NCBI GenBank assembly: GCA_009786535.1
Contig: WQRX01000003.1
Coordinates: 2,325-66,324, forward strand
Direction of reading: 5' to 3'
DNA from: Defluviitaleaceae bacterium
GTDB lineage: Bacteria > Bacillota > Clostridia > Lachnospirales > WQUN01
DNA length: 64,000 nt
In this document: one piece after another, positions 1-64,000 of the stretch
How the letters are laid out: every line of letters begins with the position of its first letter
How positions within the stretch are numbered: position 1 is the stretch's first letter
Translations under genes and position numbers: made by a program
Notes under the pieces: model-generated
Told to the model about the DNA's origin: nothing
The model's input: the letters and a program-made list of their open reading frames with translations, nothing else
Databases searched by the model: none

Positions 1-1092
1 ATCTTCGGCGTATACCGCCAGCGTCCCGTTGGGCGTCCCGGTATGGTATACCGCTCCGACTGGTTGGAGTACTTGAACCTTCCCGTGCCCGGCACCCTTG
101 CCGAGTTGGAAAGCACGTTAATCGCATTCACCACAGGCAACCCCCAACCCAACGGCGGCAACACCTATGGTATGGCTTGGACGGGGGGTCACATGGGGCC
201 CTTCCACGACCTTGCGGTAATGCACGGCGCACCCAACCGCTGGGAAGTAGTAAACGGCAATTTTGTACCTTGGTTTGAACACGGCGGTTTTATCGAAGCC
301 ATGGAATTTGGCAAACGTTTATTTGACGCAGGCGCAATTAACCCCGACTTTGCCGCACTTCCCACAGGTGAATGGGCGTTGCAATTCGGCGCGGGCTTAA
401 CGGGCTGGCATATGGACGTTTCCGACGAAGCGCGCCGCAGCGCCAACCGCTTGCGTGACAACGGCTTCATGACCCAAGAAGAGCTTGACGCAGGCGAAAT
501 GGTATGGGTAATGGGTACCGTAGCCAACGCCGCAGGGCAACAACGCATTCGCGCACACGCTGGCCATGCGGGTTATGTAGCCATCAGCACCATGGGCGCA
601 CCCAACGAAACCTCCCTTGCGCATCACCTCAATTTCCTAAACGCGCTTAACTCTCCCATGGGGCAAATTATTGTAAGCCATGGCGCAGAAGGTTATAACT
701 GGGAATGGGTTGGCGACCGTATTCGCTTATTTACAGGCGATGAAATTGCCGACGGCAATCAAGTAGTAGAAGGCTTAAACCAATTTATGATGCGTAACGC
801 AAATGTACCCCCGCTGTACGGTGTAAACTCCCGCGAAGATGCGATTACAGCAGTACAAATCGCTAACATTCCGCTGGGTGTACACGACCCCACCATGCCG
901 CTGGTAACTGCCGCGCCTACGTGGGTTGCGCAGTCCGCCTCCTTAAACCGCCTTATTGACGACGCTGTAATCAACTATATCATGGGCAATATTGACCGCG
1001 CGGGCTTTAATGTAGAGGTTGCACGCTGGTATGCCGAGGGCGGGCAAGACGCGATTAACGAATTTAATGCGGCGTATGCGGCTGCACGGTAA
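1..1092 (+). CDS. Extracellular solute-binding protein of a carbohydrate ABC transporter (5' end outside window)
   Basis: The open frame runs into the left edge, so the signal peptide and N-terminus are missing and 363 residues are visible. The visible part resembles the large type-2 periplasmic binding lipoproteins (LipO/YtcQ-like) that pair with LplB/YtcP permeases. It has many aromatic residues (WTGGH, WEWVGD) typical of sugar-binding clefts. Two permease genes follow on the same strand after about 230 bases that hold hairpin repeats. No ATPase gene is visible, and such systems commonly share a separate MsmX-type ATPase. A pectin lyase gene lies 4 kb downstream, so oligosaccharides from rhamnogalacturonan are a plausible but unproven substrate. 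Confidence 0.85.
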   Translation: MFGVYRQRPVGRPGMVYRSDWLEYLNLPVPGTLAELESTLIAFTTGNPQPNGGNTYGMAWTGGHMGPFHDLAVMHGAPNRWEVVNGNFVPWFEHGGFIEAMEFGKRLFDAGAINPDFAALPTGEWALQFGAGLTGWHMDVSDEARRSANRLRDNGFMTQEELDAGEMVWVMGTVANAAGQQRIRAHAGHAGYVAISTMGAPNETSLAHHLNFLNALNSPMGQIIVSHGAEGYNWEWVGDRIRLFTGDEIADGNQVVEGLNQFMMRNANVPPLYGVNSREDAITAVQIANIPLGVHDPTMPLVTAAPTWVAQSASLNRLIDDAVINYIMGNIDRAGFNVEVARWYAEGGQDAINEFNAAYAAAR

Positions 1093-1109
1093 AGAGTAAG
1101 TGCAAGACC

Positions 1110-1156
1110 GTGGGGCGTTGCCCCACACCCCACTCGCTTTTTTGAAAAAAAGCGAG
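1110..1156 (-). repeat. Dispersed double-hairpin element, inverted copy
   Basis: Two adjacent hairpins follow the binding-protein gene. One has arms GTGGGGC/GCCCCAC (1110-1126). The other has arms CTCGCTTTTTT (from 1133) and its complement, ending at 1156. Read on the minus strand, the order and sequence match the copies at 1231-1281, 50799-50880 and 54097-54160. It may end transcription of the binding-protein gene or form an RNA-processing site that sets binding-protein against permease levels. Confidence 0.7.
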
Positions 1157-1201
1157 ACAAAAAACTAACGTTAGACGTAACACTATTGCAAGTCTTAATT
1201 T

Positions 1202-1225
1202 TGGAAGCCCGCCTGCGCGGGCTTC
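1202..1225 (+). terminator. GC-rich hairpin (10-bp stem)
   Basis: GGAAGCCCGC, a four-base loop CTGC, then GCGGGCTTCC form a perfect 10-bp stem. Only a weak T-rich stretch follows, so it may attenuate rather than stop transcription into the permease genes. It directly precedes the repeat at 1231. Confidence 0.6.
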
Positions 1226-1230
1226 CTTAT

Positions 1231-1281
1231 AAAGTTTTGGTCGAGCTTTTTCAAAAGCTCGCAGGTGTGGACGGAGTCCAC
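1231..1281 (+). repeat. Dispersed double-hairpin element, direct copy
   Basis: It begins AAAGTTTTGGTCGAGC and forms a hairpin with arms GAGCTTTT/AAAAGCTC. A second hairpin GTGGAC/GTCCAC lies at 1267-1281. The first 31 bases are the same as the copy at 54097, between rplL and rplJ. The second hairpin differs in sequence but not in position. Confidence 0.75.
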
Positions 1282-1324
1282 GGTTTTAATCCCTTGACCT
1301 TTTCTCTAAAAAGGAATGATGTAA

Positions 1325-2248
1325 ATGTCAAAAACACAACCACTCTCTGCGCGTTTTGCGCGTGCGATACGAAGGTACTGGGTACTGTACCTCCTTTGCG
1401 TACCGGGGGCGCTTTTTTTTATCTTATTTCGGTACGGTCCTATGTGGGGGATTTTGGTAGCGTTTCAGGACTATAATATTTGGCGCGGTTTTTGGGACAG
1501 CGACTGGGTGGGATTTGCGCACTTTACGCGGTTTTTTAACGGACCAAACTTCCGTGTACTTATGACGAATACCTTGATGTTATCGTTGTTAAATATTGTT
1601 TTTGCGTTTCCCGCGCCCATTATTTTGGCATTGTTTTTGAATGAATTAAGGCTTGCGTGGTTTAAACGGACGATTCAAACGCTGATTTATGTACCGCACT
1701 TTATCTCGTGGGTAATTATCGGCTCTATGACGTTTATGTTACTTAGCCACGGCGGACCAATTAACGCTTTTCTTGGGAATTTTGGCGTTGGACCCTTCCC
1801 GTTTTTAACCAGCGTTGGCGCGTTTAGGCCCATTATGGTGGTACAGGGAATATGGCGGGGCGCAGGCTTCGGAACGATTATTTTCCTCGCCGCCCTTTCC
1901 AGCGTGGATATGGAGCAATACGAAGCGGCGATTGTGGATGGCGCTTCCCGCTGGCGGCAGTGCTGGCATATTACGTTGCCCGCCCTGCGCAGTGTGGTGG
2001 TGCTGCTGCTTATTCTGCAAATGGGCAGCGTGCTGGATACGAATTTTGACCAAGTGGTATTGCTTAGCAACGCGGGCAACCGCTCCGTGTCCGACGTTAT
2101 TGAAACCTTCGTTTTCCGCGAAGGGATTATCGGCGGCAACTTTAGCTTTACTACGGCGATTGGCGTGTTCCAGTCGATTATTGGGCTTATTCTTGTGGTG
2201 GCAGCCGACCGTACCGCAAAAGCCGTTGGCCAGTCGGGCTTATTCTAG
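1325..2248 (+). CDS. ABC transporter permease, LplB/MalF-like
   Basis: This 307-residue integral membrane protein has about six hydrophobic helices. The binding-protein-dependent transport signature sits near residues 195-215 (the YEAAIVDGASRWRQ segment, an EAA loop that docks on the ATPase). A short basic N-terminus precedes the first helix. The start is the ATG after AAAAAGGAATGATGTAA, which gives a usable ribosome binding site. The second permease follows after 15 bases, and the two form the transmembrane channel together. Confidence 0.92.
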   Translation: MSKTQPLSARFARAIRRYWVLYLLCVPGALFFILFRYGPMWGILVAFQDYNIWRGFWDSDWVGFAHFTRFFNGPNFRVLMTNTLMLSLLNIVFAFPAPIILALFLNELRLAWFKRTIQTLIYVPHFISWVIIGSMTFMLLSHGGPINAFLGNFGVGPFPFLTSVGAFRPIMVVQGIWRGAGFGTIIFLAALSSVDMEQYEAAIVDGASRWRQCWHITLPALRSVVVLLLILQMGSVLDTNFDQVVLLSNAGNRSVSDVIETFVFREGIIGGNFSFTTAIGVFQSIIGLILVVAADRTAKAVGQSGLF

Positions 2249-2263
2249 GGGGGAGGGGTTACT

Positions 2264-3145
2264 ATGAAACGAAATGACACGATTTATTCACGGATATTTG
2301 ACGTTTTTAATGTGCTTTTTCTCATCTTTTTTGCCGCGGTTACAACCCTGCCTTTCATTTATATTATTGCAGGGTCCTTTGCTTCCCAGGCGGAAATTAC
2401 GGCCCGTGGGTTCTTCCTTATTCCCCGCGAGCCGCGCACCGAGGCGTACCTTTACATCTTAGAATCGCGCCTTTTACCCCGCGCTATGTGGATATCCATT
2501 TTAATGACGGGGGTGGGCACAGCGGTTTCCATGTTCCTTACCGTTACCTTTGCCTATCCCCTTTCCAAGAAATACCTGCCCGGGCGCAATGTAATGCTGG
2601 CGCTGGTGGTGTTTACCATGCTGTTTAGCGGCGGCATGATACCCACCTTCCTTACGGTGCGGGCGCTGGGCTTGCTTAACAGTTTTTGGGCGCTGATTAT
2701 CCCCCAAGCCATTAGCGTGTGGAACCTTATCGTGCTTATGAAATTCTTCCAAAGCATCCCCGAAGAGCTGGAGGAATCCGCCCGAATAGACGGCGCAACG
2801 GATTGGCGCGTATTCCTACAAATTATCTTGCCCCTTTCTACGGCGGGCATCGCTACATTTTCGCTCTTCTACGCCGTGGGGTATTGGAATTCCTTCCGTC
2901 CCGCGCTCCTGTACCTTGGCGGCGCACCCGACCTGTGGCCGCTTCAATTGGTGCTTCGAAACATCGTACTGATGGCGGGCGGCGTTATCCAAGACGTAGT
3001 GTGGGACCCGGACGCCCTACAGCCACCCCCCGACAGCATACGCAACGCGGTTATCGTGTTTGCTACTGTGCCTATTTTGTTGGTATATCCGTTTATTCAG
3101 AAGCATTTTACGAAGGGTGTAATGATTGGGGCGATAAAAGGGTAA
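2264..3145 (+). CDS. ABC transporter permease, YtcP/MalG-like
   Basis: This 293-residue membrane protein is the second half of the import channel. The EAA loop is near residues 170-190 (EELEESARIDGATDWR). The start ATG has a strong GGGGGAGGGG-type ribosome binding site and lies 15 bases after the first permease, so the two are co-transcribed. The C-terminus (FTKGVMIGAIKG) is typical of this family. Transcription very probably ends at the hairpin at 3181. Confidence 0.92.
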   Translation: MKRNDTIYSRIFDVFNVLFLIFFAAVTTLPFIYIIAGSFASQAEITARGFFLIPREPRTEAYLYILESRLLPRAMWISILMTGVGTAVSMFLTVTFAYPLSKKYLPGRNVMLALVVFTMLFSGGMIPTFLTVRALGLLNSFWALIIPQAISVWNLIVLMKFFQSIPEELEESARIDGATDWRVFLQIILPLSTAGIATFSLFYAVGYWNSFRPALLYLGGAPDLWPLQLVLRNIVLMAGGVIQDVVWDPDALQPPPDSIRNAVIVFATVPILLVYPFIQKHFTKGVMIGAIKG

Positions 3146-3148
3146 AAT

Positions 3149-3172
3149 GTAATCTGTGAAGGGTGTAAATAA
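3149..3172 (+). repeat. Left arm of a 24-bp inverted repeat flanking the gene at 3262
   Basis: These 24 bases match the reverse complement of 3745-3768 at 23 of 24 positions. It begins three bases after the permease stop codon and contains CTGTGAAGGG. Confidence 0.8.
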
Positions 3173-3180
3173 AGCATAGG

Positions 3181-3227
3181 CGCACGTACCACCGAGAATG
3201 TGGTACGTGCGTAAATTTTATTTTTTG
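3181..3227 (+). terminator. Rho-independent terminator of the transporter operon
   Basis: A perfect 12-bp stem (arms CGCACGTACCAC and its complement, 3181-3192 and 3200-3211) with a 7-base loop is followed by a T-rich tract (AAATTTTATTTTTT). Confidence 0.85.
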
Positions 3228-3261
3228 AAATAAACTCATCGTGAATTGGGAGATTTGAAAA

Positions 3262-3732
3262 ATGGTTGTATACTGGATTATTGTTGCAATATTTATTGTG
3301 TTTTCAGTGCAAAGATGGATGAATCTAAACACCCCTATCACTAGCTCAATAGGGGCAAAGCCACCTCAATATGCAAAAATCTTCTTTTTTGTTGCACCCA
3401 TATGTGCCGTAATTGTATTTGCAGTTTTATTCTCAGCCGTACTTACAGAGCGTTTAAGCGAAAGAAGTTCACACGCATTAATTGTCCTTATGTTATGGCT
3501 ATATTCAGCTTCATTTTATGCTGATGCTGTCTTTTTCGGAGAGAAGAAATTCTATAGGCTATGTTGTATCTTTTTTGTAATTATAACAGCAGGAATGGCA
3601 ATTCTGTTGTCACCATTAGACCATTATGTGACATTGCTTGATGGCTTCGTTCCAATTGGCGTATATGGTATAGGTATATGCATGTTGCTGGTATATTATA
3701 TTAGCTTACTTTTATCCTACCGTCGAAAATAA
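3262..3732 (+). CDS. Small hydrophobic membrane protein, function unknown
   Basis: This 156-residue protein is mostly hydrophobic, with about four or five predicted membrane helices and a short basic tail (SYRRK). No catalytic motif is recognised. The AT-rich base use differs from the GC-richer transporter genes on its left. The gene is bracketed by a 24-bp inverted repeat (3149 and 3745), which suggests it arrived as a small unit. The ATG at 3262 has a weak GGGAG upstream. Confidence 0.6.
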   Translation: MVVYWIIVAIFIVFSVQRWMNLNTPITSSIGAKPPQYAKIFFFVAPICAVIVFAVLFSAVLTERLSERSSHALIVLMLWLYSASFYADAVFFGEKKFYRLCCIFFVIITAGMAILLSPLDHYVTLLDGFVPIGVYGIGICMLLVYYISLLLSYRRK

Positions 3733-3744
3733 ACATTGACAGCG

Positions 3745-3768
3745 TTATTTACGCCCTTCACAGATTAC
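3745..3768 (-). repeat. Right arm of the inverted repeat flanking the gene at 3262
   Basis: This is the reverse complement of 3149-3172 with one mismatch. The arms lie 572 bases apart, with the membrane-protein gene and the terminator at 3181 between them. Confidence 0.8.
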
Positions 3769-3901
3769 GCTTTAAGGGGAAGTGGTATGAATGATAAGAA
3801 AATTCGTTGAAATTACAGGTGGTGCGAGAAAATTGCAAGAATCAATAGCGTATGAATAAGTGCATATTGACAACTTTTTATATAGACAGGGAGACAAAGT
3901 T

Positions 3902-4345
3902 ATGAAAAACCACTTCACCGCAACGGGCATTGTATTTAACCCCGCAGGGCGCGTATTGATGATTAAACACAAAAAGCTAAAGGTATGGCTGCCCCCCGGC
4001 GGGCATATTGATGAAAACGAACTACCCAACCACGCCGTAGCCCGCGAGATATTGGAAGAAACGGGCGTACGCGTACAGGTAATTTCTGCGGCGAATCCCG
4101 CGTTGCCCGTGACGGAAATAGAGTTGCCCCTGCCCATGGAAATTCTGCTGGAGGATATTGAAGGCGACGGCTCCCACAACCACATCGACATGATTTATTT
4201 GTGCAAAACGGAAGAATCGGCAGTCGATATGCAACGGGCAGAAGTGGATGATTGTAGCTGGTTTACCCCCGAGGAGATAGAAAGGTTGGATACCTTTGAG
4301 AATGTGAAAAATTCTGTGCGCAAGGCAGCGATGATTATTACGTGA
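3902..4345 (+). CDS. NUDIX hydrolase
   Basis: This 147-residue protein is likely to hydrolyse a nucleoside diphosphate linked to another group. The NUDIX box is complete: a GG-HI lead, then AREILEETGV with the REXXEE core near residues 35-57. An N-terminal beta segment (TGIVFNPAGRVLMIKH) is typical of the fold. I place the start at the ATG at 3902 because GACAGGGAGACAAAG gives a good ribosome binding site. A GTG at 3860 in frame lacks one. The substrate cannot be told from sequence. Confidence 0.9.
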   Translation: MKNHFTATGIVFNPAGRVLMIKHKKLKVWLPPGGHIDENELPNHAVAREILEETGVRVQVISAANPALPVTEIELPLPMEILLEDIEGDGSHNHIDMIYLCKTEESAVDMQRAEVDDCSWFTPEEIERLDTFENVKNSVRKAAMIIT

Positions 4346-4400
4346 TATGCAATAAACTACGACTTTTGCAAGGATTTTTAACTTCATTCCTGCAATAAAG

Positions 4401-4468
4401 CCCGTAAATACAGGATTTATTTTATGCTCGTACAAAACCAATCGATTACAGATTGTAATCAGTTGGTT
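4401..4468. repeat. Dispersed palindromic element, copy A
   Basis: A weak hairpin (CCCGTAAATACAGG, 4401-4414, then TTTATTTT) is followed by a 15-bp palindrome at 4436-4468. Its inner core is GATTACA, spacer GAT, TGTAATC, and 13 of 15 arm positions pair. The same two-part layout recurs near 57405-57475 and 63151-63219. It lies between convergent genes. Confidence 0.7.
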
Positions 4469-4479
4469 GAGGGCGAAAA

Positions 4480-5079
4480 TTAATTTCCGTAGGAAAAAGT
4501 TGATGGCTTATATTTATTCCGAAATTCCTCTTTCGCGGCTTTTGTATGGTTTAAGATAAATTCCGACTTAGCCGCTGTGTAGGCATCCCTGTCGTGTTCG
4601 TATTTTTTGAGCAGTTGTAATTTTAATTTTCCGTATTCATCTGCGATAAGGGGATGTGCTATGAGATAATCTCTGAAATACAACTCGTCCCAATCGCCTG
4701 TATATCGGACGTGGAGATGATAGACCTTTGGCGCAAAACCATCGGGGGTGTAGCCCTTGTTAAAGGTTAGCTTTGGGGGGTCGTCTTCGCGGCGCATAAG
4801 CCCCCAGCCAAGGGTGTTTAAATGGTCGATTAGTTGGGTTATGCTACAGTTGCCGTCTATTTCCAATAAAATATCTATGGTGGGCTTGGATAGTAGACCT
4901 GCTACGGCACTGCTTCCTATGTGGTTAATGCGAGTTATGTCTGCGGGGTTGATGTGGTTTAAAATACTTTTTTCTTCAATTACATACCAATCTTTGTAAT
5001 TTGTGTTATGCTCTTTTAAAATGATGGGAAAAAGTTCCCACAGTTCTTCTAACGTCATTTCGGACAATTGCTTTTTCAT
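4480..5079 (-). CDS. GrpB family protein (UPF0157, nucleotidyltransferase fold)
   Basis: This 199-residue protein has the family hallmark IGSSAVAGLLSKPTIDILLE near residues 56-75, which corresponds to a GS-x-D-x-D nucleotidyltransferase-like motif. A later HLHV segment is also typical. The family is widespread, and its biochemical role is not settled. The start ATG has AAGGAGTGG upstream on the minus strand. It is convergent with the NUDIX gene and divergent from the lyase gene at 5130. Confidence 0.85.
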   Translation of the reverse strand: MKKQLSEMTLEELWELFPIILKEHNTNYKDWYVIEEKSILNHINPADITRINHIGSSAVAGLLSKPTIDILLEIDGNCSITQLIDHLNTLGWGLMRREDDPPKLTFNKGYTPDGFAPKVYHLHVRYTGDWDELYFRDYLIAHPLIADEYGKLKLQLLKKYEHDRDAYTAAKSEFILNHTKAAKEEFRNKYKPSTFSYGN

Positions 5080-5129
5080 AAAACCACTCCTTATCTTATC
5101 AGGAGCATACCATAAATTTGGGGGCGTGT

Positions 5130-7349
5130 ATGTTTAAAACGGTGTATATCGGTGAAGTGAAAAGTATTTCAAACCTAGGCTTACCTGCAACGGTAGACGG
5201 CAACGCGGTAACATGGCAGGTAACGGAAGTTCCGTGGACAAAAAAAGACGCGCCTGTGGAAATGATTTACGACCCCAGTAAACAAGGGGTATATACATTT
5301 ACAAGCTCGGCGGGAACGCAAATTTTTGTGGAAAACCGCCACAAGAACGCCGCCGCGTACCGCCCCCGTTCGGCGGAGTGGCTGGACAGGGGTGTGGTTG
5401 CCCTTCCCGTACATGAGAAGCGCGGTACGGGGATGCTGGTGAAGTGGCGGTTGTTGGGCACGGAATACGGACAGGGCTTGACCTTCGATGTATACCGTAA
5501 TGGAGAAAAAATTACCAACGCTTCAATATCGGGGTTAAATTTTATTGATGAAAAGGGCAAAGCAGGGGACGAATATGTGGTGGAAGTAGCGCAAACGGGG
5601 GAAAAATCCCGCCCTGTAACGGCGTGGGCGCGGAATTTCATGGACATTCCCCTGCAACGCCCCGCCGACCGCGAAAACCCCGCCGTAAAGTACGGCGCGG
5701 AGTACGGCGATGCCTTCCCCATCACCTATACGGCGAATGACTTGGCGGTTGCGGACATAGACGGCGATGGGCGGTATGAGATTTTAGTGAAGTGGTATCC
5801 TTCCCAAGCCCAAGACCCGGGGCTAACCCCCAAACACACGGGGGAAACGATTTTTGATGCGTATACCCAAGAAGGGAAATTGCTTTGGCGCATTAATTTG
5901 GGGATAAATATTGTTTCCAGCGCCCATCATTCGATATTTAATTTTTTTGATTTGAATGAGGACGGACATGCGGAGCTGGCGCTCAAAACCGCCGACAATA
6001 CGCGGGTATACCACCCCAAGGCAGACGGTACGATTTGTGACCTTACGGACACCCCCGTGCATGTTATTGGCGACCCGAATGCGGTGTGGATTGGCGGGTT
6101 GCCCAACCCTTCCAAAGGGGGGGCGGTAAACCAAACCATGCTGGCGCGGGTGGCAAGCGGGCCGGAATATTTTACGATTTTTGACGGGCGCACGGGTATT
6201 CCCATTGATACGGTGGATTATTTTGCGCCCTATGGCATTAACGCGGGGAAATGGGGGGACGCAAGCAATAATAGAAGCGACCGCTTTAACGGCTGTGTTG
6301 CGTACCTTCCCAAGTTTGGCGAGCCCGAGAAGCCCTACCCCAGCGTAATAGAGGTGCGGGGGCATTACGGGCCCCATTTTGTGGCGGCGTACCAGCTTAT
6401 TAAAGGGAAAATTATTAAGGTGTGGGAATACATTCACAGCGAATGGGACGCGGGGCGTTACCAAGGCAACCACCAGCTTGCGGTGGCGGACGTGGATTGT
6501 GACGGCTTCGATGAAATTATTTTCGGCGGCATTGTGCTGGACCAGGATGGCACGATTGTATGGTCCTCCAACGGCACGCGGGGCACGATAACGGCGGGGC
6601 ATGGCGATGCAATGCACCTAAGTGTGATGCGCCCCGATTCCGAGGATTTTTACCTATTTAGCCCGCGGGAATGCCGCCCTCCCAATAATGTGACGCTCTT
6701 TAAGGCCGCTACGGGCGAGCCGATTTGGACCTTCGATGCCGACAGCAAGGACGTTGGGCGCGGTATGGCGGCGAACGTTACGCCTATGGCGGGCTTCGAG
6801 GTATGGGCTTCGGCAAAGACGCCTATGTACAATATTTGCGCCCAAAAAGTTATCGCCACGGGCTGTGGGGAGATTGGTTTTGCGGGCATTGCCCCCGTCA
6901 ATTTCCGCCTATATTGGGACGGCGACCTGCTCTCGGAAATGCTGGACGGCGCAGACGGCGGCGCCTTGTTTATTTCAAAATTCCATTACAACGCCGCAGA
7001 CGGCGACAAAAGCACGCTGGAAACCTTGCTAACCCTGGAGGGCACCATTTCCAACAACGGCACAAAAGCCAATGCGGGCTTGGTTGCAGATATTTTCGGC
7101 GACTGGCGGGAGGAAGTGCTGGTGCGCACCGCGGATAATAATGCCCTGCGCATTTACACCACAGACATTCCCTCGGAATACACATTGTACACTCTCATGC
7201 ACGACCCCGTGTATCGGCTGGCAATAAATTGGCAGAATGCCGTGTACAACCAACCCCCGCATCTTGGGTTTTATTTAGGCGAGGATATTCGGGAAAAGGT
7301 AAAGGAAGGGGGGCTACCCGTGCCGAGGATATTTTACGTGGGGAAATAA
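5130..7349 (+). CDS. Rhamnogalacturonan lyase-like protein, polysaccharide lyase family 11
   Basis: This 739-residue protein resembles YesW/YesX lyases that cleave the rhamnogalacturonan I backbone of pectin by beta-elimination. After an N-terminal extension of about 70 residues, the family core begins near WLDRGVVALP. It continues with a calcium-rich beta-propeller carrying repeated D-x-D-x-D turns (DIDGDGRYEIL, DVDCDGFDEIIF) and a conserved C-terminal DIFGDWREEVLVRT segment. No signal peptide is visible, so a cytoplasmic exo-acting (YesX-like) role on imported oligomers is likelier than secretion. The ATG at 5130 is preferred over a TTG at 5118. Both have only weak upstream G-rich sites. 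Confidence 0.88.
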   Translation: MFKTVYIGEVKSISNLGLPATVDGNAVTWQVTEVPWTKKDAPVEMIYDPSKQGVYTFTSSAGTQIFVENRHKNAAAYRPRSAEWLDRGVVALPVHEKRGTGMLVKWRLLGTEYGQGLTFDVYRNGEKITNASISGLNFIDEKGKAGDEYVVEVAQTGEKSRPVTAWARNFMDIPLQRPADRENPAVKYGAEYGDAFPITYTANDLAVADIDGDGRYEILVKWYPSQAQDPGLTPKHTGETIFDAYTQEGKLLWRINLGINIVSSAHHSIFNFFDLNEDGHAELALKTADNTRVYHPKADGTICDLTDTPVHVIGDPNAVWIGGLPNPSKGGAVNQTMLARVASGPEYFTIFDGRTGIPIDTVDYFAPYGINAGKWGDASNNRSDRFNGCVAYLPKFGEPEKPYPSVIEVRGHYGPHFVAAYQLIKGKIIKVWEYIHSEWDAGRYQGNHQLAVADVDCDGFDEIIFGGIVLDQDGTIVWSSNGTRGTITAGHGDAMHLSVMRPDSEDFYLFSPRECRPPNNVTLFKAATGEPIWTFDADSKDVGRGMAANVTPMAGFEVWASAKTPMYNICAQKVIATGCGEIGFAGIAPVNFRLYWDGDLLSEMLDGADGGALFISKFHYNAADGDKSTLETLLTLEGTISNNGTKANAGLVADIFGDWREEVLVRTADNNALRIYTTDIPSEYTLYTLMHDPVYRLAINWQNAVYNQPPHLGFYLGEDIREKVKEGGLPVPRIFYVGK

Positions 7350-7543
7350 ATTAACAACCAAACCACCTCTGCTAAAACACAGGAAAAACACCTTTGAGGA
7401 AGTAAAAGAATTTTGTCATATTTTGTATTGCAATTTATAAGAGTAGATGATATCTTGATTTGGGGAGCAGGAAAAATAAATGTCTAAAAAGCGCTACCAT
7501 TTTAGACAGCTCAAATACTTCCAAAAACAGGGGGACAAACGTA

Positions 7544-9226
7544 ATGTTTGCGTTTTTTATTGGTATTGTCGTAGGTGTTGCTGCTATGACAGCTTTGTAT
7601 ATCATGGTGCTTAAAAAAAGACCGCAGTATGAATCGGATGCGACGAACCGCAATACGAAAAATGACGATATGGACGCTTTAGTTGATGAAATAAACCGTG
7701 TAAGCAAAGCAATTCAATCCGATAATTGGTATGCTCGTTGTGATGCAAAAGCACTTACAGGAAAAAGCAAGGAAGTTGCCGCTGAAGTTAATCGTATCAC
7801 CGATACCATATTCGGATATATAGATGATATTCCTGCGGTGGTTGCTGCTTTTAATAAACAGGCACATTTTATGTATTTGAACAAACACGGTTTAGCACAA
7901 GGGTTTGAAATTTGCGATAAAACTGTTTATGAATTTGCGCCATCTGATGAAACCAAGATTGTGCTTAAAAATACACAGCACACATTAAGGACAGGTGAAA
8001 AAACACAGTTTCAAGTTACGATTCAATCACCCACAGGCGACCTTACGGAAGAATATATTTTTGACCCCATCAAAAACAGTAACGGTGAAATATTCGGTGC
8101 AATGCTTGTAAATTTTGATATGTCTGAGGTGCTTGCAAAGGGTAAAAAAGTTAATGCGTATCAAGAGTTTGAAGCAAAAGACATACAACAAAAACTAAAT
8201 GATGGATTGGCAAAGGGAATATTGCAGTTTGAGTATGCTCCCGAGTTTCACGACGACGATACAGCCCATGTTGCTGGTAATTATAGACAAATCGGTGAAA
8301 CCCTGCAGGCTTCTGTTAAAGTGATAAAAGATTATATGGACGAAATAAAAAGGCTTTTATTTTCTATTGCCAATGGCGATTTAACCGTGTCAATAAATCG
8401 TGAGTACAATGGCGACTTTGCATCTGTTAAAGAATCTATTAATAATATCAGTAGCAGTCTAAACAAAACCATGTCGGAAATAAATTCTGCTTCCGGGCAA
8501 GTGCTTTCCGGGGCAAAGCAAATTTCTACAAGTTCGACAGACTTGGCAACCGGAGCGCAACAGCAAGCCGGTTCTATAGAGGAATTAAACTCCACTATAG
8601 ACGTTATCAATCAACAAACGCAGAAAAACTCTGATAACGCAATGGTCGCAAGCGACCTTTCTAACAGGTCTACGACAAATGCTAAAGAGGGCAACGATGC
8701 AATGGTTAAAATGCTTGATGCGATGGTTCAAATTAAAGAATCAAGTACAGGCATTTCACGCATTAACAGAGTTATACAAGATATTGCGTTTCAAACAAAT
8801 TTGTTGGCACTTAACGCTGCCGTTGAAGCGGCTCGTGCAGGTGAACAGGGCAGAGGCTTTGCCGTTGTAGCGGAAGAAGTGCGCAGCCTTGCCGCTCGCA
8901 GCCAAGAAGCCGCACAGGAAACCACAGGTATGATAGAAGCTTCAATCCAACGTGTAGATACGGGAAGCGGTATCGCAGAAACAACCGCAGAAGCCTTGAA
9001 CGTAATTGTAAAAAACGCCGATGAAGTGTTGCAAATCATAAACGAAATTTCCGCTTCGTCACAGGAGCAAGCCGATGCCGTAAACCAAGTAAGCACAGGT
9101 ATTAACCAAATCTCTGCCGTAGTACAAAGCAACTCTGCCGTATCGCAAGAAACTGCGGCAGCCGCCGAGGAGTTGAACTCCCAAGCCGAAATATTGCAAC
9201 AGCTTGTATCTTATTTTAAATTATAA
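7544..9226 (+). CDS. Methyl-accepting chemotaxis protein with one N-terminal membrane anchor
   Basis: This 560-residue chemoreceptor has a single N-terminal hydrophobic helix (residues 2-22) and no periplasmic ligand domain. Next come a PAS-like cytosolic sensor region (about residues 90-200), a HAMP-like segment (about 245-300) and a long signalling coiled coil. The hairpin tip that binds CheA and CheW is present ([20 protein letters not shown]). Methylation-type heptads lie on both sides. The start at 7544 has CAGGGGGACAAACGTA upstream. The layout suggests sensing of a cytoplasmic or redox-related signal. No other che genes are in the window. Confidence 0.92.
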
Positions 9227-9239
9227 GGACGGAAAGGTC

Positions 9240-10472
9240 ATGCAATCACACAACCCCGCTATTGAAATTCGTGTAGCCAAAGAAAGTGATATTGAAATTC
9301 TCGCAGAGGTTATGGCTACCAGCTTTTGTTACGACCCGGCCTTTACATGGATGACCGACAATCACACCGAGCGATTTGACGCTTTGGTTGGATTTTTTCG
9401 GGTGATGGTAAAGCACGGAATGAACATCGGCATTGTACATGCTGCAGAAATGAACAAAATCGAATTAGTGGGGGTAAGTATTTGGCTTCCGCATGATTCA
9501 TCCGACGAAAAAGTAGATGCAGAGATTGAAAAGGCAGTCGGCAATTTGACCGTGCAATTTGAACTGTTTGCCGACTTGCTGTCATCGTGTTATCCGCCCG
9601 CAACGCCGTATTTTCAGTTGATGGCGGTGGGGATTCACCCAAAAGTACACGGTATTGGCATTGGCAGCCAGTTGTTATGTGAACAATTAAAAGAATTTGA
9701 TAAGATGGGTATGCCTACTTACTTAGAAGCAAGCACTCGGCGCTCCTCCACCGGTATATACGAGCGCCTCAATTATCAGCCTGTGGGTGAAATTATACAT
9801 TTCCCCAATGATGCCGAGATATTTCCTATGTGGCGTATCGCGCAAGATACCGACACAGCCTTGCTTATTGATGATTCTAATGATGACAAAGAATATCCCA
9901 CCATAGACAGCATTATCCAATTTGGGAAGTACGATTGGCGAGTGTTGGACGTACAGCAGAATATGACGTTGTTATTATGCGATAAAGTGATTGAATCTCG
10001 AAAATATAATGAGCGATTTGAACCTGTATCGTGGGAAACTGCATCCCTTCGTAAATACTTAAACAACGAATTCTACCACACTTTCACCGATGAAGAAAAA
10101 GCACGAATTATGAATGTCAAAATTACAACATACAGCAATCCTTGGTTTGGGACAAACGAAGTAACGGAAACAATGGATAATGTGTTCCTGTTAGGAATTG
10201 ATGGTGTAGTAAAATATTTTGGTGACAGCAAGCAATTACGAAGCAGAAATGCTAATACAAAATATACAATTAGCGATCATTTTAATTGGGCAAGGAAGGC
10301 AGTAAATATGCAAGGAGAAGCAACAAATTGGTTATTGCGTTCACCGGGGAACAATCCTTGTTTTGTTATTAATGTTTCCAGTGATGGCAGAATTTCCGTA
10401 AGCGGTGATTTTGTGAACCGTGAAGGCTATCCGTATGGGGGGATTCGCCCTGCATTGTGGATAAAGGTATAG
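9240..10472 (+). CDS. GNAT-type N-acetyltransferase fused to a DUF6273 domain
   Basis: This 410-residue protein has two parts. Residues 1-205 form a GNAT domain with an acetyl-CoA loop (VHGIGIGSQLL near residues 138-150) and a later STGIYERLNY motif. Residues about 220-410 match DUF6273 by the pattern IQFGKYDWRVLD, WETASLRKYLN, VFLLG and the terminal GGIRPALWIKV. DUF6273 usually sits in cell-surface proteins, so its place behind a cytosolic acetyltransferase is odd. The ATG at 9240 follows AAGGACGGAAAGG, 13 bases after the chemoreceptor stop. Confidence 0.82.
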   Translation: MQSHNPAIEIRVAKESDIEILAEVMATSFCYDPAFTWMTDNHTERFDALVGFFRVMVKHGMNIGIVHAAEMNKIELVGVSIWLPHDSSDEKVDAEIEKAVGNLTVQFELFADLLSSCYPPATPYFQLMAVGIHPKVHGIGIGSQLLCEQLKEFDKMGMPTYLEASTRRSSTGIYERLNYQPVGEIIHFPNDAEIFPMWRIAQDTDTALLIDDSNDDKEYPTIDSIIQFGKYDWRVLDVQQNMTLLLCDKVIESRKYNERFEPVSWETASLRKYLNNEFYHTFTDEEKARIMNVKITTYSNPWFGTNEVTETMDNVFLLGIDGVVKYFGDSKQLRSRNANTKYTISDHFNWARKAVNMQGEATNWLLRSPGNNPCFVINVSSDGRISVSGDFVNREGYPYGGIRPALWIKV

Positions 10473-10474
10473 CC

Positions 10475-11752
10475 ATGCCAACTCCATATTTAATCAACAA
10501 AATCTCCAAAGCCGTATGGCCGTACACCAACCGTATTTTGCTGGGCGATTTAAATAACGACGGCATACTGGAAATGGTACTGCTGCAAGCGGATAACGAT
10601 ATTGACGACCGCTTCATTCCGCATCAGTTAACGTGCATTATGGCAGTGGACGTACACGGGCGCGAGTTATGGCGCGTGGGCGAGCCTAAGCGGGAAATGG
10701 GGAAAACGGGTTCGGACTTCCCCGCGCAGATATATGACATTGACGGCGACGGCGAAAACGAAGTGCTGTGCGTAATGGGGAAGAAATTCCTTGTGCTGGA
10801 GGGCAAAAGCGGCCGCGTAAAAGCCGAATACCCCCTACCCAACGAATACGCCCACGACTGTATTATTCTCGCCAACTTGGAGGGCGCGGACAAGCCCAAA
10901 AACGTAATTCTCAAAAACCGCTATCATAAAATGTGGGCGATGAACCACGACTTTTCGGTAAAGTGGACCTTTGAAGGCAACCCGGGGCATTTTCCGTACC
11001 CCTACGATATTAATAACGACGGCTATGACGAAATTATGGCGGGCTACGACCTGCTCGACCGTAACGGAAACATCTTGTGGAGCGTTAATCAGGACGGACA
11101 CGCGGATTGTATATTTGTGGCAGACTTATATGGCGACGGGCAACGCCAATTTGTGATTGGCGGAAGCACCACCGCTATCTACGATGCAAACGGCAAAGAA
11201 TTAGCGCGGTATGACGATTCAGTAGAAACCCAGCACATTGCGGTGGGCAAATTCCTGCCCGATGAAAAGGGTACGCAAATTGCTTGCCTTGACAGAATTA
11301 TCCGTGGCGACCAGGGGGCGATAAAGTCCGATGCACCCCAGCCAAAGGACGGTATTTTTCTGCTAAACAACCACGCGCAATTGCTTTGGAAAGAAGAACG
11401 CACCACCGCGGGTTGGCTTACTATTATCGAAACGCTAAGCAACTGGGACGATACAGGGCGCGACTATATCTTAGCGTATCGGCGGGGCGGCGGCATTAAA
11501 CCTACGCTGTACAGCGGGGAAATAAAAAACGGCGCATTAACCGCCGTTGCTACCTTCCCCACGGAAGGTTATGTTGTACACGCGCCCTTATTTGGCGACG
11601 GGCGCGAAGATGTGGTAATTTTCGACAGCGAAAACATTTATATATATTCCTCGGTAGAACGGGACTTGCAAAGCCTTCCCAAGCACGCGCCAAAGCCCCA
11701 ACCCAAGCGGCTTTATATGGCTACGCTGTATCCCGGGGATGAGCGGACGTAG
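10475..11752 (+). CDS. FG-GAP/VCBS-type beta-propeller protein related to PL11 lyases
   Basis: This 425-residue protein carries at least four calcium-loop turns of the D-x-N-x-D-G type (GDLNNDGILEMV, YDIDGDGENEVL, YDINNDGYDEIM, ADLYGDGQRQFV). These match the propeller blades of rhamnogalacturonan lyases. It lacks a signal peptide and the N-terminal segment of the lyase at 5130. It starts two bases after the GNAT stop codon, so the two are translationally linked. It may be a pectin-oligomer enzyme or binding protein. Catalytic residues cannot be assigned by eye. The 3' end overlaps the convergent MFS gene by 32 bases. Confidence 0.78.
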   Translation: MPTPYLINKISKAVWPYTNRILLGDLNNDGILEMVLLQADNDIDDRFIPHQLTCIMAVDVHGRELWRVGEPKREMGKTGSDFPAQIYDIDGDGENEVLCVMGKKFLVLEGKSGRVKAEYPLPNEYAHDCIILANLEGADKPKNVILKNRYHKMWAMNHDFSVKWTFEGNPGHFPYPYDINNDGYDEIMAGYDLLDRNGNILWSVNQDGHADCIFVADLYGDGQRQFVIGGSTTAIYDANGKELARYDDSVETQHIAVGKFLPDEKGTQIACLDRIIRGDQGAIKSDAPQPKDGIFLLNNHAQLLWKEERTTAGWLTIIETLSNWDDTGRDYILAYRRGGGIKPTLYSGEIKNGALTAVATFPTEGYVVHAPLFGDGREDVVIFDSENIYIYSSVERDLQSLPKHAPKPQPKRLYMATLYPGDERT

Positions 11753-13004
11753 TATGCTTGCCCCGCTCCATAAGCACCATCACACCCATGAGGACAAACA
11801 AGCCGATGCTCATCATAAAGGGCAGGCGGCGGCTGGTTTCCGACAATAGCCCCACCATATACCCAAAGGGGGTGGAAATACCCAGCATAATTACCGTTAA
11901 GAGTGCCATAATACGTGCGCGTTCCTGCGGGTCTACGTTAAGGATTACCAGCGAATCGCGCCGCGGAAGAAACAGCGCTGCGGCGCAGGCATCAATTGCC
12001 GTAAACAGGATTAACGGCAGTAACGCGCCAACGCCAAAGGTAAATGCTTCGTAGTATGTGCCGCCTAAATAGGAAATGGAAATAAGCAGAAAATGCCCGC
12101 TAATATATAACGTTAGCCCCGCAAGCATCACCCCATACAGCGGGAATTTGTTAAGCCTGTTCTGCAAGCCCAGAAAAAATACCAGCATTACCAACGCCCG
12201 CAATATAGGGAAAAGCCCTAAAAACTGCTCGGGCACGCCAAGGTCTTGCGTTACGTACAGCGCAAAAAAATTATTGCTGGCAATTTGCTGGATATTTAAC
12301 AAGGTAATAAGAATCAGCACCCGCACCGTTGCGGGTGTTTTTATAATTTGCAAAAATACGGTTCTGCATTGCAATGCCAACTGCCAAAGCGACACGCCCC
12401 GTGTTTCCTGCACGCGGACTGCGCCCTGTGCCGTCTCTTCCCCAAATTTGTAAAGGATAATAAACTTCGCCGTCATAGATATGGTAGCAAACATAAAAAG
12501 CACACGCATTACAGGAACAAGGCTGAACGCGCCAATAAAATACATAGAAACAGGCGCGAAGAAAACCGCCGTCAACCCCGCGATATACACCCAGTTATAC
12601 AGCTTAACAATTTTTTCCGCCTCTACGTCTTCTACCAGAAGGCACTGCCACGACGTTTCGCTTACACGCCAAACGGAATTAAATATCGCCGCAACCAGAA
12701 ACCAGCGAAAATCCTGTGCAAACGCCCATATAGCAGTGGGGACGCTCCACGCAAGCAAATCGGCAATAACCGTGGTGCGCCGCCGCCCAAATTTGTCAGA
12801 TAACACGCCCCCGAGAAAAGCCGTAATCATTTGCAAGAAAAAACCCACGGAAACAAGCAAACCTATGTCGGTATCGCTTAGTCCAAGGGCAGCCATAAAC
12901 AACGTAAAAAACGGCGCATACAAATTAAAGGGAATACCCCACAGCGGCTCGGTAAGAATGCACCAGCGAGGGTTGGCTTTTAACGCCATAATCTCCTTGC
13001 GCAA
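11721..13004 (-). CDS. MFS transporter
   Basis: This 427-residue protein has about 12 hydrophobic helices and the major-facilitator loop signature after helix 2 (GGVLSDKFGRRRTTV near residues 65-80). The substrate is unknown. The start is uncertain. A TTG at 13004 sits just after the stop of the YbbR gene. The ATG at 12989 fits the conserved N-terminus (MALKANPRW), but its AAGGAG lies only three bases upstream. It is probably co-transcribed with the cdaR-like gene just upstream, and its 3' end overlaps the convergent propeller gene. Confidence 0.88.
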   Translation of the reverse strand: MRKEIMALKANPRWCILTEPLWGIPFNLYAPFFTLFMAALGLSDTDIGLLVSVGFFLQMITAFLGGVLSDKFGRRRTTVIADLLAWSVPTAIWAFAQDFRWFLVAAIFNSVWRVSETSWQCLLVEDVEAEKIVKLYNWVYIAGLTAVFFAPVSMYFIGAFSLVPVMRVLFMFATISMTAKFIILYKFGEETAQGAVRVQETRGVSLWQLALQCRTVFLQIIKTPATVRVLILITLLNIQQIASNNFFALYVTQDLGVPEQFLGLFPILRALVMLVFFLGLQNRLNKFPLYGVMLAGLTLYISGHFLLISISYLGGTYYEAFTFGVGALLPLILFTAIDACAAALFLPRRDSLVILNVDPQERARIMALLTVIMLGISTPFGYMVGLLSETSRRLPFMMSIGLFVLMGVMVLMERGKHTTSAHPRDTA

Positions 13005-13006
13005 GG

Positions 13007-14437
13007 TTACTCGTCCTCGGGGGGTAAGTCGTCTTCTACAATATTTTCATCGGGTTCAACGGGGTCGAGAATATCGGGGGGGTCATCGGGTTCAACGGGG
13101 TCGGGAATATCGGGGGGCAAGTCGGGGTCGGGTACGTAGATAGGGGGTTCGACCTCATCATTATTGCCGTTGGGGGCGGCGGGCTCGTGTATTTGTACTT
13201 CCAACGCAGGCGGGTTGCCTACCAAGCGAATACCCGCGGGTAAAATTACTTGTAACGGTACGCGGTGCGTACCAATGGGTAACCCACGCAAATTCATATG
13301 CACGGTAATATCGTTTGCGGTAAGCCCCGCAATAACAGACGCGGCACCGCTGGCGCGAATGGTAACATTGCTTGGGTCGTTTAGCACCGTATATTGTGCA
13401 TAACCAAATACGCCGATATTCCCGCGCGAAATGGTAAACGTACCCTCGCGTATCGGCTCTACGGTAACGTGTAAATACGCGCCCAGCATTTCACCCTGTG
13501 CGAGGTGTATGCCTTCCGGTAAAAATTCCGCAATGGCGATTACACGTTCAAAATTTTCGTTTTCGCCTTCTAAGTTAAAGGCGGGGGCAATGTGCTCCAC
13601 CTGAGCCAGTCGGTCTGCCGTGCCCACAATATACACCGCATCGGGAATGGTAAAAATATCGGCGACGGCAAAGCCCGACGCAAGGGTTCCCGTAATTTCG
13701 GGCATAATTAACGCGCGCTGTATGGGGAAAACTTCGATGCTTAACGTGGTTTCGGTAACGCTGAATTCCAGCCGGTCGTTCATCTCATTGCCTTCGATGT
13801 CGTATGCGATTAACCTTGCTATGCGGGTGGTGCTTTCCGTAAGACCGTGCAGCTCGGCAATGACCTGCACCCGCACTACTTGGTCAATTACCGAACGCGC
13901 CCCAATAAGGGTAACAAAATTATTTGCGGGCGTAATGCTTTGCAGCTCTACCCCTGCGCCCACCGCGCCAATGCCTGCAATTTCCACAGGGAAGGTCATG
14001 CGTACATGTGCGTCAAGCACCACGGTAACTTCTTGGGGTGTGATATGCAGTAAGTTAAAGCCGTAGGGCAAATTTACGCTTACGGGCAATAATAATTCAA
14101 TCGGCTCGGTTGCGTTATGCACGTCGCGCCCCACCACGGCGCGGAAGTCGATGCTTGAGCGAATAAGCATTTCGTTTTGCAAATTATGATAACTCTCGGG
14201 CGCGCGCACGCCCACAATAACCTGCTTGGAGAAGATATCGTCGTTTAATACCACTACATTTTCGTTATACAAAATGGCGTAGTTGTCTAACGAAAGCTGG
14301 CTTTGGTAGCTGCGGTTTTGCTCGGGGTCAAGCACCGCCATGCTCACCAACCAAAGAATCACCGACAAGCCTACGGCAAGCAGCTTCCATTGTAAGTCGG
14401 TGTAAAAAAAGGCTAGAATTTTTTTTATTAGGCTCAT
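13007..14437 (-). CDS. cdaR: YbbR-domain protein, CdaA regulator
   Basis: This 476-residue protein has one N-terminal membrane helix (residues 15-35, KLLAVGLSVILWLVSM) and four YbbR-type beta domains outside the membrane. It ends in an acidic, proline-rich tail with two copies of a 12-residue repeat (DPVEPDDPPDIL-like), encoded by a 36-bp tandem repeat at 13047-13118. In Bacillota CdaR modulates the adjacent diadenylate cyclase. Here it starts two bases from the cdaA stop codon. The ATG at 14437 has GCAGGGGTAG upstream. An in-frame alternative 29 codons earlier would lie inside cdaA and has no site. Confidence 0.9.
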   Translation of the reverse strand: MSLIKKILAFFYTDLQWKLLAVGLSVILWLVSMAVLDPEQNRSYQSQLSLDNYAILYNENVVVLNDDIFSKQVIVGVRAPESYHNLQNEMLIRSSIDFRAVVGRDVHNATEPIELLLPVSVNLPYGFNLLHITPQEVTVVLDAHVRMTFPVEIAGIGAVGAGVELQSITPANNFVTLIGARSVIDQVVRVQVIAELHGLTESTTRIARLIAYDIEGNEMNDRLEFSVTETTLSIEVFPIQRALIMPEITGTLASGFAVADIFTIPDAVYIVGTADRLAQVEHIAPAFNLEGENENFERVIAIAEFLPEGIHLAQGEMLGAYLHVTVEPIREGTFTISRGNIGVFGYAQYTVLNDPSNVTIRASGAASVIAGLTANDITVHMNLRGLPIGTHRVPLQVILPAGIRLVGNPPALEVQIHEPAAPNGNNDEVEPPIYVPDPDLPPDIPDPVEPDDPPDILDPVEPDENIVEDDLPPEDE

Positions 14438-14438
14438 G

Positions 14439-15281
14439 CTATCTACCCCTGCGGAATGGGTTGAAGGATTTTTTATTCTGCTTGCCGTACATAAGCATAT
14501 CGCGCACGGCAGATTCGTTGACATTGCGCGTAATTGCGCCGTTTATGGTAACGGAGATATTGCCCGTTTCTTCCGAAACGACGACTACCCGCGCGTCGGA
14601 CGCTTCGCTCACGCCAATGGCGGCGCGGTGGCGTGTACCTAAGTCGCTGTCTTGGTGCTCTACCGTAAGCGGCAAAATACACGACGCCGCAGAAATTCGG
14701 TTACCGCGGATAATCACCGCCCCGTCATGCAGCGGGGTGTTTTTTTCGAAGATATTTAGCAGCAAATTGGCGCTTACTTGCGCGTCAATAGGCGTGCCTT
14801 CGCGCTCGTATTCGCCAAGGTCAATATCCTGCTCTACTACAATAAGTGCGCCCGTGCGTACTTTTGCCATGGCTTGCACAGCCTTTACAATTTCGTTTAC
14901 GGTGCGCACGCCCGTATGGCTGCGCACTTCGTCCTCGCTTTTAAAGGAAGCAAGGTATTTACCGCGCCCAATTTGCTCAAGGGCTTTGCGCAGCTCCGGC
15001 TGGAACAGGATAACAATAACCACAAGCCCCATGGCGTAGGCGTTTTGCACCAGCCACATAAGGGCATACAAATTAAATATTTGCGCCAAAATAGCAAGGA
15101 GCACAATAAACGCAATGCCGCGCAAAAGCACCCACGCGTGGGTGCGGCGTATCCAGCGTAAAATCATATACAAAACACAGGCAACGATGAGAATGTCAAT
15201 AATCTCAAAGATGCCTATTTGGGGGACGGTTATGGGCTGAATATCCGTATATTCAACAATCCAACGGGTGATGCCGGTCAT
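14439..15281 (-). CDS. cdaA: Diadenylate cyclase CdaA (c-di-AMP synthase)
   Basis: This 280-residue protein makes c-di-AMP from two ATP. Three N-terminal membrane helices (about residues 25-95) are followed by a DAC domain. Both signature motifs are intact: DGAVIIRGNRI near residue 182 and GTRHRAAIG near residue 218. The length matches the family. Membrane-protein genes lie upstream and cdaR downstream, with gaps of only a few bases, so all four genes form one leftward operon. Confidence 0.96.
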   Translation of the reverse strand: MTGITRWIVEYTDIQPITVPQIGIFEIIDILIVACVLYMILRWIRRTHAWVLLRGIAFIVLLAILAQIFNLYALMWLVQNAYAMGLVVIVILFQPELRKALEQIGRGKYLASFKSEDEVRSHTGVRTVNEIVKAVQAMAKVRTGALIVVEQDIDLGEYEREGTPIDAQVSANLLLNIFEKNTPLHDGAVIIRGNRISAASCILPLTVEHQDSDLGTRHRAAIGVSEASDARVVVVSEETGNISVTINGAITRNVNESAVRDMLMYGKQNKKSFNPFRRGR

Positions 15282-15284
15282 GTA

Positions 15285-16376
15285 TTACTCCTCGGGGCGG
15301 GGGCGTGGTTTTGGGCGGGGCGGTTCCGCCCGCGGGGCGGGCGGGCGTGTTCCGCCCGGGCGGGTCAATGGACGTTCGCGTTCCGCAGGGGGTGAGGGTG
15401 CTTCTTCTTGCACGGGGCGCGGACGGCGTGCCTTGGGGCGCGCTACAACTACCTTAGGTACAATGCGCACATGGTAGTAATTATCGTCGTCCTCGAACTG
15501 TACGGATTCGGCACGGTTATAATCCAGTACCGAATCAAAAAACCGCACAAGCATAGCCAAAATTCCGCTGATAATCGTCCAAATAATCACCGAACCGATG
15601 GAAATGGTATCGCTCGCCACCATTACCGACATGATAAAACCGAAAATGAGCATTACACAGCCCAAGCCTATTGCCACCTCTTTGGCAAAGTCGATGGCCT
15701 GACGGCTTGCAACATGCACCAGAATAATTACCAGCGCAAATACAACGGCGGCAATCAGCCATTCCGAAAGCGCCAGGCTGGAAATAAGCGTGGCATATAC
15801 ATCGCTAAAAATTTCGGGCAGCAGGGAGGGTAGGTCTGTAAGTTCTACATCTACCAGCGTTGCCTGCGGCTGCATAAGGTCGTTTACTACAGGAATTTTC
15901 GCGTTTAAAAAAACGCCAATCGTCACGGGAATAATTGCCGTTACGGGGAAGTACAGCCCCACCAGCAGCGGAATTAGATACGGCACATTAAATTGATATG
16001 CAATAATGGTGAAAATAATAAGAAAGCTTTCCCTTGGCGCCATACGCGCGTAAAACAGGAAAATAAAGAGCAAGAATAAAAATACAATTGCAGCAAGCTC
16101 CACCGTGGCGGAAACCTGTACCGTTATTGTAACAATAATCAGCAGCCAGCTTAAATTGACAGGCATAACGGTAAAGAGCAACGCAAAAAGCCACGCCACC
16201 AACGTAGATGCCATGGTTTCGGTATAATCGGCTAAGGCGGGATGTACATGCCCAATGCCGATAATACGGGTAAAAATAAATAAACCTAAGAAAAATTTTA
16301 ACCCCGGTAGGATAAATACCTCTAACCGTTTGTAGAGTTTAATCAGGGTTTCGCGGGCGAGCAGTATCGGTTCCAT
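15285..16376 (-). CDS. Polytopic membrane protein in the cdaA operon, unknown function
   Basis: This 363-residue protein has about eight to ten hydrophobic helices between residues 20 and 300. A charged cytosolic tail of arginine and proline repeats (RPKPRPRPEE end) follows. The start at 16376 overlaps the end of the preceding gene by 38 bases, which suggests coupled translation. It ends three bases before cdaA. No family is recognised with confidence. Its place suggests a role in envelope or osmotic physiology controlled by c-di-AMP. Confidence 0.75.
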   Translation of the reverse strand: MEPILLARETLIKLYKRLEVFILPGLKFFLGLFIFTRIIGIGHVHPALADYTETMASTLVAWLFALLFTVMPVNLSWLLIIVTITVQVSATVELAAIVFLFLLFIFLFYARMAPRESFLIIFTIIAYQFNVPYLIPLLVGLYFPVTAIIPVTIGVFLNAKIPVVNDLMQPQATLVDVELTDLPSLLPEIFSDVYATLISSLALSEWLIAAVVFALVIILVHVASRQAIDFAKEVAIGLGCVMLIFGFIMSVMVASDTISIGSVIIWTIISGILAMLVRFFDSVLDYNRAESVQFEDDDNYYHVRIVPKVVVARPKARRPRPVQEEAPSPPAERERPLTRPGGTRPPAPRAEPPRPKPRPRPEE

Positions 16377-17004
16377 CGGGTTCTTCTTTGCTCCTTTGGG
16401 CGGGGCGCGTCGTAGGCGGGAAGGGATTTTTGTAAACAGGCGGGGCAAGGGGTAATGTTTCTACCCGTCGGGTGCGGGCAAGGTCTTCGTCTTCGTCGTT
16501 TTCTGTTTCATCTATTACGGGGCGGCGTAAGGGGCGGGGCGGGCGCGGGGGTCGTTTTTCCACTTCGTTTTCCGCATCTTCCTGCGCCTTTTCGTGCGCG
16601 GCTTTTTTAGCGCGCTCATTAATTCGTTCCAACTGGCGCACCAGCGCGTGGTAGCGGGTTAAACGTTTTTGCACCAAATAATATTCCCGCGTGCCTTGAA
16701 TCGTACCAATTAACGAATACACCGCAAGTATTGCCAGTATAAAAAAAATAGAATCCGTAATATAGACAGAAAAATCAATATCAAACAAATCTGCTATGGC
16801 AAAAAGCTCGTCTTCCATCAGCAAATTACGCGCCCAATAGAGCAGCAGTAAAATAAACCCGCCAAAGCCTACGGCAAAGCGCGTTGCAAGATTTTTGCGG
16901 TAAATATAATCATGGCGGAAATAATCGTTAGCAATTTGGTCGGCTGCACCCTCGTGCTTGTCGTACAGCGCCAGCTGTGTCATAACGATAATCTTTTGTT
17001 GCAT
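16339..17004 (-). CDS. Membrane protein with two helices and a proline-rich acidic tail
   Basis: This 221-residue protein has two membrane segments (about residues 40-60 and 78-100), then a coiled coil (LVQKRLTRYHALVRQLERI) and a low-complexity charged and proline-rich tail. The ATG at 17004 has an ideal GCGGAGGTCAT upstream. It is the first gene of the leftward operon that leads to cdaA and cdaR. A small hairpin (arms ATGGCGA/TCGCCAT, 17025-17049) lies just upstream. Function is unknown. Confidence 0.75.
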   Translation of the reverse strand: MQQKIIVMTQLALYDKHEGAADQIANDYFRHDYIYRKNLATRFAVGFGGFILLLLYWARNLLMEDELFAIADLFDIDFSVYITDSIFFILAILAVYSLIGTIQGTREYYLVQKRLTRYHALVRQLERINERAKKAAHEKAQEDAENEVEKRPPRPPRPLRRPVIDETENDEDEDLARTRRVETLPLAPPVYKNPFPPTTRPAQRSKEEPDGTDTARPRNPD

Positions 17005-17152
17005 ATGACCTCCGCTACGCATTTTATGGCGATCCTAAAATGTCGCCATTACGGGAAATTAAGGGCATTATACCTTGCAAGCATTTAACATGCAATGTTA
17101 GACTGGGTATGTGAAGCAGATTGAAGCCTTGACCGTAACAGGGGGCCTAAAA

Positions 17153-17725
17153 TTGATTAAGTTATATCTGAATGTTTTCCTCGCGTTTTTCCGCAGCGGG
17201 ATGCTGTGCTGGGGGGGTGGACCTGCGTCTATCCCCTTTGTACGGCGCGAAGTGGTTGTGCGGTATAAATGGATGGACGATGCCGCCTTTGCCGAGGTGG
17301 TTGCCGTTGGCAACGCCCTTCCCGGGCCGATTAATACAAAAATGGCGGGGTATATTGGGTATCGGGTTGGGGGCATTGGCGGCTTGCTTACGGGAATGCT
17401 TGGCATGGTTGTACCCACGGCGGTACTGATGGTGGTATTACTTTCCACCCTTGCGCATTTTTCGGAGGAAGCGTGGGCGCAGGGCATGACCCGCGCAATG
17501 GTACCCGTGGTAGGCGTAATGATGGCAGTTATGGCGTGGCAATTTATCGCCATTGCCGCCAAGGATTTGGGCTGGAAAGTAACGGCCGCCCATAGCGTTG
17601 TTGTGTTTGCATTATTTTGGTTCTTGGGCTTGCACCCCGCACTTGTGCTTGGGGGGTTATTTTTATGGGCGTTTATCGGCGATTGGGTAATAGGTTTGTT
17701 TAAGCGGAAGGAGGATACCCCATGA
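17153..17725 (+). CDS. Chromate transporter family protein, N-terminal-half type
   Basis: This 190-residue protein is one half of a split ChrA-type transporter. The family motif appears twice over the pair: here FFRSGMLCWGGGPASIPF and the GNALPGPINTKMAGYIGY segment. I place the start at the TTG at 17153 because ACAGGGGG lies seven bases upstream. A GTG at 17111 has no site. It overlaps the second half by four bases (ATGA), as expected for partners in one complex. Many such proteins transport anions other than chromate. Confidence 0.88.
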   Translation: MIKLYLNVFLAFFRSGMLCWGGGPASIPFVRREVVVRYKWMDDAAFAEVVAVGNALPGPINTKMAGYIGYRVGGIGGLLTGMLGMVVPTAVLMVVLLSTLAHFSEEAWAQGMTRAMVPVVGVMMAVMAWQFIAIAAKDLGWKVTAAHSVVVFALFWFLGLHPALVLGGLFLWAFIGDWVIGLFKRKEDTP

Positions 17726-18252
17726 TTTATTTGGAATTATTGTGGGTATTTTTTATCGCCAACCTTCTGGGTTATGGCGGCGGTCCTTCGATTATCCCCC
17801 TCATTGAGCATGAAACCGTGTACGTATTTGGCTGGCTCACGGAATACGAATTTGCCGAGGTGCTTGCCATGGGTAATGCCCTGCCCGGTCCGATTGCGCC
17901 AAAAATGGCGGCGTTTATCGGTTATGCACAAGCGGGGCTTGCAGGGGCAAGCGTTGCGGTACTTGCTACGGTTGTACCTTCCCTTGTGCTAATGCTTGCG
18001 CTAATGGGCTTACTTACACGCTATAAAGACGCGCCTCAGGTAAAGCGGCTTACGGTATACATTCGCCCTACCATTGCCGTATTGCTGGCGGATATTGTGG
18101 TGCGTAACTTTATTGTTGCATGGCATGGAATTGGTTGGTTACACTTACTTATCTTAGGTGGGGTAAGCTTGCTTTGCCTCACGAAATTGAAAGTACACCC
18201 CGCGTTAATGGTGGCGGGGGCGTTGGTGTACGGGGCGTTGGTGCTGGGGTGA
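17722..18252 (+). CDS. Chromate transporter family protein, second half
   Basis: This 176-residue membrane protein is homologous to its upstream partner, with LGYGGGPSIIPLIEHE and GNALPGPIAPKMAAFIGY matching the same motif. The two short proteins probably form a heterodimer. The start overlaps the upstream stop, and a GGAAGGAGG-type site lies before it. The stop overlaps the next start (TGATG). Confidence 0.9.
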   Translation: MIYLELLWVFFIANLLGYGGGPSIIPLIEHETVYVFGWLTEYEFAEVLAMGNALPGPIAPKMAAFIGYAQAGLAGASVAVLATVVPSLVLMLALMGLLTRYKDAPQVKRLTVYIRPTIAVLLADIVVRNFIVAWHGIGWLHLLILGGVSLLCLTKLKVHPALMVAGALVYGALVLG

Positions 18253-18656
18253 TGCGGTGGGGCTTTAATTGGAAATACTTCATAGCGACGGTTATTTTAT
18301 TTATAATTATTATTGCCATTGCGTTATTTATTGAGACGGGTTTTATCCGCAACCATTTTGGCGACGTAATAATTGTGGTGTTTATCTTTTCTTTTATCCG
18401 TATTTTTGTGCGTAACGAATGGTCGTGGCTGTGGCTTGGCATATTTGTCTTTGCGGCCTTCGTAGAAGTGATGCAATTTTTTGGGTTGGTGTATTTGCTG
18501 GGGTTGGGAGAGGTGCAATGGGCGCGGGTGATGATTGGCGTCACTTTTGACCCTTGGGATATTGTGATGTATTTTGTAGGCGCCTTGGTGGTGCTTGCCT
18601 TTGAACGCTTGCAACGCCGACGCGGAAAACCTAAAGGAAATGAGGAAGTCCTGTGA
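18252..18656 (+). CDS. DUF2809 family membrane protein
   Basis: This 134-residue protein has four hydrophobic helices. The pattern resembles DUF2809: GDVIIVVFIFSFIR, then the VEVMQFFGLVYLLGL segment and DPWDIVMYFVGALV. The start ATG overlaps the stop of the chromate-transporter half (TGATG), and its end overlaps the transglycosylase start (GTGA), so four genes form a tight operon. Function is unknown. Confidence 0.8.
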   Translation: MRWGFNWKYFIATVILFIIIIAIALFIETGFIRNHFGDVIIVVFIFSFIRIFVRNEWSWLWLGIFVFAAFVEVMQFFGLVYLLGLGEVQWARVMIGVTFDPWDIVMYFVGALVVLAFERLQRRRGKPKGNEEVL

Positions 18657-19741
18657 CATATCCGTGCTTAACTACTCCGCATGGGAGCGTTCCCATGCCC
18701 GCATTTTTCCCCGATGGTACGCGGGGGGTGGTGCGCTGCGTGGATTCGCAGGACTTGGAAAATGCGGGGGTTGCGGGCATTGTCATGAACACCTACCACC
18801 TCATGACCAAGCCCGGCGCGGCAACCGTTAAGGCGCTGGGGGGCTTGCATAAATTTTGCAATTGGAAGCGCCCCATTGTCACCGATTCGGGAGGTTTTCA
18901 AGTATTTTCCCTACTGCGGGAGAATGCAAGCATGGGGGAAATTCGCAAGGATGAAATTATCTTTCGCCGCGACGGGAAAAAGACCATACTCTCCCCCGAG
19001 AAGTGCATACAATCCCAGCTTGCCTACGGTTCGGACGTGCTTATGGCGCTGGACTATTGCACCCACCCCGAGGACAACCACGCAACACAGGCAAAATCCG
19101 TAGCTACCACCATCCGCTGGGGCGAACAGTGTATGGATACCTTCCGCAAGGGCTTAAAAACGAAAAAAGACGGGAGCGCTCCCACGCGGCAATTATTCGG
19201 CATTATCCAAGGCGGGAACGAAAAAGCACTCCGCAAGGAATGTGCCCAAGCCCTTATCCAGCAGGGATACAGCGGCTTTGGTTTTGGCGGCTGGCCATTA
19301 GACGCCCAAGGCAATTTAACCGAGGAAATTCTCGCCTACACCGCCGAGCTAATGCCTGATGAGGGCGTAAAATACGCCATGGGCGTTGGCAGGCCCGAAA
19401 ATATTGTTGCCTGTGTAAAAATGGGCTATACCCTCTTCGACTGCGTAATTCCCACCCGCGAGGCACGCCACCACCGTTTATATGTATTTAATGAGGAATT
19501 TGAAGCACCCGACCAAATTAACCTTTCCCGTCCGTTTTACAAATACCATTATATTTTGGACGATACCCACCGCCGTGATAGCCGCCCCGTTTCCGCAATA
19601 TGCGATTGCCTTGCGTGTACCCGATATTCCCGTGCGTATTTGCGTCATCTTGTAGGGATTGGGGATAGCCTTGGTTCACGGCTTGCAACCATTCATAACC
19701 TGCGTTTTTACACGATGCTTATGGAGCGGCTTACTCTTTAA
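18653..19741 (+). CDS. tRNA-guanine transglycosylase family protein, divergent
   Basis: This 362-residue enzyme is of the family that swaps guanine for a 7-deazaguanine base in tRNA. Catalytic features are kept: TDSGGFQVFS (general base Asp), ALDYCTHPE (base-recognition Asp), FGIIQGGNE (Gln) and LFDCVIPTREARHH (nucleophile Asp). Zinc ligands are present as CDCLACTR plus a downstream histidine in YLRHLVG. The specificity loop, normally GGLAVGE, reads GGWPLDAQ, so the base used may differ from preQ1. The start is a GTG with GAGGAAG upstream that overlaps the DUF2809 stop. The 3' end overlaps the convergent comEC gene by 11 bases. Confidence 0.85.
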   Translation: MTYPCLTTPHGSVPMPAFFPDGTRGVVRCVDSQDLENAGVAGIVMNTYHLMTKPGAATVKALGGLHKFCNWKRPIVTDSGGFQVFSLLRENASMGEIRKDEIIFRRDGKKTILSPEKCIQSQLAYGSDVLMALDYCTHPEDNHATQAKSVATTIRWGEQCMDTFRKGLKTKKDGSAPTRQLFGIIQGGNEKALRKECAQALIQQGYSGFGFGGWPLDAQGNLTEEILAYTAELMPDEGVKYAMGVGRPENIVACVKMGYTLFDCVIPTREARHHRLYVFNEEFEAPDQINLSRPFYKYHYILDDTHRRDSRPVSAICDCLACTRYSRAYLRHLVGIGDSLGSRLATIHNLRFYTMLMERLTL

Positions 19742-21557
19742 AAACCACAACTACGCCCCATTCATCTGCCGCGCGCTGCAATGCATCGGGTAAATGCATT
19801 TGCGGTGCATGGATATGCAGCTCGTGAATGCGTTCCATCACGGGTATCAGGCGGGCGGCATTTGCAGGGGTTGGCCACTCGGTTAGGGTTAACGTGCAAG
19901 CACGGCGTATGTTGCGGCGGTTAAGATAGCGCAGTAATTCGCGCTCGCCACCGCGCCCTGTGCCTGTTATGGTAGCGCTCCCACGATAACGGGCTACGGT
20001 GTATTCACCGTGGGTGTAAAGGCTTGTAGTTTGCGGGCGTGGGGGGAAGTTTTGTACATAAACGCACGCCATCAGCACGGCAACAGAAAATAGAAACAAA
20101 GGCAATCGGCGCTTTATTTCTTCGCCAAAGCCGCTCATTACATACGCGAAAGCAAGTAATAACGCCGCGCTTGCCAAGGCAGTGGGAACGTTCCCGCCGC
20201 CCGTAGGTACAAGGGCAAGCGGAAGCGCACCAAAGAAGCGCCCCACCCATTCCCACAATCGAAGTATGTAGTACACCACCCCCGCGGGAATTGCGGCGGC
20301 GGGTAGCCATACTAACCCCGTCAGCGCAGTAAATACGCCAAGCAAGAGTACAACCATGGCAAACGGGATAATAATTACATTGGCAAACACGCTGTATAGC
20401 GGTATTTCGTAGAAATGGAAGGCGAAAATAATGTAGGTGGAAAAGGTAGCCGCCATGCTAACGGCGAGCCCGTTGCGGAACTTTCCGTAGGCGGGCATTC
20501 GCGCAAGGGTAAGCAAACGTTCAATGGGCGCGGAAAGTATGGCAATGCCGTACACCGCGCTAAAGGAAAGCTGAAAACCCACGTTAAAAAGCATCAGCGG
20601 TTCGTAGATAAGCAACGCAACGCACGCCCAGCTTATGGTGGTAATTAAGTCATAATCGCGGTACAAAACGCGGGCAAAAACAAGCACTCCACCCATGGTA
20701 ACGGCGCGGACGGTGGCGATTGCCGCGCCCGTCATTAGGCAGTATAAAACCATAATGCCCAGCGTAAGCAAGCCCGCGCGGCGCGGCTGCAAAAACTTCC
20801 CAAGTACTGCGTTTACCGCCAGCGTTAAAATGGTCACATGCAAGCCCGAAATGGAAAGAATATGCCGTATACCCGCAACGCGGTAAATTTCTACCAAGTC
20901 GCGGTCAAGGTCTTCGCGGTCGCCCAATACCATAGAGCGGATAATACCCGCCTCCTGCGCAGGAAGCACGGCATCAAAAACGGCGGCTAAACGGTCGCGC
21001 ACTAGGCGCATCCGCACAAAAAAATTTATATATACATCGCCCGTAACAATTTCCGTCGGCCATATAACGGCGTCCATTTTCTGCGAACGCAAATGCAAAA
21101 ACGCATCGTAGCCACCGGGGTTGACGGCACGTTCCAGGGGAAGCAATTCCCCCGTTACTATTACGCGTTGCCCCATTTCCAAGCGCGGAAGGTGCGGGCG
21201 CATATATACCATTAACCGATATTGCCCGCCGTGCATCGCATGTTCCCCTACAAAAACCACGCGCTGGTTACCCCCTGCCGTAAGCCCGCCCGTATCCACT
21301 ACCCGCCCAACCATAGTACGATGCACAGGCTCGGTTATCGCAAGGTCAAACCGCCCAACCGAACGCACCGCCCCAAGCATAAAAAAAAGCAAAAATAAAA
21401 ATACCGGCCAATACCGATATTTCCAAAACAACACACTGCAAAGCGGTACCCCAAGCAAGCCCAAGCCCCATGGGAGCGTTCCCGCCCCCGCAAGCACCCC
21501 CAATATTAAAAAACCCAGCGCCCAAATAATTGGGCGCACTACAGCGGTTTTACTCAT
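19731..21557 (-). CDS. comEC: ComEC/Rec2-type DNA uptake channel with a degenerate C-terminal domain
   Basis: This 608-residue membrane protein is the channel that passes single-stranded DNA into the cell. An N-terminal hydrophobic pair and an OB-like domain (about 60-180) come first. The competence domain follows, with the signature RHILSISGLHVTILTLAV (about residues 230-247) and many helices. Residues about 510-608 follow the order of a metallo-beta-lactamase domain, but the metal-binding His-x-His-x-Asp-His site is absent (TLTEWPTPANAAR lies at that place). The start at 21557 has CAGGGGAAG upstream and overlaps the GerM stop by eight bases. Confidence 0.88.
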   Translation of the reverse strand: MSKTAVVRPIIWALGFLILGVLAGAGTLPWGLGLLGVPLCSVLFWKYRYWPVFLFLLFFMLGAVRSVGRFDLAITEPVHRTMVGRVVDTGGLTAGGNQRVVFVGEHAMHGGQYRLMVYMRPHLPRLEMGQRVIVTGELLPLERAVNPGGYDAFLHLRSQKMDAVIWPTEIVTGDVYINFFVRMRLVRDRLAAVFDAVLPAQEAGIIRSMVLGDREDLDRDLVEIYRVAGIRHILSISGLHVTILTLAVNAVLGKFLQPRRAGLLTLGIMVLYCLMTGAAIATVRAVTMGGVLVFARVLYRDYDLITTISWACVALLIYEPLMLFNVGFQLSFSAVYGIAILSAPIERLLTLARMPAYGKFRNGLAVSMAATFSTYIIFAFHFYEIPLYSVFANVIIIPFAMVVLLLGVFTALTGLVWLPAAAIPAGVVYYILRLWEWVGRFFGALPLALVPTGGGNVPTALASAALLLAFAYVMSGFGEEIKRRLPLFLFSVAVLMACVYVQNFPPRPQTTSLYTHGEYTVARYRGSATITGTGRGGERELLRYLNRRNIRRACTLTLTEWPTPANAARLIPVMERIHELHIHAPQMHLPDALQRAADEWGVVVVFKE

Positions 21558-22575
21558 CTTCCCCTGTATACCAGCCAAAGTAAAATTCATCCACCAAAAT
21601 AATGTCATGGTCGTACACAAACGCCAAATCAAAGCCCGTTACGCCGTGGAAGGTATCCATACGGTGCGAGTCAATGAGAAAGAAAGCATAGCGCACGGGT
21701 ACACGGTTATTTCCCGTTAGGGTTAGCGTATTTACAATACTTTGCAGCATAAGGCGCGCCTGTTCGGGCGTGCCTGTAAAACGGGTATAAAAGTCCTCCG
21801 AGAAGTCCACATAAATACTATTACTGGGCGCATCTACGGTAACGGCGCGTATGCGTGTTTCGGGTGGGATAAGGCGCTGGGCGTTTTCATACATAGGACC
21901 GGATATAAGATAGCGCAGCTTTTCTTCTGCCAGACGATGCAAGTCTACATAGCCGTCCACAAAGGTTTCGGTAATTAGCCCTTCGTCGTAGGCGTCAACG
22001 AAATAAAGCGTTATGGTGCGCGAACGCATGATACCCGGGGAAATTGTGGGGTTATTGGCAACGGTAGCTAAGCTTTCAATGCGTAGGGCAGAGGTGTCCC
22101 AATATTCCTCGTCGCGTATCCATTCGGCAAAGTGGACGTAGGGCTTTTCCCCCTCGCCATGCACCCAAAATACCACGCGCTCCACCTCGGGCAATTGCGT
22201 AAGGGTAAGGGTAAGCCCCGCGCGTAATAATGATTGCTCCATAAGCGTAAGTCCGCGAAAATCTGCGGGCAATGCAACGCCCACGGTATATTCGTGGTGG
22301 GTAATATCGACAACGCCAAGCCCATACGGCCACAAGCCCGTAAGCCCCGCAGGGGGGTTGTAAAACCGGGTAATCATTTCCCAAACCTGTGCATGGGTAC
22401 TGTGGGAGAGCAAAACAATTTCCGTACTTTCCAAGCGCCCCGTTACCTCGTTGTAATAGAAAACCCGCGTACCCTCGTCGTTTCCGCTGTAGCGGGCATT
22501 TACTAGTAAGGCAATGCCAATTACCGCAGGCACAATGGCGACAATTAAAATAAACGGCATAATCGCTTTTTTCAT
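21550..22575 (-). CDS. GerM-domain lipoprotein-like or membrane-anchored protein
   Basis: This 341-residue protein has an N-terminal hydrophobic anchor (residues 4-25) and two copies of the GerMN fold. The second is clear near LITETFVDGYVDLHRLAEEK through VTVDAPSNSIYVDFSEDF. GerM acts in spore germination and sporulation, probably at the cell wall. The start directly abuts the stop of the histidine kinase, and GAAGGAGCG gives a ribosome binding site inside the kinase end. It is the third gene of a regulator-kinase-GerM-comEC operon. Confidence 0.85.
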   Translation of the reverse strand: MKKAIMPFILIVAIVPAVIGIALLVNARYSGNDEGTRVFYYNEVTGRLESTEIVLLSHSTHAQVWEMITRFYNPPAGLTGLWPYGLGVVDITHHEYTVGVALPADFRGLTLMEQSLLRAGLTLTLTQLPEVERVVFWVHGEGEKPYVHFAEWIRDEEYWDTSALRIESLATVANNPTISPGIMRSRTITLYFVDAYDEGLITETFVDGYVDLHRLAEEKLRYLISGPMYENAQRLIPPETRIRAVTVDAPSNSIYVDFSEDFYTRFTGTPEQARLMLQSIVNTLTLTGNNRVPVRYAFFLIDSHRMDTFHGVTGFDLAFVYDHDIILVDEFYFGWYTGEDE

Positions 22576-24003
22576 CTAATCGCTCCTTCTAATGGGCAGG
22601 CGCACGATAAATACCGTGCCTTCGTCGGGCTTTGAGCTTACGCGTATCGTCCCCTTGTGAGCAACTACCGCCGAATGGGAAATGGAAAGCCCAAGCCCCG
22701 TACCGCCCGTTTCGCGGTCGCGGGCTTTATCCACGCGGTAAAAACGGTTAAATATCTTGCTTTGCTCCCCTTCGGGTATGCCCATGCCCGTATCCTGTAC
22801 GCTAATGTAAGCAAATTGGTGGTCGCCGTCTACGGCAACTTTTACCGTTCCGCCATTGGGGGTATATTTTATGCCATTTTCGACTATATTTGAGATGGCG
22901 AGTGTAAGCTTAATTTCATCGGCTTCAATTTGGACAGGCCGCACATCGTCATAAATAAGGGAAATATCCTTTTGTTCGGAAAGGGGGGTTAGCCGTTTAA
23001 TAATATCCTCCACCGTTTTATTCATGGAAATAGAGGAGATATTTAACCCCTGCTCGCGCTGGTCTATACGTACAAGGGCAAGCAGGTCGTTATTAATGGT
23101 GGTCATACGGTCTACTTCGTTTACGATGTCTTGCAGGAATTCACGGTACATTTCCTCGGGTGCGTGTTCCTGCAAAAGAATAGACTCGGAAAGCACCTTC
23201 ATGCTGGAAAGGGGCGTTTTTAACTCATGCGATACGTTGGAAACAAATTCCTCGCGGGTTTTTTCTACCTGCTCCAGTTTTTCCGCCATGGAGTTAAAGG
23301 CTTCGGCAAGGGTTGCGTATTCGTCACGACCTGTAATTTCCTCTATGCGCTGCTCTAACTGCCCCGTTGCCATGCGCTGTACCACGCGCAAAATAGTACG
23401 CAACGGGCGTATGAGTGTGTCCGCCGTGATAAAAACCACAATAACAACTACAATGCTAACCAACACAATAATCCACAGGAGGGTACGGCGCAGTTCGTCC
23501 AAGGTTTCAAAAATATCGGCAACGCTGTTTACCAAAAGCACCGCACCTATGCGCTCGGTTGCGTCAAATGCACTGGTAATGGACATGGTGGAATACAGGG
23601 CGATTTCGTCCCGCCGCAGGTTGGTGGTGTCGTACCCTTCCACGGCGCGCATTACTTCGGGGATAATTACCGTTTGCCCAAAGCGCGTTTCGGCAGAATC
23701 GTAAATTACCTGCATTGCGTCGTTAAAAACCAGTATGCGCATGTCCCAATCCGAGCTTCGCAAATCCAAATTCCTATTCAAAGCACTACGCGCCCAGGCG
23801 GACGTTTCTAATAAGTCAAAGCCCTCCGCCGCCACAATGTTGGAAACAAGAAAAGCGGTGCGCCGCATCTCACTTGAGCGCTCACCGATATAGTCGTCCT
23901 CGATATGCGCCATAACCGCGAAAAAAAACACGGCAAGGGGAACTACGCTTAGTACCGCATAGCTAAATGCCAGCTTAAAACGCAGGCTAAACAACCAACG
24001 CAT
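22576..24003 (-). CDS. Sensor histidine kinase, WalK/ResE-like
   Basis: This 475-residue membrane kinase has helix 1 at residues 10-28 and an extracellular sensor domain at about 30-165. Helix 2 is at about 168-190 and the HAMP domain at about 190-245. The HisKA box reads FVSNVSHELKTPLSS, with the phosphorylated His near residue 260. The ATPase N, G1, F and G2 boxes are also present (NIVENGIKYTP, DTGMGIP, FNRFYRVDKARDRETGGTGLGL). It is expected to phosphorylate the regulator encoded upstream. The start ATG is two bases from a leftover regulator-tail fragment. Confidence 0.94.
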   Translation of the reverse strand: MRWLFSLRFKLAFSYAVLSVVPLAVFFFAVMAHIEDDYIGERSSEMRRTAFLVSNIVAAEGFDLLETSAWARSALNRNLDLRSSDWDMRILVFNDAMQVIYDSAETRFGQTVIIPEVMRAVEGYDTTNLRRDEIALYSTMSITSAFDATERIGAVLLVNSVADIFETLDELRRTLLWIIVLVSIVVVIVVFITADTLIRPLRTILRVVQRMATGQLEQRIEEITGRDEYATLAEAFNSMAEKLEQVEKTREEFVSNVSHELKTPLSSMKVLSESILLQEHAPEEMYREFLQDIVNEVDRMTTINNDLLALVRIDQREQGLNISSISMNKTVEDIIKRLTPLSEQKDISLIYDDVRPVQIEADEIKLTLAISNIVENGIKYTPNGGTVKVAVDGDHQFAYISVQDTGMGIPEGEQSKIFNRFYRVDKARDRETGGTGLGLSISHSAVVAHKGTIRVSSKPDEGTVFIVRLPIRRSD

Positions 24004-24004
24004 T

Positions 24005-24040
24005 TTATCTAAAATAGTAGCCTACCCCCCACTTAGTGGT
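24005..24040 (-). pseudogene. Leftover duplicate of the last 11 codons of a response regulator gene
   Basis: Read on the minus strand, this encodes TTKWGVGYYFR followed by TAA. It repeats the end of the intact regulator (STKWGVGYYFR then TGA at 24066), but 7 of its codons, counting the stop, use different third bases. It ends one base before the kinase ATG. It is probably the remnant of an earlier regulator gene whose body was replaced or lost. Confidence 0.8.
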
Positions 24041-24065
24041 TTTAACTCGGAGAAATAAGGTGTTG

Positions 24066-24749
24066 TCACCTAAAGTAATAGCCAACGCCCCACTTGGTGG
24101 AAATATACTTCGGGTCGCTCGGGTTTTCTTCAATTTTTTCGCGCAGGCGGCGCACATGTACGTCTACGGTGCGTACATCGCCTGTGTTATCCGCACCCCA
24201 TATGCGGGTGAGCAGTTCCTCCCGCTCAAATACGCGACCGATATTATGCATAAAGAATTCCAGTAAATCGTATTCCCGCGCGGTAAGATTTATTTCCTTT
24301 TCCCGCACGAAAACCCGCCGCGCCTGTGTATCCACGTTAATATCGCGCAGGGCTAAGCTTTCCGCCTTCTTAGGTACAGGCTTTGCCACTGCCGTGCGGC
24401 GAAGAATCGCTTTTATCCGTGCTTTTAGCTCAAGAATGTTAAAGGGCTTGGTAATGTAGTCGTCTGCGCCGTATTCCAGTCCCATGATTTTATCCATGTC
24501 GTCGTCCTTTGCCGTAACCATTACCACGGGCACGTCGGAAAATTCGCGTATTTGCTGGCATACTTCCGTACCCTCCAGCTTGGGAAGCATTACGTCCAGG
24601 ATAATGGCGTCGTACTTGTTATCCCGTGCAAGCTGCAGTGCTTCCTCGCCGTCGTAGGCGGCGTCTACCTGCATACCGTCCTGCTCCAGGCTAAATTTGA
24701 TGCCTTTTACAATACTCTTTTCATCGTCTACTACCAAAATGGCCGGCAT
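24066..24749 (-). CDS. OmpR/PhoB-family response regulator, WalR-like
   Basis: This 227-residue protein has a receiver domain with DDEKS acidic residues near the N-terminus and the phosphorylated Asp in AIILDVMLPKLEG (about residue 52). The conserved Lys is in DYITKPFN. The C-terminal winged helix has the usual LTAREYDLLEFF and VDVHVRRLREKIE segments and ends in WGVGYYFR. Its partner kinase follows 62 bases downstream. The GACGAGGTGACC sequence gives the ribosome binding site. Confidence 0.95.
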   Translation of the reverse strand: MPAILVVDDEKSIVKGIKFSLEQDGMQVDAAYDGEEALQLARDNKYDAIILDVMLPKLEGTEVCQQIREFSDVPVVMVTAKDDDMDKIMGLEYGADDYITKPFNILELKARIKAILRRTAVAKPVPKKAESLALRDINVDTQARRVFVREKEINLTAREYDLLEFFMHNIGRVFEREELLTRIWGADNTGDVRTVDVHVRRLREKIEENPSDPKYISTKWGVGYYFR

Positions 24750-24808
24750 AGGTCACCTCGTAAATTTTTATTATCCAATACACTGCCGCTTTGCTTCGCA
24801 AAACAGCG

Positions 24809-25462
24809 CTACCTCACTATAACTAATGGTCTTAGCCGTTCAAAAATCGTGTTGCCGATACCCGAAATATTTAAAAGCTCCTCTACGCGGGTAAAGCCGC
24901 CGTGGGTTTCGCGGTAGTCGATGATGCTCTGCGCCCTTGCAGGACCAATGTTGGGAAGGGTCTGAAGCTCCGCAAGGGACGCCGTGTTAAGACAAATTAG
25001 GCCGTCGTCCGCGGCGGCGGGAATGCGCTCCTGCCGGGGCACCCCGTCGGTTATTACTTCAACGGTATAGTCCCCCAACGTGGGTACAATAATTTGCATT
25101 GCATCGCGCAGAGGTGCGGCTAAATTTAACCGCGTAAGGTCGGCATACTTTGTGTAACCCCCCGCCTTTTTCACCGCGTCTACTATCCGTGTGTTGGCAG
25201 GCAATTGAAAAACCCCGGGTGTATATACTGCCCCCAGTATATGTATGACGTAATACGTTGCCGGAGGTTCTTCCGCCGCAAGCTCCTCTACAATTTCGGG
25301 CGGCGGCGCATCGTCTGCAAAAACTACCCCCTGCACCCGTTCGGGTTGCGCATCGCCTGCGGGCAATCCCACGCGCGTGATAAACAGCACACCCATAAAA
25401 ATAATACAGGCGATGCCCAAAAATATGTAAACATGCTGCTTTAAAAATTCTTTCACGTCCAT
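24809..25462 (-). CDS. comEA: ComEA-type DNA receptor with SLBB and helix-hairpin-helix domains
   Basis: This 217-residue protein has one N-terminal membrane helix (residues 10-30) and a linker rich in Pro, Ala and Glu. An SLBB-like domain spans about 68-130 (YYVIHILGAVYTPGVFQLP). A C-terminal double helix-hairpin-helix binds DNA (LNTASLAELQTLPNIGPARA near residue 160). It captures DNA at the cell surface for ComEC. It lies 59 bases upstream of the regulator gene on the same strand, so uptake genes flank the two-component pair. Confidence 0.92.
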   Translation of the reverse strand: MDVKEFLKQHVYIFLGIACIIFMGVLFITRVGLPAGDAQPERVQGVVFADDAPPPEIVEELAAEEPPATYYVIHILGAVYTPGVFQLPANTRIVDAVKKAGGYTKYADLTRLNLAAPLRDAMQIIVPTLGDYTVEVITDGVPRQERIPAAADDGLICLNTASLAELQTLPNIGPARAQSIIDYRETHGGFTRVEELLNISGIGNTIFERLRPLVIVR

Positions 25463-25490
25463 AACCCCTAACAGAAAGGAAATGATTTAC

Positions 25491-26939
25491 ATGAAAACCC
25501 TGCATTTACTGGCATTTGCGCTAACCCTAGCCGCCATACCCATTACCGCCTACGCGGAAGAGGATGCGCCTTACGAAGAAAGCGCGCTTATTCTCCCCCA
25601 GCCGCCGCCCTACACCGCAGGGGGCGTGGCGGTTATGTGTGCCGAAACGGGGCTAATCCTGTACGGCAACGAGCATCACACCCAATTCTACCCCGCCAGC
25701 GTTACCAAAGTGATGACCGCGCTTGTGGTACTGGACCATGTGCAGGATTTAAGCGAGCGGTTCGAATTTTCGTACCACTCGGTGTTCTCTATTCCGCGTA
25801 ATTCCAGCCATATTTCCATGGACGTTGGGGAAACGCTTAGCATATACCAAGCACTGCACGGGCTTATGGTACGTTCCGCCAACGAGGTGGCCATTGCCCT
25901 TGCGGAATACGTAGCAGGCAGCGAAGAGGAGTTTGTCACTCTTATGAACCGCCGCGCCGCTTCCCTTGGTGCTGTAAATACCGTGTTTAAAAACCCAACG
26001 GGCTTGCCCGCCAACGGGCACGTAACTACCGCGTATGATATGGCACTCATCATGCGCGAAGCGGTGCGCCGCTACCCCGAAATTTTTACGGGCATTATTT
26101 CCACACGGCAGTTTGCTATCCCGCCTACAGAGCGCCAGCCCGATACGCGCTTCTTAAATACCACCAACCAATTGATACGTCACGGCACGCCCTATTACAA
26201 CCCCCACGTAATCGGCTCAAAAACGGGCTGGACGCACGCCGCAGGCAATACGCTGGTAACGTATGCACAGTATAACGACCGCCGTTTAATCGTGAGCATT
26301 TTGCAAGGAGCGGGAACCGACCCCTTCCGCGAAACCAATGCCCTATTAAACTTCGCCTTTCGGTTGCCTTATGAGGAGCGCATCATCTTCAACGCAGGCT
26401 CGTATAAGCGCATCGTCCCCGTTTACCAAGAAATTGACGGCGAACAGACGGAAATTTACCGCCTCATTTTACAAGCCGACGAGGACATTTCCCATTATTT
26501 GCCCATTACCTTTGACCTTACGCAATTGCGCTTCGACCTTAGCGTACCGCAGCAACTATCTGCGCCTGTACAGGAAGGCGACGTGCTTGGCAATGTAGCA
26601 ATATACGCACAAAACGTGCGCTTAAACAATGCACAGTTGCGGGCGCAAAGCACCGTAGAAATACAAACCCCCGAAGCCCCCGCCTACGACGAGGAAGAAA
26701 CCGTCTTCGTATATCTACCCGATGCCTTTACCGAAGCAACCACCCCTACAACGCCCCTAAACGACTTGCTGGAAAACCTGCGCTACAGCGAACAACTGGA
26801 GCAGCTTGCTGTGCCGCTAACGGTGGGGTTCTTTGGGTTATTTTTTACCATTATTGCTTTTGCGGCGCGGCGCAAGCGCAAGCGCAAGATACGGCACGAT
26901 TATTCCCGCTATGCAAATGTGTATCGTTATCGCCGCTAA
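25491..26939 (+). CDS. D-alanyl-D-alanine carboxypeptidase, DacF-like (penicillin-binding)
   Basis: This 482-residue secreted enzyme trims pentapeptides in peptidoglycan. It has a signal peptide (residues 1-22, cleavage after AYA) and the S-x-x-K motif (PASVTKVM). The SxN motif reads RSANEVA and the KTG motif SKTGWTH. A C-terminal beta domain follows, with a membrane anchor near residues 445-465 and a basic tail (RRKRKRKIRH). The ATG at 25491 has GAAAGGA ten bases upstream. It is divergent from comEA, so the two share a short promoter region. Confidence 0.94.
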   Translation: MKTLHLLAFALTLAAIPITAYAEEDAPYEESALILPQPPPYTAGGVAVMCAETGLILYGNEHHTQFYPASVTKVMTALVVLDHVQDLSERFEFSYHSVFSIPRNSSHISMDVGETLSIYQALHGLMVRSANEVAIALAEYVAGSEEEFVTLMNRRAASLGAVNTVFKNPTGLPANGHVTTAYDMALIMREAVRRYPEIFTGIISTRQFAIPPTERQPDTRFLNTTNQLIRHGTPYYNPHVIGSKTGWTHAAGNTLVTYAQYNDRRLIVSILQGAGTDPFRETNALLNFAFRLPYEERIIFNAGSYKRIVPVYQEIDGEQTEIYRLILQADEDISHYLPITFDLTQLRFDLSVPQQLSAPVQEGDVLGNVAIYAQNVRLNNAQLRAQSTVEIQTPEAPAYDEEETVFVYLPDAFTEATTPTTPLNDLLENLRYSEQLEQLAVPLTVGFFGLFFTIIAFAARRKRKRKIRHDYSRYANVYRYRR

Positions 26940-26949
26940 GATACTACCA

Positions 26950-27858
26950 TTAAGTTAAAGCGTTACGCAACTTTTTAAACAAATCCAGAAAAATTGCATC
27001 GCGGTTTAGATAAAAGGCTACCTTCATGGCGTGGCGGTCTGCGCTGTGCAGGTAGCCGTTGTCATACGACGGCACGGGTGCGGGGGTGGTATAGGCTTTA
27101 ACAAATTCTTCGCCCATTAGCCACGCAACTACGGAAATGTCCCAAATTACGCGGCTCCATGTTTCGCCGCCGCCGTCTTCGTTTACAGCTTTGTCGCAGG
27201 TAATTTCATATAAATAGTTGCCAAGGGGGGACTTGCCTTTCATATGCTCACGTAATTCGGGCCCGGTAGTTGTAAGGTGCGAAACTGTTCCCATGCAGGG
27301 CATTTGCACCAACGCGCAACCGCTGTTAAATACCACGCGTGCCGCGGCAATGTCCTGCACCATATTAAACTCTGCCCAGCTTAAAATCGGCCACGAATGC
27401 GCTTGCCCGCCCAGCCATACCACTACAATGTTTTTGCGGATAGCGGGTACCATCAATAACGCAGATGCTACATTGGTTATCGCGCCGATGGTAAGTACAT
27501 ACAGCGGGTTTTCGGGGGAATGCTCCAGCGCGCGTTTTACAAGGTCGCGGGCGGCTTCGCTTTCCACAGGGGTGTATTCGTCAGGCAAATAGGTGGTGCT
27601 TCCGCGGTAAGCGGGGAAGCCTTCACGCCCGCACAGGGGTAATACGCGAAGGATTTCCTCGTAGCTTTTTTCCATGCCCTCCGCAGGCGTTTCGGCACGC
27701 ACGTTGGAAAAAGGCGCCGCGTATACCGCAAGCGGGTTAATTTTTTCCTTGCTAAGCAAAAAATACGCCAGCGCATATTGGTCGTCTATTTCGTTGTAGG
27801 TGTCGGTATCCAGCACGGCATTTACAATGCCTGTGGGTGGTTCAAGCAAATTTTTCAT
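26950..27858 (-). CDS. Inosine-uridine preferring nucleoside hydrolase family protein
   Basis: This 302-residue protein has the N-terminal calcium-binding motif DTDTYNEIDDQYAL (D-x-D-x(n)-DD). It also has an internal VLTIGAITNVASAL segment typical of the family. It should cleave the N-glycosidic bond of nucleosides to free base and ribose. The start at 27858 has AAAGGGGG upstream. An earlier in-frame start lacks a site. It is convergent with the carboxypeptidase gene. Confidence 0.9.
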   Translation of the reverse strand: MKNLLEPPTGIVNAVLDTDTYNEIDDQYALAYFLLSKEKINPLAVYAAPFSNVRAETPAEGMEKSYEEILRVLPLCGREGFPAYRGSTTYLPDEYTPVESEAARDLVKRALEHSPENPLYVLTIGAITNVASALLMVPAIRKNIVVVWLGGQAHSWPILSWAEFNMVQDIAAARVVFNSGCALVQMPCMGTVSHLTTTGPELREHMKGKSPLGNYLYEITCDKAVNEDGGGETWSRVIWDISVVAWLMGEEFVKAYTTPAPVPSYDNGYLHSADRHAMKVAFYLNRDAIFLDLFKKLRNALT

Positions 27859-27934
27859 AGGAATACCCCCTTTTTTATGTATAATACGCGAACAACGAAA
27901 AGGGGGCAAACTTTATAGCAACATTAACGCTTAC

Positions 27935-27962
27935 TTGACACGCAATAATTATTCTTTATAAT
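27935..27962 (+). promoter_or_regulatory. Sigma-A type promoter of tRNA-Leu
   Basis: TTGACA (27935-27940), a 16-base AT-rich spacer and TATAAT (27957-27962) lie 18 bases before the tRNA. Confidence 0.8.
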
Positions 27963-27980
27963 AAAAAAGTTCCGTGCCAC

Positions 27981-28064
27981 GCCCGAGTGGCGGAATTGGT
28001 AGACGCAAGGGACTTAAAATCCCTCGGTAGCAATACCGTGCCGGTTCGAGTCCGGCCTCGGGCA
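27981..28064 (+). tRNA. tRNA-Leu, anticodon TAA
   Basis: The 84-base cloverleaf has a 7-bp acceptor stem (GCCCGAG/CTCGGGC), discriminator A and a D arm with GGAATTGGTAGA. The anticodon stem GGGAC/ATCCC surrounds TTAAAA with anticodon TAA. A class II variable arm and the T arm GCCGGTTCGAGTCCGGC follow. CCA is not encoded. Its 3' part (28011-28064) is the insertion target of the element to the right and is supplied intact by the element. Confidence 0.97.
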
Positions 28065-28065
28065 G
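28011..28065 (+). other. attL, 55-bp attachment repeat in the tRNA-Leu 3' end
   Basis: This 55-bp segment is identical to 38718-38772. It spans the anticodon loop to the base after the discriminator. Confidence 0.93.
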
Positions 28066-28076
28066 TGTTGTAAAAT

Positions 28077-28115
28077 CAAGGTTTCTGACCATTCGTCGGG
28101 AACCTTGGTTTTTTA
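28077..28115 (+). terminator. Terminator for tRNA-Leu supplied by the element
   Basis: A stem CAAGGTT/AACCTTG (28077-28083, 28101-28107) with inner pairing is followed by GTTTTTT. It lies inside the element, replacing the chromosomal terminator that now sits right of attR. Confidence 0.7.
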
Positions 28116-28136
28116 TTTCGAGGCCAATTTTTGCTC

Positions 28137-28161
28137 ATGTCCCCGAAATGTCCCCGATATT
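28137..28161 (+). repeat. Subterminal 25-bp direct repeat, left copy
   Basis: This sequence is identical to 38557-38581. It holds two tandem copies of ATGTCCCCGA. It lies just outside the integrase stop codon, about 75 bases from attL. Confidence 0.85.
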
Positions 28162-28163
28162 GT

Positions 28164-29315
28164 TCAGTTTGTGAAATTAACAAAACGCTCGTTCAATTTT
28201 GATGCAATTTCCTTCTTTGCATCCATGTCTAAGCTAAGGTAAAGATTCGCGGTGGTTTGGATATCGCCGTGTCGTAGCCATGTTTGAATATCCTTCAAGT
28301 CAAATCCCAAATACTTCAAGTACCCAGCGGAAGAATGGCGCAAATCATGGAAACGAATGATTGGCATATTACTCTGGCGCAACAGCGTTTCAAAATGGTC
28401 GGTAACATAATCTGGTTTTATGAGTCGCCCATCAAACCTTGTGCAAACGTAATCGCTCTTGAAATAATCGTTTGGCTGTATTTTTTTGTACTCGACCTGC
28501 CGCGCCTTCCACCGCAGTAATTCCGTTTTTATCATTTCGCCCAAAGGAATTACGTCGTAGCTACTGTCATTCTTGGTAGCGTCCATCATGAACATTTCCC
28601 CGTGCATGTACGTTACGGTATGCTTGATTGTAATGGTATGAGCATCCATGTCTATGGCACTCCATTTTAACCCAAGCACCTCGCTTCTCCGAAATCCATA
28701 GAAGACCGTTAGCAGCACAACCATTTCCAAGGGGTCGCCCTTTGAACATTTTAATAGCTGCTCAATTTGTTTCTCGTTGTAATGCTTTGCGCCAGTGTAC
28801 TTGACCTTTTTAGGCATCTCAATCCGCTTAGTGGGATTGAACGCAATTAAGTTTTGTCGCACGGCACTATCAAGACATTTGGAAATATTCCGAAGGTGCT
28901 TGATAATAGTGTTGGGCGAAATGGATTTCATCTTATAATTCACATAATCTTGGATATGGGCAGGGGTTAAATCTTTTACCCTAATCCGCTTTGGCTCGAA
29001 AAACGGCGTGATTTGATTATTGAGAATTACCTTGTATCCACTGTAGGTAGTTGGTGACAACGAATGTTTCAGATTCTCAAGCCATTGCCGCATGAAATCG
29101 AGGAACAAGATGTTGCTGCTTAAATCAACCTTATGTCGCTCATGTTCAGCCAGTACCTCCTTTAATATGTCCTGCGCCCGTCGCTTATTATTTCCCTTGA
29201 TTGGGATGTTCGTGGTTATCCACTTTTCCTGCGGCTTGTTCGTAACATCATCTTTATAACGAATTACGATGTAGTAATTTGGGCGCTCTTTTTTTGTTCG
29301 TAGTGTTGCAGTCAT
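28164..29315 (-). CDS. int: Tyrosine recombinase integrase
   Basis: This 383-residue integrase has an arm-binding N-terminal domain and a core-binding SAM-like domain (about residues 65-150). The catalytic domain carries Arg in FYGFRRSEVLGLKW, HDLRHSSAGYL (H-x-x-R), RHGD and the Tyr nucleophile in TANLYLSLD. It should recombine attP with the tRNA-Leu attB site. The start at 29315 has AAAGGATGA upstream, and earlier in-frame starts do not fit a site. The gene ends about 100 bases from attL. Confidence 0.96.
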   Translation of the reverse strand: MTATLRTKKERPNYYIVIRYKDDVTNKPQEKWITTNIPIKGNNKRRAQDILKEVLAEHERHKVDLSSNILFLDFMRQWLENLKHSLSPTTYSGYKVILNNQITPFFEPKRIRVKDLTPAHIQDYVNYKMKSISPNTIIKHLRNISKCLDSAVRQNLIAFNPTKRIEMPKKVKYTGAKHYNEKQIEQLLKCSKGDPLEMVVLLTVFYGFRRSEVLGLKWSAIDMDAHTITIKHTVTYMHGEMFMMDATKNDSSYDVIPLGEMIKTELLRWKARQVEYKKIQPNDYFKSDYVCTRFDGRLIKPDYVTDHFETLLRQSNMPIIRFHDLRHSSAGYLKYLGFDLKDIQTWLRHGDIQTTANLYLSLDMDAKKEIASKLNERFVNFTN

Positions 29316-29427
29316 AAGTATCATCCTTTCTGAATGAAAAAATCCCACCTATGCTACAGCCAGTCACGAAGTATTATAACACAGGAAGGATTTTTGTCAT
29401 ACTTGGAACGCATTTACTCAGGTAAAA

Positions 29428-29655
29428 TCATGAATCGCACACATTAAAGAATTGATTTTGAATGTAAATTTTTGGCACTTTGCAAGCGCAACCTATCCGA
29501 ATAGGTGTGCCGAATTTGCCGTTTTGAAGCTCTTTATAAATAGTTTGCTTGGAAACATCGAAGATGGTGCATAAATCGCTTACATTGAGAATATCGCGAT
29601 AACCGTCAAGGGTTGATAAATTATATGCAGAACTCTGGGCCGATTGAAAATTCAT
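29428..29655 (-). CDS. Helix-turn-helix excisionase-like protein
   Basis: This 75-residue protein carries a MerR/Xis-type helix-turn-helix (ILNVSDLCTIFDVSKQTIYK, then NGKFGTPIRIG wing-like turn). Such proteins act as excisionases that bend attachment DNA beside integrase genes. The ATG at 29655 has GAGGTGAGC upstream. It is transcribed toward int, as is usual for xis-int pairs. Residues after the wing (CACKVPKIY) are shorter than in typical excisionases. Confidence 0.75.
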   Translation of the reverse strand: MNFQSAQSSAYNLSTLDGYRDILNVSDLCTIFDVSKQTIYKELQNGKFGTPIRIGCACKVPKIYIQNQFFNVCDS

Positions 29656-29796
29656 TATGCTCACCTCAAATAATTAAAATATATATGCATCTACGCATAA
29701 TTTGGGTGGATGTATGGATCGATAATTAATATTCCATAGAACAACTTGGATCAACTCGTTTGTAATATACTAGCGAATTTCTAATTTATGTCGAAA

Positions 29797-30189
29797 TTAT
29801 TCTCGTTTTGCAAAGACTGCTTGTATCTCATCAGTTGAAATACCTTGCATCGATAAGAGCTGACGAACATCATTTGGTATGCATTCAATGTTTTTGAATA
29901 AAACCATGCGGGATTGTTTGGCATGTTTTTCTGAAACAACTTTCAGCTTGCATAATTCATCCAGAATGTTTCCAGCTCTGTTGCCCATGCGAAATTGTTT
30001 TGCGATTTGACAAGCAGAAATACGTTTATACCCCAATGACCACAATATGATTGCGGCCAATTCCTTTTCACGAGTATTTGATGCTACGATAGGAGCTAAT
30101 GATTCATCGTTCAATGTAGATGCAGACGAATTAAAGATTTCCAAGATTAATTTATTGCTGGTTTCATGTGCGTCAGGAAAAATGCACAC
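29797..30189 (-). CDS. Winged-helix protein, FtsK-gamma-like segment
   Basis: This 130-residue protein has a central region (about residues 40-95: LAAIILWSLGYKRISACQIAK, then RMGNRAGNILDELCKLKVV) that resembles the DNA-reading gamma winged helix of FtsK translocases. The ATPase part is absent. It may be a small DNA-binding regulator. The start is probably the GTG at 30189 with GAGGCAAGG upstream. It lies between the excisionase-like gene and the divergent antitoxin gene, a common place for an element repressor. Confidence 0.6.
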   Translation of the reverse strand: MCIFPDAHETSNKLILEIFNSSASTLNDESLAPIVASNTREKELAAIILWSLGYKRISACQIAKQFRMGNRAGNILDELCKLKVVSEKHAKQSRMVLFKNIECIPNDVRQLLSMQGISTDEIQAVFAKRE

Positions 30190-30335
30190 TTTCCTTGCCT
30201 CGATTTGAAAAATTTCTCGTGAGCATCTTGACTTTTACACCGCAGGGTTGTGACTCTAGGTGACCCCTCCAGGGTTGGCTCAATGGTGGCTCGTTGAAGA
30301 TTACAAGCAAATTATAAGATAAAAAAACCGTAAAA

Positions 30336-30367
30336 AGTTTGCATTTGCAACTATTTTGCCGTACACT
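30336..30367 (+). promoter_or_regulatory. Promoter and probable operator of the antitoxin gene
   Basis: TTGCAT (30339-30344), a 17-base spacer and TACACT (30362-30367) form a promoter. An imperfect palindrome AGTTTGCATTTGCAACT (30336-30352) overlaps the -35, which fits self-repression by a RelB-type protein. Confidence 0.6.
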
Positions 30368-30384
30368 CATGGTGAGGTGATGCC

Positions 30385-30699
30385 ATGGTTAAAACATCGG
30401 TTACCAAAACAGCGAATATCAATGTACGCCTTTATCCTGAGTTAAAAACCGCGGCGGAAAACGTCTTTACTTACCACGGGTTATCATTACCAGACGCAAT
30501 AACGGTGTTTTTTAGCCATGCCTGTCGTGTGGGTGGATTTTCCTTTGAATTAAAGGGTGCGCGGTGGAATGACCCTGTTTCCTTAGCGGCATTACAAGAG
30601 AGCAATGAAATTCTTGCAAATCCGAATGCATATAAAAGTTATCACGATGTTTCGGAGTTGTTTGCCGATTGTTTGAATGGCGAAGATGACGATGATTAA
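30385..30699 (+). CDS. RelB/DinJ family antitoxin
   Basis: This 104-residue protein has an N-terminal ribbon-helix-helix (ANINVRLYPELKTAAENVF, then HGLSLPDAITVFF) typical of RelB/DinJ, which bind their own operator and a YafQ-type RNase. The C-terminal half would wrap the toxin. The ATG has GGTGAGGTGATGCC upstream. The downstream toxin gene is cut short (30692-30757), so this antitoxin appears orphaned. Confidence 0.9.
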   Translation: MVKTSVTKTANINVRLYPELKTAAENVFTYHGLSLPDAITVFFSHACRVGGFSFELKGARWNDPVSLAALQESNEILANPNAYKSYHDVSELFADCLNGEDDDD

Positions 30700-30757
30700 A
30701 CGCGAAGTACATCGTTCTGCTCAATTTCGCAAGGATTTACGGTTGGCGTGTAAATAA
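30692..30757 (+). pseudogene. Truncated YafQ-like toxin start (21 codons plus stop)
   Basis: The frame MIKREVHRSAQFRKDLRLAC ends with one further Lys codon and TAA. It matches the first helix of YafQ-family mRNA interferases, whose usual length is about 90 residues. It overlaps the antitoxin end by eight bases, as intact yafQ genes do. Catalytic residues are absent. No rest of the gene is visible downstream. Confidence 0.75.
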
Positions 30758-30800
30758 AGTTCAACAACTGCGCAACATATAAAACACATAACATCATTTA

Positions 30801-30833
30801 AACCCGTGCCGATTGGTGCGGGTTATTTTATTT
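30801..30833 (+). terminator. Terminator after the antitoxin gene
   Basis: Arms AACCCGTGCC and GGTGCGGGTT (30801-30824) pair over 10 positions with two wobbles, followed by ATTTTATTT. It separates the antitoxin unit from the reverse transcriptase. The RT ribosome binding site begins 10 bases later. Confidence 0.7.
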
Positions 30834-30848
30834 CGAGGAGGAAGCCCC

Positions 30849-31988
30849 ATGCCATTTATTACAATTAAACAACCGCCCGTTTATTATCAGATGACCTTTG
30901 AAGATATGATGGCGGGTGTGGAAGATTTAAGTAAATATGTAATGTCCAATATCACCAACACGCGCACTTACTGGGTAAACCGCCCCAGCCGTAAATTGCT
31001 AGAGCGTACACAAATTGGTGAGATGATACAATTGCTCAGTGCGTTTAACCGCTCGAAGGAAGCATTATTCACACAGGAAAGGCGGGCATTGTACCATACG
31101 TTTCATATCCCCAAGAGCAGCGGTGGATTACGCCGTATCGACGCGCCTTGTCCAGAGCTAATGAATACCTTGCGGGAATTAAAATCGTTAATTGAAAATC
31201 ACATGTTCGCGCTATACCACACCACCGCATTCGCTTATATTCGCGGACGCAGCACCATCGGCGCAATAAAACGCCACCAGCGCAATGAAAGCAAGTGGTT
31301 CTTGAAACTGGACTTCGCGGATTTCTTTGGTAGCACTACGCTGAAGTTTGTGATGAGTATGTTATCACAGATATTTCCCTTTAGCGAAATAGTCAAAAGC
31401 ACCCACGGGCGGGAAGAACTTGAAAAGGCACTTAGCCTGTGTTTTCTCAATGGTGGACTGCCGCAAGGGACACCCATCTCGCCCTTCCTTACCAATTTAA
31501 TGATGATTCCCATTGACCATTGCATTAGTAATGATTTGCGAAATTTGGATAATCGCCGTTTCGTTTACACCCGCTACGCCGATGACTTGTTAATTTCATG
31601 CAAGACTAATTTTGATAAGGATTTAGTGCAGCGGCTTGTAAATGAAGCACTATCGAAGTTTAACGCCCCGTTTTCGATTAAAGCGGAGAAAACGCGCTAC
31701 GGTTCTGCCGCTGGGCGCAACTGGAACTTAGGGCTAATGCTTAACAAGGATAACGAAATCACCATCGGTCACAAGCGCAAGAAAGAATTTAAAGCAATGC
31801 TGGAAAACTATATGCGTGACCGTAAAGCGGGTAATGCTTGGGATAAATATGACTTACAAGTTTTACGTGGTCTTATCAGTTACTACCGCATGGTGGAGCG
31901 GGATTACATTGACTACCTGCTCCAGCAATATGGGAAAAAGCATGGCACGAATATTAATTTCTGTATTAAAACAGATTTATCGGCGTAA
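30849..31988 (+). CDS. Retron-like reverse transcriptase
   Basis: This 379-residue RNA-directed DNA polymerase has fingers-palm motifs in order. They are an IPKSSGGLRRIDAP block (residues 88-101), LDFADFF with catalytic Asp155, GLPQGTPISPFLTNL (203-217) and the active site RYADDLLIS with Asp245 and Asp246. NLGLMLNKDN (293-302) sits where retron enzymes carry their VTG motif, and GAIKRH (138-143) sits near their NAxxH motif. There is no maturase, endonuclease or other fused domain. CGAGGAGGAAGCCCC gives a strong ribosome binding site at 30849. An RNase HI gene follows after 13 bases. Retron, defence-RT or a new group are all open. Confidence 0.93.
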   Translation: MPFITIKQPPVYYQMTFEDMMAGVEDLSKYVMSNITNTRTYWVNRPSRKLLERTQIGEMIQLLSAFNRSKEALFTQERRALYHTFHIPKSSGGLRRIDAPCPELMNTLRELKSLIENHMFALYHTTAFAYIRGRSTIGAIKRHQRNESKWFLKLDFADFFGSTTLKFVMSMLSQIFPFSEIVKSTHGREELEKALSLCFLNGGLPQGTPISPFLTNLMMIPIDHCISNDLRNLDNRRFVYTRYADDLLISCKTNFDKDLVQRLVNEALSKFNAPFSIKAEKTRYGSAAGRNWNLGLMLNKDNEITIGHKRKKEFKAMLENYMRDRKAGNAWDKYDLQVLRGLISYYRMVERDYIDYLLQQYGKKHGTNINFCIKTDLSA

Positions 31989-32001
31989 AGGGAGGTGCGT
32001 A

Positions 32002-32436
32002 ATGAAAAAAGTAACGATATATACCGATGGCGCGTGTTCTGGAAACCCTGGCCCTGGTGGATATGGTGCGGTGTTATTATTTGGAAATCACCGCAAAGAG
32101 TTATTCGGTAATGTACAAATGACCACTAATAATCGCATGGAATTGATGGGCGCAATCATCGCGTTAGAAACCCTCAAATCTGCCTGTGAGGTAGAAATCT
32201 TTTCCGACTCCCGCTACCTCGTTGATGCCATTGAACAGAATTGGGTTACACGATGGAAGGCAAACGGCTGGCGGCGAAACAAACGCGAACCCGCATTAAA
32301 CGTAGATTTGTGGGAGCGATTGTTACCTCTTCTTGCAATGCACAAGGTTACGTTCCGTTGGGTTAAAGGACACGCGGGTAATGTGGAAAATGAACGCTGC
32401 GATGCGTTAGCGCGAGTAGCGATAAAAAATCTATAA
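32002..32436 (+). CDS. Ribonuclease HI encoded beside the reverse transcriptase
   Basis: This 144-residue enzyme degrades RNA in RNA-DNA hybrids. All four catalytic acids are present: Asp9 (IYTDGAC), Glu47 (NRMELMG), Asp69 (FSDSRYL) and Asp134 (NERCDALA). GHAGNVENE provides the conserved His loop, and a basic WKANGWRR handle segment is present. The start has GGGAGGTGCGTA upstream. It is 13 bases after the RT stop, so the pair is one operon. RNase H could trim the RNA template of the cDNA made by the RT. Its length is typical of stand-alone type 1 enzymes. Confidence 0.95.
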   Translation: MKKVTIYTDGACSGNPGPGGYGAVLLFGNHRKELFGNVQMTTNNRMELMGAIIALETLKSACEVEIFSDSRYLVDAIEQNWVTRWKANGWRRNKREPALNVDLWERLLPLLAMHKVTFRWVKGHAGNVENERCDALARVAIKNL

Positions 32437-33295
32437 GGTGCATTAATTAATGTCCTTACAACAAGCCTTTGTAATGAATAGTTGGATTTATCAACGCTTC
32501 ATGTGTTTCGCTGAAGTATTAAAACGCAAGGCTAGGAGGGGTGAACGACGAAGCGCTGGGGCCGAGATCTGTGGTCTTCTCTGCAGGTTATTTATTTCGT
32601 GTTGATTGAAGATGTTGATAAATCAAGGTGTTTTTCCATACCTAAATTATTTGTCCACAGCTTTTCATGACGTCAACGGGAGGATGCAGCCTGAGGCACG
32701 CCGGTTACACCTCATCCACTTCTTCGTAGATTACAAAGGGTAATGAAGTCCATTTACAATGTATAGTTCTATTATTGATGCGAACCGCGTGCCCTTTGCA
32801 CAAGGGTACGTGGGTTCGTCTTTACTGGAATGCTCTGCGGTAAAACCCAGAGTGAAAAAACGTCAACGCAGGAGGGTGGCGCGCAGGAACGAATCTGGAG
32901 AAATACGGGTTCATGGGATGACCATAATGAGGGTTCGTCATTGGGTCGGCTGTTGGAATTCCCCATAATTTTAATATTGGCGGGGGTTGCGATCTCATCG
33001 ACTGCCGTGTATCCGCCTGCCGCGGCTGTTGTGCTCCTCCTGAGCCTTTAGCTCGCACCTGTTGCAGATTGTAAATGTGTAAAATGAAAATCCATAATGT
33101 ATAACTGCATCAACAGGATGCGGTGCTTCGTGGTTAAACCCGTAGTTGTGAAATTGCAAGCAATGTCGCAAATCTCCAAGAGATTTGCTCCTGTGTCAAA
33201 GCACCACACCAACTGCAGGGACTAAACCGCCGAGTTCCTTCGGCTTGGCAGCCAGCAGGAACTCCGCCGTTTAGACCCTTCCGTTGGGCGTTTCT
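32437..33295 (+). ncRNA. Large structured non-coding region downstream of RT-RNase HI (candidate template RNA)
   Basis: No supported protein frame exists here, but pairing is dense. (1) A long-range stem joins about 32482-32503 to 32606-32627 (TTTATCAAC with GTTGATAAA). (2) ACTTC/GAAGT encloses ATTAC/GTAAT at 32718-32748. (3) A 15-bp hairpin with one bulge lies at 32780-32818. (4) CATTTACAAT (32752-32761) can pair with ATTGTAAATG (33068-33077) and would close a domain of about 325 bases. (5) GGTGCTT/AAGCACC (33122-33205) encloses a perfect GCAAATCTC hairpin (33168-33188). (6) A long hairpin with 18 of 21 pairs lies at 33219-33277. The strand and the number of RNAs are inferred. Confidence 0.6.
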
Positions 33296-33325
33296 TTGTG
33301 GATTATGGATTAAACGTGGTATACT
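33296..33325 (+). promoter_or_regulatory. Promoter of the ATPase gene, extended -10
   Basis: TTGTGG (33296-33301), an 18-base spacer and TATACT (33320-33325) preceded by TGG. The ribosome binding site AAAGGGG follows 14 bases later. Confidence 0.65.
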
Positions 33326-33353
33326 AAACTAAGTAACGAAAGGGGTTGCAATC

Positions 33354-34745
33354 GTGACTAATGTATTTTTCGAGCGGGATATTTATGCCTATTTAATAAA
33401 ATGGGTAGAGCAATTTTCTGATAGGGCATTATATTTGAATGGACCCCGCCAAGTGGGGAAAACCAGTATCCTAAAAAAACTGGGGGCGGAGCATTTTGAA
33501 CGGTGTGTGTATATTAATCTTTATATTGACGATGTCAGAAACGACTTTGAGCAAAGCATCCGCACGCACAGAGAAAAATTTGGCACATCCAAGTTCGATG
33601 AAGAATGCGGCCCTATGTGGGAAGAAATTTTAAAAGCACAAGATTCAAACTACACCAATGACCCAGCCACACTGGTTATTCTGGATGAAATTCAAGAATC
33701 CTCCATTGCGTACAATAATATTCGTCAGATACGCCGTGGGTTAAAAAGCAAGTTGGCAATAACGGGAAGTTATTTGGGTATCGTAAGCAATTTTAAGGGA
33801 TATAAGTTTCCCACAGGCGATGTAACATTTGCAGAAATGTCCAGCATGACATTCATTGAGTTTTTAAAAGCAAATGGCGTGTGGGAAAATTACGACCCCA
33901 TTCAAACCTTCGATTGGGCAAAAATGACCGAGCATGAACAAGAAACTTGTGAACATGTACGTGAATTATATCGCGTGTATTGCATAATCGGTGGATATCC
34001 TGATGTTGTTAGTAAGTGGGTCAACACGCATAATATGGATGCTTGCAAACTCTTAACCGCAGATTTGTTGCAGTCATTCTACAGGGAGAGTAGTGCCTAT
34101 TTTGAAGAAATTATTGGGCGAACCCTCTGGATGAAAACACTGGGCAGGGTAGCCGCGCATATGGTCACCAAATCGGGCGACCTAGATATTACAATTGCAA
34201 AGGAAGTTTTTCGCGACAATACCAGCGAGGGGTTGGGTATACGGCGTAGAGATAAAATAAATGCGCTCAAGTGGCTGGATGAATGCTGTATAACAGGTAC
34301 AGTCCCCGTATTTGACAAGCTAGAAAAAGTAACCTCTATCGGTAATAAATTATTTTTCTATTTCCGAGATATGGGTCTTTTAACACAGTTATGCGAAGAT
34401 GATTTTGATGTTTTAAAAAGCAATTACGACGGCATGGCGGCGGAAAACTTTGTTTATCTTCACCTTCTTGAAGAAACAGGTAAATTGTTTGTTGGTGACG
34501 ATGTTCGTAGCTTTAGTAATCCGCAAGGTCAAATTGATTTCGTAATGCACGACAAAAACCGCAAACGCTACGGCATCGAGGTCAAGCACGGTAAAGGGGA
34601 AACCAAGTCGGCAGACACAGCTTTGCGTGAGGGGCGAATCGACTTCCTCATCAAAGTACAGGACACCTATGGCTCGATACAGGACAACCAAGCTACAATT
34701 CCTATCTTCATGCTGGATAAATTAAAATATATAATCAAAAAATAA
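33354..34745 (+). CDS. AAA-type ATPase with DUF4143-like C-terminus
   Basis: This 463-residue protein has Walker A GPRQVGKTS (about residues 30-38), Walker B LVILDEIQE (about 109-117) and a sensor-like KLAITGSYLG. A middle helical region leads to a C-terminal domain with QIDFVMHDKNRKRYGIEVKHG. That fits the D-x(n)-E-x-K pattern of PD-(D/E)XK folds seen in the DUF4143 family. The GTG start has GAAAGGGG upstream. Such ATPases are common cargo in islands, and their function is poorly known. It has its own promoter and terminator. Confidence 0.88.
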   Translation: MTNVFFERDIYAYLIKWVEQFSDRALYLNGPRQVGKTSILKKLGAEHFERCVYINLYIDDVRNDFEQSIRTHREKFGTSKFDEECGPMWEEILKAQDSNYTNDPATLVILDEIQESSIAYNNIRQIRRGLKSKLAITGSYLGIVSNFKGYKFPTGDVTFAEMSSMTFIEFLKANGVWENYDPIQTFDWAKMTEHEQETCEHVRELYRVYCIIGGYPDVVSKWVNTHNMDACKLLTADLLQSFYRESSAYFEEIIGRTLWMKTLGRVAAHMVTKSGDLDITIAKEVFRDNTSEGLGIRRRDKINALKWLDECCITGTVPVFDKLEKVTSIGNKLFFYFRDMGLLTQLCEDDFDVLKSNYDGMAAENFVYLHLLEETGKLFVGDDVRSFSNPQGQIDFVMHDKNRKRYGIEVKHGKGETKSADTALREGRIDFLIKVQDTYGSIQDNQATIPIFMLDKLKYIIKK

Positions 34746-34768
34746 GAAAATAGATTTTACTTTTACAA

Positions 34769-34806
34769 TGACCCTGGTTCATTCCGAACATGGGGTTATT
34801 TTTTTG
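34769..34806 (+). terminator. Terminator after the ATPase gene
   Basis: A hairpin with arms around ACCCTGGTTC and GAACATGGGGT is followed by TATTTTTTT. Confidence 0.75.
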
Positions 34807-34890
34807 AGATAAAATTCGATTTTATAATGTAAGCGCATAAAGTTTGCCATTGCCTCTACTTAGAAATAAATAAAATCTAGGAGTGAGGTC

Positions 34891-37524
34891 ATGAATGATA
34901 TAGCCGTTAGTTTACTTCTGCATAAATTTACGCAAAAACCCAGCGAGGCCGAAGCAGCAATAATCAGCAGCAGCATCGCTAAAAATGTTCATAACATCAA
35001 GCGAAACGAACTTAAATTGTTAGCGCAAGCGATAGGCGAAAATGGAGTTGTTTTTTGCCCGGCTACATTTAACAACGGTGCTCGTAATAGTGATAATTTC
35101 AACCAGACGCAATTAATTGCACTGGACTTCGACAACAAAGTGCCAGATAAGTTTATATCATTTAAATCTGTACAGGATAGGGCTGATTATTATGACCTGC
35201 CAATTCTTTTTTCTTACGAAACCTACACCAGCAGAAACCATGATAAATTCAGAGTAGTATTTTTGAACGATGCGCCCATTCCTGATACGAGAACCGCTAA
35301 GGCGATGTTGCAAGCCTTACACACGATTTTCCCGGAAGCTGACCCCCAAGGGAAAAGCCCGGTGCAGATGTATTACGGTGGCAAAGGTCTGCTCCACTAT
35401 AATGAAGCCAATCCTGAAATTAATGCAAGTTCCCTGTTCACAAACCTTACGCATTATTTCGAAGATACCCACGGTCCACACACTTACCGTCGAAAAGTTG
35501 CCGAGTTTGCTCGGGTATCAGGGATTTCACTCAACGAGAAGAAACTACTGGATGTTTCTGTAACCGAGGAAGTCGCTGAGCGTGATGGTGCGGGGTGTTT
35601 TGTTAAAAACCTACCAAACTCTACTACTATATTATCTAGCTTTGGTGAAAAATTAACAAAACGGTATCGAATTAATTTTGGGGAAGGTTGCACCCATACC
35701 CTCAGCGCCAGCGGAAAGACCGATTTTCACAGAACGCTTCGGGCCGGTGACTTCGATAGTCTTCGTAGTTGCTGTCAATTATTCCGTGAATTTGAAAACG
35801 GAAGTCGGCGGTTGCCACATTCAGAGCTATTTGGACTGGCTACTAATTTGGCACATGTTGAAACAGGTGCTAAGTGGTTCATCGGTACCCTCCGCTCTGT
35901 CGCGTATTATGATAACCGACCTGATAAATACCGAAAATGGCAACAGGATTTCCGATATATAAAAGCACCCTCTGCCTGTGTGGGGTTCTGCCCCTTTGCA
36001 AATGATTGTACCCATGGTATGAATATTATATCCACCGCCAAGGTGAAGCATAATAAAATGGAACGGCTTGCTAATTATCAAGAAACCTATGTTTCGCTGG
36101 ATGAAGCCGTTGATGATTTCAAAAGAAATCTACTCCGCACCGTGGATGCCGATGATGGAAAGTGGCACGTTATAAAGGCGCAAACTGCGTTAGGCAAGAC
36201 AAGGACTTATTTGGAATATCTCAAGGATACACAAAAAAAGGTATTGATAGCAGTGCCAACATTAGCGCTTATGCAGGAGATATGCGACCGAGCTACCCAA
36301 TCGGGAATAGATATTATTGCATCCCCATCGTTACGCGAATCAAAAGATTTACTACCCGATGATATTTGGAATGATATCGAGGGGTTATACGAAATGGGTA
36401 AATCGGTAATTCCCTATTTACAAAAGCACATCCGTGAAGATAATCCATCTTGCGCGGCATTGTTTAAGCAGTATTTAACTGAACTATCCGCCTTTAAAAA
36501 TAATGATGGACACGGCATAACCACACATAAACGCTTGCTCACCATGGATACCGATAATTATGATTTAATTATCATCGATGAAGATATCATTCTTAACAGT
36601 GTCATTCAAAACAAATGCAGCATATCAATACGTCAACTAAAAAAGTTACGCACCAAAGCGCCACCAAACAGTGCCTTGCTCCGCAAAGTCCAAGCGGTAT
36701 TAAGATATGTAAAAAAGCATGAGTTTTTCACCCTGCGCAAAATTGAATATGACAAAGACTACGAGGATATATCGGCGGCAACCGATATATCCTCATTTTG
36801 TGCTGCCAAGTATTTTTGTTTTTGCAAAGCAAAAAGCGCTGATGGTGATAATAACCAAGATGAAAGCTGTGTTCATTTTCTAAAACCCGTAGTGTTTAAG
36901 GGACACACTACACGCATCATGGTATCCGCCACTGCCGATGAAACAATATGCAACCTCTACTTTGGCAAAAGTAATGTAGACTTCCACGAATGTAAATGCG
37001 CCCAAAACGCAGGAACTTTTCGCCAATATTATAACATACCCATGAGCCGCCAGAGCATCGGTAAAGATAATGCAATTATAAAACGAATTATAAATTGGTC
37101 AGGTTTCACAGAAACCATATCTTTCAAAAAATTCAAGCAGCACTATGGAGGTGAGTTACACTTTGGTAACACCGCTGGTTATGACGGGTTAAAAGGGATG
37201 TCAGTAAATATTATCGGTACGCCCCACCAGCCCGAATGGATTTACAAGCTATTTGCATTATCCATTGGACTGGATACTGACCCAATATTAAAACCAGGTG
37301 TGACGGTAAACCATAATGGCTACAGATTCCGTTTCACCACCTACGACAACGCTAGTTTGCGCGCGATTCAATTTTATATTATCGAATCGGAACTGGAGCA
37401 AGCGGTAGGTCGGGCGCGATTGCTTCGCGAAGCAAGTGGGGTTATTAATCTGTTCTCTAATTTCCCGCTTCGTCATGCAAAAATGCTTACATGGAAAGAT
37501 AGCACCACTCAATCGGAAAATTAA
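34891..37524 (+). CDS. Primase-helicase replication protein of the element
   Basis: This 877-residue protein has an N-terminal primase-polymerase-like part (about residues 50-140, with the acidic LIALDFDN motif) and a Cys-rich zinc-finger-like patch (ACVGFCPFANDCTHG near residue 370). A C-terminal superfamily 2 helicase follows: an ATP loop variant in AQTALGKTRTYLEYL (about 430), a DEDI box in LIIIDEDIIL, a TRIMVSATADE motif III, and an AVGRARLLRE motif VI-like arginine segment. It probably starts replication of the excised element. GGAGTGAGGTC precedes the ATG. Confidence 0.8.
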   Translation: MNDIAVSLLLHKFTQKPSEAEAAIISSSIAKNVHNIKRNELKLLAQAIGENGVVFCPATFNNGARNSDNFNQTQLIALDFDNKVPDKFISFKSVQDRADYYDLPILFSYETYTSRNHDKFRVVFLNDAPIPDTRTAKAMLQALHTIFPEADPQGKSPVQMYYGGKGLLHYNEANPEINASSLFTNLTHYFEDTHGPHTYRRKVAEFARVSGISLNEKKLLDVSVTEEVAERDGAGCFVKNLPNSTTILSSFGEKLTKRYRINFGEGCTHTLSASGKTDFHRTLRAGDFDSLRSCCQLFREFENGSRRLPHSELFGLATNLAHVETGAKWFIGTLRSVAYYDNRPDKYRKWQQDFRYIKAPSACVGFCPFANDCTHGMNIISTAKVKHNKMERLANYQETYVSLDEAVDDFKRNLLRTVDADDGKWHVIKAQTALGKTRTYLEYLKDTQKKVLIAVPTLALMQEICDRATQSGIDIIASPSLRESKDLLPDDIWNDIEGLYEMGKSVIPYLQKHIREDNPSCAALFKQYLTELSAFKNNDGHGITTHKRLLTMDTDNYDLIIIDEDIILNSVIQNKCSISIRQLKKLRTKAPPNSALLRKVQAVLRYVKKHEFFTLRKIEYDKDYEDISAATDISSFCAAKYFCFCKAKSADGDNNQDESCVHFLKPVVFKGHTTRIMVSATADETICNLYFGKSNVDFHECKCAQNAGTFRQYYNIPMSRQSIGKDNAIIKRIINWSGFTETISFKKFKQHYGGELHFGNTAGYDGLKGMSVNIIGTPHQPEWIYKLFALSIGLDTDPILKPGVTVNHNGYRFRFTTYDNASLRAIQFYIIESELEQAVGRARLLREASGVINLFSNFPLRHAKMLTWKDSTTQSEN

Positions 37525-37804
37525 AACAGTGCGCCTTCTAAACCGCCAATTTTGGACATTATTAAATGAATTAGAGCGATGGGTGAGGTGGGTGAAATAT
37601 AACCCCTCACCCTGTTACTATACTAAAAAGAGTAGGATATTCTATTATTGAATGACGAATTTTCATAAAGATAATATATGGGGACGTTGAGTGACAAGTT
37701 GCAAATGTAATAATGTGGTATTGTTGGATAAATTATATTCCCAATCCGACCGATGCGCATTATAATGTTATTGGATTAAAACGATAACTATTGGGAGGTG
37801 CTCA
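37525..37804 (+). promoter_or_regulatory. Intergenic region with a hairpin and a probable promoter
   Basis: A hairpin GGGTGAGG/CCTCACCC (37581-37612) has no T-run. A TATAAT (37761-37766) lies 39 bases before the next ATG, with only a weak -35. I see no gene here. The region may also hold the replication origin of the element, but no iterated sites are evident. Confidence 0.4.
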
Positions 37805-38071
37805 ATGTTAAAAAAGATAGAAAACCAAGAAATTATAACCACCCGTGAAGCAAAAGCAAAGTATCCAACACAATATATCTACATGCTTCTCACAAAGACC
37901 GTTGACATGAGCGGTCAAAACGATTTGGGGTATGTAGAATATATAGCTGACAAAAAAAAGGAACTGCTCCAAATTCCAAGAGAAAATTACAAAGGAAAAT
38001 TAACAGCCTCATTAGACGGTGAAGATACGGAACCGTTCCCAATTCTTGACAGGGTGGTTTATTATGACTAG
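37805..38071 (+). CDS. Small protein paired with the retropepsin gene, unknown function
   Basis: This 88-residue charged protein has no recognised family. TTGGGAGGTGCTCA gives a strong ribosome binding site. Its last three codons overlap the start of the protease gene, so translation is coupled and the products may act together, perhaps as substrate or inhibitor. The N-terminus (ITTREAKAKYPTQYIYMLL) could be helical. Confidence 0.7.
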   Translation: MLKKIENQEIITTREAKAKYPTQYIYMLLTKTVDMSGQNDLGYVEYIADKKKELLQIPRENYKGKLTASLDGEDTEPFPILDRVVYYD

Positions 38072-38555
38072 CATTGAATTTGAAAAATATGGTCGAGTGT
38101 TTATTAATATTTATGCAAAACCAGTGGATGATAATATTATGCTTCCTATTCAATTCAAAGTCGATACTGGGGCGGATATGTCAACGATTGCAAAGGCAGA
38201 CTTGGCGAGACTGGGTTATGACATGGATTGGATTAAAGAAAATGCAATTGTTTTTGAAGATAAGGATAAGCCCACAACGGCTTCCGGGGATAAGATAAAC
38301 GCAGGCTATGTTCAATTACCGCTGATTAACATTTTAGAATACGAAGGCAAAAAATGGCCTTTTCAAATTATCATGGATGAACAACAAGATTTTCGTAATT
38401 TAATGGGTCGTGATTTATTAACCGGGTTTAATTATGAATTTAATAATGATGACGATGTATTCACGATACGAAGAGCCAATAAATTTAAACCCAGATATAA
38501 ATTTATACTTGGGCAGGAAATTCATGAAATATTAATTGGGGATTCTAAGAAATAA
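38064..38555 (+). CDS. Retropepsin-like aspartic protease
   Basis: This 163-residue protein carries the single-domain aspartyl protease signature FKVDTGADMSTI, with the catalytic Asp34 in DTGA. The matching late motif is FRNLMGRDLL (about residue 115), in the place of the retropepsin I-x-G-R-[DN] segment. Such enzymes act as homodimers. Its start at 38064 overlaps the upstream small gene. It is the last gene before the right subterminal repeat and attR. Cellular substrates of bacterial members are mostly unknown. Confidence 0.85.
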   Translation: MTSIEFEKYGRVFINIYAKPVDDNIMLPIQFKVDTGADMSTIAKADLARLGYDMDWIKENAIVFEDKDKPTTASGDKINAGYVQLPLINILEYEGKKWPFQIIMDEQQDFRNLMGRDLLTGFNYEFNNDDDVFTIRRANKFKPRYKFILGQEIHEILIGDSKK

Positions 38556-38556
38556 A

Positions 38557-38581
38557 ATGTCCCCGAAATGTCCCCGATATT
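38557..38581 (+). repeat. Subterminal 25-bp direct repeat, right copy
   Basis: Identical to 28137-28161. It starts right after the protease stop codon and lies about 137 bases from attR. Confidence 0.85.
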
Positions 38582-38717
38582 CGTAAAAAAATCCGTTCGC
38601 GTGGGTACAATAATTTTTTCGCAGGGCAAAGCAAAAGGGCACGCAAACCCGCTAATTATCTAGGTTTATCGGTTGTTAAGGAATATTAAGTGTGACCAGC
38701 TGTAGCATAGAAAAAAA

Positions 38718-38772
38718 GACTTAAAATCCCTCGGTAGCAATACCGTGCCGGTTCGAGTCCGGCCTCGGGCAG
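38718..38772 (+). other. attR, duplicate of the tRNA-Leu 3' part
   Basis: 55 of 55 bases match 28011-28065. It lacks the 5' half of a tRNA, so it is not a functional tRNA gene. Confidence 0.93.
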
Positions 38773-38775
38773 AAG

Positions 38776-38810
38776 ACCTTGGAAATTTAACATTTCCGAG
38801 GTTTTTTTAT
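38776..38810 (+). terminator. Original chromosomal terminator of tRNA-Leu, now beyond attR
   Basis: Arms CCTTGGAAAT/ATTTCCGAGG with a short loop are followed by TTTTTTT. It was probably adjacent to the tRNA before insertion. Confidence 0.75.
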
Positions 38811-38815
38811 TTTGC

Positions 38816-38866
38816 TTGACAACTGCTACAGGCTGTAGTATATTTTGTCTGCGACAAGTCGTAGCA
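38816..38866 (+). promoter_or_regulatory. blaI promoter with two BlaI-type operators
   Basis: TTGACA (38816-38821), a 17-base spacer and TATATT (38839-38844). The dyad GCTACA-GGC-TGTAGT (38825-38839) fills the spacer. A second, weaker dyad GCGACA-AGT-CGTAGC (38851-38865) follows the start region. BlaI/MecI repressors bind TACA/TGTA dyads, so the operon is probably self-repressed. Confidence 0.8.
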
Positions 38867-38884
38867 CATGAAAGGAGTGCCGAT

Positions 38885-39262
38885 ATGGCAAAGTTTATTA
38901 AATTAACCGAGGCGGAATTGGACGTAATGCAAGTGGTGTGGGGCTTAGCTACCCCCGTAACGGTTGCGCAGTTGCTTTCTATTTTCGCGGCGGAAAAACA
39001 GTGGAAAACATCTACCCTCTCCACGCTATTGGCGCGGCTCATTGACAAGGGCTTTGTAAAAAAGGAGATGCAGGGCAAAGTAAATTTTTATCATGCCATT
39101 GTTTCCCACGCTATGTACCAGAAGAACGAAACAAAAAGCCTGCTTGCCAACGTGTTTAACGGGAGCATTAAAAACCTGATGGCGGCGCTGGCGGATGAAA
39201 GCCTAACCCCCGCCGAAGCAGACGAGCTCACAAAATGGCTGCATGAAAGGGCAGACAAATGA
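38885..39262 (+). CDS. blaI: BlaI/MecI/CopY family repressor
   Basis: This 125-residue winged-helix repressor has the family N-terminus KLTEAELDVMQVVW, recognition-helix region KTSTLSTLLARLIDKGF and a C-terminal dimerisation helix. The ATG has GAAAGGAGTGCC upstream. Its stop overlaps the start of the M56 peptidase gene (ATGA). In known systems the sensor peptidase triggers cleavage of the repressor. Confidence 0.94.
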   Translation: MAKFIKLTEAELDVMQVVWGLATPVTVAQLLSIFAAEKQWKTSTLSTLLARLIDKGFVKKEMQGKVNFYHAIVSHAMYQKNETKSLLANVFNGSIKNLMAALADESLTPAEADELTKWLHERADK

Positions 39263-41019
39263 ACGGCGTATTGTTAACCGTGCTGGCGGCATCGACGGTG
39301 GGGTCGCTGCTTTTTGCGGCATTGATGGCGCTGCGCTTCGTCACGCGTACAACCTTCGGCGCGGCATGGCATTACTATACAGGGTTTGTGCCTGTGTTTT
39401 TCTTGCTGGGCGGTGTGCGTATCGGTGGCGCATTTATGACGTATGTGCGGTCATTAATTCCCGCCGCAGAGGAAGTGCTTTCATTTACATTTCCGCTGAT
39501 ACACACTTACGCCCCCGCAGGGCAATGGGTGCAGGAGGCAATCCCCGTTTTTCTCGCTGTTCCCTATACCGCGCGCACGACAGGGCTTGCCCAAATTTTT
39601 GCCCATCGCTGGGTAATTATCACCTGTATATGGGCGGCGGGTGCCTTCGTTTTTATGGCGGTACATGTTTGGCGGTACCGCGCCGCACGCAAGGCGATTC
39701 TGCACGGGAGCGTTCCCATTAGCGCGGAAAGCCCCATTCCCGTACACGTGAGCCGAAATATTCACGCACCGATTATGCTGGGCTTTACCCGCCCCGTAAT
39801 TGTGCTTCCCCATGTTTCGTACCGCGAAGAGGAGCTTGCGATGATACTCGCCCACGAGCGAGCGCACTACCGGCGCAAGGACATATGGCTGAAAGCCATT
39901 GTACTGCTTGCAAACGCGCTGCACTGGTTTAATCCCGTGGTGTATTTGCTGGCGGCGCACCTTCGCACCCAGTGTGAACACGCTTGCGACGCGCACATGG
40001 CGGCGAAAATGAACCCCGCCCAGCGCATTCGCTACGGCGAGCTGCTTATCGCCGTTACCCGCCAATGCACACAGCCAATTGGTAAGAATTTCTTACCGGT
40101 TACCTTTACCGACAGTCAAAAAAAACTAAAAAGGAGATTGATTAACATGTTAAAAACACAAAAAAATAACCGCGCAAGAACCATCGTTTCCGTACTTGTT
40201 GCGCTGGCGATACTGGTAACGGGGGCAATTACTGCTTACGCATTTATGCCCACCGCAACCGAGGCCGCCAATGCAGACGCCCCCACCAGCTTTGGCATAA
40301 CGGCGGTGGAATCATCCAGCGATTTAACCATAATCGCGTTAAACACGCCCAATAATGCGACCCTTTCTATGGAAACCGCCGCACGTATTGGCATTAACGC
40401 CATTGAGCAATTTTTTAACACATCGCTGGACGGCGCGACCGTATACATGCGCTATTATTACGATTGGCTACAGCAAAATTTGGGGCTAACCATTGATGAT
40501 GTAACCATCGCAAATAACGCTATCGAACCTGGCGACGGTTTAATTGCTTCCGATTATTTGGCTTACCCCGACCCTTCCCCTTGGTGGCTGGGCCATATCC
40601 GCCACGAAGACGGTCAAACCCGCGTTCGCTTCACCATAGACGAGGCAACCTTGCAAATCAGCAACATTTATTACAGTGCGCAACCCAATGCGTGGGAAAA
40701 TAAGCATTGGAGCGAAGTGGGGCATCATCTTGTAAAACCCACCGAGGAGCACAACCAGCGTTATGGTTTAATCGCACTCGATTTTGCCGACCGATATAGC
40801 GTTTTCGACGCACCTGCACAAGGCGCACGCATTTTTGGGACCAGTGCCATTGCAGATGAAAACGACAACTTTACCCTAACCGTAGGCGTGCGCGTACGCT
40901 GTGAAGAGGGAATTGTTTCCGAACTAACCTTTGCGGGCTTTACAACGGGGGAGGTATGGCTGATTGGCATTGCACCCCACAGCCCTTGGCACTCACCTTT
41001 TGATTGGGTGGAGAGGTAA
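39259..41019 (+). CDS. BlaR1/MecR1-type M56 membrane peptidase with a non-penicillin-binding C-terminus
   Basis: This 586-residue protein has four membrane helices in the first 300 residues with the zinc motif HERAH (in LAHERAHYRRKDIW, about residue 197) and a downstream EHACDAHM segment. A fifth helix near residues 310-330 leads to an extracellular domain of about 250 residues. That domain lacks the serine-x-x-lysine motif of BlaR1 penicillin sensors, so the inducing signal is probably not a beta-lactam. It is translationally coupled to blaI. An internal RBS-like GGAGATTGATTAAC before an ATG at 40147 could give a shorter product. Confidence 0.9.
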   Translation: MNGVLLTVLAASTVGSLLFAALMALRFVTRTTFGAAWHYYTGFVPVFFLLGGVRIGGAFMTYVRSLIPAAEEVLSFTFPLIHTYAPAGQWVQEAIPVFLAVPYTARTTGLAQIFAHRWVIITCIWAAGAFVFMAVHVWRYRAARKAILHGSVPISAESPIPVHVSRNIHAPIMLGFTRPVIVLPHVSYREEELAMILAHERAHYRRKDIWLKAIVLLANALHWFNPVVYLLAAHLRTQCEHACDAHMAAKMNPAQRIRYGELLIAVTRQCTQPIGKNFLPVTFTDSQKKLKRRLINMLKTQKNNRARTIVSVLVALAILVTGAITAYAFMPTATEAANADAPTSFGITAVESSSDLTIIALNTPNNATLSMETAARIGINAIEQFFNTSLDGATVYMRYYYDWLQQNLGLTIDDVTIANNAIEPGDGLIASDYLAYPDPSPWWLGHIRHEDGQTRVRFTIDEATLQISNIYYSAQPNAWENKHWSEVGHHLVKPTEEHNQRYGLIALDFADRYSVFDAPAQGARIFGTSAIADENDNFTLTVGVRVRCEEGIVSELTFAGFTTGEVWLIGIAPHSPWHSPFDWVER

Positions 41020-41174
41020 GAGAAGTTAAAAACAAAGTGAAGAATGTAAAGCCCGCGAGCAAATTCGCGGGTAACGATGCAACGACCAAGCACGCCGCCA
41101 AGCGGGCAATGCCATTAAGTTAAGACGAAGCTGAAGGGAAATGAAAAAAAGGAGCTATCTAGGCTCCAGAAAAA

Positions 41175-41213
41175 AACGAGAGCAAGCGTAAAAAGCTCAA
41201 GCTCTCGTTTTTT
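41175..41213 (+). terminator. Terminator of the blaI operon
   Basis: Arms AACGAGAGC and GCTCTCGTT (41175-41183, 41201-41209) with further inner pairing are followed by TTTTTTG. A smaller hairpin GCCCGCGA/TTCGCGGG lies at about 41052. Confidence 0.8.
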
Positions 41214-41229
41214 GTTGTAAAATTGGTTT

Positions 41230-41870
41230 ATGACGAACCAATTACAACAGGGAAATGACATCCTAAAGAACGCACCATATCAACTGATATTACCGTTTGA
41301 TGTGGGCAGAAGAATCGAAACGAGTGAATTGAATTATAATACATTACACGCATCGTGCGACCGACTGCCACGACCGACAAGACCGATTTCGAATTATTTC
41401 GCTATACTTGCCCTGCTAGGCACCTGTTCAACACTATCTACACCACAAAGAAAAAGAACTCCCGCGTGAATCCACCATCACGGTATACGAATGCACCCAA
41501 TGTGCGCACTGCCTACAAAAAAGCCACTGCATCCGCGCCAATGGTAATCGTTAGATATCTCTTTCAAAAGCCTTTATCGCCCTACGGCAAGAATCCCTTG
41601 CCCGCATCACCTCAGAGACGGGTAAGATTTTACAGATTACTCGCAGCATTCAATCCGAAGGTGTTTTTGGCATTTTAAAACAAGTTCATCACTTTCGGGG
41701 GTATGCACGCCGTGGATCTTCCAAGTGTATTCACCGAAACCGCCCTCTACGCCATCGCGTACAATATCAACAAACTCCACAGCAAAACTAAGCGAAACCT
41801 TTCCAGTGTTACGCTCCACGCGCAAAAGTCTGTTTAACTTTTGTATAATCCGATTTCCCACATATTATAG
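41230..41870 (+). pseudogene. Decayed IS1182-family transposase
   Basis: Pieces of one transposase lie in order in different frames. The N-terminal DUF772-like ILPFDVGRRIETSELNY (from 41287) is followed by a Cys-rich VYECTQCAHCLQKSHC (near 41478-41530). Then comes SEGVFGILKQVHHFR (near 41645-41690), typical of the IS1182 C-terminus, and AIAYNINKLHSKTKR (near 41750). At least two frameshifts and an internal stop break it. No terminal inverted repeats were found with confidence. Confidence 0.75.
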
Positions 41871-42005
41871 CGAAATGAATACGGCAAAAATAGAGCTGTT
41901 TTGTTTTTCTTAGTAATACAGCCTCTTTTTATCAGTTGTTAATTTTTCAAAAATAGTGTACATTGTTCAATGTCAGGCTAAAATTTTACCGTGGAGGGGA
42001 TTGCA

Positions 42006-43256
42006 ATGTTTAACCAAATTTTTGTTCCATTTTTAGTGGAGGAAAATTTACTTACCGCCGACCAAGCAAAGGAGGTGCTGGAGCAGCAAAAGCACGCGCG
42101 TATCCGCATGGGCGTACTTGCCGTAGAGGAAAAAATGATGAAACAAGACGACGTAGATTACGTTAACCGCTTGCAAGCATCCCAGAACGCCAGGTTTGGC
42201 GACATCGCAATAGACCGCGGCTTCCTAACCAAAGAGCAAGTGGAAGAGCTGCTTAACAAGCAGCCCCGCGAACATCTTGTACTAAAGCAAATTATCACCG
42301 ACAAGGGCTACCTCGCAGGCGACAAATACGACCTTGCGCTGGGTACGTTTAAGACAAGCCTTGCCATTTCGTATGACGATTTTGAGCTGTTGCAGGACAA
42401 AGATATCGAAGCCTTTATGCACATTATCGGCAATATCGACAATAACGACACCATATTGTGGGAATATGTAAAAATGTTTATCAACACCACCATCCGCTTC
42501 ATAGACCGTGAAGTGCGGCTGGGCAAAGCCTACAGCACCAAAAACGCCGGCTTTAAACACGTCGTATGGCAAAAAAGCGCCGGCGGCGGAGAGGAATACA
42601 CCTACGTACTTGCCACCGACGATACAAGGGCGGCGTGTGCATTTAGCGCGGCTTACGCCAAATTCCCCATCGACGATATGAACGAAGACGGACAGGATTC
42701 GTTCAAAGAATTTCTTAACTGCGTAGGCGGCTTGCTTACCTCCGACCTTGAAAACCGCGGCGTTAAAGCACTCACCATTGACGTACCCGATTACGCAGGC
42801 GACCATGCCTTAGCACAGCCCGTTACCGTTGTACCCATCACCTTGCCCATGGGCGAATTTTATATCACCGTCCTTAACCCGACGACAAAGCCCGCAAACA
42901 AAAAACGCTTCCTGCTGGTGGACGATTCCAAAGTAGCGCGCCACCTGTTGCGCACCACACTGGAGGCAGCGGGGCACGAAATACTGGACGAGGCGACCAA
43001 CGGCTTAGACGGCTTTGATAAATACCGCGCCCTTAAGCCCGACATCATTACCCTAGACGTTACTATGCCTATCCTTAACGGTATTGAATGCTTAAAATTG
43101 ATTCTCGCTGCCGACCCCAACGCCGTTGTCATTATGGTGACCTCTGTAGGCAAGGAGTCGCTTGTAGAAGAAGCACTGGAAATAGGCGCAAAGGCCGTAA
43201 TCGCCAAGCCCATCGACCAAAATGTCGTGCTGGAACGCCTCGGGAAGCTACTTTAA
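42006..43256 (+). CDS. Response regulator hybrid with MshEN-like N-terminus, CheX-like middle and receiver domain
   Basis: This 416-residue cytosolic protein has three parts. Residues 1-100 contain two helical repeats of the LLTADQAKEVL/FLTKEQVEELL kind, like the N-terminal domain of GspE/PilB ATPases that can bind c-di-GMP. Residues about 115-290 resemble a CheX/FliM-type phosphatase fold. Residues 295-416 form a receiver with DDSKVARH and the phosphorylated Asp in IITLDVTMP, plus Lys in AVIAKPID. It may link chemotaxis or surface behaviour to a second messenger. GGAGGGGATTGCA precedes the ATG. Confidence 0.82.
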   Translation: MFNQIFVPFLVEENLLTADQAKEVLEQQKHARIRMGVLAVEEKMMKQDDVDYVNRLQASQNARFGDIAIDRGFLTKEQVEELLNKQPREHLVLKQIITDKGYLAGDKYDLALGTFKTSLAISYDDFELLQDKDIEAFMHIIGNIDNNDTILWEYVKMFINTTIRFIDREVRLGKAYSTKNAGFKHVVWQKSAGGGEEYTYVLATDDTRAACAFSAAYAKFPIDDMNEDGQDSFKEFLNCVGGLLTSDLENRGVKALTIDVPDYAGDHALAQPVTVVPITLPMGEFYITVLNPTTKPANKKRFLLVDDSKVARHLLRTTLEAAGHEILDEATNGLDGFDKYRALKPDIITLDVTMPILNGIECLKLILAADPNAVVIMVTSVGKESLVEEALEIGAKAVIAKPIDQNVVLERLGKLL

Positions 43257-43265
43257 GGGCAAAGA

Positions 43266-43805
43266 TTAATTTATCCCATAAACCTGAAGGGGCTGTCTTA
43301 CAAAGACAGTTCCTTTTTTCACCATCGTAGAATATACCCCGCCACCACGTAAGCGCCAAATAGAGTCGCGTCTGTACAGAGGGGGCTCTGTTTGACGCTT
43401 ACTATCGGTCACGTATAGCGGCTCGCCACCTACGGTAATGTTTACTTCTACCGCCAGCAAATTAACGGGGTCATCATAGTTTACATGCATCTCTACGGTG
43501 ATGGGGGTGTTGCCGTTTACATCCAATGCCGCGAGCGTGTCAAGCAGGCCTATGCATAGCGTAATGTTCCCATTTGGGAAGGCGAGAGAAAGGGGAATGC
43601 CCGCTTCCGCCAACATGGCTATCATTTCATGGGTAAAGACCTCAACGTATTCATCAAAACTAGCATAATCATCGAAGAGGAGGAAATCGTCGGGCAAATC
43701 AATAGACGTCACATCTATTTCGGGGCGTGGGATAAAAATTGGTGGGGGCGCAGGCTCTGTTTCAGGGGGCGGCGTTACCGTTAACCGCCCGCTTAAATGG
43801 TGCAA
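43266..43805 (-). pseudogene. Truncated secreted protein (C-terminal part only)
   Basis: About 179 codons remain. They encode a proline-rich linker (TPPPETEPAPPPIFIPRP) and a globular acidic domain of unknown family. There is no signal peptide or ribosome binding site. In the same frame the coding reads upstream only a few codons (NDTVGANYTLHH) before it meets a ppdK-derived segment. The gene was probably cut by that rearrangement. Confidence 0.6.
43285..43319 (+). terminator. Terminator after the response-regulator hybrid gene
   Basis: Arms AAGGGGCTGTCTT and AAGACAGTTCCTT are followed by TTTT. It overlaps the last codons of the convergent gene fragment. Confidence 0.75.
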
Positions 43806-43828
43806 GGTATAGTTTGCGCCAACGGTAT

Positions 43829-44014
43829 CGTTAAGCTGCGCATGCCCGTTGCGCCGGAGCCAAGGGCCTTCTTCGCATCTTTGGGGCTGTCAGCGTTGGT
43901 ACGTACACCTACCGCGCCTTTTACTTTTTCTACCCAGCCCATAAACGTGCCGAAGTCACCTTTATCGGTGTCCACTTCTACCGTTTTAACTTGCCCAAGG
44001 TATACGTTACCCGC
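43829..44014 (-). pseudogene. Internal fragment of a ppdK copy
   Basis: This segment encodes NVYLGQVKTVEVDTDKGDF and onward to KDAKKALGSGATG, matching an internal region of about 60 residues in the intact ppdK at 50896-53526. The DNA is close to 51868-52032, with changes mostly at third codon positions. Both flanks are unrelated to ppdK. It has no start signal of its own. Confidence 0.88.
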
Positions 44015-44077
44015 GTATGCACTACACCCCCACCGCCAGTACGCTTTAGTCATTTTATGTAATAAATAAATCCCCGC

Positions 44078-44926
44078 TTATGCACCAGCGGGGATGGGGG
44101 GGTGCTCGTTTAATAAATTCATTAACACATCTAGCGGTAAATCCGTAACCTCTGCAACATCATTTGGCGAATCGCCTCTGCTTAGCATTTTTCTTGCAAT
44201 TTTTTTCGCTTTTTCATTATCACGCTTTACCAACCAACCGCCCTCTTCCATTGCGTCAATAATGATTTTCATACTTGTTTCTTCGGAAAACATATTTATC
44301 GCCTCCTTAAAAATGAGCGGGTTTGCCTTTACTAGCCTATCCAAAAATATATTTTTATCATCAAGTAATTTTCGGTCTTTATAAAACTGTAGCGTTTTTA
44401 CCATATCCGCCACGCTTAAGTTACTGCGCAGGTTGTGCAGAAACAAGTTTTCATCTTCCGACAAACGCTTGCTCTCTAATATCTATATCGGAAAAACGTC
44501 ACCACTTATATAATATATCCCGCGCTCTACTTCCTCAACCGTAAAACCGCGTTCTTGCGTCAACTGCTTTATTAATTCCCTAGGAAAAATCGTGAGCGAT
44601 ATCGAAATGGTTATGTCCGTCAACGCCACCTTTTCAAACGAGGAATAAATATATGCATATCCTAACACTTTTTGATAATCCCAAAAGGAGAAGCTGTCTT
44701 TTTCCGACTTGTATTCGACGATATTATGCGTTTTAAATATTTTGCCTATGTTCTTTTCAATTTTTACATCCTTAACCTTTTTTATCACCAGTGTGTCCAT
44801 ACGAAGTGCTTCTTCACTTAGGGTATACTCGCTAATAAACTCTAGCGCGTCGGCATATTCGTATAATTCTAGCTGGAGGGCTTCGTGATGCGCACCATGC
44901 CAGTAGATTTTATTATTTTCGTCCAT
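44078..44926 (-). pseudogene. PD-(D/E)XK nuclease-like (Rpn/YhgA-like) gene interrupted by one amber codon
   Basis: Two halves lie in one frame, separated only by TAG at 44483-44485. The N-terminal half starts at 44926 (GGGGGCAAGCGA upstream) and has RMDTLVIKK followed by NIVEYKSEKDSFSFWDYQK. That is an Asp-x(n)-Glu-x-Lys pattern of PD-(D/E)XK enzymes. The C-terminal half (from ILESKRLSEDENLF) is helical. The intact length would be 282 residues, as in related multi-copy proteins of Clostridia. A CAG to TAG change would explain the stop. No other lesion is seen. Confidence 0.78.
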
Positions 44927-45003
44927 TCGCTTGCCCCCTATGTGATAATTATATCGCGGAGAGCCTGTATTGGCAACGATGCGAAATAAAGCGAAATAAT
45001 TCA

Positions 45004-45037
45004 AAAACGGTCTTACCTGTCGTGGCAAGACCGTTTT
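45004..45037. terminator. Bidirectional terminator
   Basis: An 11-bp stem AAAACGGTCTT/AAGACCGTTTT with a 12-base loop. A-run and T-run flanks serve both directions. It lies between the nuclease-like gene and the surface-protein gene. Confidence 0.75.
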
Positions 45038-45103
45038 ACATTGATTCCGTTATAGTACGTGCTCGTCAATTCCTATGTTGCGAACAGTTGTAAAAAGTTA
45101 GGG

Positions 45104-48100
45104 CTACCACGCCACAATTATCTCATCACCTGCAGTAGCAATGTCATACCCAATAAGTCGCCCAATAACATCCAGCGGAAGCATAAACCGCCCGTCAATA
45201 ACGGTTGGGGGTTCATCCAATTGAGTGGTTACGCCGTTAACTTGCAGGGTGCTTTCATTTGCGCGGATATTGCTTAGGGTTATCCATTCCCTATTGCTTG
45301 GTGTTTGCAAGGTAAGGGTGGCAGAGGCTGTGGCGGAATCCCAATGTACAAAACCCTCGTCATACGGTGCGTGCTGCATTAACGTATACACAAACGCGCG
45401 TAGGGAAATAAATACGCGCTCGCCTATAGTGGCTAAGGGTTGACTTACCCCACCAATACCCGCTTGGGTGTTTAGCACAAGTATAGATGGTACATGTATG
45501 AGACGTTCGTAATACGTATACGCATCTTCTTGCAGGGGCGCAAGGGTGAGCAGGAAATACGGTAGTTGAATGGTGATATACAGTACGCCGTTTATATCGG
45601 TTGCGTGTTCATCTAACAGCGTTATGAGCAGTGCGTCCTCGGTAATGCTAAAGAGGATATCTGCCTCTTCTGCCAATAGGGCAAGGGCGTTAACGGCATC
45701 TTCATCCAACACAATTGTGCCCGCGGGTAGGATAATTACCAAACCAAGGGGCGTTTCCGCAAGGGCTTCCCATAAGGTATAGGGCAGTTGAATTTGGGTA
45801 ACATCGTCAAAAATCTCGTCAGCTAAGTCGAAGGTAAGCACATTGTTGTACGTAGGATAGGTGACAAGGGCGTAGGCTTCCTCATACGTTAATTGTAGTT
45901 TTGCCCTATCGCCCATGATGTGGACAATGAGTTCCACGTCATTAATGGTTATAACGGTTTCTACATACGTTGCCTCTGTGGGTGCGGGGGAAGTTTCGGG
46001 TTCGCTTGTGCTTTCCTCATTATCATCCCCTGGTGAAACGTTATTGTTTTGGTTACCGCTATCGTTATTTCCGCCGCCGCCACCCCCACCATTGGGGAAG
46101 TATAACGTATTTAATGTTAGCGTAAACAATTGGTTTGCGCTTTGCACCCCATTGCTTGCCACAATGGTAAAGTGGTGTGTACCCGCAGGGATAGCCCCCG
46201 CAAATTGCAACTCGCCCGATGTGGGGTTAATGGTTACCCCCGCAGGTGCATTGGTGAGCGCAAATGTGGGCATGGGGTACCCTTTAGCCATTACATTTGT
46301 GTGGTTAAATATACCCGCTATGCCTGTAAATTGCGCGGGCGAGGTAAATACAGGGCTTGTGGTGGGGGTTACGCCTAAGTCTTCCATTACTTCGGCAAGC
46401 AATTGGGGGTCATTCATTTCCAGTACCATGGCTAGGCGTATATCCATGGGCATGGCAACCATTACCCCCGCAATGGTGGAAAGGGTCGAATCTTCCAACT
46501 GCATTGTAATATTTGCCGTACCCGGCAAATCACCCACTACATTGAAGGTGGCAACGCCGTTTGCGTTAACAACGGCGTATTCCTGCGTGGTTACTGTGTA
46601 GGGGTTATCGTTGGTGGCGAATACGCGACGCCCCGCAACGGCGTTGCTTGGGCCAACCTGTACGCTAATCGTCCCCGACTCGCCAAAGGCTAAGCGCAAG
46701 GGCGCGGCGGAAATGGTCTTAGGCTCTGGCACTACGGTAAGGGTGCGGGTCACATTCGCGGCAAGGCGTACATTGGCGTAACAGCGCACCGTATTATAAA
46801 TGGTAAATTCCACTTCCCCCGATATGGGGTGTGCGGGTACAAAACGCACAATCGTCGCAAAATTGCGTGGGTTAACCCGCGCACTGGGGAAACCACTCGC
46901 CTGTATAAAACCGTGCAAATAATCCTTGCCAAGGAAGTTGCTCTCCTTGTTCACCAGTTGCAATGTACCCGCAATGGGTACGCCATTTTGCGTTAAGGTG
47001 AAATGGTTGGGGGTTAAATATTCGGCGTACATAAACTTATCAAATACCACTTCTATCGCCGTGGGGAAGGCACTTACCCGCTGCACCGTAGGTACGCGGC
47101 GCGAGATAAGTCCCACATGTACCTCCAAATGCTCGGGCGGTACAGGCATATAAATGGTGTCAACGCTTTCAAAACCTTCTTTTGCAAAATGTACGCGCCA
47201 GTTACCGGGGGGCACATCCCAGGCATAGTGTCCGTCCTGCCCTGTTATTTGCGGGTTTACTTGGTCGTATTCAGCCGCATTCCAAGGTGTGTTGCTACCT
47301 TGGCGGAAAATGGTTGCCGTTACCCCCGCTAAGCGGTTAGACAGCACCCCTTCATATACGTAACCCGAAGGGTCAATAATAATGCGGTAGCGTATTTCAC
47401 GTTCTTCCCGCAGGGTTACGGCTTCTTCCCCATCCACAACACCGTAGAAGTAAAAGCCGTTAGTACCCCGCGCATTACCCACGGGGAACCGCCCCGGTTC
47501 ATTAACCGTGGCAATAATTACTTCCGCTGCCGTGTTAGAATGCGCCCAAAACACAAAGGTTCTGCCCACAGCTTCGGGTGTAAAGGTGACAAACCAATGT
47601 TGATTACCGCCAAAAGTTTCCAATATCATTTGCCCATTAGCAAAGGTGTGTGTACCACTGTTGGAGTTAATTGTACCGCTATTGGGTTCATCCCGTGGGC
47701 GCAACACGTAGGCTTGGGTAGTTACCGCCGGGCTTACCACAGAGTTGGGGAAGAGTTGACTGTCCCTAAAGCGCGATTGTTCCACCGCTACCCCTACTTG
47801 CTGGGCAACAATGTCGTTTACACTGGTCGTTGTTTCGTGGTGCCAAAACATTTCAATCACCAAACGGCCGGAAAGGTAGTTTTCCAGCACCGCCGGCCTG
47901 TCAAGGAATACCCAACGGTCATTGTCAGGGGAAGTGGGGCGCATGGCAAAGGTAGCCGCCGTAGAACCATCTGGTAACTTCATTAGCATATTTACTTCCG
48001 TAACACGGGAACCGGCAGGTACGGCTAACAAAAGATTATAGGTAAATGCCTGGTTTGGCTGATATATGAGGGTAGCCCATCGCTGGCCCGGTATATCCCA

Positions 48101-49801
48101 AGTATTCATTTCCTGTGACATCACGCCGCTAAGGGCACCGATAACCCTAAAGCTTTCAACGGTGGGGGCCCCGGTGCCTACACTCCTAAAGTCGGTTTGG
48201 CCTACCGCCCGTATGGTTAGCCCATGCACATTGGCGGTAACCACCACTTCATGGATACCCATGTTAGCCAATATATGGCGGGTGCTAAAGTAACCGTTAG
48301 CATCTACGGGAATGGTCCTGACAAACACGCCGCAACAATACAGGCGCACGCTTTGTATATTGGCTTCACTGGTTACCCGCCCCGATATTTCTTGGTTAGG
48401 GGCCCAAGTGAAGGGGGGTAGGTTTACCGTAATGCGGGAGCGTAACGCAACCATGCCATTGGGGCCGTCCCCAATGGGCAAGCCCAAGACAAGCACGTTA
48501 TTGGGGTGTGTAAAAGCGAGCCGCCCTTGGGCACTGTTATGGAAAGAGTGGGAAATGGTAAGGGGATTGTGGTTGGGGGAAGTCATAAAACCAATCAAGT
48601 CGCCCACCGCGTCTATCCGTAACCACGTAGCAGAAGTGGTATCGGGGTTTAACAAATGGGCATATAAATTACCGTGTACATAACTGTTGCTAATAGAAAC
48701 CCTTTGTTGGACGATGTTGTTTGTGCCGGTAGCGGCAACCACCCCAATTAGCCCTCCGGCAACGGTTTCCCGGGTGCCGGCTATGGCTTCGCTTACATTA
48801 AAGGCCGCCACATTACCCAAGCTGTAGCTGTTTTCTATGGCTACGTGGCCACGGCTGCGGCCTACCAGCCCACCGGCAATGGTAATACCCCGCCCACCGA
48901 TGGCAGAAATACTGCCGTCGAAGTAGCTGTCCCGTATATCCAGCAAGCCGAGGCCCGTTGTGCCTATATCGCCAACTAAGCCACCGGCTACCAATGAGCC
49001 GCTGGGGCCGTCTGTATTGGTGACAAAAAGGTCCCCCACTACGGCTACATTGTGGATAAGTAAATTTGTAAAAGGCCCTGCCGAGGCAATTACCCCACCA
49101 ACGGTTTTGGTTATTGCGCTATTAGATGCGTTGGGCATATCTATCCTGTCGTTGGTAAAGTGCAGTCCCAAGTTTAATACCGCTACGTTTGCTACCATAC
49201 CAATGGTGCTGGAAAAAAGCCCAAAGGTATAATTCGGCAAGGTGGAGCCGCTTCCTATTGTGAAAGAATAGTCCGGGCAAAAGAATATGTTGTATATGCT
49301 ATGCCCCATGCCGTTAAATACGCCGCCAAAAAGCGGGATGGGTACCCAAGGGGCGGTAAGGTGTATGTCGTTGGTTAAATAAAAATATACTCTACTCGTT
49401 CCGTTAAAAGGCCGGTCTAAAATAGCCCTCAGCTCTGCCTCGGTGGAAATGGCAACCACTTCAATTATACTCCACTCCTCGGGTATTTCTGCCAGTGTGG
49501 GGGCAAGTAATGTGCCCCCGCGGGTCAACGCAGGGGGTGGGTTAACAGGCAACTGCGGGTGGGTAACTAGGTTAAATGCACCTATCTCTTGCAAGGGCGC
49601 AATCTCTATCGGCGGTACGTAAATGGCGGGGGGTGTGGATATGGCAGCAGGGGTGGTTATGGCCGCAGGGGTTACTCCCTGCACCTGCGCACTTATGTAT
49701 CCCTCACCGCCTTGCCCAATATCGAAGGCAAATACCCCAAATACGTTGTTCATAGCCATAACCACCGCAACAAACAATGCCAGCATACGCTTCTTCTTCA
49801 T
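45104..49801 (-). CDS. Very large secreted surface protein with C-terminal copper-amine-oxidase-N-like domain
   Basis: This 1565-residue protein starts with a signal peptide (MKKKRMLALFVAVVMAMNN, cleavage after VFAF or nearby). It continues with a GLUG-like repeat region (about residues 150-450, repeated GGLVG and NSY motifs). Several Ig-like and carboxypeptidase-regulatory-like modules follow (AGVTATIFRQGSNTPW region), then a glycine-asparagine linker (GGGGGGGNNDSGNQNNN) and a stalk domain (VFISLRAFVYTL, RFMLPLDVIGRLIGY) that often anchors cell-surface proteins. No sortase motif is seen. It is probably an adhesin or glycan-binding protein. The ATG at 49801 has AGAGGATGG upstream. Confidence 0.82.
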   Translation of the reverse strand: MKKKRMLALFVAVVMAMNNVFGVFAFDIGQGGEGYISAQVQGVTPAAITTPAAISTPPAIYVPPIEIAPLQEIGAFNLVTHPQLPVNPPPALTRGGTLLAPTLAEIPEEWSIIEVVAISTEAELRAILDRPFNGTSRVYFYLTNDIHLTAPWVPIPLFGGVFNGMGHSIYNIFFCPDYSFTIGSGSTLPNYTFGLFSSTIGMVANVAVLNLGLHFTNDRIDMPNASNSAITKTVGGVIASAGPFTNLLIHNVAVVGDLFVTNTDGPSGSLVAGGLVGDIGTTGLGLLDIRDSYFDGSISAIGGRGITIAGGLVGRSRGHVAIENSYSLGNVAAFNVSEAIAGTRETVAGGLIGVVAATGTNNIVQQRVSISNSYVHGNLYAHLLNPDTTSATWLRIDAVGDLIGFMTSPNHNPLTISHSFHNSAQGRLAFTHPNNVLVLGLPIGDGPNGMVALRSRITVNLPPFTWAPNQEISGRVTSEANIQSVRLYCCGVFVRTIPVDANGYFSTRHILANMGIHEVVVTANVHGLTIRAVGQTDFRSVGTGAPTVESFRVIGALSGVMSQEMNTWDIPGQRWATLIYQPNQAFTYNLLLAVPAGSRVTEVNMLMKLPDGSTAATFAMRPTSPDNDRWVFLDRPAVLENYLSGRLVIEMFWHHETTTSVNDIVAQQVGVAVEQSRFRDSQLFPNSVVSPAVTTQAYVLRPRDEPNSGTINSNSGTHTFANGQMILETFGGNQHWFVTFTPEAVGRTFVFWAHSNTAAEVIIATVNEPGRFPVGNARGTNGFYFYGVVDGEEAVTLREEREIRYRIIIDPSGYVYEGVLSNRLAGVTATIFRQGSNTPWNAAEYDQVNPQITGQDGHYAWDVPPGNWRVHFAKEGFESVDTIYMPVPPEHLEVHVGLISRRVPTVQRVSAFPTAIEVVFDKFMYAEYLTPNHFTLTQNGVPIAGTLQLVNKESNFLGKDYLHGFIQASGFPSARVNPRNFATIVRFVPAHPISGEVEFTIYNTVRCYANVRLAANVTRTLTVVPEPKTISAAPLRLAFGESGTISVQVGPSNAVAGRRVFATNDNPYTVTTQEYAVVNANGVATFNVVGDLPGTANITMQLEDSTLSTIAGVMVAMPMDIRLAMVLEMNDPQLLAEVMEDLGVTPTTSPVFTSPAQFTGIAGIFNHTNVMAKGYPMPTFALTNAPAGVTINPTSGELQFAGAIPAGTHHFTIVASNGVQSANQLFTLTLNTLYFPNGGGGGGGNNDSGNQNNNVSPGDDNEESTSEPETSPAPTEATYVETVITINDVELIVHIMGDRAKLQLTYEEAYALVTYPTYNNVLTFDLADEIFDDVTQIQLPYTLWEALAETPLGLVIILPAGTIVLDEDAVNALALLAEEADILFSITEDALLITLLDEHATDINGVLYITIQLPYFLLTLAPLQEDAYTYYERLIHVPSILVLNTQAGIGGVSQPLATIGERVFISLRAFVYTLMQHAPYDEGFVHWDSATASATLTLQTPSNREWITLSNIRANESTLQVNGVTTQLDEPPTVIDGRFMLPLDVIGRLIGYDIATAGDEIIVAW

Positions 49802-50103
49802 GACAAACCATCCTCTCAATTTTGCGACAACCTCGCGTTTAACTCGCGTTACCCAACTGGTAACAAATTGTTGCCAGTTGCCCTAAGGGGGTGTTAGAAA
49901 AATTCCGTATTAAAAAAGCGGTTATCCCCGCGCAAAAACACACGGAGTAACCGCAAATTACCCAAGTTAAATAACCGCCTGGTTGCGATAATTATTGTGG
50001 TTGGCGTCACTTTGTCAACCCCTAAATAACTTTTCAGCATTTATAACATAAGTTGGGATAAATTTCAATCCCTTGTTTTTGTATTTGTTCCCGCAACGCT
50101 TCA
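49802..50103 (-). promoter_or_regulatory. Upstream region of the surface-protein gene with strong hairpins
   Basis: A 13-bp imperfect palindrome (CAACTGGTAACAA with its partner, 49854-49880) lies about 55 bases before the start codon. A hairpin GCGGTTA/TAACCGC spans 49919-49956. No gene is seen. The palindrome could be an operator or an RNA element in the leader. Confidence 0.45.
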
Positions 50104-50505
50104 TTAAAAATTGTTTTGGGCTTGTTTTGTTTTTTTCGATGTAAGTTTATTTGCCTTGAATAACCAGTTCATAACCACTTGTTCATTTATGTTTTCGCGT
50201 CCCCCGGCAATGCGATGGATGGGTTTAAGCCGTAGCACCCAATAAGAGAACACCGCAATTTGTTTTAGCTCATTAATTTTCATGCCGTTGTGGTACATTA
50301 AATAATGCAGTTTACGTTGGTTTATCCTAATTATTGCTGTATTTAATAACGCGCCATCTACATGGTAATCATTTATATTTATCCCCAGTTCGCGGAAGGC
50401 TTTTCCAACCATGCGTTCGGCAAAAGCGTGTCGTTCAAGTAATTTTTCCTCAGGTTCTTGTACATAATATGAATACAGCGCCCCGTTAAACTCAAAATGG
50501 CTCAT
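50104..50505 (-). CDS. Small protein, unknown function, second gene of a two-gene operon
   Basis: This 133-residue protein has a mixed alpha/beta look with many basic residues at the end (KANKLTSKKTKQAQ). No family is recognised. Its ATG overlaps the stop of the small gene upstream by four bases, so translation is coupled. The size and layout recall toxin-antitoxin pairs, but there is no motif to support that. Confidence 0.6.
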   Translation of the reverse strand: MSHFEFNGALYSYYVQEPEEKLLERHAFAERMVGKAFRELGININDYHVDGALLNTAIIRINQRKLHYLMYHNGMKINELKQIAVFSYWVLRLKPIHRIAGGRENINEQVVMNWLFKANKLTSKKTKQAQNNF

Positions 50506-50675
50506 TGTCTTGTGTCATCCTCGCTTACGTCTGCATCATATGCCTCAAGGATAAAAGACATATAATCCGCTTCTTCAGTGATTGGCGCATTTCCCATACG
50601 TTCATTTTGCGCCAGTAAATTTTCCCCGCGAATCATATCCAATCGTTGTTCCCGCGTCATGATTAATAGATTCAT
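50502..50675 (-). CDS. 57-residue acidic protein, first gene of a two-gene operon
   Basis: The frame runs from ATG at 50675 to TGA at 50502. It has AAAAGGTGTGAAGAT upstream, a good ribosome binding site. The protein (MNLLIMTREQRLDMIRGENL at its start) is helical and ends in acidic residues. The four-base overlap with the next gene supports it being real. Confidence 0.65.
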   Translation of the reverse strand: MNLLIMTREQRLDMIRGENLLAQNERMGNAPITEEADYMSFILEAYDADVSEDDTRQ

Positions 50676-50762
50676 ATCTTCACACCTTTTTGCAATTTTT
50701 CATATTATTATTGTTGCAAATATATCACAGGATATGCAGGCAAACAAGGCAACTATCAAGCA

Positions 50763-50880
50763 AAAGCCCGCGAATCTTCACTCGCGGGCTTTAATATTAA
50801 AGTTTTTGCCTCGCTTTTTTCAAAAAGCGAGTGGGTTATGCGAATACTTTGCATTCGCAACGGGCAAAGCCCACGGTATT
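50763..50880 (+). repeat. Dispersed hairpin element, long copy, after ppdK
   Basis: The first hairpin is AAAGCCCGCGA/TCGCGGGCTTT (50763-50792). It is followed by the core AAAGTTTTTGCCTCGC with arms CTCGCTTTTT/AAAAAGCGAG (50811-50831). A larger third hairpin has arms GTGGG/CCCAC enclosing TGCGAAT/ATTCGCA. The ending GGTATTAAT matches the copy at 54097. It lies just past the ppdK stop and may end that transcript. Confidence 0.75.
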
Positions 50881-50895
50881 AATTTTTTATTCCTC

Positions 50896-53526
50896 TTACT
50901 TATTCCCTCTAATCGCGCATTGTGCCGCGGCTAAGCGTGCGATGGGCACGCGGAAGGGTGAGCAGCTTACATAGTCCAGCCCAATGGATGCGCAGAAGGC
51001 GATGGAGTAGGGGTCGCCGCCATGCTCGCCGCAGATGCCGATTTTCAGCTTGGGGTTGGCTTTGCGGCCTTTTTCTACGGCGGTGCGCATTAATTCGCCT
51101 ACGCCGTTAACGTCCAGCTTCGCGGTGGGGTCACCTTCGTAGATTACGTTTTCGATATAATCTTTGAGGATGCGCCCTGCGTCGTCGCGGCTTAGGCCGT
51201 AGGTCATTTGGGTTAAGTCGTTGGTACCAAAGGAGAAGAACTCGCTGCCCGCTTCGGATACGATTTTGTCCGCCACGATACACGCACGGGGGATTTCAAT
51301 CATCGTACCTACGGCATAGTCCAGGCTAATGCCTGCTTTGGCTACCAGGTCCTTCGCTACGCGGTCAATAATGTCGCGTACGAACTTGGTTTCTTTTACA
51401 TCGCCTACGAGGGGTATCATAATCTCGGGCTTGATATCGAAGCCTTTTTCTTTCTTCACTTCGATGGCGGCCTCGATGATGGCGCGGGTTTGCATTTCAC
51501 CAATTTCGGGGTAGGAAACGGTTAAGCGGCAACCACGGTGGCCCATCATGGGGTTCAACTCGTGGAGGGAAGTCGCCTTCGCTTTAATATCCGCTACGGA
51601 TTTGCCCATGTCTTTTGCCATTGCTTCGAAGTCGGCTTCGGTTTGGGGCATAAATTCGTGTAAGGGGGGGTCTAACAGGCGGATGGTAACGGGGCGGCCT
51701 TCCATGGTTTCATAAATGCCTTTGAAATCGTTTTTCTGCAAGGGAAGCAATTCGTCCAGTGCCGCGCGGCGGTCTGCTTCGTTTTCGGCAAGAATCATCT
51801 TGCGTACTTTTGGCAAACGGTCGGGGTCAAAGAACATATGCTCGGTACGGGTTAAGCCGATGCCCGTTGCGCCGAAGCCAAGGGCTTTCTTCGCATCTTT
51901 GGGGCTGTCGGCGTTGGTGCGTACACCTACCGCGCCTTTTACTTTTTCAACCCAGCCCATAAATGTGCCGAAGTCGCCTTTGTCCGTGTCCACTTCTACG
52001 GTTTTCACTTGCCCAAGGTACACGTTACCCGTAGAACCATTGAGGGAGATATAGTCGCCTTCTTTAATGGTTTCGCCGCCAAGGGTGAAGGATTTGCCGC
52101 TAAAACGGATTTCTTCACAGCCCGATACGCAGCAGCAACCCATTTGGCGGGCTACCAGCGCGGCGTGGGATGTCATACCGCCTTTAGCGGTAAGAATACC
52201 TTTGGACACTTCCATACCCATAATGTCGTCGGGGGAGGTTTCAAGGCGCACAAGGATTACGCTTTCGCCGCGGGCGTTGGCTTCTACCGCGTCTGCCGCT
52301 TCGAAGTACACCTTACCTACGGCAGCACCGGGGCTTGCGGGTAATGCCGCGCCAATTTTCTTCGCCGCTTTAAGGGAAGCGTCGTCAAATTGGGGGTGAA
52401 GGAGTTGGTCAAGGGCTTTGGGGTCTACGGAAAGGATGGCTTCCTCTTCCGTTAAAATGCCTTCGTTTTTAAGGTCGATGGCGATTTTTAACGCCGCGTG
52501 TGCGGTACATTTGCCGTTACGGGTTTGCAGGATATACAATTTGCCGTTTTCTACGGTAAATTCCATGTCTTGCATGTATTTGTAGTGTTTTTCCAGCAAA
52601 CGGGCATGGGTCATGAACTCGTCGAAAACGGCTTTGTTTACTTTTTCAAGCTCGGTGAAGTTAAGGGGCGTGCGTACGCCTGCTACTACGTCCTCGCCTT
52701 GTGCATTCATAAGGAATTCGCCGTATACGTGGTTGTCCCCCGTTGCGGCGTTACGGGTAAATACTACCCCCGTGCCCGACGTATCGGAAAGGTTACCGAA
52801 TACCATTTGCTGTACGTTAACGGCGGTGCCCCATTCGTAGGGGATGTCGTTCATACGGCGGTATACGAAGGCGCGCTCGTTGTCCCATGATTCAAATACG
52901 GCGGAAATTGCGCCGTAGAGTTGCTCTTTTGCATCGCCGGGGAAGTCCTTGCCTTGGTCGTCGCGGTAGATTTTTTTGAAGCGCTCTACCACGGCTTTCC
53001 AGTCGTCGCCCGTAAGCTCGGTATCGTCTTTGTAGCCTTTTTCTTCTTTAAACTTTGCAAGGTCGTGTTCAAAGTCATGCTTCGATACGCCAATAACTAC
53101 GTCTGCAAACATCATGATAAAACGGCGATAGCTGTCATACGCGAAGCGTGCGCCGGCGGATTTGGCTAAGCCTTCGGCGGCTGCGTCGTTAATGCCAAGG
53201 TTAAGCACGGTGTCCATCATACCGGGGAGAGAAACACGCGCCCCCGAGCGTACACCCACCAGCAAAGGATTGGTAGAATCGCCAAACTTTTTGCCCGAGA
53301 TGCTTTCCAACTGGGTTACACAATCGTCGATTTGTTTTTTAATGTCGTCGTTAATTTTCTTGCCGTTTTTGTTGTAGTCGGTGCAGGCTTCGGTAGAAAC
53401 GATAAAACCGTTGGGTACAGGAATGTTAAGCTTAATCATTTCGCAAAGGTTTGCGCCCTTGCCGCCCAACAGGTTTTTCATGTCCTTGTCGCCTTCTTTG
53501 AACATATACACATATTTGTGCGCCAT
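50896..53526 (-). CDS. ppdK: Pyruvate phosphate dikinase
   Basis: This 876-residue enzyme interconverts pyruvate, ATP and phosphate with phosphoenolpyruvate, AMP and pyrophosphate. The N-terminal ATP-grasp part includes GGKGANLCEM and VRSGARVSLPGMMDTVLNLG. The phosphohistidine segment is GGMTSHAALVARQMGCCCV. The C-terminal PEP-binding barrel contains LTRTEHMFF, GHRGCRL, SFGTNDLTQM and GICGEHGGDP. The length matches the family. The start has AAGGGAGGATATAAA upstream. An internal piece of this gene is duplicated at 43829-44014. Confidence 0.97.
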   Translation of the reverse strand: MAHKYVYMFKEGDKDMKNLLGGKGANLCEMIKLNIPVPNGFIVSTEACTDYNKNGKKINDDIKKQIDDCVTQLESISGKKFGDSTNPLLVGVRSGARVSLPGMMDTVLNLGINDAAAEGLAKSAGARFAYDSYRRFIMMFADVVIGVSKHDFEHDLAKFKEEKGYKDDTELTGDDWKAVVERFKKIYRDDQGKDFPGDAKEQLYGAISAVFESWDNERAFVYRRMNDIPYEWGTAVNVQQMVFGNLSDTSGTGVVFTRNAATGDNHVYGEFLMNAQGEDVVAGVRTPLNFTELEKVNKAVFDEFMTHARLLEKHYKYMQDMEFTVENGKLYILQTRNGKCTAHAALKIAIDLKNEGILTEEEAILSVDPKALDQLLHPQFDDASLKAAKKIGAALPASPGAAVGKVYFEAADAVEANARGESVILVRLETSPDDIMGMEVSKGILTAKGGMTSHAALVARQMGCCCVSGCEEIRFSGKSFTLGGETIKEGDYISLNGSTGNVYLGQVKTVEVDTDKGDFGTFMGWVEKVKGAVGVRTNADSPKDAKKALGFGATGIGLTRTEHMFFDPDRLPKVRKMILAENEADRRAALDELLPLQKNDFKGIYETMEGRPVTIRLLDPPLHEFMPQTEADFEAMAKDMGKSVADIKAKATSLHELNPMMGHRGCRLTVSYPEIGEMQTRAIIEAAIEVKKEKGFDIKPEIMIPLVGDVKETKFVRDIIDRVAKDLVAKAGISLDYAVGTMIEIPRACIVADKIVSEAGSEFFSFGTNDLTQMTYGLSRDDAGRILKDYIENVIYEGDPTAKLDVNGVGELMRTAVEKGRKANPKLKIGICGEHGGDPYSIAFCASIGLDYVSCSPFRVPIARLAAAQCAIRGNK

Positions 53527-53690
53527 GTTTTATATCCTCCCTTAATAAGGTTAATAGGTTTTTGTAAATAACCGCAATCAATGAAAAAATGGTCGCTACG
53601 AATTTTACGCCGATGCGTAAAATTCATTCGTGCGGGCGTTCCGCTTCGCTTCACGTCCTTCTCGCTCCCATTTTTAATGAATTATTGCGG

Positions 53691-54074
53691 TTATTTTAAG
53701 GTAGCTTTCGCTCCTACTTCGGCAAGCTTTTTGCTTACTTCCTCGGCTTCTGCTTTGGGCATACCCTCTTTAAGCACTTTGGGTGCGCCGTCTACCAGCT
53801 CTTTGGCTTCTTTTAAGCCTAAGCCCGTAATTTCGCGTACTACTTTAATAACCTTAATTTTTTCTGCGCCAACCTCGGTTAACTCTACGTCAAATTCGGT
53901 TTTTTCTTCCGCAGCTTCGCCGCCGCCGCCTGCCGCCGCAGGACCGGCCATAACCATACCCGCAGCAGCAGATACGCCAAATTCTTCTTCCGCAGCTTTA
54001 ACTAAATCGTTAAGCTCCAGCACGGACAGCTCTTTAACCGCCGCGATAATGTCGGTAATCGTTAATTTCGCCAT
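53691..54074 (-). CDS. rplL: 50S ribosomal protein L7/L12
   Basis: This 127-residue protein has the N-terminal dimerisation helices ([20 protein letters not shown]), the Ala/Gly hinge ([12 protein letters not shown]) and the factor-binding C-terminal domain ([20 protein letters not shown]). It forms the ribosome stalk with L10. TAAGGAGATTTTTGAA lies upstream. It follows rplJ after about 110 bases that hold a dispersed hairpin element. No rpoB follows, and ppdK is next on this strand. Confidence 0.97.
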
Positions 54075-54096
54075 TTCAAAAATCTCCTTAAAATAT

Positions 54097-54160
54097 AAAG
54101 TTTTGGTCGAGCTTTTTCAAAAGCTCGTGGGGTTTGGGGCAACGCCCCAAGGTATTAATC
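54097..54160 (+). repeat. Dispersed double-hairpin element between rplJ and rplL
   Basis: The core AAAGTTTTGGTCGAGC is the same as at 1231. Hairpin arms are GAGCTTTT/AAAAGCTC (54109-54126) and TTGGGGC/GCCCCAA (54134-54150). It ends GGTATTAATC. It is read through by the rplJ-rplL transcript on the minus strand, so it cannot be a strong terminator in that direction. Confidence 0.75.
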
Positions 54161-54183
54161 TTTTAATCTTTTGACTTTAAACC

Positions 54184-54693
54184 TTACGCTTCTTCTGCTT
54201 TTTTCTCAGCCACTGCGTTAATAACGCGTGCGAATGCGCCCATGGGCGACTTGAACGAGCCAAGCAAGCGAGAAATAAGCACATCCCTTGGGGGAATATC
54301 CGCAATTGCCTTGGTTTTTGCAGCGTCGTAAACCTCGCCGTCGATAGCGGAGGCTTTAAATTGAAGCAAAGGCATCGCCTTTAAATGCTTGCTGATGGCA
54401 GAAGCCGCCGCGGTTGCATCTTCATAGGAAAAAGCCACCGCCGTTGGTCCTGCAAGGTGTTCCTTTAAGCCGCTGTAGTCCGTGCCTTCTATGGCGCGTT
54501 CCATCATGGTATTTTTGTACACCTTGTAGTCAATACCGCCCGCCTTGCGAATGCTGGAGCGCAGCAAGGTATCCTGCTCTACGGTTAAACCACGGGACTG
54601 CACCAGCACAACGGATTTTGCCTTACCCAGTTTGTCGCGTATCTCGTTGATAACGACGTTTTTTGCATTGCGGTTTTTTTCAAGATTTGTCAT
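54184..54693 (-). CDS. rplJ: 50S ribosomal protein L10
   Basis: This 169-residue protein matches L10 by KAKSVVLVQSRGLTVEQDTLLR near the start and YKVYKNTMMERAIEGTDY. The C-terminal helix (GAFARVINAVAEKKAEEA) binds L7/L12 dimers. GAAAGGAGAACCGAAAC lies upstream. An L10-type leader precedes it. The usual rplK-rplA genes are not adjacent. Confidence 0.96.
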   Translation of the reverse strand: MTNLEKNRNAKNVVINEIRDKLGKAKSVVLVQSRGLTVEQDTLLRSSIRKAGGIDYKVYKNTMMERAIEGTDYSGLKEHLAGPTAVAFSYEDATAAASAISKHLKAMPLLQFKASAIDGEVYDAAKTKAIADIPPRDVLISRLLGSFKSPMGAFARVINAVAEKKAEEA

Positions 54694-54728
54694 GTTTCGG
54701 TTCTCCTTTCTCGGAGCATTCCATTAGA

Positions 54729-54777
54729 AAAGCCCCGTACTTTGGCGTCTGTTAGACGAACCATAGCTACGGGGCTT
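54729..54777 (-). promoter_or_regulatory. L10 leader hairpin (autoregulatory)
   Basis: On the minus strand AGCCCCGTA pairs with TACGGGGCT (54768-54776 with 54731-54739). It encloses CGTCT/AGACG with an internal loop like the L10-binding fold. A TTTTCT tail follows, so it may also attenuate. It lies 38 bases before the rplJ start codon. Confidence 0.7.
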
Positions 54778-54890
54778 GTATGCATAGAAATAAAATGCCT
54801 TACAAACTACCTCGCCTCGGTGGGGTTTACAACCGAAGAATACCCACTGTCTATGGCAGGGGAGAGTATACGCGAAGGGTTAGGGAAATG

Positions 54891-56561
54891 TCAAGTACGC
54901 TTTTTATACTCCTGCTCAACGCTTATCATAAGCACTTGACGACCGTCCTCGTCTCGTTGGAAGATGTCGGGCTTACCTGTGAGCCATTTTTTGTTTTTAC
55001 TGTCGGCGTTTAACCACATGTCTAAATGGTGGTCGTATACTTCTTTGCAGAAGGCTTCTTTGTCGCCGCTGTAGTTGTCGGGCATGATAAATTGAAAATA
55101 CGTGCCCGTATCCTGCTCCACAACGATGAGCTTGATTTTTTCGGACTCGATATAGCGCGGGGCTTCCGTAAAGGGCTTTGTGGTAATTTCGATACCTTCT
55201 ATGGTGAATGCCGTACCTTGTTCGCCGCCGGCAACCCGAATGAAAGGAACGGGCTTGCCCTCAATGAGGGGGAAGGTATGCAAAAGGCGGAAGCTTTCCC
55301 CTTGGCTGATGGAATGGGCGTCCAGCCATTCATACCCCGGCATACCTGCCATCCATAGGCTACCCTTGCTTTCCGCGTTGGCGGCGATTTTTCCCCTTAC
55401 GACCAAAGCGCAGTAGTGGTTGGGCGGCATGTTTAGCGCCTTCAGATGTATATCAATGCCGTCCCAGTCGTTTTTCGTGTTGGTAATTTGTATCCCGTTT
55501 TGTAAAAACGTGTAGGTCGGGTCGCCTGAGGATTCGACGACGCTTGTTTTAAACCCGCCAAGGGGTGTGCCTGTTTCCATGTCGCGTATTTCTTTGTTGG
55601 TTGCCAGGGAATACACGGTTTTCCAACCTTCGGTGTTAAACTTTATGGGCACATACCGCTGGAGCTGGTGATAGCCCAGCCCTTGCTTTATATCGCTGCC
55701 GGGGCAAAGCATGTGCGCCATTAAATGACGGGCGGTATCGTGGGTAAAATTTGTGCCCCTCAGCCATTTTAAAATTTGCGGGTATAGGCTTGTCATACTT
55801 TCGTCGTCCATATCCACGCATATGGCGGTGGCATACAGCCCGCCTTCTACTTCGATGATTTTATAGGGCGCGGTGTCTGCCTCGGTTACGTGGTCGTGAA
55901 TGGCAAAAATTTGTGCATTGGTTTCGCAGGAAATTTCTTTGTCGAGGATAAAGTTGCTGTTGTCCCAAACAATATTTTTGTGCAGATGCTTGTTATTTTC
56001 GCCCCATTCCCAAAATTCCATGTTGTGATGGCCCTCTGTTTTCCACCCCGAAAATACGGCGCGGAATTTGGGCAACCGTACTACCATCACACTTGGGAGC
56101 TTACGATTTTCCAATTGGGTGGTTATTTCCATAAAATGCTGCATGGGGTTTTCGATTTGGTTTTCGATGTCCTTTGCTTTCTCATATAATTTTTTTACGT
56201 CCGAATCATTGGAGAAATCGGCATTTTCTATTTGGCGGATAAATTCCATGACAATTTTTTTCAACTCGTGGAGGAGGGCGACCTCGTTGTCTATGTCATG
56301 GACCTTTTTGCCCAATACCTCCAGCACAATTTCCGAGCCGGATGCGCTAAAAATTTGCCGAATGTCTTTTATGCCTATGCCCAGCTTACGCAAAACTAAA
56401 ATCTGCTTCAGCTTTTTTTCTGCCACCCCGTCGTACACGCGGTATGCGTAGTCATCGGTACGGGTACTGGAAATTAGCCCCATGTCCTCGTAGTAGCGCA
56501 GTGTACGCGCCGATACATCATACATGGATGACATATCGCGGATTTTAATAAGATTGCCCAT
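54891..56561 (-). CDS. MerR-family regulator with a long effector-binding C-terminus
   Basis: This 556-residue protein starts with a MerR winged helix (IKIRDMSSMYDVSARTLRYYE, GLISSTRTDDYAYRVYD) and a dimerisation coiled coil (to about residue 130). Two AraC/GyrI-type effector-binding regions follow (about 155-300, FRAVFSGW and GGLYATAICVDMDDESM). A last domain of about 200 residues looks like a beta-sandwich carbohydrate- or ligand-binding module (SVVESSGDPTYTFLQNG). The arrangement suggests it senses a small hydrophobic or sugar ligand. Usual MerR proteins are far shorter. GAGGCAACAC precedes the ATG. Confidence 0.82.
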   Translation of the reverse strand: MGNLIKIRDMSSMYDVSARTLRYYEDMGLISSTRTDDYAYRVYDGVAEKKLKQILVLRKLGIGIKDIRQIFSASGSEIVLEVLGKKVHDIDNEVALLHELKKIVMEFIRQIENADFSNDSDVKKLYEKAKDIENQIENPMQHFMEITTQLENRKLPSVMVVRLPKFRAVFSGWKTEGHHNMEFWEWGENNKHLHKNIVWDNSNFILDKEISCETNAQIFAIHDHVTEADTAPYKIIEVEGGLYATAICVDMDDESMTSLYPQILKWLRGTNFTHDTARHLMAHMLCPGSDIKQGLGYHQLQRYVPIKFNTEGWKTVYSLATNKEIRDMETGTPLGGFKTSVVESSGDPTYTFLQNGIQITNTKNDWDGIDIHLKALNMPPNHYCALVVRGKIAANAESKGSLWMAGMPGYEWLDAHSISQGESFRLLHTFPLIEGKPVPFIRVAGGEQGTAFTIEGIEITTKPFTEAPRYIESEKIKLIVVEQDTGTYFQFIMPDNYSGDKEAFCKEVYDHHLDMWLNADSKNKKWLTGKPDIFQRDEDGRQVLMISVEQEYKKRT

Positions 56562-56796
56562 GTGTTGCCTCCTTTGTTATTTAATGCGCATAGCATAAAG
56601 CTTTCCCCTGCGGAAGAGTCAAGGGCGTTGCCCCACAAGAAGGGTTGCCTTCAATTTGACGCCCTTGCGCCACCATTCCCGCTATGCTACTATGCTCAAC
56701 AGTTGATGAAGGATGTAGAATGTAAGGGTGGGTGGGCGATAAAGCCCTAGTAGGATACGACAGCAGCACGAAAAAATTCAAAAGGATGGGATAGAA

Positions 56797-57330
56797 ATGG
56801 GGATTTTAATTGAATTGCAAAGTGAACTACAAACAATTATTGAAAACGTAGGCATTAACCCAAAATCCTTGTTAAAAGGGATGTATTATGTTGCCGCATT
56901 AGTAAAAAAGGCAAGGGACGCACGGGGTTCGGGTGAAGTACAGGGCGATTATGCCGAGATTATACGTCGGCTGGATGCAGCACAAAACGAGCTAAAAGAG
57001 AAATTCGCGCAGATGCAAAGCAACGGGAAATTTGCATCTGACATTCAAGTATTAATTCCCGATGTGGTTATTTTGCATTTAAAATACCCCCTTGAAAAAA
57101 GCGAACCCGATAGCAAACATGAAGATGTAGCACAAGCAATAGATGATTTGTTTACCATGGAGGACGGATTGTACGAAGGCTGTGTTATTCTTTCGTCAGA
57201 AACTATTGCGTTAAATGTTAACTGCGATGATGAAGGCGACGGAGATGACCTTGAAAGTGAAGTTATCGCCCCTGTGAAAATATTATTGCAAAAATATGAA
57301 ACAGCCATAAAAACAATTGAACGCCTGTAA
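56797..57330 (+). CDS. Acidic protein of unknown function
   Basis: This 177-residue soluble protein is rich in Glu and Asp, with coiled-coil-prone helices (AEIIRRLDAAQNELKEKFAQM). No family is recognised. A ribosome binding site AAAAGGATGGG is 9 bases upstream. It stands alone between the MerR-type gene and rpsL and ends before a terminator at 57405. Confidence 0.65.
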   Translation: MGILIELQSELQTIIENVGINPKSLLKGMYYVAALVKKARDARGSGEVQGDYAEIIRRLDAAQNELKEKFAQMQSNGKFASDIQVLIPDVVILHLKYPLEKSEPDSKHEDVAQAIDDLFTMEDGLYEGCVILSSETIALNVNCDDEGDGDDLESEVIAPVKILLQKYETAIKTIERL

Positions 57331-57404
57331 AAAAGGATAGGGAAAACAGGCGCAAAAAAGAGAGTTTTTATAACCGTTTTAAACCCGCACTTGCGACGAA
57401 GAAC

Positions 57405-57475
57405 GCCGCATTTGCGGATTTTTTTCATGTGCGCACAATTTCAACTGATTACAATATGTAATCGGTTGGTTTTGA
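57405..57475. repeat. Terminator hairpin plus dispersed palindromic element, copy B
   Basis: CCGCATTTGCGG then ATTTTTTT (57408-57427) forms a terminator. It is followed by AACTGATTACA, spacer ATA, TGTAATCGGTT (57443-57467). The same two-part order occurs at 4401-4468 and 63151-63219. Confidence 0.7.
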
Positions 57476-57524
57476 ATACTTTGAATACAAAGTAAAGCCG
57501 TTCCGTCAACTTTCGCCCATCCCC

Positions 57525-57553
57525 TTGACTTCTTGCCGCCACACTGGTACAAT
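57525..57553 (+). promoter_or_regulatory. Promoter of the rpsL operon
   Basis: TTGACT (57525-57530), a 17-base spacer ending in TGG, and TACAAT (57548-57553) give a strong sigma-A promoter 41 bases before the rpsL ATG. Confidence 0.85.
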
Positions 57554-57593
57554 CCCCACCGTTTTCTATTTTCGAAGGAAAGGAGGAAAAAAG

Positions 57594-58010
57594 ATGCTAA
57601 CTTTCAATCAATTGGTAAAGCAAGGGCGCAAGTCTAAGGAGCGCAAGTCTACCTCTCCTGTATTGCAAAAGGGACTTAACTCGCTGAAGGACAAAGTGCT
57701 GGACCAATCCGCCCCCCAAAAGCGCGGCGTGTGTACGTATGTGCGTACCAAAACACCCAAAAAGCCTAACTCCGCATTGCGTAAAATTGCCCGTGTAAGG
57801 CTTTCCAACAAAATGGAAGCAACATGCTACATCCCCGGCGAAGGCCACAACCTGCAAGAGCATAGCGTTGTGTTAATTCGCGGCGGCAGGGTGCGCGACC
57901 TGCCCGGTGTGCGCTATCACATTATCCGCGGTACGCTGGATACGGCAGGCGTTGCAAAACGCGGACAAGCCCGCAGCAAATACGGCGCGAAGAAGCCCAA
58001 AAAAGCATAA
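57594..58010 (+). CDS. rpsL: 30S ribosomal protein S12
   Basis: This 138-residue protein has [12 protein letters not shown] at the start and the decoding-site loops [14 protein letters not shown] and [12 protein letters not shown], where streptomycin-resistance changes occur. The Lys residues there are wild type. GAAAGGAGGAAAAAAG precedes the ATG at 57594. It opens the str operon. Confidence 0.98.
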
Positions 58011-58188
58011 TTTAATCACGTAAGCAACGAAGCAAAAATCGCTTCCTTATATAATGTAATCTTTTTGCCTATGGGCAACGTTAATAAGGGCGCGAACGTA
58101 TGAAATGGTTAACATTTCGCACGAGTACCGATGAGTTATGTGAATTTCGCAGAAATTCGCTAATAATCTCTATAAGGAGGGAAGCATC

Positions 58189-58659
58189 GTGCCAAGGAAA
58201 GGTCACGTAGCAAAACGCTCTGTATTGCCCGACCCGCTGTTTGGCAGCAAGGTAGTTACCAAGCTGATTAACGGCATCATGTTAGACGGTAAAAAAGGCG
58301 TTGCCCAATCAATTGTATATGGTGCATTCGAAAAAGCGGCAGAGAAAAAAGGTCAGCCCGCGATTGAAATTTTTGAAGAAGCGCTAAACAACGTAATGCC
58401 CGTACTGGAGGTAAAAGCCCGCCGCGTAGGCGGTGCAACCTACCAAGTACCCATAGAAGTGCGCCCCGACCGCAGACAAGCCCTTGGGCTTCGCTGGCTG
58501 GTTTACTTCTCAAGAAGGCGCAGCGAAAAAAATATGACCGACCGCCTGGCAAATGAATTGTTGGACGCTTCCAACAACACAGGCGCGGCCGTAAAACGTA
58601 AAGAAGAAATGCACAGAATGGCTGATGCAAACAAAGCCTTCGCGCATTATAAATGGTAG
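58189..58659 (+). CDS. rpsG: 30S ribosomal protein S7
   Basis: This 156-residue protein matches S7 by [10 protein letters not shown], then VEVRPDRRQ-like [18 protein letters not shown] and the end FAHYKW. It nucleates assembly of the 30S head. The start is GTG with TAAGGAGGGAAGCATC upstream. About 178 bases separate it from rpsL. Confidence 0.98.
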
Positions 58660-58666
58660 GTGTAAA

Positions 58667-60751
58667 ATGAGCAGAGCTTTCCCACTGGAAAGAACAAGAA
58701 ATATCGGCATCATGGCGCATATTGACGCGGGTAAAACCACGCTTACGGAACGTATTTTGTTCTACACAGGTCGCAACTATAAATTGGGCGAAACCCACGA
58801 GGGTACCGCCACAATGGACTGGATGGAGCAAGAGCAAGAGCGCGGAATTACCATTACTTCTGCGGCAACGACAACGCAGTGGGACAACCATCGCATCAAT
58901 ATTATTGACACGCCGGGCCACGTAGACTTTACGGTAGAAGTAGAGCGCAGCTTACGTGTGCTTGACGGTGCAGTAGGTGTTTTCTGTGCCAAAGGCGGTG
59001 TTGAACCGCAGTCGGAAACCGTTTGGCGGCAAGCCGACAAGTACGCCGTACCCCGCGTAGCCTATGTAAACAAAATGGACATCATGGGGGCGGATTTTTT
59101 ACGCGTAGTGGCGATGATTAAAGACCGCTTAGGCGCAAACGCCGTACCCGTGCAGTTACCCGTAGGCGCGGAAAGTGAATTTAAAGGCAATATCGACCTG
59201 TTTGAAATGAAGTTCTACAACTATCCTGTAGACGTGACACAACCGTTAGTTGCCGAAGAAATTCCCGCCGACATGAAGGATTTAGCCGAAGAATACCGCA
59301 CCGCCATGATTGAAGCCATTGCAGAAACCGATGAAGACCTTATGGAAGCGTATTTAAACGGCGACGAGCTTTCGATTCAAACCCTTAAAGAGGCATTGCG
59401 CAATGCATGTATTGCTACCACGATTACTCCCGTTTTCTGTGGAAGCGCATACAAAAACAAGGGGATTCAAAAACTATTGGACGGCGTTGTTTCGTACCTG
59501 CCTGCGCCAACCGATATCCCTGCGATTAAGGGCATTATTCCCGCAACGGAAGCGGAAACCGAGCGCAAAGCCTCCGACAGCGAACCGTTTTCTGCCTTGG
59601 CGTTTAAGATTATGAACGACCCCTTTGTGGGTAAGCTGGCGTTCTTCCGCGTATATTCGGGCAAGCTGAGTGCAGGCTCGTATGTGCATAATTCTGTGAA
59701 GGACAAAAAGGAACGCATGGGGCGCATTCTTCAAATGCACGCCAACCATCGCGAGGACGTAACGGAAGTACACGCAGGCGACATTGCCGCCGTTGTTGGC
59801 TTAAAGTTTACCACAACAGGCGACACCCTGTGCGACGAGAAACACGAAGTTATCCTGGAATCCATGAACTTCCCCGAGCCTGTAATTTCGGTTGCCATTG
59901 AGCCGAAGACCAAGGCAGGGCGCGATAAAATGGGCATCGCATTAGGCAAACTTGCCGAAGAGGACCCCACCTTCAAGACGCATACCGACCAAGATAGCGG
60001 GCAAACCATTATCTCGGGCATGGGCGAACTGCACCTTGAAATTATCGTGGACAGACTGCTGCGCGAGTTTAAAGTGGAAGCAAATGTGGGTAAGCCGCAG
60101 GTGGCTTATCGCGAGGCATTCCGCAAAGCAGTGGACATGGAAGGCAAGTATGTGCGCCAATCCGGCGGTCGCGGGCAATACGGGCATGTTAAGGTATTGT
60201 TCGAGCCTATGGACGCAAATGACAGCGACAAGCCCTTCGAATTTGTGGATAAAATCGTGGGCGGCGTAGTACCCAAGGAATATATCCCTGCCGTTGAATC
60301 GGGTATTAAAGAAGCAATGGCTTCGGGCATTATTGCAGGTTATCCCGTACTTGGCGTACGCGCAACCCTCTACGAGGGCAGCTACCATGATGTAGACTCC
60401 AGCGAAATGGCGTTTAAAATTGCAGGTTCTATGGCATTTAAAGACGCAATGCGCAAGTCCGACCCTGCGTTGCTTGAGCCCATTATGAAGGTAGACGTAA
60501 CCGTGCCCGAGGAATATATGGGCGATGTTATCGGCGACATTAACTCACGCCGCGGTAAAATTGAAGGCATGGAAGCGCAGAACAACGCGCAGGTTATCCA
60601 CTCCTTCGTGCCGCTGGCAGAAATGTTTGGCTACGCCACCGACCTGCGCAGCAAAACCCAAGGGCGCGGCATCTACTCCATGGAAGTGCATCATTACGAG
60701 CCCGTACCCAAGAGTGTGCAGGAAAAGCATGTGAGTGGTAAGGGTGAGTGA
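58667..60751 (+). CDS. fusA: Translation elongation factor G
   Basis: This 694-residue GTPase has G1 AHIDAGKTT, a G2 region in [13 protein letters not shown]3 DTPGHVDF and G4 NKMD. Domains II to V follow at normal length. It starts 8 bases after rpsG with a modest GGTAGGTG site, so translation may be coupled. Conserved segments around residues 450-460 (fusidic-acid pocket) look normal. It is followed by a terminator at 60772 rather than by tuf. Confidence 0.98.
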
Positions 60752-60771
60752 TTAAACGGTTAACACATTGG

Positions 60772-60795
60772 GGGGCATATATGTGCCCCTCTTTT
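60772..60795 (+). terminator. Terminator of the rpsL-rpsG-fusA operon
   Basis: GGGGCA/TGCCCC with a six-base loop is followed by TCTTTTTAT. Confidence 0.75.
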
Positions 60796-60926
60796 TATAC
60801 CAAAAATTTATGATTTTTTTGTTTATTTCATTGACAAGATTTTTTTTATTTGTTACCTTGAGCAAGCAATGGAATTAGGCAGATGTGTTTTCAAGTCAAA
60901 ATATGCTTTTTGGAGGATGATTTGTT

Positions 60927-61391
60927 ATGAAGAAAAATTTTGTGTTAAGACTTTTTGCGTTGCTTGTTCTAACAGTAAGTTTTGCAACTCCTGTATTTGC
61001 AAGCGAAAACCAACCTTATGTAATAGTTACTGATGATTTTGTTTGTAAATATTACGATGGTTCCGCCATTGAAATCCATCCAAGCAATATAAATATATTA
61101 GCTGGATGGATTAGTCCGACTGGTTTGAATGATTTTACATTATCGTTACATAATAGTAGCGGACAACCGATGACTGTAAGTGTAACTTATACTGTGCATT
61201 TTCTTTCTGGCGGTTCGTTTGCTCGGTCACTACCGACTGTTGTTCTTACAGGTGCAAACATAACTGAAACTTGGAGGTTTCATTACGTACATTGGCGACA
61301 TGTTAACTTTGAAATTAATGCCATGACTACTACTGGACCAATAAACTTAAGACCTAGCATGGATAATCCCCGAATAGTCGGCATACGGTGA
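60927..61391 (+). CDS. Small secreted protein, unknown function
   Basis: This 154-residue protein has a clear signal peptide (residues 1-25, MKKNFVLRLFALLVLTVSFA, cleavage after VFA). The mature part is beta-rich with no cysteines beyond one or two. No family is recognised. TTTGGAGGATGATTTGTT precedes the ATG. The AT-rich composition differs from the translation genes around it, which suggests later insertion between fusA and tuf. Confidence 0.7.
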   Translation: MKKNFVLRLFALLVLTVSFATPVFASENQPYVIVTDDFVCKYYDGSAIEIHPSNINILAGWISPTGLNDFTLSLHNSSGQPMTVSVTYTVHFLSGGSFARSLPTVVLTGANITETWRFHYVHWRHVNFEINAMTTTGPINLRPSMDNPRIVGIR

Positions 61392-61401
61392 GAGGTGTTG
61401 G

Positions 61402-61824
61402 ATGAATAATGTTTTTAACATTCCAGGCTATCAGCATTTCCATGAAGGAGATTTTGATAGTCTTTTTAATGCTATTAAGATTATGTTATTGAACCTGAGC
61501 AGCAATGGCTCAATCTTGCCATTCAAAGAATTGTGTGAAATTAATAAAATTGAACTTGAAAACCAATTTGAGTATGAGCTTTTATACATTTGCGATGAGT
61601 GCATTCTATCGGGGAAACACCCAACTGTAACAAAACTGCTCATTGATTGTAAGGTTATAGAAGTCCTTCGCTCGCAAACAACATCGCCATTAGAAACAAT
61701 TCGAATACAAATAATTCAAGCAATGGCTTCAATTCTTCAACAACGAGATGTTGAACAATTTCTTTGGATATCTGATAGTTTTTGTACAAACAAGTTGAGG
61801 TCAGAAATCAATCGCTGTTTTTAA
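61402..61824 (+). CDS. Helical cytosolic protein, unknown function
   Basis: This 140-residue protein is mostly helical and starts 10 bases after the secreted protein with GAGAGGTGTTGG upstream, so they are co-transcribed. It has an AT-rich sequence and no known motif. It could be an immunity or accessory partner for the secreted protein, but that is only suggested by the pairing. Confidence 0.65.
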   Translation: MNNVFNIPGYQHFHEGDFDSLFNAIKIMLLNLSSNGSILPFKELCEINKIELENQFEYELLYICDECILSGKHPTVTKLLIDCKVIEVLRSQTTSPLETIRIQIIQAMASILQQRDVEQFLWISDSFCTNKLRSEINRCF

Positions 61825-61866
61825 GAAGTCCTTATGGATTAGACTTAACCATTGAGACCGCCACTG

Positions 61867-62032
61867 CTATAAGCTGGACGCGGTTGTTAATATTGACAAA
61901 GCACTGGAAGAAAAAACGCTTGGGGACAAACGTGTCGAGAAAGTGACCGACATTGTAAACATGGGCGACCAAATCCGTGTCAAAGTAATAAAAATCGACG
62001 ACAAAGGTCGGGTAGACTTGAAAAAGATTTAA
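61867..62032 (+). pseudogene. Mosaic of a tuf-like fragment and a pnp-like S1-domain fragment
   Basis: Bases 61867-61916 match tuf codons near residues 40-60 (YKLDAVV, then IDKALEEK), with a 12-base deletion and scattered changes compared with 63601-63662. Bases 61925-62032 encode DKRVEKVTDIVNMGDQIRVK and a further GRVDL segment ending in TAA, like the S1 domain of polynucleotide phosphorylase. There is no start signal. Confidence 0.65.
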
Positions 62033-62044
62033 TACTCCCGAACA

Positions 62045-62077
62045 AAAAAAGCCCGCATATTAGGAGTGGGCTTTTTT
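62045..62077. terminator. Bidirectional terminator
   Basis: AAAAAAGCCC/GGGCTTTTTT stem with a 13-base loop. It separates rightward genes from the leftward gene at 62635. Confidence 0.8.
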
Positions 62078-62094
62078 AGTATAGGTTAAAACTT

Positions 62095-62361
62095 TTACTC
62101 TGAAATTTCGCCTTCAATTATATCATTCTCGTTCGCAGGCATCCATTCAAGAAGTTCTGGCGGAATCGGAAGGCGGTTTGTATGAGCAGGAGAGTTTATC
62201 CTGTTTCTTGTGCCACTATGCAAGGCAAATGTCCTTGCACCAAGTTCGGGTCTATCCAAATTTACAGATGGAATATTTTGTTCGCGAATCGACTCGTTCC
62301 TAAAATTACCCCATCTCCTCGGATTTGTATTTACTTGAGGGTTTAATACCTCGTGTCGCAA
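62095..62361 (-). pseudogene. Probable frameshifted continuation of the gene at 62306-62635
   Basis: This 88-codon frame has only a TTG start and no ribosome binding site. It overlaps the end of the upstream frame by 56 bases. Its polar, Pro- and Asn-rich sequence would extend the small membrane-anchored protein if one base were inserted or deleted near 62340-62360. A sequencing error is possible. Confidence 0.4.
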
Positions 62362-62635
62362 TTTTTGTGCGATTACAATGTAAGCGTGTACCTTGATTCA
62401 CAATTCTATATCCTGGTTGCACTGTGGTCTGAGTTCTAGCCCACATATCTTCCCAAAACTCCCATAACCCATCTGGTCTTACTACGATTGTCCTGTTCCA
62501 ATTAATGCCATCAGCACTCTGCCCCATTACCGGCAATGCACCGATTGTCGAACTTGCTATAACAAGCACCGCCGCGAAGAAAATACCGGTTGCAATACGT
62601 AAGCCCTGCACCCAAATATCTTTATAATAATGCAT
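62306..62635 (-). CDS. Small membrane-anchored or secreted protein
   Basis: This 109-residue frame has an N-terminal hydrophobic segment (about residues 9-35, IATGIFFAAVLVIASSTIGA) that may be a signal peptide. It starts with GAGGAGAAAG at good spacing. Nothing else is recognised. It lies downstream of a candidate leader or non-coding RNA (62722-62986) on the same strand. The C-terminus may be altered by a frameshift. Confidence 0.5.
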   Translation of the reverse strand: MHYYKDIWVQGLRIATGIFFAAVLVIASSTIGALPVMGQSADGINWNRTIVVRPDGLWEFWEDMWARTQTTVQPGYRIVNQGTRLHCNRTKIATRGIKPSSKYKSEEMG

Positions 62636-62721
62636 GTTGTTTACTTTCTCCTCTCATCGAATAAAGGTCATCCCCTAAGGCGAAGTCATGTTCACTTCGC
62701 CCAACGGGGTATGCCAATAAC

Positions 62722-62986
62722 AAAAAAGTGTGTAAGGACGGCAAACAAATTTGCCATCACCTACACACCTTGTATAAGCGTACATACAGTATGAAGCAAC
62801 CCGCTGCCATTTCTGCCGGCCTAAATCTAACAAACTCCGCGTTATGATTGAAAAACACGCGAATCAATGCTAAACTTGCGCTTGCGTAGTGGCAGGCGTG
62901 CGCCTGTGTGTGCTAGGTGATGTCTGAATATCCCTACACTCGCCTTGAGGTGTTTCAGCACCTCAAGGTCGCTACGACTTTTGTTA
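62722..62986 (-). ncRNA. Candidate structured RNA with its own promoter and terminator
   Basis: On the minus strand TTGCAG (63018-63023), an 18-base spacer and TAGAAT (62994-62999) form a promoter. The transcript would contain a perfect 10-bp hairpin CCTTGAGGTG/CACCTCAAGG (62943-62968). It would end at a long hairpin whose stem pairs TGTGTA/TACACA and GGCAAA/TTTGCC (62728-62768), followed by TTTTTTG. The total is about 265 bases with no coding frame. It may be a free RNA or a leader for the gene at 62635. No Rfam family could be assigned by eye. Confidence 0.55.
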
Positions 62987-63150
62987 CTCCCGCATTCTAG
63001 CACAAACATATTAAATCCTGCAAATTTTTATTTTCACAGCCTCCAAAAAGCACTGTCTTGAGAAGGCAGGCTTTATGTCCAACCCAAAGCCTCCGCAAAA
63101 CTATCTACTTTTACAAGCGCGTTTTTGCCTGCATTAACGTGGCAAACCCC

Positions 63151-63219
63151 TGTAAATACAGAGTATTTTTTCGTTTGCACAAACTCAACCGATTACAAAT
63201 TGTAATCGGTTGAGTTTGT
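63151..63219. repeat. Dispersed palindromic element, copy C
   Basis: CTGTAAATACAG then AGTATTTTTT (63150-63171) is followed by a perfect 19-bp palindrome (63179-63197 and 63201-63219) with spacer AAT. The inner core is CGATTACA/TGTAATCG. It is the most perfect of the three copies. Confidence 0.8.
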
Positions 63220-63399
63220 CGCGCCAGCTACTTGGGCACGTATCCAAGCAACTTCTTCCACGCACTCGCACGAGAGCGAGCGGCGTTATGGGCATAGGGC
63301 TGGGCGCGCGGAAGACATAAAAATTACCTCCCTGTATATTTCCCCCATTTTCGCGTCAATGGTTTTACTATAAAAATGCAACAAAAAATGGTATAGGAC
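63220..63399. other. Intergenic stretch before the tuf promoter
   Basis: No gene is seen. A short GC-rich hairpin (ACTCGC/GCGAGC region, 63264-63281) is the only clear structure. Confidence 0.4.
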
Positions 63400-63427
63400 T
63401 TGCAATGCGCGGAAAACTTGATATAAT
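63400..63427 (+). promoter_or_regulatory. tuf promoter
   Basis: TTGCAA (63400-63405), a 16-base spacer and TATAAT (63422-63427), about 57 bases before the tuf ATG. So tuf is transcribed apart from fusA. Confidence 0.8.
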
Positions 63428-63483
63428 GCAAGCGAACCAGAAAGAGGGCAACGCCCTCGTCATATCTTAAGGAGGCGTTTCCC

Positions 63484-64000
63484 ATGGGAAAAGCAAAGTT
63501 TGAAAGGAACAAGCCCCACGTTAATATTGGTACTATCGGTCACGTAGACCATGGTAAAACCACATTAACCGCAGCTATAACCAAAACGTTACACGACCGT
63601 TATAAGCTGGGCGCGGCTGTTGCTTTCGATAAAATCGACAAAGCACCGGAAGAAAAAGCACGCGGTATCACCATCTCCACCACCCACGTAGAATACGAAA
63701 CCCCCAACCGCCACTACGCCCACGTAGACTGCCCTGGTCATGCCGACTATGTTAAAAACATGATTACGGGTGCGGCGCAAATGGACGGTGCTATCCTTGT
63801 AGTATCCGCTACCGACGGCGTAATGAGCCAAACCCGCGAGCATATTCTGCTTGCAAAGCAGGTAAACGTACCCAAAATCGTTGTTTTCATGAATAAATGC
63901 GACGCGGTAGAGGACGAAGAACTGCTTGACTTGGTAGACATGGAAATCCGCGAGCTGTTGGACAAGTATGAATTCCCCGGTGATGACACCCCAATTATCC
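63484..64000 (+). CDS. tuf: Translation elongation factor Tu (3' end outside window)
   Basis: The first 172 residues are visible. G1 is GHVDHGKTT, the G2 region is [16 protein letters not shown]3 is [12 protein letters not shown] and G4 is NKCD. All match bacterial EF-Tu, which delivers aminoacyl-tRNA to the ribosome. TAAGGAGGCGTTTCCC gives an optimal ribosome binding site. A short diverged piece of a tuf gene lies 1.6 kb upstream at 61867. Confidence 0.98.

Follow-up and report, generated by a model that had tools for sequence, protein, structure and literature searches.

Tandem structured RNA elements that probably supply one retron-like reverse transcriptase with several different templates

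What does a reverse transcriptase (RT) do when its gene is followed by an RNase HI gene and then by most of a kilobase of DNA that is rich in base pairing and holds no supported gene? The question is raised by a locus in the window, by which we mean the whole 64,000-nucleotide stretch of DNA that was analysed. The standard retron layout, as outlined in a review, has one RNA template per RT, and a first-pass annotation took the locus for a fixed, self-contained cassette of an RT, a dedicated RNase H and one large downstream template. Our analysis leads to a different answer. As judged from sequence comparisons and predicted folds, this is probably a system of the retron type whose single RT works on several different templates. 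The two protein-coding genes at the centre of the locus are as follows.

30849-31988, plus strand: RT, intact, 379 amino acids from ATG, retron-like, with RYADD intact
32002-32436, plus strand: RNase HI, 13 bases past the RT stop, with D9, E47, D69 and D134

Much of what the first-pass annotation had described is confirmed. It had recognised an RT with YADD and palm motifs and, 13 bases on, an RNase HI with four catalytic acids, and both genes are present as intact reading frames with these residues. It had counted about 90 bases ahead of the RT, mostly terminator; the gap measures about 95 bases from a 21-codon ORF to the RT and includes a terminator-like hairpin (30801-30824). The region after the RNase HI gene, put at about 0.86 kb without a supported gene, measures 0.85 kb, and the ORFs listed in 32437-33353 are short and overlap the structures described below. 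The many strong pairings of this region had been read as one large RNA. Indeed, pairing is far above chance, but it is divided among three separate, closed elements in tandem, which were resolved by folding and by comparing the stretch with the other RT locus in this genome (G000:C6), whose RT is 74% identical. In each element a 5′ arm (a1) pairs with a 3′ arm (a2) across 0.2-0.3 kb, and a1 is followed by a G, two stem-loops (SL1 and SL2) and a longer region. The three putative noncoding RNAs (ncRNAs), spaced 11 bases apart, are:

32466-32739, plus strand: ncRNA d1, with a1 at 32466-32475, the putative priming G at 32476, SL1 and SL2 at about 32481-32517, and a2 at 32730-32739
32751-33077, plus strand: ncRNA d2, with a1 at 32751-32760, the putative priming G at 32761, SL1 with a long insertion, SL2, and a2 at 33068-33077
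33089-33311, plus strand: ncRNA d3, with a1 at 33089-33098, the putative priming G at 33099, SL1, SL2, a third hairpin, a long msd-like hairpin, and a2 at 33302-33311

A search of 30200-34000 against Rfam gave no match at E<=1. Separately, DnaA boxes were counted in the elements (3 against 1.08 expected) and dropped as a candidate feature.

A covariance model of a1-SL1-SL2 (R1), built from six elements of the window and locus L003, finds only seven copies in the host genome, all beside its two RTs. A second model (R2) was built from 73 matches. The RT loci searched came from GTDB genomes (19) and IMG/VR (21); the 42 loci (the window, L003, L006-L024 and L032-L052) were reduced to 37 distinct ones by removing duplicates and near-duplicates (L012, L035, L036, L044 and L047), L005 being a shorter version of L006. 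Every element that R2 detects across the 37 distinct loci, 116 at E<=1 and 98 at E<=0.01, is on the same strand as its RT; 115 of the 116 enter the census, one in L013 being cut by the locus end. At least one element is found in 36 of 37 loci at E<=1 (32 at E<=0.01), and at least two in 33 (27 at the stricter threshold). Gut phages and bacteria with related loci have as many as eight elements to one RT: the number per locus runs from zero to eight, with the maximum in L032; R2 detected none at E<=1 in L048 and a single element in each of L017, L024 and L052, and at E<=0.01 it detected none in L021, L022, L049 and L051.

Most elements lie downstream of the RT, and a few elements are kilobases away from it. 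An element begins within 400 bases past the RT stop in 28 of 37 loci, and in 23 of these within 35 bases. However, an element also stands in the usual retron position, no more than 400 bases upstream of the RT, in 27 of 37 loci, though not in the window copy, and the claim that a template after the RT is the defining order of the system is not supported. Among 196 genomes of the order, R2 (E<=0.001) was positive in four, three of which have the RT (E<=1e-60). Genome G022 (93% complete) carries d1-ORF-d2 near a contig end with no adjoining RT and gave no RT match at E<=1e-60.

The carriers were surveyed in sequence records as well. Plasmid records gave no match at 1e-20, and at 1e-3 only matches below 60% identity (20-33% among the matches listed); phage records gave two matches at 1e-20, the better one 41.6% identical and in an unannotated record. 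A terminase match was found in 9 of the 12 viral records tested (of 21 viral loci), which suggests that many carriers are probably phages. Because one of the nine matches is weak (2.7e-4) and the phrog_2 terminase model was also positive in 11 of 14 control genomes, terminase makes only a modest case here. The host genome has a single weak terminase match on another contig, and its own copies are thus not established as prophages.

Do the elements of one locus differ in kind, or only in number? In a FastTree analysis of full elements from 11 loci, the d1 elements (without the L032 copy) cluster across loci with support of 0.97 and the d3 elements with 0.98, whereas the d2 elements and six extra L032 copies form a weak grouping (0.66). 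The first downstream element of L010 is placed with d3, weakly. Upstream elements align between loci by blastn mostly over 50-140 bases, and over longer stretches for L009-L023 and L009-L008. In termite-gut loci, d1, d2 and d3 keep their identity and order across host families, d2 with less good support, and the three differ in a1 sequence, length and msd structure. By this tree, types d1 and d3 are orthologous across hosts, and the set looks old and maintained for these two and locally expanded for d2.

It is therefore unlikely, in our judgement, that the elements are merely redundant RT templates, copies duplicated locally to give more of one msDNA, with no separate jobs. The six d2-type copies in L032 do resemble a local expansion, and so variable an element count would suit a matter of dosage, but simple duplication does not account for types that keep their place across host families while differing in a1, length and msd. 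The persistence of d1 and d3 as types in different hosts makes it probable that the products have different jobs and are not spare copies.

Covariation and pairing support the predicted structures. In alignment A3, both sides change in 15 of 16 msr pairs and 98.5% of cells are paired, with none of 500 shuffles as high, a result that leans toward the structure because the alignment was fitted to it; sliding the partner by one to three columns lowers pairing to 32-46%. From plain MAFFT alignments, unconstrained RNAalifold recovers a1/a2, SL1 and SL2 in both d3 (7 rows) and d1 (8 rows). The d3 consensus fold also includes the third hairpin and the long msd-like hairpin, with double changes in 38 of its 65 pairs; the same unconstrained fold of the 8 d1 rows has no conserved helix in the msd. 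The covarying stems that the cassette idea of the first-pass annotation would lead one to look for downstream are thus present: the structured elements recur, and SL1 and SL2 covary.

The outer helix was scanned in 113 elements, L018 7465 and L038 7407 having too little sequence. A helix of at least 9 bp that ends at the last a1 base and pairs with the element's own downstream region occurs in 68 of the 113, compared with 5-9 of 113 when the region was taken from another locus and 3-6 of 109 when it was taken from another element of the same locus. Because a1 pairs with its own region and rarely with swapped ones, neighbouring elements appear to be insulated from each other. In this ungapped scan the anchored helix is absent in 35 of 113 elements. 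A G directly follows the anchored helix in 78 of 78 cases, and a G also directly precedes a2 in all but one of them (77 of 78). The context of the first G is ATGn in 64, TTGn in 4, ACGn in 7 (two of them ACGC) and GCGn in 3; for validated retrons, PMC6868368 gives a TAGC-like context in the section concerned, with ACGC as a listed variant.

This retron-type layout, with a G after a1 in every anchored helix, argues against a different role, in which the elements would regulate a polycistronic transcript in cis or guide its processing and would not be RT templates; we regard this as improbable. Such a role would fit loci L033, L034 and L038-L040, where elements occupy the spaces between genes almost completely, leaving only a few bases, as well as the elements found kilobases from an RT and those of G022 with no adjoining RT. 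It sits poorly with the restriction of the host-genome copies to the vicinity of RTs, and with an RT adjoining elements in 36 of 37 loci at E<=1.

Which kind of RT accompanies the array? The window RT matches Pfam RVT_1 (1.5e-20) and PADLOC RT_II-A (2.3e-50), and the top matches in a PDB search are retron RTs (Ec83, 4.8e-23). Against NCBIfam retron_St85_RT it scores 186 bits, under the cut-off of 235. The earlier description of a retron-like or defence RT therefore holds as far as retron likeness goes, with top PADLOC, NCBIfam and PDB matches in agreement, and stops short of the St85 class. Validated retron RTs carry NAxxH in 14 of 16 cases and VTG in 14 of 16, according to the part of PMC6868368 that treats these motifs; the window RT has AIKRH in place of the first and NLG in place of the second. 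In an alignment of 33 of the 37 distinct RTs, RYADD is kept in all 33. The NAxxH position (region X) reads A[IV]KRH in 19 of 33, or 27 of 33 by the looser pattern A[IVL][KR][KR]H, and NAxxH at its proper position is found in 0 of 33, with one chance string elsewhere in locus L017. Similarly, the VTG position (region Y) reads NLG in 32 of 33, aligned with the VTG of Ec83; the RT of L046 does contain a VTG string, but a few residues ahead of its NLG.

An RT tree was built from 16 of the 33 aligned family RTs and 28 RTs picked in the class by the St85 model, which had picked 29 loci (L089 gave no RT ORF). The 16 family rows form one set with L083, L084 and L087 (100/97), separate both from the remaining retron-like RTs sampled and from RTs of group II, which places the enzyme, as the first-pass annotation had wished to do, relative to these two sampled groups. 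Applied to the 29 St85-picked loci, R2 is strong only in L083 (three elements) and L084 (two), with E of 0.2 or worse in L088 and L071, and it finds no match within the 3.7 kb of L087, a clade member by the tree. The array is thus tied to this RT clade, and neither to retron RTs generally nor to every member. On these comparisons the RT is a clade of its own, nearest to retron RTs.

A separate clade without NAxxH and VTG might be expected of a DRT-like enzyme, one that binds RNAs but whose product is cDNA of a protein-primed, repeat or gene-like kind and not msDNA, and some other defence RTs use an ncRNA, at least in the accounts consulted. We nevertheless consider this very improbable. The sequence matches are retron RTs, the Drt2 and Drt3a models score 47 and 39 bits on the window RT versus 186 for St85, and a1/a2 with its adjoining G is the retron priming layout.

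The RNase HI gene was the other pillar of the cassette. The protein is well supported (Pfam, 3.5e-45; NCBIfam ribonuclease HI, 206.9 bits against a cut-off of 160), and the pairing of RT with RNase H does recur in other genomes, although most loci are without it: in the fetched flanks an RNase H occurs at 5 of 37 loci (the window, L015, L022, L032 and L043). It follows the RT in the first four, lying between two elements in L032, and stands about 5 kb before the RT in L043; the flanking RNases H are of two architectures. The other RT of the host genome has an array and no RNase H within the fetched 14 kb, and the host possesses a second RNase HI, 63% identical to that of the window. Thus a dedicated RNase H as a constant part is ruled out, as is the self-contained character once claimed for the locus; RNase H is a recurring accessory in a minority of relatives. 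Retron RTs typically come without an RNase H and rely on that of the host, as stated in a passage of PMC8989520. The fixed cassette of one large downstream template and a dedicated RNase H, true of the window in its order of parts, is hardly credible given three closed elements, an RNase H in so few loci and an upstream element in so many.

We therefore return to the reading in which one RT serves several different templates. The RT clade adjoins ncRNAs about 0.2-0.35 kb long. Most of these have an a1/a2 helix of their own that closes the unit, with a G directly after a1; the two conserved stem-loops then correspond to an msr and the longer region to an msd. The RT and its ncRNAs would share one transcript, because the first downstream element begins within 35 nt of the RT stop in the 23 loci noted above. 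The RT would bind each msr through SL1/SL2 and, by analogy with retrons as presented in PMC6868368, would prime on the 2′-OH of the G after a1 and copy the msd from beside a2. Separate a1/a2 pairs would stop mispairing between neighbouring units. The template would then be trimmed by RNase H, either that of the host or, in a few loci, the array-adjacent one. The outcome would be a set of distinct RNA-linked single-stranded DNAs (ssDNAs), one branched RNA-DNA per element. The system probably lives on phages and mobile elements, usually after a ubiquitin-like cassette.

The cassette that usually precedes the RT, as defined by ORF clustering and the census, encodes proteins of 130 aa, 76 aa (C) and 480 aa (B), a JAB protein and ThiF. 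ThiF is present in 31 of 37 loci and missing in the window, L016, L019, L021, L033 and L038, although L021, L033 and L038 can hardly show the cassette because they have less than 1.2 kb upstream. One tested ThiF protein matches Pfam at 1.4e-23. Protein C has a predicted fold of pLDDT 90 that Foldseek matches to ubiquitin-like folds in the PDB, and the C proteins have no terminal glycine pair. A JAMM motif occurs in 28 of 28 JAB proteins; a Pfam search with one of them listed nothing. The fold search with protein B gave no PDB match at E<=0.001. A PHI..C motif is present in 8 of 14 B sequences, and all 25 sequences compared keep a His and a Cys at a spacing of six residues, an arrangement that we liken, as a lead only, to the HPN..C site of E2 enzymes. 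PADLOC returned E1-E2 similarity for ThiF alone among the cassette proteins tested. The cassette may thus be read, from these matches and predicted folds, as a ubiquitin-like protein (Ubl), a JAB peptidase, an E1 and possibly an E2.

Such a set has precedents. The 6d operons, which we link with PRTRC, come closest among the descriptions consulted. They carry Ubl, JAB and E1 side by side, as the cassette does, and several Ubl-JAB-E1-E2 operons lie on mobile elements, according to the sections used of Iyer et al. 2006, the main text of which does not contain the term 'reverse transcriptase'. The differences are clear. The one ThiF tested reaches 28 of the 144.75 bits that PRTRC_ThiF requires, no PRTRC model matched any of 25 B and 25 C proteins at E<=0.1, the C proteins are without the terminal glycine pair, and here an RT and an ncRNA array follow the cassette.

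The surroundings of the window copy are different again, and comprise the following features.

28011-38772, no strand assigned: likely integrated island, bounded by a 55-bp exact repeat of the 3′ portion of tRNA-Leu (28011-28065 and 38718-38772)
28164-29348, minus strand: integrase, within the likely tRNA-Leu island
30385-30699, plus strand: RelB-like antitoxin gene ahead of the RT, its Pfam score falling slightly short of the cut-off
33354-34745, plus strand: AAA_14/DUF4143 ATPase, PADLOC candidate PDC-S01, 42 bases past the array

The window copy likely lies inside an integrated tRNA-Leu island, and the best reading is that it is a reduced copy, with no cassette, no upstream ncRNA and an extra RNase HI. 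The RelB-like gene is a neighbour outside the system, and the 21-codon ORF after it reads like the start of a partner toxin. The RelB-like gene stands where most relatives have the ubiquitin-like cassette and the upstream ncRNA. A gene of the same PADLOC family as the ATPase also follows the array in L006, and the ATPase is a possible partner of the system. No constant dedicated effector is found in the 37 loci; the Ubl cassette, with ThiF in most of them, is a candidate.

Among known systems retrons are the closest, and by RT sequence the II-A/St85 models are nearest. The system shares with retrons RT relatedness, complementary ncRNA ends (about 8-30 bases in retrons, as a review puts it), a G directly after the 5′ arm, which with a1/a2 is the retron priming layout (PMC6868368, in the part consulted), msr stem-loops and, in d3, an msd-like hairpin. 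In contrast, here there are several ncRNAs per RT, most of them after it, NAxxH and VTG are replaced, the G stands mostly in ATGn, and the RT score falls short of the St85 cut-off. By analogy the system would work like a retron, yet it departs from validated retrons in NAxxH, VTG and G context. Retron-Sen1 (Se72) has a possible alternative msr, but no tandem msr-msd set is described for it in the portion of PMC6868368 that covers it. Engineered retron arrays (Gonzalez-Delgado et al. 2024) concern multi-site editing, to judge by the title, and are man-made, whereas the arrays described here are natural and conserved. Listings and abstracts yielded no natural multi-template retron; the classification of Mestre et al. 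2020, outside the scope of that survey, may list the clade.

What might a set of different msDNAs do for its carrier? As a guess, and a weakly supported one, the carrier element could use the system for defence or counter-defence: several msDNAs would serve as sensors or decoys, and the response would come from the cassette or from a different neighbour. A more ambitious and quite tentative proposal is a separate phage- or element-borne class of retrons that joins one RT, a conserved msDNA set and a ubiquitin-like conjugation cassette, and that would form an immune or counter-immune device with several probes, linked to the modification of proteins. The steady link to the cassette, often on phages, suggests that reverse transcription and protein modification are connected, a tie for which the literature searched gave no example.

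A natural RT with several distinct, insulated templates would change the view of retron specificity. If the reading is true, it raises the direct question of whether different msDNAs sense different triggers, and the loci described here would represent natural arrays for producing several ssDNAs at once.

The retron-like reverse transcriptase (RT) locus of the window lies within a region that is bounded by two copies of the 3′ part of a tRNA-Leu and that also carries an integrase:

28011-28065 and 38718-38772, identical 55-bp copies of the tRNA-Leu 3′ part
28164-29348, minus strand, integrase, inside the repeat-bounded region

Because these exact repeats are accompanied by an integrase, the interval from 28011 to 38772 (~10.7 kb) is likely an integrated island. 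Adjoining the integrase is a small protein (29797-30189, minus strand) with a weak FtsK-gamma-like domain that falls below the Pfam cut-off. Upstream of the RT, positions 30385-30757 hold a RelB-like antitoxin and, after it, an ORF of 21 codons which, in our reading, resembles the truncated start of a toxin. Directly after the element array, in the window and likewise in the related locus L006, is an AAA_14/DUF4143 ATPase (33354-34745 in the window; PADLOC candidate PDC-S01). An 877-amino-acid protein (34891-37524) has weak similarity to DEAD helicases; it also has a PHROG match, of unknown function.

The largest array, in viral record L032 (5509-10763), surrounds one RT with eight elements, six of them d2-like, and an RNase HI sits within the array. 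In genome G022, a small ORF is flanked by d1 and d2 elements (L063; contig C46, 20793-21493). No RT lies beside these elements; its place is taken by the end of another reading frame, where the contig stops.

Among the nine viral records with a terminase match, six (L032, L039, L043, L049, L050 and L051) have TGA or TAG codons in frame within that match, between one and five in each. In the five of them whose RT was aligned (all except L051), the RT has no internal stop. The terminase stops could possibly reflect stop-codon reassignment in late genes, or interrupted genes.

Other genes are located near arrays:

L033, 7573-8094, isochorismatase gene
L038, 2911-3366, macro domain gene
L020, 9448-10632, cytidylyltransferase-like/AAA_28 gene
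L042, 7386-7874, DUF3990 gene
L034, 9163-9837, phosphoesterase gene

Our guess is that these five genes might have NAD-related functions.

Follow-up and report, generated by a model that had tools for sequence, protein, structure and literature searches.

The 64,000-nt window analyzed here (the whole stretch, from contig WQRX01000003.1 of a Defluviitaleaceae bacterium; its coordinates count from the first nucleotide of the window) carries about 0.86 kb of non-coding DNA (32437-33300) downstream of a reverse transcriptase (RT) gene. This raises the question of whether the stretch specifies one large RNA or several, and how it is related to the RT. The first-pass annotation had described a single RNA of nested long-range domains, with a possible pseudoknot, a hint of internal duplication and a long hairpin resembling a retron msd stem.

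Three closed RNA units downstream of the reverse transcriptase

A repeat search identified three perfect 10-bp long-range pairings in tandem on the + strand, 3' of the RT and RNase HI genes. The region consists of three consecutive closed retron-like RNA units and not of one 0.86-kb domain. Scores refer to the covariance model R1 described below, and related loci carry L numbers.

32466-32739, + strand: U1, retron-like ncRNA unit (61.3 bits; orthologues in L002-L005, L016 and L020); a1 32466-32475, branch-type G 32476, hairpin 1 32481-32495, hairpin 2 32497-32516, body, a2 32730-32739
32751-33077, + strand: U2, retron-like ncRNA unit (46.8 bits; has orthologues); a1 32751-32760, G 32761, enlarged hairpin 1, hairpin 2 32833-32852, body, a2 33068-33077
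33089-33311, + strand: U3, retron-like ncRNA unit with a long msd-like hairpin (52.1 bits); a1 33089-33098, G 33099, hairpin 1 33107-33121, hairpin 2 33126-33145, small hairpin near 33168-33188, msd-like hairpin 33209-33287, a2 33302-33311

The closing repeat of a1 and a2 is perfect over 10 bp in each unit. In all three, the AAT at the end of a1 adjoins GNATA, and a G precedes the ATT with which a2 begins. A pairing proposed earlier for 32752-33077 does exist and is the a1/a2 repeat of U2 (32751-33077); the closures of U1 (32466-32475/32730-32739) and U3 (33089-33098/33302-33311) had been overlooked. The domain formerly placed at 32482-32627 reflects an 11-bp pairing that is present in the letters (32485-32495/32614-32624) but shares bases, in its 5' arm, with the hairpin 1 of U1 conserved in relatives. 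Likewise, the supposed pseudoknot of GTAGTTG with CAACTGC overlaps the 3' arm of hairpin 2 in U3, which relatives keep as CTTCG/CGAAG. The long hairpin, first placed at 33219-33277, is real and extends over 33209-33287; compensatory changes occur at 13 of its 31 pairs among four orthologues, and its likeness to a retron msd was upheld. The hint of internal duplication was sound, but the repeat chosen for it was not, since the copies of ACGTCAACG do not occupy equivalent sites in U1 and U2. In register, these units share AAAACG..AGGAGGG (32521-32540 and 32857-32876, spacing 336). Of the earlier description, structured non-coding RNA with a retron-like msd hairpin and signs of duplication was retained, and the single RNA with a pseudoknot was given up.

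Compared with dinucleotide shuffles, the whole stretch folds with a z-score of -5.03 (0 of 20 shuffles as good), and U1, U2 and U3, each folded alone, reach -2.3, -4.6 and -5.7. The non-coding assignment was confirmed: ORFs of the stretch have no conserved homologue in 112 related loci, and a hidden protein was ruled out because no conserved frame occurs among them. Membership in an Rfam family was rejected after a search of the window region and of L003, L020, L027 and L061, which gave no relevant match to any curated covariance model, including any retron msr model. Promoter and terminator scans between the RNase HI gene and U1 showed no clear signal.

The anatomy of the units has blemishes, namely one T-T mismatch in hairpin 2 of U3 and an inserted stem in hairpin 1 of U2, and the bodies of U1 and U2 lack one clear long msd hairpin. 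Both points count against an array of retron units. Consensus folding of the U1 orthologues revealed no conserved body structure beyond the frame, and a conserved stem is lacking in the bodies of both U1 and U2, which are the longer ones. Several U1 orthologues contain a DnaA-box-like inverted pair, TGTTGATAA with a sequence like TTATCCACA (window ~32613-32654, L003, L016); in L003 and L016 this pair is a possible lead to the role of U1.

A constant RNA frame with variable bodies

The array belongs to a large, mostly phage-borne family. Its relatives, from gut Bacillota and many phage contigs of ~50-150 kb, carry one to eight same-strand units around the same RT, located 5' of it, 3' of it or several kb distant. 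When the starts of 51 units, selected partly by hairpin 2 and without use of hairpin 1, were aligned, a frame of two msr-type hairpins emerged; in the second, a 5-bp stem is followed by a bulge of one base, a further 3 bp and a loop of three bases. Pairing-preserving changes on both sides occur at each of the 15 pairs of the two hairpins; 95.5% of the cells are paired compared with 64% in shuffled alignments, and the covariation score is 0.918 compared with 0.280. Hairpin 2 was also present in 52 of 62 units picked by a1/a2 alone, compared with 2.3% of random positions. Every unit starts with an a1 ending in AT that is followed by GNAT, and the units mostly end with NNRG followed by an a2 beginning with AT.

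The covariance model R1 represents this frame. It detected at least one unit in 53 of 82 dereplicated RT loci and two or more in 39. The 29 loci with no R1 match were counted against the presence of retron arrays; perhaps the model does not reach divergent units. Scanning of 16 whole phage contigs gave matches in 15, on the RT strand and mostly close to the RT, with a few units up to ~14 kb away. In the genome from which the window derives, R1 matched only U1-U3 and four units at a second, intact RT locus. This genome was also the only match in a phylum-wide sample of 398 genomes, which indicates that the system is sporadic. An exact-motif scan of IMG/VR recovered only the L020 array, so that exact motifs are too strict a criterion in this family.

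The frames of orthologous units are 69-79% identical, and unit-specific a1 types (U1 TTTGTAAT; U2 ATTTGCAAT/ATTTACAAT) recur in loci whose RTs are 52-81% identical. Eight units are located on the phage contig from which L020 derives. In four of the U2-type units there, the first 78 nt are 84% and the last 25 nt 77% identical, whereas the interiors are at chance level (57% compared with 56% in shuffled sequences). Different units of one locus have interiors of chance or near-chance similarity in other loci too; when loci are compared with each other, the bodies of same-class units retain some similarity, ~58-63% compared with 53-57% after shuffling.

A spacer-like origin of the bodies was rejected. 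No other sequence in the L020 phage contig matches the L020 bodies, and the U1 body of the window has no further match in its own genome. Among annotated phage records the window stretch has no counterpart, and the L020 array is matched over 59 nt only.

Three further observations concern individual loci. L096 has two identical 348-nt units (3630-3977 and 5380-5727) flanking the RT, owing to recent duplication, gene conversion or an assembly artefact. In several loci (L006, L007 and L009) serine recombinase genes lie 3' of the units. A phage contig of this family contains a sub-threshold RAGATH-36 RNA match among tRNA genes (L061:7873-8057; 47.9 bits, gathering threshold 70).

The reverse transcriptase

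30849-31988, + strand: retron-like reverse transcriptase, 379 aa from ATG (TTG at 30813 possible); PF00078, YADD

By profile, the RT is matched best by the NCBIfam model of the St85 retron RT (186 bits, under that model's cut-off of 235), and PADLOC assigns it to RT_II-A. A profile search of PDB returned the Ec83, Ec78 and St85 retron RTs as best matches. Both models and structures thus place the enzyme with the retron RTs, though below the St85 cut-off. In an alignment with these, the family has [D/G]AxxxH in place of NAxxH in region X and NLG in place of VTG in region Y. Each of the two canonical motifs is found in 14 of 16 validated retron RTs, and two validated retrons also deviate in NAxxH (PMC6868368). 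Because both motifs are missing, the system is termed retron-like and is not filed as a member of a known retron type; their absence was counted against a retron array. In a small tree the members of the family cluster together next to the retron RTs sampled; support is modest (81/95), and the long branches make this placement weak.

Two other classes of RT were considered and rejected. A diversity-generating retroelement is contradicted by QGTPISP instead of [IVL]GxxxSQ in motif 4 and by the L020 bodies, which have no other match in the L020 contig. A group II intron is contradicted by a score of 82 bits for the maturase model compared with 186 bits for the retron model, and by the lack of an Rfam intron match. 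Read-through of TAG in the L002 RT was dismissed as well, as both TAGs precede the start codon.

Neighboring genes and the integrative element

The RT locus of the window lies inside a 10.7-kb element integrated at a tRNA-Leu gene (28066-38717 between the repeats), which also encodes a DEAD-box-like protein.

28011-28065, + strand: attL, from the 3' part of the tRNA-Leu gene; forms a perfect 55-bp direct repeat with 38718-38772
28164-29348, - strand: tyrosine recombinase (integrase) of the element; PF00589, PF14659
30200-30308, + strand: U0 remnant, 3' part, CTTGACTTTTACACC (TTGACT 30228-30233), with a2 ATTACAAGC at 30300-30308; aligned with 9 intact U0 units
30385-30699, + strand: RelB/DinJ-like antitoxin ORF, located after the U0 remnant and before the RT; TIGR02384 36.6 bits, below cut-off
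32002-32436, + strand: RNase HI, between the RT and U1; PF00075 E 3.5e-45; PRK00203 206.9 bits, above cut-off
33354-34745, + strand: AAA_14 ATPase with DUF4143, directly 3' of U3; PADLOC candidate PDC-S01
38718-38772, + strand: attR, the other copy of the tRNA-Leu 3' end; length of the element ~10.7 kb

A second, 25-bp direct repeat within the element (28137-28161 and 38557-38581) perhaps represents arm-type recombinase sites. An ORF near the element end (38019-38555) has a retropepsin-like aspartyl protease domain (DTGAD; PF13975/PF13650 near cut-off).

RNase HI genes are located near the RT in six loci, namely that of the window, L020, L047, L069, L071 and L088. This recurrence fits the need of retron RTs for RNase H1, on which termination of retron RT-DNA depends (PMC8989520). 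RNase HI is missing from all close RT relatives checked, and in L003 the U1 repeat begins right after the RT stop codon.

U0, a unit upstream of the RT, also occurs in relatives and occupies the usual retron position. In the window its 5' half with a1 and hairpins is missing, and no a1 was found upstream. A TTGACT/TTGACA box near the 3' end of the U0 bodies is present in 8 of 9 units and in the window remnant, with no clear -10 box; it may be an RT promoter or an msDNA feature.

No known retron effector was found among the eight neighboring genes scanned in the window. The AAA_14/DUF4143 gene, which has a 75% identical counterpart 3' of U3 in L003, and the Ubl module described below are effector candidates only.

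Phage relatives and the Ubl/JAMM/E1 operon

RTs 70-81% identical to that of the window are encoded in metagenome-assembled genomes of Bacillota, titled Oscillospiraceae and Defluviitaleaceae, for which the isolate names suggest a termite gut origin. An RT search of IMG/VR gave 374 matches, 80 of which were taken up, mostly contigs of ~50-150 kb. In ~60 of 81 RT clusters (85% identity) the RT is preceded by four conserved genes. The first encodes a 76-aa protein (Ubl) with a predicted fold like SUMO and ubiquitin, the second a ~480-aa protein without known relative, the third a JAMM/MPN protein with invariant E68, H127, H129, S137 and D140 and a predicted fold like Rpn11 and CSN5, and the fourth a ThiF/E1 enzyme (PF00899). 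Examples are:

L020:332-3497: Ubl/~480 aa/JAMM/ThiF-E1 operon upstream of the RT
L013:2196-5683: the same operon upstream of the RT
L117:6479-9692: the same operon upstream of the RT

The operon is also present at the second RT locus of the host genome, and none of its genes occurs in the window.

Proposed function of the array

The tandem a1/a2 repeats, the covarying hairpins, the constant ends in L020, the profile kinship of the RT, the msd-like hairpin of U3 and the recurrence of RNase HI support an array of three distinct retron-like msr-msd units. Judged from sequence, these would be co-transcribed with and served by the single upstream RT and yield several msDNAs, a reading to which we assign a probability of roughly 0.76. 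Unit anatomy, covariation, recurrence and operon context can be read directly from the loci, and the following mechanism is proposed on this basis. The RT would recognize the two-hairpin msr common to all units and use the 2'-OH of the G that immediately follows a1 as primer, forming a putative 2'-5' branch, with the a1/a2 pairing holding this G beside the template end. Each unit's own body, next to a2, would be copied into a separate msDNA, and the neighboring RNase HI may remove or trim the RNA template. One enzyme and its array would in this way produce several different msDNAs, as a natural multi-msDNA retron.

The units might instead be structural or scaffold RNAs that the RT binds via the two hairpins, with no unit-by-unit msDNA; they may serve to assemble RT complexes, like those of defence-associated RT systems, or be the template of another product. 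The signature motifs of the RT, which are unlike those of canonical retrons, and the long units without an obvious msd stem are consistent with this. However, the G after a1, the a1/a2 closure and the msr-like hairpins amount to the priming anatomy of retrons, and the msd-like hairpin of U3 is clear and has compensatory changes, so that we regard a scaffold function as unlikely. It is more doubtful still that a single unit (e.g. U3 or an ancestral U0) is active among decaying duplicates. The truncation of U0 in the window and the chance-level similarity of paralogous bodies would be expected under decay, yet compensatory change has kept the a1/a2 pairing and both hairpins, unit-specific a1 types recur across loci with 52-81% identical RTs, and the orthologous frames have stayed 69-79% identical. 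A single 0.86-kb RNA with nested domains has the good folding energy of the whole stretch in its favor and is nevertheless very improbable: in relatives the units separate cleanly, with RNase HI or small ORFs between them or several kb apart, and each recurs alone with the same ends and different interiors. That the units are mobile templates spread by the RT as retro-elements, with a1/a2 as terminal repeats, might explain the variable copy number (1-8) and the identical units flanking the RT in L096, but hardly merits consideration given that R1 matches in the scanned phage contigs share the strand of the RT and are mostly close to it, and that the host genome has units at its two RT loci only.

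With respect to the array of msr-msd units, its biological role can be approached through the phage relatives, in which it belongs to a Ubl/JAMM/E1-ThiF module that probably serves in conflict between phage and host or between phages. Host factors or those of rival phages could be the targets, each body acting as a decoy or sensor for a different one. A more specific and tentative proposal, which we hold at somewhat less than even odds, is a phage retron array of one RT and up to eight cassettes with a constant frame and fast-changing bodies, whose msDNAs act as exchangeable decoys or sensors together with the Ubl module. If one RT does yield several natural msDNAs, retrons are not always one-sensor systems, combining a constant frame with variable bodies would be a way for DNA decoys or sensors to diversify, and the two-hairpin frame, being conserved, would provide ready-made arrays for multiplexed ssDNA production. 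The association of the Ubl/JAMM/E1 operon with the array in large phages joins two conflict systems that were unconnected so far in the literature searched.

Comparison with known systems

Retrons of the St85/Ec78/Ec83 kind (NCBIfam NF038233, PADLOC RT_II-A, RT_I-A) contain the closest RT relatives by profile and share an ncRNA with a1/a2 repeats, a G directly after a1 and msr hairpins, as well as the location of U0 on the 5' side of the RT. A standard retron contains a single msr-msd, which lies upstream of the RT (PMC6868368). In contrast, the RT here is accompanied by several different units, the majority 3' of it, and has no known effector adjoining; it carries [D/G]AxxxH where NAxxH is canonical, NLG where VTG is, and an N-terminal extension of ~70 aa, and most relatives carry the Ubl/JAMM/E1 operon. 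The DRT2, DRT3 and DRT9 systems likewise combine an RT with a structured ncRNA, whereas the a1/a2-branch anatomy found here is retron-like, and the Drt2 and Drt3a models score the RT at 47 and 39 bits compared with 186 bits for the retron model. Bacterial Ubl conjugation systems (6A to 6E, PRTRC, CBASS Cap2/Cap3) also unite a Ubl fold, JAMM and ThiF/E1 in one operon; the operon of the relatives differs in its extra ~480-aa protein and its location beside a retron-like RT, with weak matches to PRTRC_ThiF and 6A-MBL.

The open-access literature searched contained no report of natural retron arrays or of multiple ncRNAs or msDNAs per retron, although a report elsewhere is possible; there, retron arrays have so far been described only as engineered tools. 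Such arrays, with several msr-msd cassettes per RT, were reportedly presented by Gonzalez-Delgado et al. in Nat Chem Biol in 2024. They resemble the present locus in combining several cassettes with one RT and differ in being designed, whereas the array described here occurs naturally in phages and in a bacterial integrative element and would be their natural version if the RT serves all units.
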